This document shows, piece by piece, positions 1-9,700 of a stretch of DNA of 9,700 bases; position 1 is the stretch's first letter, and the number at the start of each line of letters is the position of its first letter. The notes under the pieces are model-generated. The model saw only the letters and a list, made by a program, of their open reading frames with translations, was not told the origin of the DNA and did not search any database. This stretch comes from Cyanobacteria bacterium HKST-UBA02. GTDB lineage: Bacteria > Cyanobacteriota > Vampirovibrionia > Obscuribacterales > Obscuribacteraceae. Made by a program: the position numbers and the translations under genes. The stretch is from assembly GCA_020431945.1 (NCBI GenBank), contig JAGQHH010000615.1:1-9700 (forward strand), written 5' to 3'.

Positions 1-144
1 GCCGGAGGATCACAGGGTCCTTCAACGGGAGGCTGTGCCGGAGGATCACAGGGTCCTTCCACGGGAGGCTGTGCCGGAGGATCGCAGGGTCCTTCCACAG
101 GAGGCTGTGCCGGAGGATCGCAGGGACCTTCTACAGGAGGCTGC
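1..144 (-). repeat. 36-bp tandem repeat, four copies, continuing off the left edge
   Basis: Four direct copies of a 36-base unit lie at 1-36, 37-72, 73-108 and 109-144, followed by a decayed partial copy to about 160. Copies differ at unit positions 12, 18, 24, 27 and 36 only. On the minus strand each unit encodes QPPVEGPCDPPA, and the differences inside the unit are synonymous. The multiple of three keeps the frame whatever the copy number. There are no spacers, so this is not a CRISPR array. The copy number outside the window is unknown. Confidence 0.95.
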
Positions 145-581
145 TCGGGAGGATTGGAGGGCTGCTCGCAATTACCACCACGCTCATTGCGATCGCCACG
201 ACCACGGTTCTGGTCACCACCGCCCCGATGCTCGCGTTCGCCATCATCATGCGAATGACGCTCATGGTGATCGCCCTGACTGTTGCGTTCACCGTTATTG
301 TTGTCGCGTCCCCGGCCGGCACCGCTGTCGGTGCTGCCACGATGGCCACCATTGCCATTGTTGCCGCTGCAATCAGCGAAGACATCATGGTTTAGCGCTA
401 GCTCGAGCTCATTATTGAGGGAGTCTTCATCCTTGTGATGATCGGAGCGGTTATCACGATCGCCGAAAGCTTTGCAGTGAGCCTCACGGGTCCAGCAGTT
501 GGCGGCTGTGGTCTTGATCGGTGAGCTGCTTTCTATGCCTTCGGTGGGGTCTTGGGGTGCATCGATAGGAGCATGTGGCAT
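1..581 (-). CDS. Hypothetical low-complexity protein with tandem QPPVEGPCDPPA repeats (C-terminus off left edge)
   Basis: I do not recognise this gene. It starts at ATG 581-579, with GGAGGA seven bases upstream, and stays open to the window edge (193 codons). Residues 1-62 are an ordinary hydrophilic N-terminus (MPHAPIDAPQDPTEG...) with no signal peptide or membrane segment. Residues about 72-137 are rich in Gly, Asn, Asp, Arg and His (GNNGNGGHRG, RGRDNNNGERN, HHERHSHDDGERE) and are probably disordered. From about 138 it is proline-rich, and from 147 it runs in 12-residue units QPPVEGPCDPPA, one Cys per unit. Differences among the DNA copies are all at codon third positions and silent. The upstream in-frame stop (630-632) leaves ATG 581 as the only start. 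It is divergent from the kinase gene. Structural or metal-binding roles for the His/Asp and Cys-rich parts are guesses only. The strand call rests on the ribosome binding site and composition. Confidence 0.72.
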   Translation of the reverse strand, partial: MPHAPIDAPQDPTEGIESSSPIKTTAANCWTREAHCKAFGDRDNRSDHHKDEDSLNNELELALNHDVFADCSGNNGNGGHRGSTDSGAGRGRDNNNGERNSQGDHHERHSHDDGEREHRGGGDQNRGRGDRNERGGNCEQPSNPPEQPPVEGPCDPPAQPPVEGPCDPPAQPPVEGPCDPPAQPPVEGPCDPP

Positions 582-588
582 TGGGGAA

Positions 589-594
589 TCCTCC
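589..594 (-). promoter_or_regulatory. Ribosome binding site that fixes the start of the left-edge gene
   Basis: On the minus strand GGAGGA is followed by a seven-base spacer and ATG (581-579). It is the main reason for choosing the minus-strand frame over competing frames. A small GCCC-gtaag-GGGC inverted repeat (598-610) sits just upstream of it. Confidence 0.75.
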
Positions 595-744
595 AGAGCC
601 CGTAAGGGGCAGGACAGGTGGGCAGGACATTACGCTCCAGGGGTGGGGAGCGGTTGGTCTTAGAGGGCTTGGTAATGACTGCCATTGCTCCGCAGAAGGC
701 GAAGCGTTGAATTCGGCTGTCGGTTGCCAAGTTATTCGGGAAAA

Positions 745-762
745 GTGACACAAATGTGACGC
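745..762 (+). promoter_or_regulatory. Candidate response-regulator operator: two direct repeats, 11-bp period
   Basis: GTGACAC (745-751), AAAT, then GTGACGC (756-762) form two seven-base direct repeats one helical turn apart with an AT-rich spacer. This is the geometry of OmpR/PhoB-family operators, and the complement contains GTCAC/TGTCAC, which resembles the TGTCA core of Pho boxes. It lies 69 bases before the preferred kinase start. A function is inferred only from this arrangement. Confidence 0.3.
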
Positions 763-830
763 GGGCGACCGGGAACAGTAATATAGACCGTGAGCCACAC
801 CGGAATCAGCAGCAGGAAATCGACCACCAC

Positions 831-2978
831 ATGCTCAGCCGCATCAAGCTCGGACACAAAGCACTCTTGCTGGTAGGAATTCCCCTGGCTTTCGAGCTGG
901 GATTCGCAGTGGTCATGTTCTCTCTCATGCATGAGGCGGAGCAGGACGTCCTCCTCACGAACAGGACCCAGAAAGTAGTCTCCCAGATCAACAAGATCTT
1001 CATCGACGTATTCGAGGTGGCAGTAGAATCCAAGACCACTACCTCGGGCGGTATGCAGGTTGCCGAAACCGCCGAGTTGATAAAACACCTGAGGGACGAG
1101 ATCCTGGATCTCAAAGATCTCTGCTCCGATGTCCCGGCACACGTCAAACGGGTCCAGGGAGTCCTCGACTCGATGGATCGCATGCTCGACAATCTCGGCA
1201 CGCCTCCCGCCAAAATGGACGAAGCGAGCGACTGGGTCAGCGGCAAGGACAAAGCAAAATCCATGAGACCGGCATTGCGAGCCATTGCCGTGGAGCTTCA
1301 GGCAATCAGAAAAGACCACGAGAGACTGGAGCTAATTCGCCTCGAGGACGAATCTAAAAGGCGCAAACAAATTATGAATGTCCTGCTCGCCGGCAGCATC
1401 ATAAACGTCATCCTTGCCCTGGGGCTGGTCTCGCTTTTTAACCGGAATATCATCAGGAGATTGAACAATCTCATGGCTAATACTTTCCTTCTTTCTATAG
1501 GAAAGCCTCTCAATCCCCCGGTGGCCGGCTCCGATGAAATAGCGCACCTGGACAGGACATTCAACAAAGTAGCCGGCGATCTGCTCCGAGTCATGAACAA
1601 GCAGCAAGCAATCTTTCAAGACGTGGTAGACGTGATCTGCTCGGTGGCGGAAGACGGTTCTTTCACCGAAGTCAGCAAATCAGCGGCGAAAGCCTGGGGT
1701 TACAATCAGGAAGAGCTTCTGGGCACCAATCTCTTCGATCTGGTGGTCGCGGACGAGGCGAAAAGGATAAAAGCGAAGTTTCAAGAGCTCCGGGAGACCG
1801 AAGGGAAGACCCAGATCGAATGTCGCCTGCGCAAAAGCAACGGACCTATTATCAATGTGCTCTGGTCGGTGAGCTGGTCCGAAACCGAGAAAAACTTCTT
1901 TTGCGTGGCTCACGACATAACCGAGCGCAAACAGAACGAAGACATTCTCATCGAAACCGAAGCGACCCTTCGAACCATTGTCGAGAATCTACCCGTAGGT
2001 CTGATCATGACCAACCTCGCCGGTACCGTGAAGATGCTCAATCCGGCGGCTCAAGCGATGTTCGGGCTGAATCAAGAAGAAGCTTTCGATCGCAAGATCG
2101 GCAAATGGCTCGAGCTTGGCACCAGCTTCGATACTACTCAAGAATCCATGGATACCCTGATCGGCACGAACAGGGAGGTCAGGGCTCATCGATCCTCCGG
2201 AGAGACGTTCCCGGCCGAGATCTCCGCATCGGCCATCAGAACAGCCGAGGGAAGACAGATAATCGTCCTGATAGTGGACGTCACTTCCAGGCACGAAGTC
2301 GAAGCGATGAAACGACAGTTCGTCGCTATGGTGTCCCACGAGCTGCGTACCCCTTTGACTTCAGTGAAAAGCTATCTCGAGCTCATGGAGCGCGGCACCT
2401 ATGGGACCCTCAACGATCGAGGCAGAGCGACCATGGGGCGCGTAGAAGAGAATCTCAACCGTCTCACCGGGCTCATCGAGGACCTCCTGGACATAGAAAG
2501 GCTCGAATCAGGCTCTATGACCCTGGAGATTGCCCGGGTCGAGCTGGAAGACGTTCTCGATCTGGCCATGGAAAGCGTAAGAGCTGCTGCGGGCAAGAAA
2601 GATATCGAAGTGGTGTTGCCGGTCACCGAGATCGTCTTGCAAGCCGATCGGGACAAGCTTGTACAGGTACTGACCAATCTTCTGGCAAACGCCATAAAGT
2701 TCTCCGATTCCGGAAAGCATATAGAAGTGAAAGTCGATACCGCCGATGACAAGGTCACGATCAGTGTCATCGATGAAGGTCGTGGAATTCCTATTGCGGC
2801 TCAGAAGAAAATTTTCGAGCGCTTTCAACAAGTCGAGCAGGAAGATTCCAGACGCTATGGCGGTGCCGGTCTGGGTCTGGCCATCTGCAAAGAGATCGTC
2901 ACCCTACATGGTGGCACCATCGGAGTCGAGAGCACAGAAGGGAAAGGAAGCCGCTTCTGGTTCGAGATTCCCAGATGA
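831..2978 (+). CDS. Membrane-bound sensor histidine kinase (CHASE3-like sensor, HAMP, two PAS, HisKA, HATPase_c)
   Basis: This is a complete histidine kinase of 715 residues from ATG 831. Order: membrane helix about 11-33; a mostly helical extracytoplasmic region 34-180 of CHASE3-like size; second helix about 181-203; HAMP-like linker 204-255; PAS about 261-370, ending VAHDITERK; second PAS about 381-490, ending IVDVTSRHE; HisKA with SHELRTPL and phosphoacceptor His503; ATPase with N box around Asn620, G1 DEGRGI at Asp648 and G2 GGAGLGLAI at 677-685. All catalytic boxes are intact. A GTG at 756 would add 25 charged residues. I prefer 831 because the protein then begins just before the first helix, although both starts have weak ribosome binding sites. 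There is no receiver domain and no response-regulator gene nearby, so the partner and signal are unknown. PAS domains may sense redox state or a ligand, which cannot be read here. Confidence 0.95.
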
Positions 2979-2989
2979 CTCTCCCGATC

Positions 2990-3154
2990 CTACTGGTAGT
3001 TGGAAGCATTCGAGGCTATCTCGCCGCGATAGTGGGTGCTCTGATCGTGCATGAACTGCCTGGCGTCGGAGACGCTCAGAGCAATCAGAGTAGCCAGAGC
3101 ACAAAGAAATATAAACCACTCCAGCGGTTTCAGGCTAAGCTCGTCCCTGTTCAT
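2990..3154 (-). CDS. Small single-pass membrane protein (54 aa), hypothetical
   Basis: A short reading frame begins MNRDELSLKPLEW and ends ASNYQ with TAG. AAGGAGGT (3159-3166) lies four bases before the ATG, one of the best ribosome binding sites in the window. Residues about 13-28 (WFIFLCALATLIALSV) form one hydrophobic helix, with a short charged N-terminus and a polar 25-residue C-terminal tail. No family is recognised. It reads toward the kinase gene, with the two stops 11 bases apart, and away from argC. A competing plus-strand frame (2975-3253) overlaps the kinase stop by ATGA but has no ribosome binding site. A partner or accessory role with the neighbouring kinase is possible but rests only on position. 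The size, signal and helix make it a better gene than the overlapping frame. Confidence 0.62.
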   Translation of the reverse strand: MNRDELSLKPLEWFIFLCALATLIALSVSDARQFMHDQSTHYRGEIASNASNYQ

Positions 3155-3215
3155 CGCAACCTCCTTTTTTGCTACACAAACTACATAGCGCAGCCCTACC
3201 GTAGTATTGCGTCAG

Positions 3216-3227
3216 CTAGTACACTAG
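3216..3227. promoter_or_regulatory. Short perfect inverted repeat upstream of argC
   Basis: CTAGT-AC-ACTAG is a 12-base symmetric site 22 bases before the argC start, in the 95-base gap between argC and the divergent small membrane protein. It does not match the ARG-box patterns of ArgR or AhrC that I know. It could be an operator or chance. Confidence 0.2.
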
Positions 3228-3249
3228 TTGAAAGCGAGATCTCCATAGA

Positions 3250-4287
3250 ATGATCAAAGTCGGAATCGTAGGCGCCACAGGATATACCGGACAGGAGCTG
3301 GTCCGGCTTCTTCTGCCGCACCCGGATGCCCGCATCGAGTGTCTCACTTCCAATTCATATAAAGGAAAGAAGTTCTCCAGCATCTTTCCCGCTTTCGAGA
3401 GCCTGGTGGACCTGGAGCTGATGAGCACCGACGACCTCGCCGAGATCATCGAGCGCTGTGACTTCGTTTTTTTCGCTCTACCTCACGGTATCGCCGCCGG
3501 GCTCCTGAAAAATCAGGCTCTGGCTGAGACCAGGGTGATCGATCTGGGCGCCGATTTCCGCCTGCGGAACGCCCGGGACTACCAGGTCTGGTATCAGCTC
3601 GAGCATCCCTGGCCGGAAGGGCTGAGCAAGAGCGTATACGGTCTCTCCGAATGGCGCCGGGATCGAATCCGAGAAGCCACCATAGTAGCCAATCCGGGCT
3701 GTTATGCCACCTCGGTGGAGCTCGCCCTGCTTCCCCTGGCCGAAGCCGGTCTACTGGGAGACACCATCGTCGACGCCAAGTCTGGAGTCTCGGGAGCCGG
3801 GCGCTCGGCTTCCATCGATACTCATTTCAATGAATGCAATGAGAGTATCAAGGCCTACAAAGTCGCCGCTCACCGCCACACACCGGAGATCGAGCAGGAG
3901 CTGGGTTCTTTCTCCGGGCAGCAGAAAAGAATAACTTTCACTCCCCACCTCATTCCGATCCAGAGGGGTATCCTCTCTACGATATATTGCAATCTTCCCG
4001 AGGGCGTCGGTATCGACGAGATCCGCTCCCTCTATAGAGAGTCCTATGCCAGCGAGCCTTTCGTCCGCCTGCTGGAGGATCGTCAGTCCCCGGAGACCCG
4101 CTGGGTAGCCGGTACCAATTACTGCGACCTGAGCATCAATATAGACGAGCGGACAGACCGGCTGATCATCATCTCTGCCCTGGATAACCTGATCAAAGGC
4201 GCTGCCGGTCAAGCAATACAAAATATGAACATAATGAGCAATTTCGACGAGACCAAAGGACTGAGCCTCCTTCCACGCTTTCCCTGA
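3250..4287 (+). CDS. argC: N-acetyl-gamma-glutamyl-phosphate reductase
   Basis: ArgC catalyses the NADPH-dependent reduction of N-acetylglutamyl-5-phosphate to the semialdehyde, the third step from glutamate to ornithine, in the cytoplasm. The 345-residue protein has the usual length and opens with the nucleotide-binding motif GATGYTGQELVRLL. The catalytic cysteine is Cys151 in ANPGCYATS. SGVSGAGR and HRHTPEIEQEL (His208, His210) are the other family signatures, and FTPHLIPIQRGIL completes the catalytic domain. ATG 3250 places the dinucleotide motif at its normal distance from the N-terminus, although the ribosome binding site is poor. It is the first gene of the arginine cluster, but a 247-base regulatory gap separates it from argJ, so the two may be separate transcription units. 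No intrinsic terminator directly follows its stop. Confidence 0.97.
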   Translation: MIKVGIVGATGYTGQELVRLLLPHPDARIECLTSNSYKGKKFSSIFPAFESLVDLELMSTDDLAEIIERCDFVFFALPHGIAAGLLKNQALAETRVIDLGADFRLRNARDYQVWYQLEHPWPEGLSKSVYGLSEWRRDRIREATIVANPGCYATSVELALLPLAEAGLLGDTIVDAKSGVSGAGRSASIDTHFNECNESIKAYKVAAHRHTPEIEQELGSFSGQQKRITFTPHLIPIQRGILSTIYCNLPEGVGIDEIRSLYRESYASEPFVRLLEDRQSPETRWVAGTNYCDLSINIDERTDRLIIISALDNLIKGAAGQAIQNMNIMSNFDETKGLSLLPRFP

Positions 4288-4320
4288 AGCCATTTCCGTA
4301 AAGCATTTCCAAACATTTTG

Positions 4321-4349
4321 TTGACACGGCTCCCGGACCGATGTTAACT
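4321..4349 (+). promoter_or_regulatory. Candidate sigma-70-type promoter for the argJ leader
   Basis: A perfect -35 TTGACA (4321-4326) is followed after 17 bases by TTAACT (4344-4349), which matches the -10 consensus at three of six positions. The predicted start point near 4356 lies only a few bases before the ATG of the Arg-rich mini-ORF. A second -35-like TTGACG at 4446-4451 has no acceptable -10 element. Confidence 0.45.
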
Positions 4350-4359
4350 TCCTTGCATA

Positions 4360-4449
4360 ATGAACAGCACCAGCAACAACTTCGCCCTCAGCCTCCGGCT
4401 CCGACGCCCTCGATTCTCAGCGAGCTCGGGGAAGTCCAGGCATAGTTGA
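4360..4449 (+). CDS. Putative Arg-rich leader peptide of the argJBF operon (29 codons)
   Basis: The mini-ORF reads MNSTSNNFALSLRLRRPRFS...KSRHS and ends with TGA 4447-4449. Four arginine codons (CGG, CGA, CGC, CGA; 4396-4413) fall within seven codons, and a fifth (AGG) is at 4438-4440. No ribosome binding site precedes the ATG. The predicted transcription start is only about 3-5 bases upstream, so it would be translated as a leaderless message. Leader peptides rich in the codon of the pathway's end product are the sensing element of transcription attenuators such as trp and his. The downstream terminator and competing pairing suit the same role. The overlapping frame at 4341-4445 (MLTSLHNEQHQQQ...) is also open but lacks such an Arg cluster. 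Expression is unproven. Confidence 0.42.
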   Translation: MNSTSNNFALSLRLRRPRFSASSGKSRHS

Positions 4450-4489
4450 CGCGCTAGTTTCGTCATCTTTCGAAGCCCCCGAGTATCGC
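4420..4489 (+). promoter_or_regulatory. Candidate antiterminator pairing in the argJ leader RNA
   Basis: GCGAGCTCGGGG (4420-4431) can pair with CCCCGAG (4477-4483), continuing by a G-U pair with 4484, a bulged A at 4485 and four pairs with TCGC (4486-4489). That takes up the 5' arm and most of the loop of the terminator at 4476-4505, so the two structures exclude each other. A ribosome at the mini-ORF stop would cover the left arm, while one held at the first Arg codons would leave it free. This is the expected logic for attenuation by arginine supply, derived by hand pairing. Confidence 0.42.
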
Positions 4490-4505
4490 TTACTCGGGGG
4501 TTTTT
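4476..4505 (+). terminator. Strong intrinsic terminator directly upstream of argJ
   Basis: CCCCCGAGTA (4476-4485) and TACTCGGGGG (4491-4500) form a perfect ten-pair stem with the five-base loop TCGCT, followed at once by TTTTT (4501-4505). This is a textbook Rho-independent terminator. It ends 29 bases before the argJ ATG, with no room for another promoter between them, so argJBF transcription probably has to pass through it. Confidence 0.9.
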
Positions 4506-4534
4506 GTCTTTGGCCATATCAGGGAATCAGGAAA

Positions 4535-5827
4535 ATGAAAACGACAATCAGCGCGATCAAAGGTGGAGTCACCGCAGCCCAGGGGTTCAAGGCTGCCGGA
4601 GAGCATGTCGGTCTCAAGCGCAAGAGAAAGGATCTGGCTATCCTGATGAGCGATCTGCCCTGCCAGTATGCCGGTACTTTCACCACCAGCACCGCCAAGG
4701 CAGCCCCGGTGCTCTGGAACAAAGAAATCCTCGAGAACGGCGCCCCGGTGAAAGCCCTGGTGGTAAACAGCGGTAACGCCAATTCCTGCACCGGAGCCCA
4801 GGGCTTCGTCCACACCCGGCAGATGGCTGAAGCTGTAGCCGAGCACACCGGATGCCAGAGCGAAGAGGTCCTGGTCGCCTCCACCGGCATCATCGGCGTT
4901 CCCCTTCCCATAGATGATGTCACCAGCGGAATCGCCATTGTGGCGCCGCTCCTGGGCTATTCGAAAGAGCACGGCAGCAGCGCCGCCGAAGCGATCATGA
5001 CCACCGACTCTTTTATCAAAGAAGCTGCCCTGCAATTCGAGATCGACGGCAAGCTCATCACCCTGGGCGCCATGGCCAAGGGCTCCGGGATGCTGCACCC
5101 GAACATGGCTACCATGCTCTCTTTCATCACCACCGACCTGAGCATCAGCCCGGCTCTCTTGCAGAAAGCCCTGAGCGCTTCGGTCTGCGGTACCTATAAC
5201 ATGATCTCGGTGGATGCCGACACCAGCACCAACGACATGGTGGCTATCCTCGCCAATGGGGCTGCCGGCAACCAGACTATCGACACGGAAAACGACGACT
5301 ACTGTCTCTTCGTAGCCGCCCTCAACGAGCTCAACGAGCATCTGGCCAAATCCATCGCCAGCGACGGGGAAGGTGCCACCAAGCTCATCGAGGTCGAAGT
5401 CAAAGGAGCCGCCTCTCTGGAAGACGCCAGAACCCTGGCCCGGGCGGTCGTCTCCTCCAACCTGGTCAAAACAGCTTTCTTCGCCAGCGATCCCAACTGG
5501 GGCAGAATCGTGGCCGCCATGGGTGCAACCGGCATCGGCTTCGATACCGGTGTCCTCTCCATCGAAATCGCCGGCGCCGGTCTTTCGAGCTATCTTCTCA
5601 AAGACGGTAATCCCTGCTGGATCGAAGAAGGCAAGGCGGCCTGCATTCTGGCGGCACCGGTGGTGAAGACCACTGTATTTATGGGCGGTGCCGCTCTGGA
5701 CAACGAAAACTATCATGACGCCCGGGCCTGGGGATGCGACCTCACCCACGAATATATCCAGCTCACCAGCAGATATCGGAGCAGTCATGTAGTCACCATT
5801 CCGGCAAAGTCTGAGGTGGTGGCATGA
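4535..5827 (+). CDS. argJ: Bifunctional ornithine acetyltransferase / N-acetylglutamate synthase
   Basis: ArgJ moves the acetyl group from N-acetylornithine to glutamate, closing the cyclic arginine pathway. Bifunctional members can also use acetyl-CoA. The 430-residue protein carries the autocleavage site of the family, KGSGMLHPNMA/TMLSF, with Thr193 the expected new N-terminal nucleophile of the beta chain. Thr117-Gly118 in STGIIG fit the oxyanion hole. DADTSTNDM and ASDPNWGRI are further signatures. It extends about 13 residues beyond the usual end (SHVVTIPAKSEVVA after YRS). AGGGAA (4521-4526) serves as ribosome binding site. It is the first gene of argJ-argB-argF and follows the putative attenuator. 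Its stop overlaps the argB start as ATGA. Whether it is mono- or bifunctional cannot be told from sequence; no argA is seen here. Confidence 0.96.
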   Translation: MKTTISAIKGGVTAAQGFKAAGEHVGLKRKRKDLAILMSDLPCQYAGTFTTSTAKAAPVLWNKEILENGAPVKALVVNSGNANSCTGAQGFVHTRQMAEAVAEHTGCQSEEVLVASTGIIGVPLPIDDVTSGIAIVAPLLGYSKEHGSSAAEAIMTTDSFIKEAALQFEIDGKLITLGAMAKGSGMLHPNMATMLSFITTDLSISPALLQKALSASVCGTYNMISVDADTSTNDMVAILANGAAGNQTIDTENDDYCLFVAALNELNEHLAKSIASDGEGATKLIEVEVKGAASLEDARTLARAVVSSNLVKTAFFASDPNWGRIVAAMGATGIGFDTGVLSIEIAGAGLSSYLLKDGNPCWIEEGKAACILAAPVVKTTVFMGGAALDNENYHDARAWGCDLTHEYIQLTSRYRSSHVVTIPAKSEVVA

Positions 5828-6609
5828 AACTCGTAGTGAAAATCGGCGGAAGCACCCTCACCTCCCCTGCCACTCTCGACTCGCTCGCGCCGCAACTGGC
5901 CAGCCTCGTCGAAGAAGGCGCCACTGTCTATATCGTCCACGGAGCCGGTCCGCATATAAGCGCCCGGATGCTCGAGCTCGGACTCACCCCGCGCTTCGAG
6001 AACGGTCTGAGGGTCACGGATGAAGCCACTCTCGAGGTGGTGAAAGCGGAGCTTCTGGCTGTCAATTCAGAGATAGCCGGGGTTCTCTCCTCGAACGGTC
6101 TGGACATAGAAGTGAAAGGACCCGAGACCGGAGTTTTCAAAGCGGTCAAAGCGAGCTCTGAAAATACCGACCTTGGTCTTGTGGGTGAAGTCACCGGTGT
6201 CGACCTCGACAGTCTCGAAAGCGGCAAAGTCTCTGTTATCGCGCCCCTGGGCTTCGACGGCAAGAAGTTCTACAACATCAATGCCGACCATGCCGCCATG
6301 GCTCTTGCCGGAGCTGTGGACGCCGACGCCCTTGTCTTTTTGAGCGATGTCGACGGCGTTCTTCTCGACCGCAACGATCCAGAATCCCTGATCAAGCAGC
6401 TCATGCCCGGTCAGGCAGAAGACCTGATCTCCTCCGGCTCTGTCCAGGGAGGCATGATCCAGAAATTGAAAAACAGTATCAAAGCTCTCACTCTCGGTGT
6501 CCGAAGGGTGTGCATAACCGATGGACGACGAGCCGGCTCGTTGATCGAAGCGGCTCTCAACCGTATGAATTTTGGAACCACCCTCTTGCAAGAAGGACAA
6601 CTGTCATGA
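5824..6609 (+). CDS. argB: Acetylglutamate kinase
   Basis: ArgB phosphorylates N-acetylglutamate with ATP, the second step of the pathway. The 261-residue protein has the amino-acid-kinase fold signatures: VKIGGS with Lys6; VHGAGPHIS (most relatives have VHGGGP); GLRVTDEATLEVV; YNINADHAAMALA with Asn153 and Asp155; FLSDVDGVL; and GGMIQKLKN with Lys214. The protein begins almost at the KIGG motif and so lacks the N-terminal helix that assembles arginine-inhibited hexameric kinases. It resembles in layout the short, arginine-insensitive E. coli type. GAGGTGG (5813-5819) is the ribosome binding site. The start overlaps the argJ stop by four bases, and its own stop overlaps the argF ATG in the same way, which points to translational coupling across the operon. 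Confidence 0.94.
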   Translation: MKLVVKIGGSTLTSPATLDSLAPQLASLVEEGATVYIVHGAGPHISARMLELGLTPRFENGLRVTDEATLEVVKAELLAVNSEIAGVLSSNGLDIEVKGPETGVFKAVKASSENTDLGLVGEVTGVDLDSLESGKVSVIAPLGFDGKKFYNINADHAAMALAGAVDADALVFLSDVDGVLLDRNDPESLIKQLMPGQAEDLISSGSVQGGMIQKLKNSIKALTLGVRRVCITDGRRAGSLIEAALNRMNFGTTLLQEGQLS

Positions 6610-7679
6610 AAACTCTCGACAAACCCGCAGTCAAATCTATCGTCAAAAACAAGAAAGAGGAGCAAAAGCTCTATAACTTCCCACCCAACCTCCTCGGTGG
6701 AATCTCCCAGAGAATGGCGCCTCCCGAGGGAGAATCGCCCCTGGCATTTGTCCTCAACGAAAATACCCTGAGAGGTCACGATCTGCTGGGTATCGAGCAG
6801 CTCACCAAAAGCGAGATCCAGCTCATCATCGATGTGGCGCTTCTTCTGAAAGCAAACAAGTTCGATGAGACCCAGACTCTTTTCGCCAAGGGTCAGACCC
6901 TGGCCATGCTCTTCGAGAAGCCTTCCCTGCGGACACGGTTCACTTTCGAAGCCGGCATGACCCAGCTCGGCGGGCATGCAGTCAATCTCGAGACCAAGCT
7001 CGGCGAAAGAGAGCCGGTCTCGGATGTGGCCAAGAATCTCGACCGGTGGGTGGACGGGATCATGGCCCGGACCTTCTCGCACAAGACCATCCTGGATCTC
7101 GCTGAAAATGCCTCCATCCCCGTGGTCAACGGTCTCTCCGACCGGGAGCACCCCTGCCAGGCACTCTGTGATTTCATGACCATCTTCGAGCACAAAGGCA
7201 ATCTGGAAGACGTCAAAATCGTCTTTGTCGGAGACGGCAATAATGTCGCCCAGTCCCTGATGCTCACCGCAGCCAAGCTCGGATCGACTTTCATCCTGGC
7301 CTGCCCGGCAGGCTATATGCCCGCAGATGACATCATCGAAAAGGCTATGACCGATGCCGCCGTCTCCGGCGCGACTATAAAGATCACCCACGAGCCCATG
7401 GGGGCGGTCCACGATGCCGATGTCATCTACACCGATACATGGGTGTCCATGGGACAGGAAAACGAGATGAGAAAAAGGGAGCTCGCCTTCGAGAAATTCC
7501 AGGTGGACGAGACCCTCATGAAACTCGCCAAGCACGACGCCATCGTCATGCATTGCCTGCCCGCCCACCGGGGTCAGGAAGTGGTGAGCGAAGTCCTGGA
7601 CGGACCGCAATCGGTAATTTACGATCAGGCTGAAAACAGGCTTCATGCTCAGAAGGCAATCATCTCCCTGATCATGTAA
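6606..7679 (+). CDS. argF: Ornithine carbamoyltransferase with an N-terminal extension
   Basis: The enzyme condenses ornithine with carbamoyl phosphate to give citrulline. ATG 6606 overlaps the argB stop (ATGA) and has AAGGA (6593-6597) eight bases upstream, giving 357 residues. An upstream in-frame ATG at 6510 lies inside argB and is not favoured. Signatures: carbamoyl-phosphate loop EKPSLRTRFTFE (Ser107-Arg111), HPCQ at His182, DGNNVAQS at Asp210, ornithine loop SMG at 281-283, and HCLPAHRG with Cys317. SMG and HCLP point to ornithine rather than aspartate carbamoyltransferase. The first 50 or so residues (MKTLDKPAVKSIVKNKKEEQ...) are lysine-rich and precede the point where most relatives begin, at GHDLLGIEQLTKSE. 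No terminator is evident before the convergent gene at 7689. Confidence 0.96.
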   Translation: MKTLDKPAVKSIVKNKKEEQKLYNFPPNLLGGISQRMAPPEGESPLAFVLNENTLRGHDLLGIEQLTKSEIQLIIDVALLLKANKFDETQTLFAKGQTLAMLFEKPSLRTRFTFEAGMTQLGGHAVNLETKLGEREPVSDVAKNLDRWVDGIMARTFSHKTILDLAENASIPVVNGLSDREHPCQALCDFMTIFEHKGNLEDVKIVFVGDGNNVAQSLMLTAAKLGSTFILACPAGYMPADDIIEKAMTDAAVSGATIKITHEPMGAVHDADVIYTDTWVSMGQENEMRKRELAFEKFQVDETLMKLAKHDAIVMHCLPAHRGQEVVSEVLDGPQSVIYDQAENRLHAQKAIISLIM

Positions 7680-7688
7680 TTTTCTCGA

Positions 7689-9101
7689 CTATCTGCCGAC
7701 CCGGCGCATGGAGAGCATATCTCGTGCCGGATCGGGAGCTCCTGCAGTGCCTCCGATCTCGATATCCACCGCCAGTCCGCCGCTGTAATAGCTCTTGCGC
7801 GGCTGAGCCGTGAGGGTGCCTCCATTGAAACCCCGGAAGAGATTGAAAGCGCTCCCTCCCGGATCACTCAGGGTCAAATGCGTGCCCAGGCGCCCTTTGC
7901 CAAGACCGGAAGCGAAGTGCTCGTCTCCGCCATATTCCCTGATCTCGCACCAGTTGAGAGGCGTCCCGGCCAGAGGCTGACCTCCGTGCTTGCCGCCATA
8001 CTCGGTGCCCAGGAAGCGCACATTATCGGTGATGATAATCACCGGTGAGAGACCGCCTGTGATACTGGTATCCGATACCACTACGAGCTGAGACTCCGGA
8101 GAGAGCCCCGGGGTGAACGGAGACCTGTCCATGGTGCGTCTGGAGATCTTGCCGTCCTTGCCGAACTCGTAGAGACAGAACTGACTGCCGCCCCAGGAGA
8201 AGGTCTCATCGATCATCGCCATGACCGAACCGAGCTTCGGTCTGAGATTGCCGTTACGCAAGAAGCAATAAAGATGCTCGGCGAGCTGATTGCTGGTGGT
8301 CGCCGGCACCTTGGGCTGACAGCGACGCATCCGGGCATCTCGATCCTGGGGATAGTCACCATCGAAGGCTTTATAGATCGTCACCCGGCGATCGCAGAAT
8401 GTATTGTCCTTCAATAGATCTCTCCAGGACTGCATTCCCCACACGGGGCCGCCGGTGAAGCGCAGGGTCATCACTCCCCGGGGTCCGGAGTCTTCCATGC
8501 TGTATGGCTGACAGCAGACCACATATTTCATATCCGGGCTCAAGCTCAGACCGCCCTTTGGCGCATCGGTGCGGGTGACCGTGCAAACAAGACGGACTAT
8601 CGAGCTCACTCGCCTCTCGTCAGCCTTCTTGAATCGCGAGGCAGTGACGATCCTGGAAGAAGAGCTGAGACCGGCGAAGTAGAAGGACTTCTTACCCACC
8701 GGAATATTCATGAACGGCTTGTACATACCGCCCTGGCTCTGCTCCGGCCGGACCCGGGCATAAGGCAGAGTATGCTCCGGCTCCGGGATGCCGATAGTGG
8801 TGGTGCCGTCATCTTTGAGCCAGCCGCACTCCAGATTCACCGACTTGAGACGCAAATTGGCTGGAAGATGGGACTTGAGATAGGCGGTGACATCCTTGAG
8901 AGGCTCTACCCTGGCGCCATCCATATCTCTGGCTTCGCCGCCGCCGACGGCGGCGGCAAGTGTCTTATTCAGACGCTTGACCGTCATGAATAGAAAAAGT
9001 CGGTCACGATCGACCAGAGACATCATGGTGGCATTCTCCAGAGCACCGGCAACAATGGTGTTCTGACGGATGGTGCCGGTGAGGGTATTGATACCCGTCA
9101 C
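7689..9101 (-). CDS. Large distal part of an interrupted Tad-like gene (hypothetical globular region)
   Basis: This frame is open for 470 codons from GTG 9101 and continues exactly the frame of the 88-codon TadE/TadG-like segment upstream, with only TGA (9114-9116) between. Read through, one 563-residue protein would run ...ATLARD-X-EPLPVTGINTLTGTIR... The GTG has no credible ribosome binding site and lies inside a hairpin arm, so independent initiation looks poor. It begins with a short helical part (VDRDRLFLFMTVKRLNKTL), then a long, probably beta-rich region with scattered cysteines (YVVCCQPYS, NWCEIREYGG) and Gly/Asp turns. I recognise no domain. With the upstream anchor it would be a soluble domain outside the membrane. 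The frame stays open over about 1.4 kb, which suggests a recent stop, readthrough or a sequence error rather than old decay. Confidence 0.75.
   Translation of the reverse strand: MTGINTLTGTIRQNTIVAGALENATMMSLVDRDRLFLFMTVKRLNKTLAAAVGGGEARDMDGARVEPLKDVTAYLKSHLPANLRLKSVNLECGWLKDDGTTTIGIPEPEHTLPYARVRPEQSQGGMYKPFMNIPVGKKSFYFAGLSSSSRIVTASRFKKADERRVSSIVRLVCTVTRTDAPKGGLSLSPDMKYVVCCQPYSMEDSGPRGVMTLRFTGGPVWGMQSWRDLLKDNTFCDRRVTIYKAFDGDYPQDRDARMRRCQPKVPATTSNQLAEHLYCFLRNGNLRPKLGSVMAMIDETFSWGGSQFCLYEFGKDGKISRRTMDRSPFTPGLSPESQLVVVSDTSITGGLSPVIIITDNVRFLGTEYGGKHGGQPLAGTPLNWCEIREYGGDEHFASGLGKGRLGTHLTLSDPGGSAFNLFRGFNGGTLTAQPRKSYYSGGLAVDIEIGGTAGAPDPARDMLSMRRVGR
7696..7735. repeat. Imperfect 12-bp inverted repeat at the convergent end of argF and the Tad-like gene
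   Basis: CCGACCCGGCGC (7696-7707) pairs with GTGCCGGATCGG (7724-7735) except for one mismatch and one G-U pair, with a 16-base loop. It lies inside the last codons of the minus-strand gene, 17 bases past the argF stop. There is no T-run on either strand, so it is not a typical intrinsic terminator, but it could act as a shared 3'-end hairpin. Confidence 0.3.
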
Positions 9102-9138
9102 CGGCAGAGGCTCTCAATCCCGGGCGAGAGTCGCCCGG
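9075..9138 (-). other. Two strong hairpins flanking the in-frame UGA (possible recoding element)
   Basis: On the minus strand CCGGGCGA (9138-9131) and TCGCCCGG (9127-9120) form a perfect eight-pair stem around CTC, ending three bases before TGA (9116-9114). Eight bases after the TGA, GCCGGTGA-C-GGGTAT (9105-9091) pairs with ATACCC-TCACCGGC (9088-9075) over 14 pairs with one bulged C and a tiny loop. No T-run follows, so it is not an intrinsic terminator. Downstream stems about eight bases from a stop stimulate readthrough in known viral and animal cases, and bacterial SECIS elements also lie just after UGA. Function here is inference. Confidence 0.4.
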
Positions 9139-9380
9139 CCCACAGGAGCAAAATTGCTCAATGAGACATAGCCGAAATGCGGATCCGCCACCACTATTCG
9201 CGACAGGTCGTTGGCCGCCACCAGACAGGCTGCCTCGACCACGCTGCTGGCCCGGTCCTTATCCACGAAGTAGAGCCCCAGCTGGCTCTGGACGATAAGA
9301 ACAGGAACCACGATAAAGGCGATAACCACCATGATCAATACCAGCAAATTGCCGCGCCGGCTGCGTAATCTCACTCTCAT
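9114..9380 (-). CDS. TadE/TadG-like membrane-anchored N-terminal segment (88 codons before an in-frame TGA)
   Basis: The start ATG 9380 has AGGAGG (9388-9393) seven bases upstream, overlapping the stop of the preceding gene. The protein begins with the basic stretch MRVRLRSRRGN, a hydrophobic helix at about 11-31 (LLVLIMVVIAFIVVPVLIVQ), then SQLGLYFVDKDRASSVVEAACLVAANDLSRIV. That RRG-helix-AA pattern resembles TadE/TadG-type pilus assembly proteins, whose anchor is followed by a helix rich in Ala. The segment stops at TGA, but the same frame continues for 474 codons with a plausible protein (GAT-TGA-GAG; one base from GAT-GGA-GAG, Asp-Gly-Glu). It is probably the N-terminus of a longer protein cut by a nonsense change, recoding or a sequence error. 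The other genes here use TGA as a true stop. Confidence 0.7.
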   Translation of the reverse strand: MRVRLRSRRGNLLVLIMVVIAFIVVPVLIVQSQLGLYFVDKDRASSVVEAACLVAANDLSRIVVADPHFGYVSLSNFAPVGRATLARD

Positions 9381-9391
9381 GATCGACCCTC

Positions 9392-9700
9392 CTAGAGTTG
9401 ACCGCCGAGACGAGTGATTCGCTCGGTGAGACGTGTCCAGGCATTGGCGATATTCTGCTGCATCGTCTGCAGATGTTGTTGCATACGAGTGATGAGATTC
9501 TCCTGCCTGGCTATACGGCTCGGGCTGTTGCTATTTTGCTGCAGATCCTTCAATCGATTCTGAGCGTCTTGAATCTTGTTCTGAAGATCCCTGGCTTTGT
9601 TTTCTCGATCCCGTAGCTTATTGGCCTGATCGCGCAGCTTGTTGATCCTCTGCTCCTTGGTGTTCCCCGGATTGGGTTGGGGTTGGGGCTGGGGCTGGGG
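9392..9700 (-). CDS. C-terminal part of a coiled-coil protein with a Pro-Gln linker (N-terminus off right edge)
   Basis: The frame enters from the right edge and is open for 102 codons to TAG 9392-9394. It opens with PQPQPQPQPNPG, then becomes a long, charged, Gln/Asn/Arg-rich helix (EQRINKLRDQANKLRDRENK..., QDAQNRLKDLQQN) with leucine and isoleucine at heptad-like spacing, as in a coiled coil. After a short break (SNSPSR) a second helical part ends with LTERITRLGGQL. There are no cysteines and no membrane segment in the visible part. Its stop overlaps the ribosome binding site of the Tad-like gene, with 11 bases between stop and start, so the two are probably co-transcribed and may work together at the envelope. 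No family is recognised. Confidence 0.7.
   Translation of the reverse strand, partial: PQPQPQPQPNPGNTKEQRINKLRDQANKLRDRENKARDLQNKIQDAQNRLKDLQQNSNSPSRIARQENLITRMQQHLQTMQQNIANAWTRLTERITRLGGQL
9674..9700 (+). repeat. G-run array (quadruplex-type motif) at the right edge
   Basis: Five runs of three or four G, each separated by two bases (TT or CT), fill 9674-9700 on the plus strand and may continue beyond it. They are the complement of the CCCCAG/CCCCAA codons for the Pro-Gln linker. The pattern satisfies the usual four-run quadruplex motif on the template strand of the coiled-coil gene. Confidence 0.6.

Follow-up and report, generated by a model that had tools for sequence, protein, structure and literature searches.

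In the window (the whole 9,700-nucleotide stretch of DNA that was analysed), the arginine biosynthesis genes argC, argJ, argB and argF all lie on the same strand, and argC is separated from argJ by a gap of 247 nt. The four genes are as follows.

3250..4287, plus strand: argC (N-acetyl-gamma-glutamyl-phosphate reductase), the upstream gene, with Pfam Semialdhyde_dh domains
4535..5827, plus strand: argJ (ornithine acetyltransferase / N-acetylglutamate synthase), the first gene under the proposed control, Pfam ArgJ at 452.5 bits
5824..6609, plus strand: argB (N-acetylglutamate kinase, amino acid kinase family), Pfam AA_kinase
6606..7679, plus strand: argF (ornithine carbamoyltransferase), Pfam OTCace and OTCace_N in the ORF 6510-7679

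The argC product shares 93% identity with a protein named as an ArgC-type reductase from a Candidatus Melainabacteria MAG and 65% identity with a protein from an Obscuribacterales MAG. Among the 120 ArgJ matches listed, the named entries come from Melainabacteria, Cyanobacteria and Obscuribacterales, and also from Clostridia. The best 80 of the 426 loci returned when genome contigs were searched for ArgJ are all distant (at most 46% identity), the top tblastn plasmid matches of argB carry an argB annotation at 38-39% identity, and no close relative was found in the viral, plasmid and phage collections. In one phage-collection record from human faeces (L087), an ORF of acetyltransferase type and an argB-like kinase come after argC (ORFs at 1100-2200), a gene order other than that of the window.

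Translation of argF likely begins at the ATG at 6606, which is preceded by AAGGA, and the start of argJ at 4535 is likely, though not certain. The argJ frame is open in the 5' direction through the terminator described below as far as a TGA at 4361 (4364-4534, plus strand), and this is taken to be a coincidence. A longer ArgJ was rejected on the grounds that the upstream frame contains no ATG, GTG or TTG and that the closest homologue among the matches listed begins at the same place. Longer N termini occur in four ArgJ homologues (P0002, P0011, P0018 and P0070).

The gap between argC and argJ and the elements within it are the subject of the analysis that follows.

4321..4350, plus strand: candidate promoter, TTGACA at 4321-4326 and TG-T-TAACTT at 4342-4350 with 18-nt spacing, a consensus match only
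4341..4445, plus strand: overlapping alternative ORF of 34 codons and a stop with Pro and Gln clusters, from the sequence and a switch scan
4360..4449, plus strand: candidate leader peptide ORF of 29 codons and a stop, from the sequence
4396..4413, plus strand: Arg codon cluster CGG-CTC-CGA-CGC-CCT-CGA (R13 L14 R15 R16 P17 R18), from the sequence
4408..4431, plus strand: segment 1:2 (protector), 4408-4413 with 4426-4431, within the Arg cluster, from folding
4420..4489, plus strand: segment 2:3 (antiterminator), 4420-4431 with 4477-4489, from folding and shuffles
4472..4508, plus strand: segment 3:4, intrinsic terminator with a 14-bp stem, a 5-nt loop and a T tail, from a terminator scan and folding

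An intrinsic terminator thus lies between the candidate promoter and the first structural gene. Its stem-loop (4472-4504, -24.0 kcal/mol) has 14 uninterrupted pairs, two of which are G-U, and is followed by the T tail; it begins 185 nt after argC and ends 30 nt before the argJ ATG. The original prediction, which had placed a perfect terminator shortly before argJ and had found no promoter that fits between the two, is borne out on both points, the best promoter match there being 4+4 of 12 positions with 15-nt spacing and a start inside argJ. Upstream of the terminator, the TTGACA that had been read as a promoter element is exact (6/6 for a -35), and its use as a promoter is open to doubt since the -10 is weak. 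The best -10, TG-T-TAACTT at 18 nt, matches at 3/6 with an extended TG, the alternative TTAACT at 17 nt also matches at 3/6, and the candidate promoter is absent from the output of a stricter consensus scanner run on the window. A transcript initiated at this promoter is predicted to start at about 4356-4357.

Translation of the candidate leader ORF gives MNSTSNNFALSLRLRRPRFSASSGKSRHS. Four of the six codons from 13 to 18 specify Arg (4396, 4402, 4405 and 4411, which are codons 13, 15, 16 and 18), and a further Arg codon lies at 4438, so that the mini-ORF with an Arg cluster reported earlier from this DNA is indeed present and its clustered codons correspond to the end product of the operon, arginine. 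The ORF runs on past segment 2 to its stop codon, and a ribosome positioned on that codon leaves segment 2 behind. Inspection of the sequence before the start at 4360 revealed no Shine-Dalgarno sequence; strong Shine-Dalgarno sequences are present elsewhere in the organism, for example AAAGGAGGTTGCG in front of a small ORF that neighbours argC. With an RNA start near 4357, as predicted from the weak promoter match, leaderless translation of the leader ORF would be plausible by analogy with trpL of Sinorhizobium meliloti, where, according to the accessible text of the report, the attenuator RNA begins at the ATG of the leader ORF and is leaderless (PMC7298713). That system differs from the window in sensing Trp, in belonging to an alphaproteobacterium and in having a reported 5' end, whereas the start in the window is predicted only.

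The 12-base arm that had been proposed to compete with the terminator does so in the predicted folds, forming 12 pairs with 4477-4489 that are interrupted by one bulged A at 4485 (-23.6). It engages the 5' arm of the terminator plus most of its loop, and pairing to the loop should hinder nucleation of the hairpin. Folding also revealed a third helix, 1:2, which the original prediction had overlooked and in which codons of the Arg cluster pair with the antiterminator arm; its pair probabilities are 0.86-0.92 in an RNA from 4357 to 4470 with no ribosome.

The effect of ribosome position was modelled by masking the leader as far as position +12 relative to the first base of the A-site codon and folding the free RNA. 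With the RNA ending at 4490, short of the 3' arm of the terminator, the mean probability of the 12 named antiterminator pairs stays at 0.98-0.99 while the A site holds any of codons 3-17 and then drops to 0.66 (codon 18), 0.49 (codon 19), 0.02 (codon 20) and 0.00 beyond. In these predicted folds the antiterminator is therefore free with the ribosome at the Arg codons and blocked once it has moved past them, and the edge coincides with the end of the Arg cluster (codons 13-18), shifting by at most two codons for footprints from +9 to +16. When no ribosome is present, 1:2 forms; the probability of the antiterminator is 0.01 for an RNA end of 4488, rises to 0.61-0.64 at 4490-4491 and falls back through 0.43 (4494) to 0.00 (4497), and it is the terminator that prevails. 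The terminator forms about equally fast with a ribosome on codon 22 and on the stop codon (0.50 versus 0.50 at 4497). In folds of the full-length leader the terminator is favoured almost wherever the ribosome stands, with codon 12 as the exception and codons 10-11 intermediate, which implies that the switch depends on folding order. Taken as models, the folds support three mutually exclusive helices as in classic attenuation. A first measure of arm pairing was discarded, as it was blurred by local pairs just 5' of the terminator and gave no clean edge in the window (11.6 to codon 18, 7.9-8.4 at codons 20-23 and 2.0 at the stop); it was replaced by the 12 named pairs and by pairs at least 20 nt apart.

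The second of these replacements allowed the window to be compared with six leaders of E. coli K-12 on a shared measure, namely the expected number of pairs between the terminator 5' arm plus loop and bases at least 20 nt upstream (the ilvL hairpin was located by folding). In five of the six leaders, the antiterminator disappears with the ribosome at the regulatory codons or immediately after them. The values fall from 8.0 at Thr15 through 5.0 at Thr16 to 0.6 at Gly17 in thrL; from 6.2 at codons 9-14 through 5.0 at codon 15 to 0.8 at codon 16 in leuL, whose Leu run spans codons 10-13; from 5.0 at Trp11 and Arg12 through 4.0 to 0.2 in trpL; from 9.2 through 7.4 (Phe14) and 4.3 to 0 in pheL; and from 9.7 at Ile18 through 8.0 and 5.2 to 3.5 in ilvL, with a rebound to 4.7 at codon 24. 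No switch is seen in hisL, which stays at 3.2-4.3 after the first few codons. The window gives 12.8-12.9 at codons 3-16, 12.0 at Pro17, 8.2 at Arg18, 6.1 at codon 19, 5.8 at codon 20, 6.4-7.4 at codons 21-23, 3.6 at codons 24-25 and 0 from codon 28. Its edge is at the Arg cluster and is less sharp than those of thr, leu, trp and phe because the arm enters weaker substitute pairings instead. The RNA logic that had been proposed for an arginine stall therefore stands as regards the exclusive helices and the loss of the antiterminator where the Arg cluster ends, both from folding, and is weakened as regards the sharpness of that loss.

Other properties of the E. coli leaders help in judging the window. 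In all six leaders, as in the window, a short ORF has clustered codons for the end product, and in all but hisL the helix alternative to the terminator is lost near these codons. The full-length folds of thr, leu, trp and his are dominated by the terminator at every ribosome position (phe dips), and the preference of the window for the terminator at equilibrium is for this reason no argument against an attenuator. With no ribosome and the 3' arm missing, the antiterminator of the window is poorly shut off (8.6 of 12.9), an incompleteness that it shares with thr and ilv and that distinguishes it from leu, phe and his. The window is also unlike the E. coli leaders in that it concerns arginine, lacks a Shine-Dalgarno sequence, has a blunter edge, lies inside an arg cluster after argC and comes from another phylum. 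A further difference is the position of the stop codon downstream of segment 2; in trpL, a ribosome on the stop codon does not leave segment 2 behind.

The best explanation of the arrangement is ribosome-mediated attenuation of transcription, as in trp, thr and leu, by which charged tRNA-Arg would be sensed and argJBF controlled. The probability of this reading is put at about 0.57, reduced from 0.6 because the shared scan gave a blunter edge and the terminator formed as fast with a ribosome on codon 22 as with one on the stop codon. RNA polymerase would start near 4357, or arrive by read-through from argC, and the 29-codon leader would be translated by a ribosome. When arginine is plentiful, the ribosome would pass codon 18 and cover segment 2, which would allow the 3:4 terminator to form at 4472-4508 and end transcription before argJ. 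When arginine is short, the ribosome would stall at R13-R16, or perhaps R18, and disrupt the 1:2 helix; the freed segment 2 would then capture the 5' arm and loop of the terminator before the 3' arm is made, and polymerase would continue into argJBF.

The alternative that survives best is that the hairpin is a plain intrinsic terminator of the argC transcript, or of a small RNA from 4357, with argJ served by unregulated partial read-through or by a promoter invisible to a consensus scan, and with the ORF and the pairing being incidental. The strength of the terminator, its position after argC and a leader ORF that lacks a Shine-Dalgarno sequence are all compatible with this explanation, and a TTGACG at 4446 (5/6 for a -35, with a poor -10 of 3/6) could start transcription within the hairpin. 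Clustered short ORFs before terminators also arise by chance. Of 113 strong terminators taken as a natural background (111 sequences, 967,078 bases, with the window and the E. coli stretches included and the duplicates L081-L083 left out), 35 are preceded by some mini-ORF in which four of seven codons specify some one amino acid. Among 3000 dinucleotide shuffles of 4300-4455, scored for ORFs of 10-60 codons with at least four such codons in seven, an Arg cluster appeared in 13 with an ATG-initiated ORF and in 50 when GTG and TTG starts were counted, and a cluster of any one amino acid in an ATG-initiated ORF appeared in 63. The Arg cluster alone is therefore only suggestive.

Two points argue against a plain terminator. 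The hairpin is located within the arg cluster immediately 5' of argJ and is followed by no promoter that fits, and an antiterminator of 12 pairs that falls at the switch position is improbable. Pairing with 4472-4490 as good as that observed occurred in 6 of the 3000 shuffles, and in none of them together with an Arg cluster. When the codons of the leader ORF itself were permuted 5000 times, the Arg cluster was recovered 448 times, the pairing 32 times and both 3 times. Elsewhere in the window, 2658 pieces of 93 nt were tried and none pairs as well, though the best comes close (-23.2 versus -23.6). The antiterminator pairing is thus unlikely to be due to chance. The fold of 4356-4510 was matched by 0 of 200 shuffles (z -3.56), a value that includes the terminator itself. 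On balance a plain terminator is unlikely, and it is still the rival that deserves the most weight.

The same background places a limit on what the combination of elements can establish. For some amino acid and start codon, a switch score of at least 8 was obtained for 10 of the 113 terminators, which are those of the window, thrL and pheL and seven others (L041, L098, L045, L107, L103, L022 and L096), and the window is outscored by L041, which has a Thr cluster and starts at TTG. The composite of elements alone is therefore not proof of attenuation, and it gains weight in the window from its intergenic place, its ATG start and the match between the codons and the pathway. The terminator in L045 (about 2602-2817) lies upstream of an argJ and is itself preceded by an Arg-rich mini-ORF, which we take to overlap the apparent end of secA, as judged by motif; that mini-ORF is most likely due to chance.

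A leader-peptide attenuator could also respond to a signal other than arginine, either through the overlapping ORF or through a stall of the drug or nascent-chain type at R-L-R. The overlapping ORF (ATG 4341, also TTG 4353, stop at 4443) has four Pro codons in seven and four Gln codons in seven, these clusters fall in the zone that permits the antiterminator, and its switch score is the same as that of the frame starting at 4360. An RNA beginning at about 4357, a start that is predicted only, would nevertheless omit both the ATG at 4341 and the TTG at 4353. R13-L14-R15 fits the Arg-Leu-Arg motif that the accessible text of one source describes in antibiotic leader peptides (PMC8632094), but no resistance gene lies downstream within the window and the genes that do lie there make arginine. 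Such a signal is accordingly considered improbable. Control of the terminator by a ligand or protein (a T-box, a riboswitch or a repressor-bound antiterminator) is the least probable explanation, since no Rfam family, T-box and riboswitch families included, reached its gathering score in the window, even though a terminator with an alternative helix fits any such mechanism and T-boxes govern arginine genes in some species according to the available part of one report (PMC1262725). Sub-threshold Rfam matches (for example His_leader, 17 bits against a cut-off of 49) were set aside; they cover mainly the terminator hairpin and are found on either strand.

The documented cases of classic leader-peptide attenuation are operons of Trp, His, Leu, Thr, Phe and Ile/Val, and arginine synthesis is usually ascribed to repression by ArgR/AhrC. 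An attenuator reading charged tRNA-Arg would thus use a mechanism that is known already, and its amino acid and its lineage are unusual. Among the literature matches listed, which were accessible in part and took in few subscription papers, no description was found of an attenuator of arginine biosynthesis that uses Arg codons and an intrinsic terminator. A close parallel for the codons is orf34 in the leader of Salmonella speF, where Arg codons likewise sense the arginine supply and their change to Lys abolishes control, as stated in the accessible text (PMC6386406). The speF system differs from the window in that the gene encodes ornithine decarboxylase and control involves Rho-dependent termination, masking of the RBS and RNase G rather than an intrinsic terminator before biosynthesis genes (PMC6386406, same text). 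For carA of Pseudomonas aeruginosa, a gene that serves both arginine and pyrimidine synthesis, the accessible part of the source describes a leader peptide and possible attenuation, as in the window; there, however, attenuation is tied to pyrimidines, arginine acts transcriptionally, and that part of the source does not describe a mechanism based on Arg codons (PMC4997734). Arginine T-boxes resemble the candidate in controlling arginine operons at the RNA level according to amino acid supply and differ from it in that the leader RNA binds tRNA directly, and a survey of Actinobacteria did not find a conserved RNA structure before arginine operons there, mentioning arginine T-boxes elsewhere (both from the available part of PMC1262725); the Rfam search detected no T-box in the window.

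With regard to lineage, Naville and Gautheret (2010) state, in the part of their paper that was accessible, that, ermC excepted, they knew of demonstrated leader-peptide systems in Proteobacteria and Actinobacteria only, to which they add Firmicutes (PMC2965389). If the proposed reading is true, an arginine attenuator in Melainabacteria would add both an amino acid and a lineage to leader-peptide attenuation and would suggest a repeated origin of the mechanism. The fullest form of the proposal, in which an intrinsic-terminator attenuator in the Melainabacteria line reads arginyl-tRNA, acts on argJBF through a leaderless leader peptide and leaves argC outside its control, is held tentatively, at somewhat less than even odds.

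A few other features of the window lie outside the leader. The small ORF beside argC mentioned above (2990-3154, minus strand) encodes 54 aa, is divergent from argC and has its strong Shine-Dalgarno sequence directly before the start (AAAGGAGGTTGCG-ATG); it falls below the 80-aa lower limit of the ORF list for the window, and its product likely has one membrane helix, as judged by eye. Beyond argF, two adjacent ORFs on the minus strand, 7689-9101 (470 aa) and 9114-9380 (88 aa), gave no Pfam match. The N-terminal hydrophobic stretch of the 88-aa product gives the impression of a pilin-type anchor.
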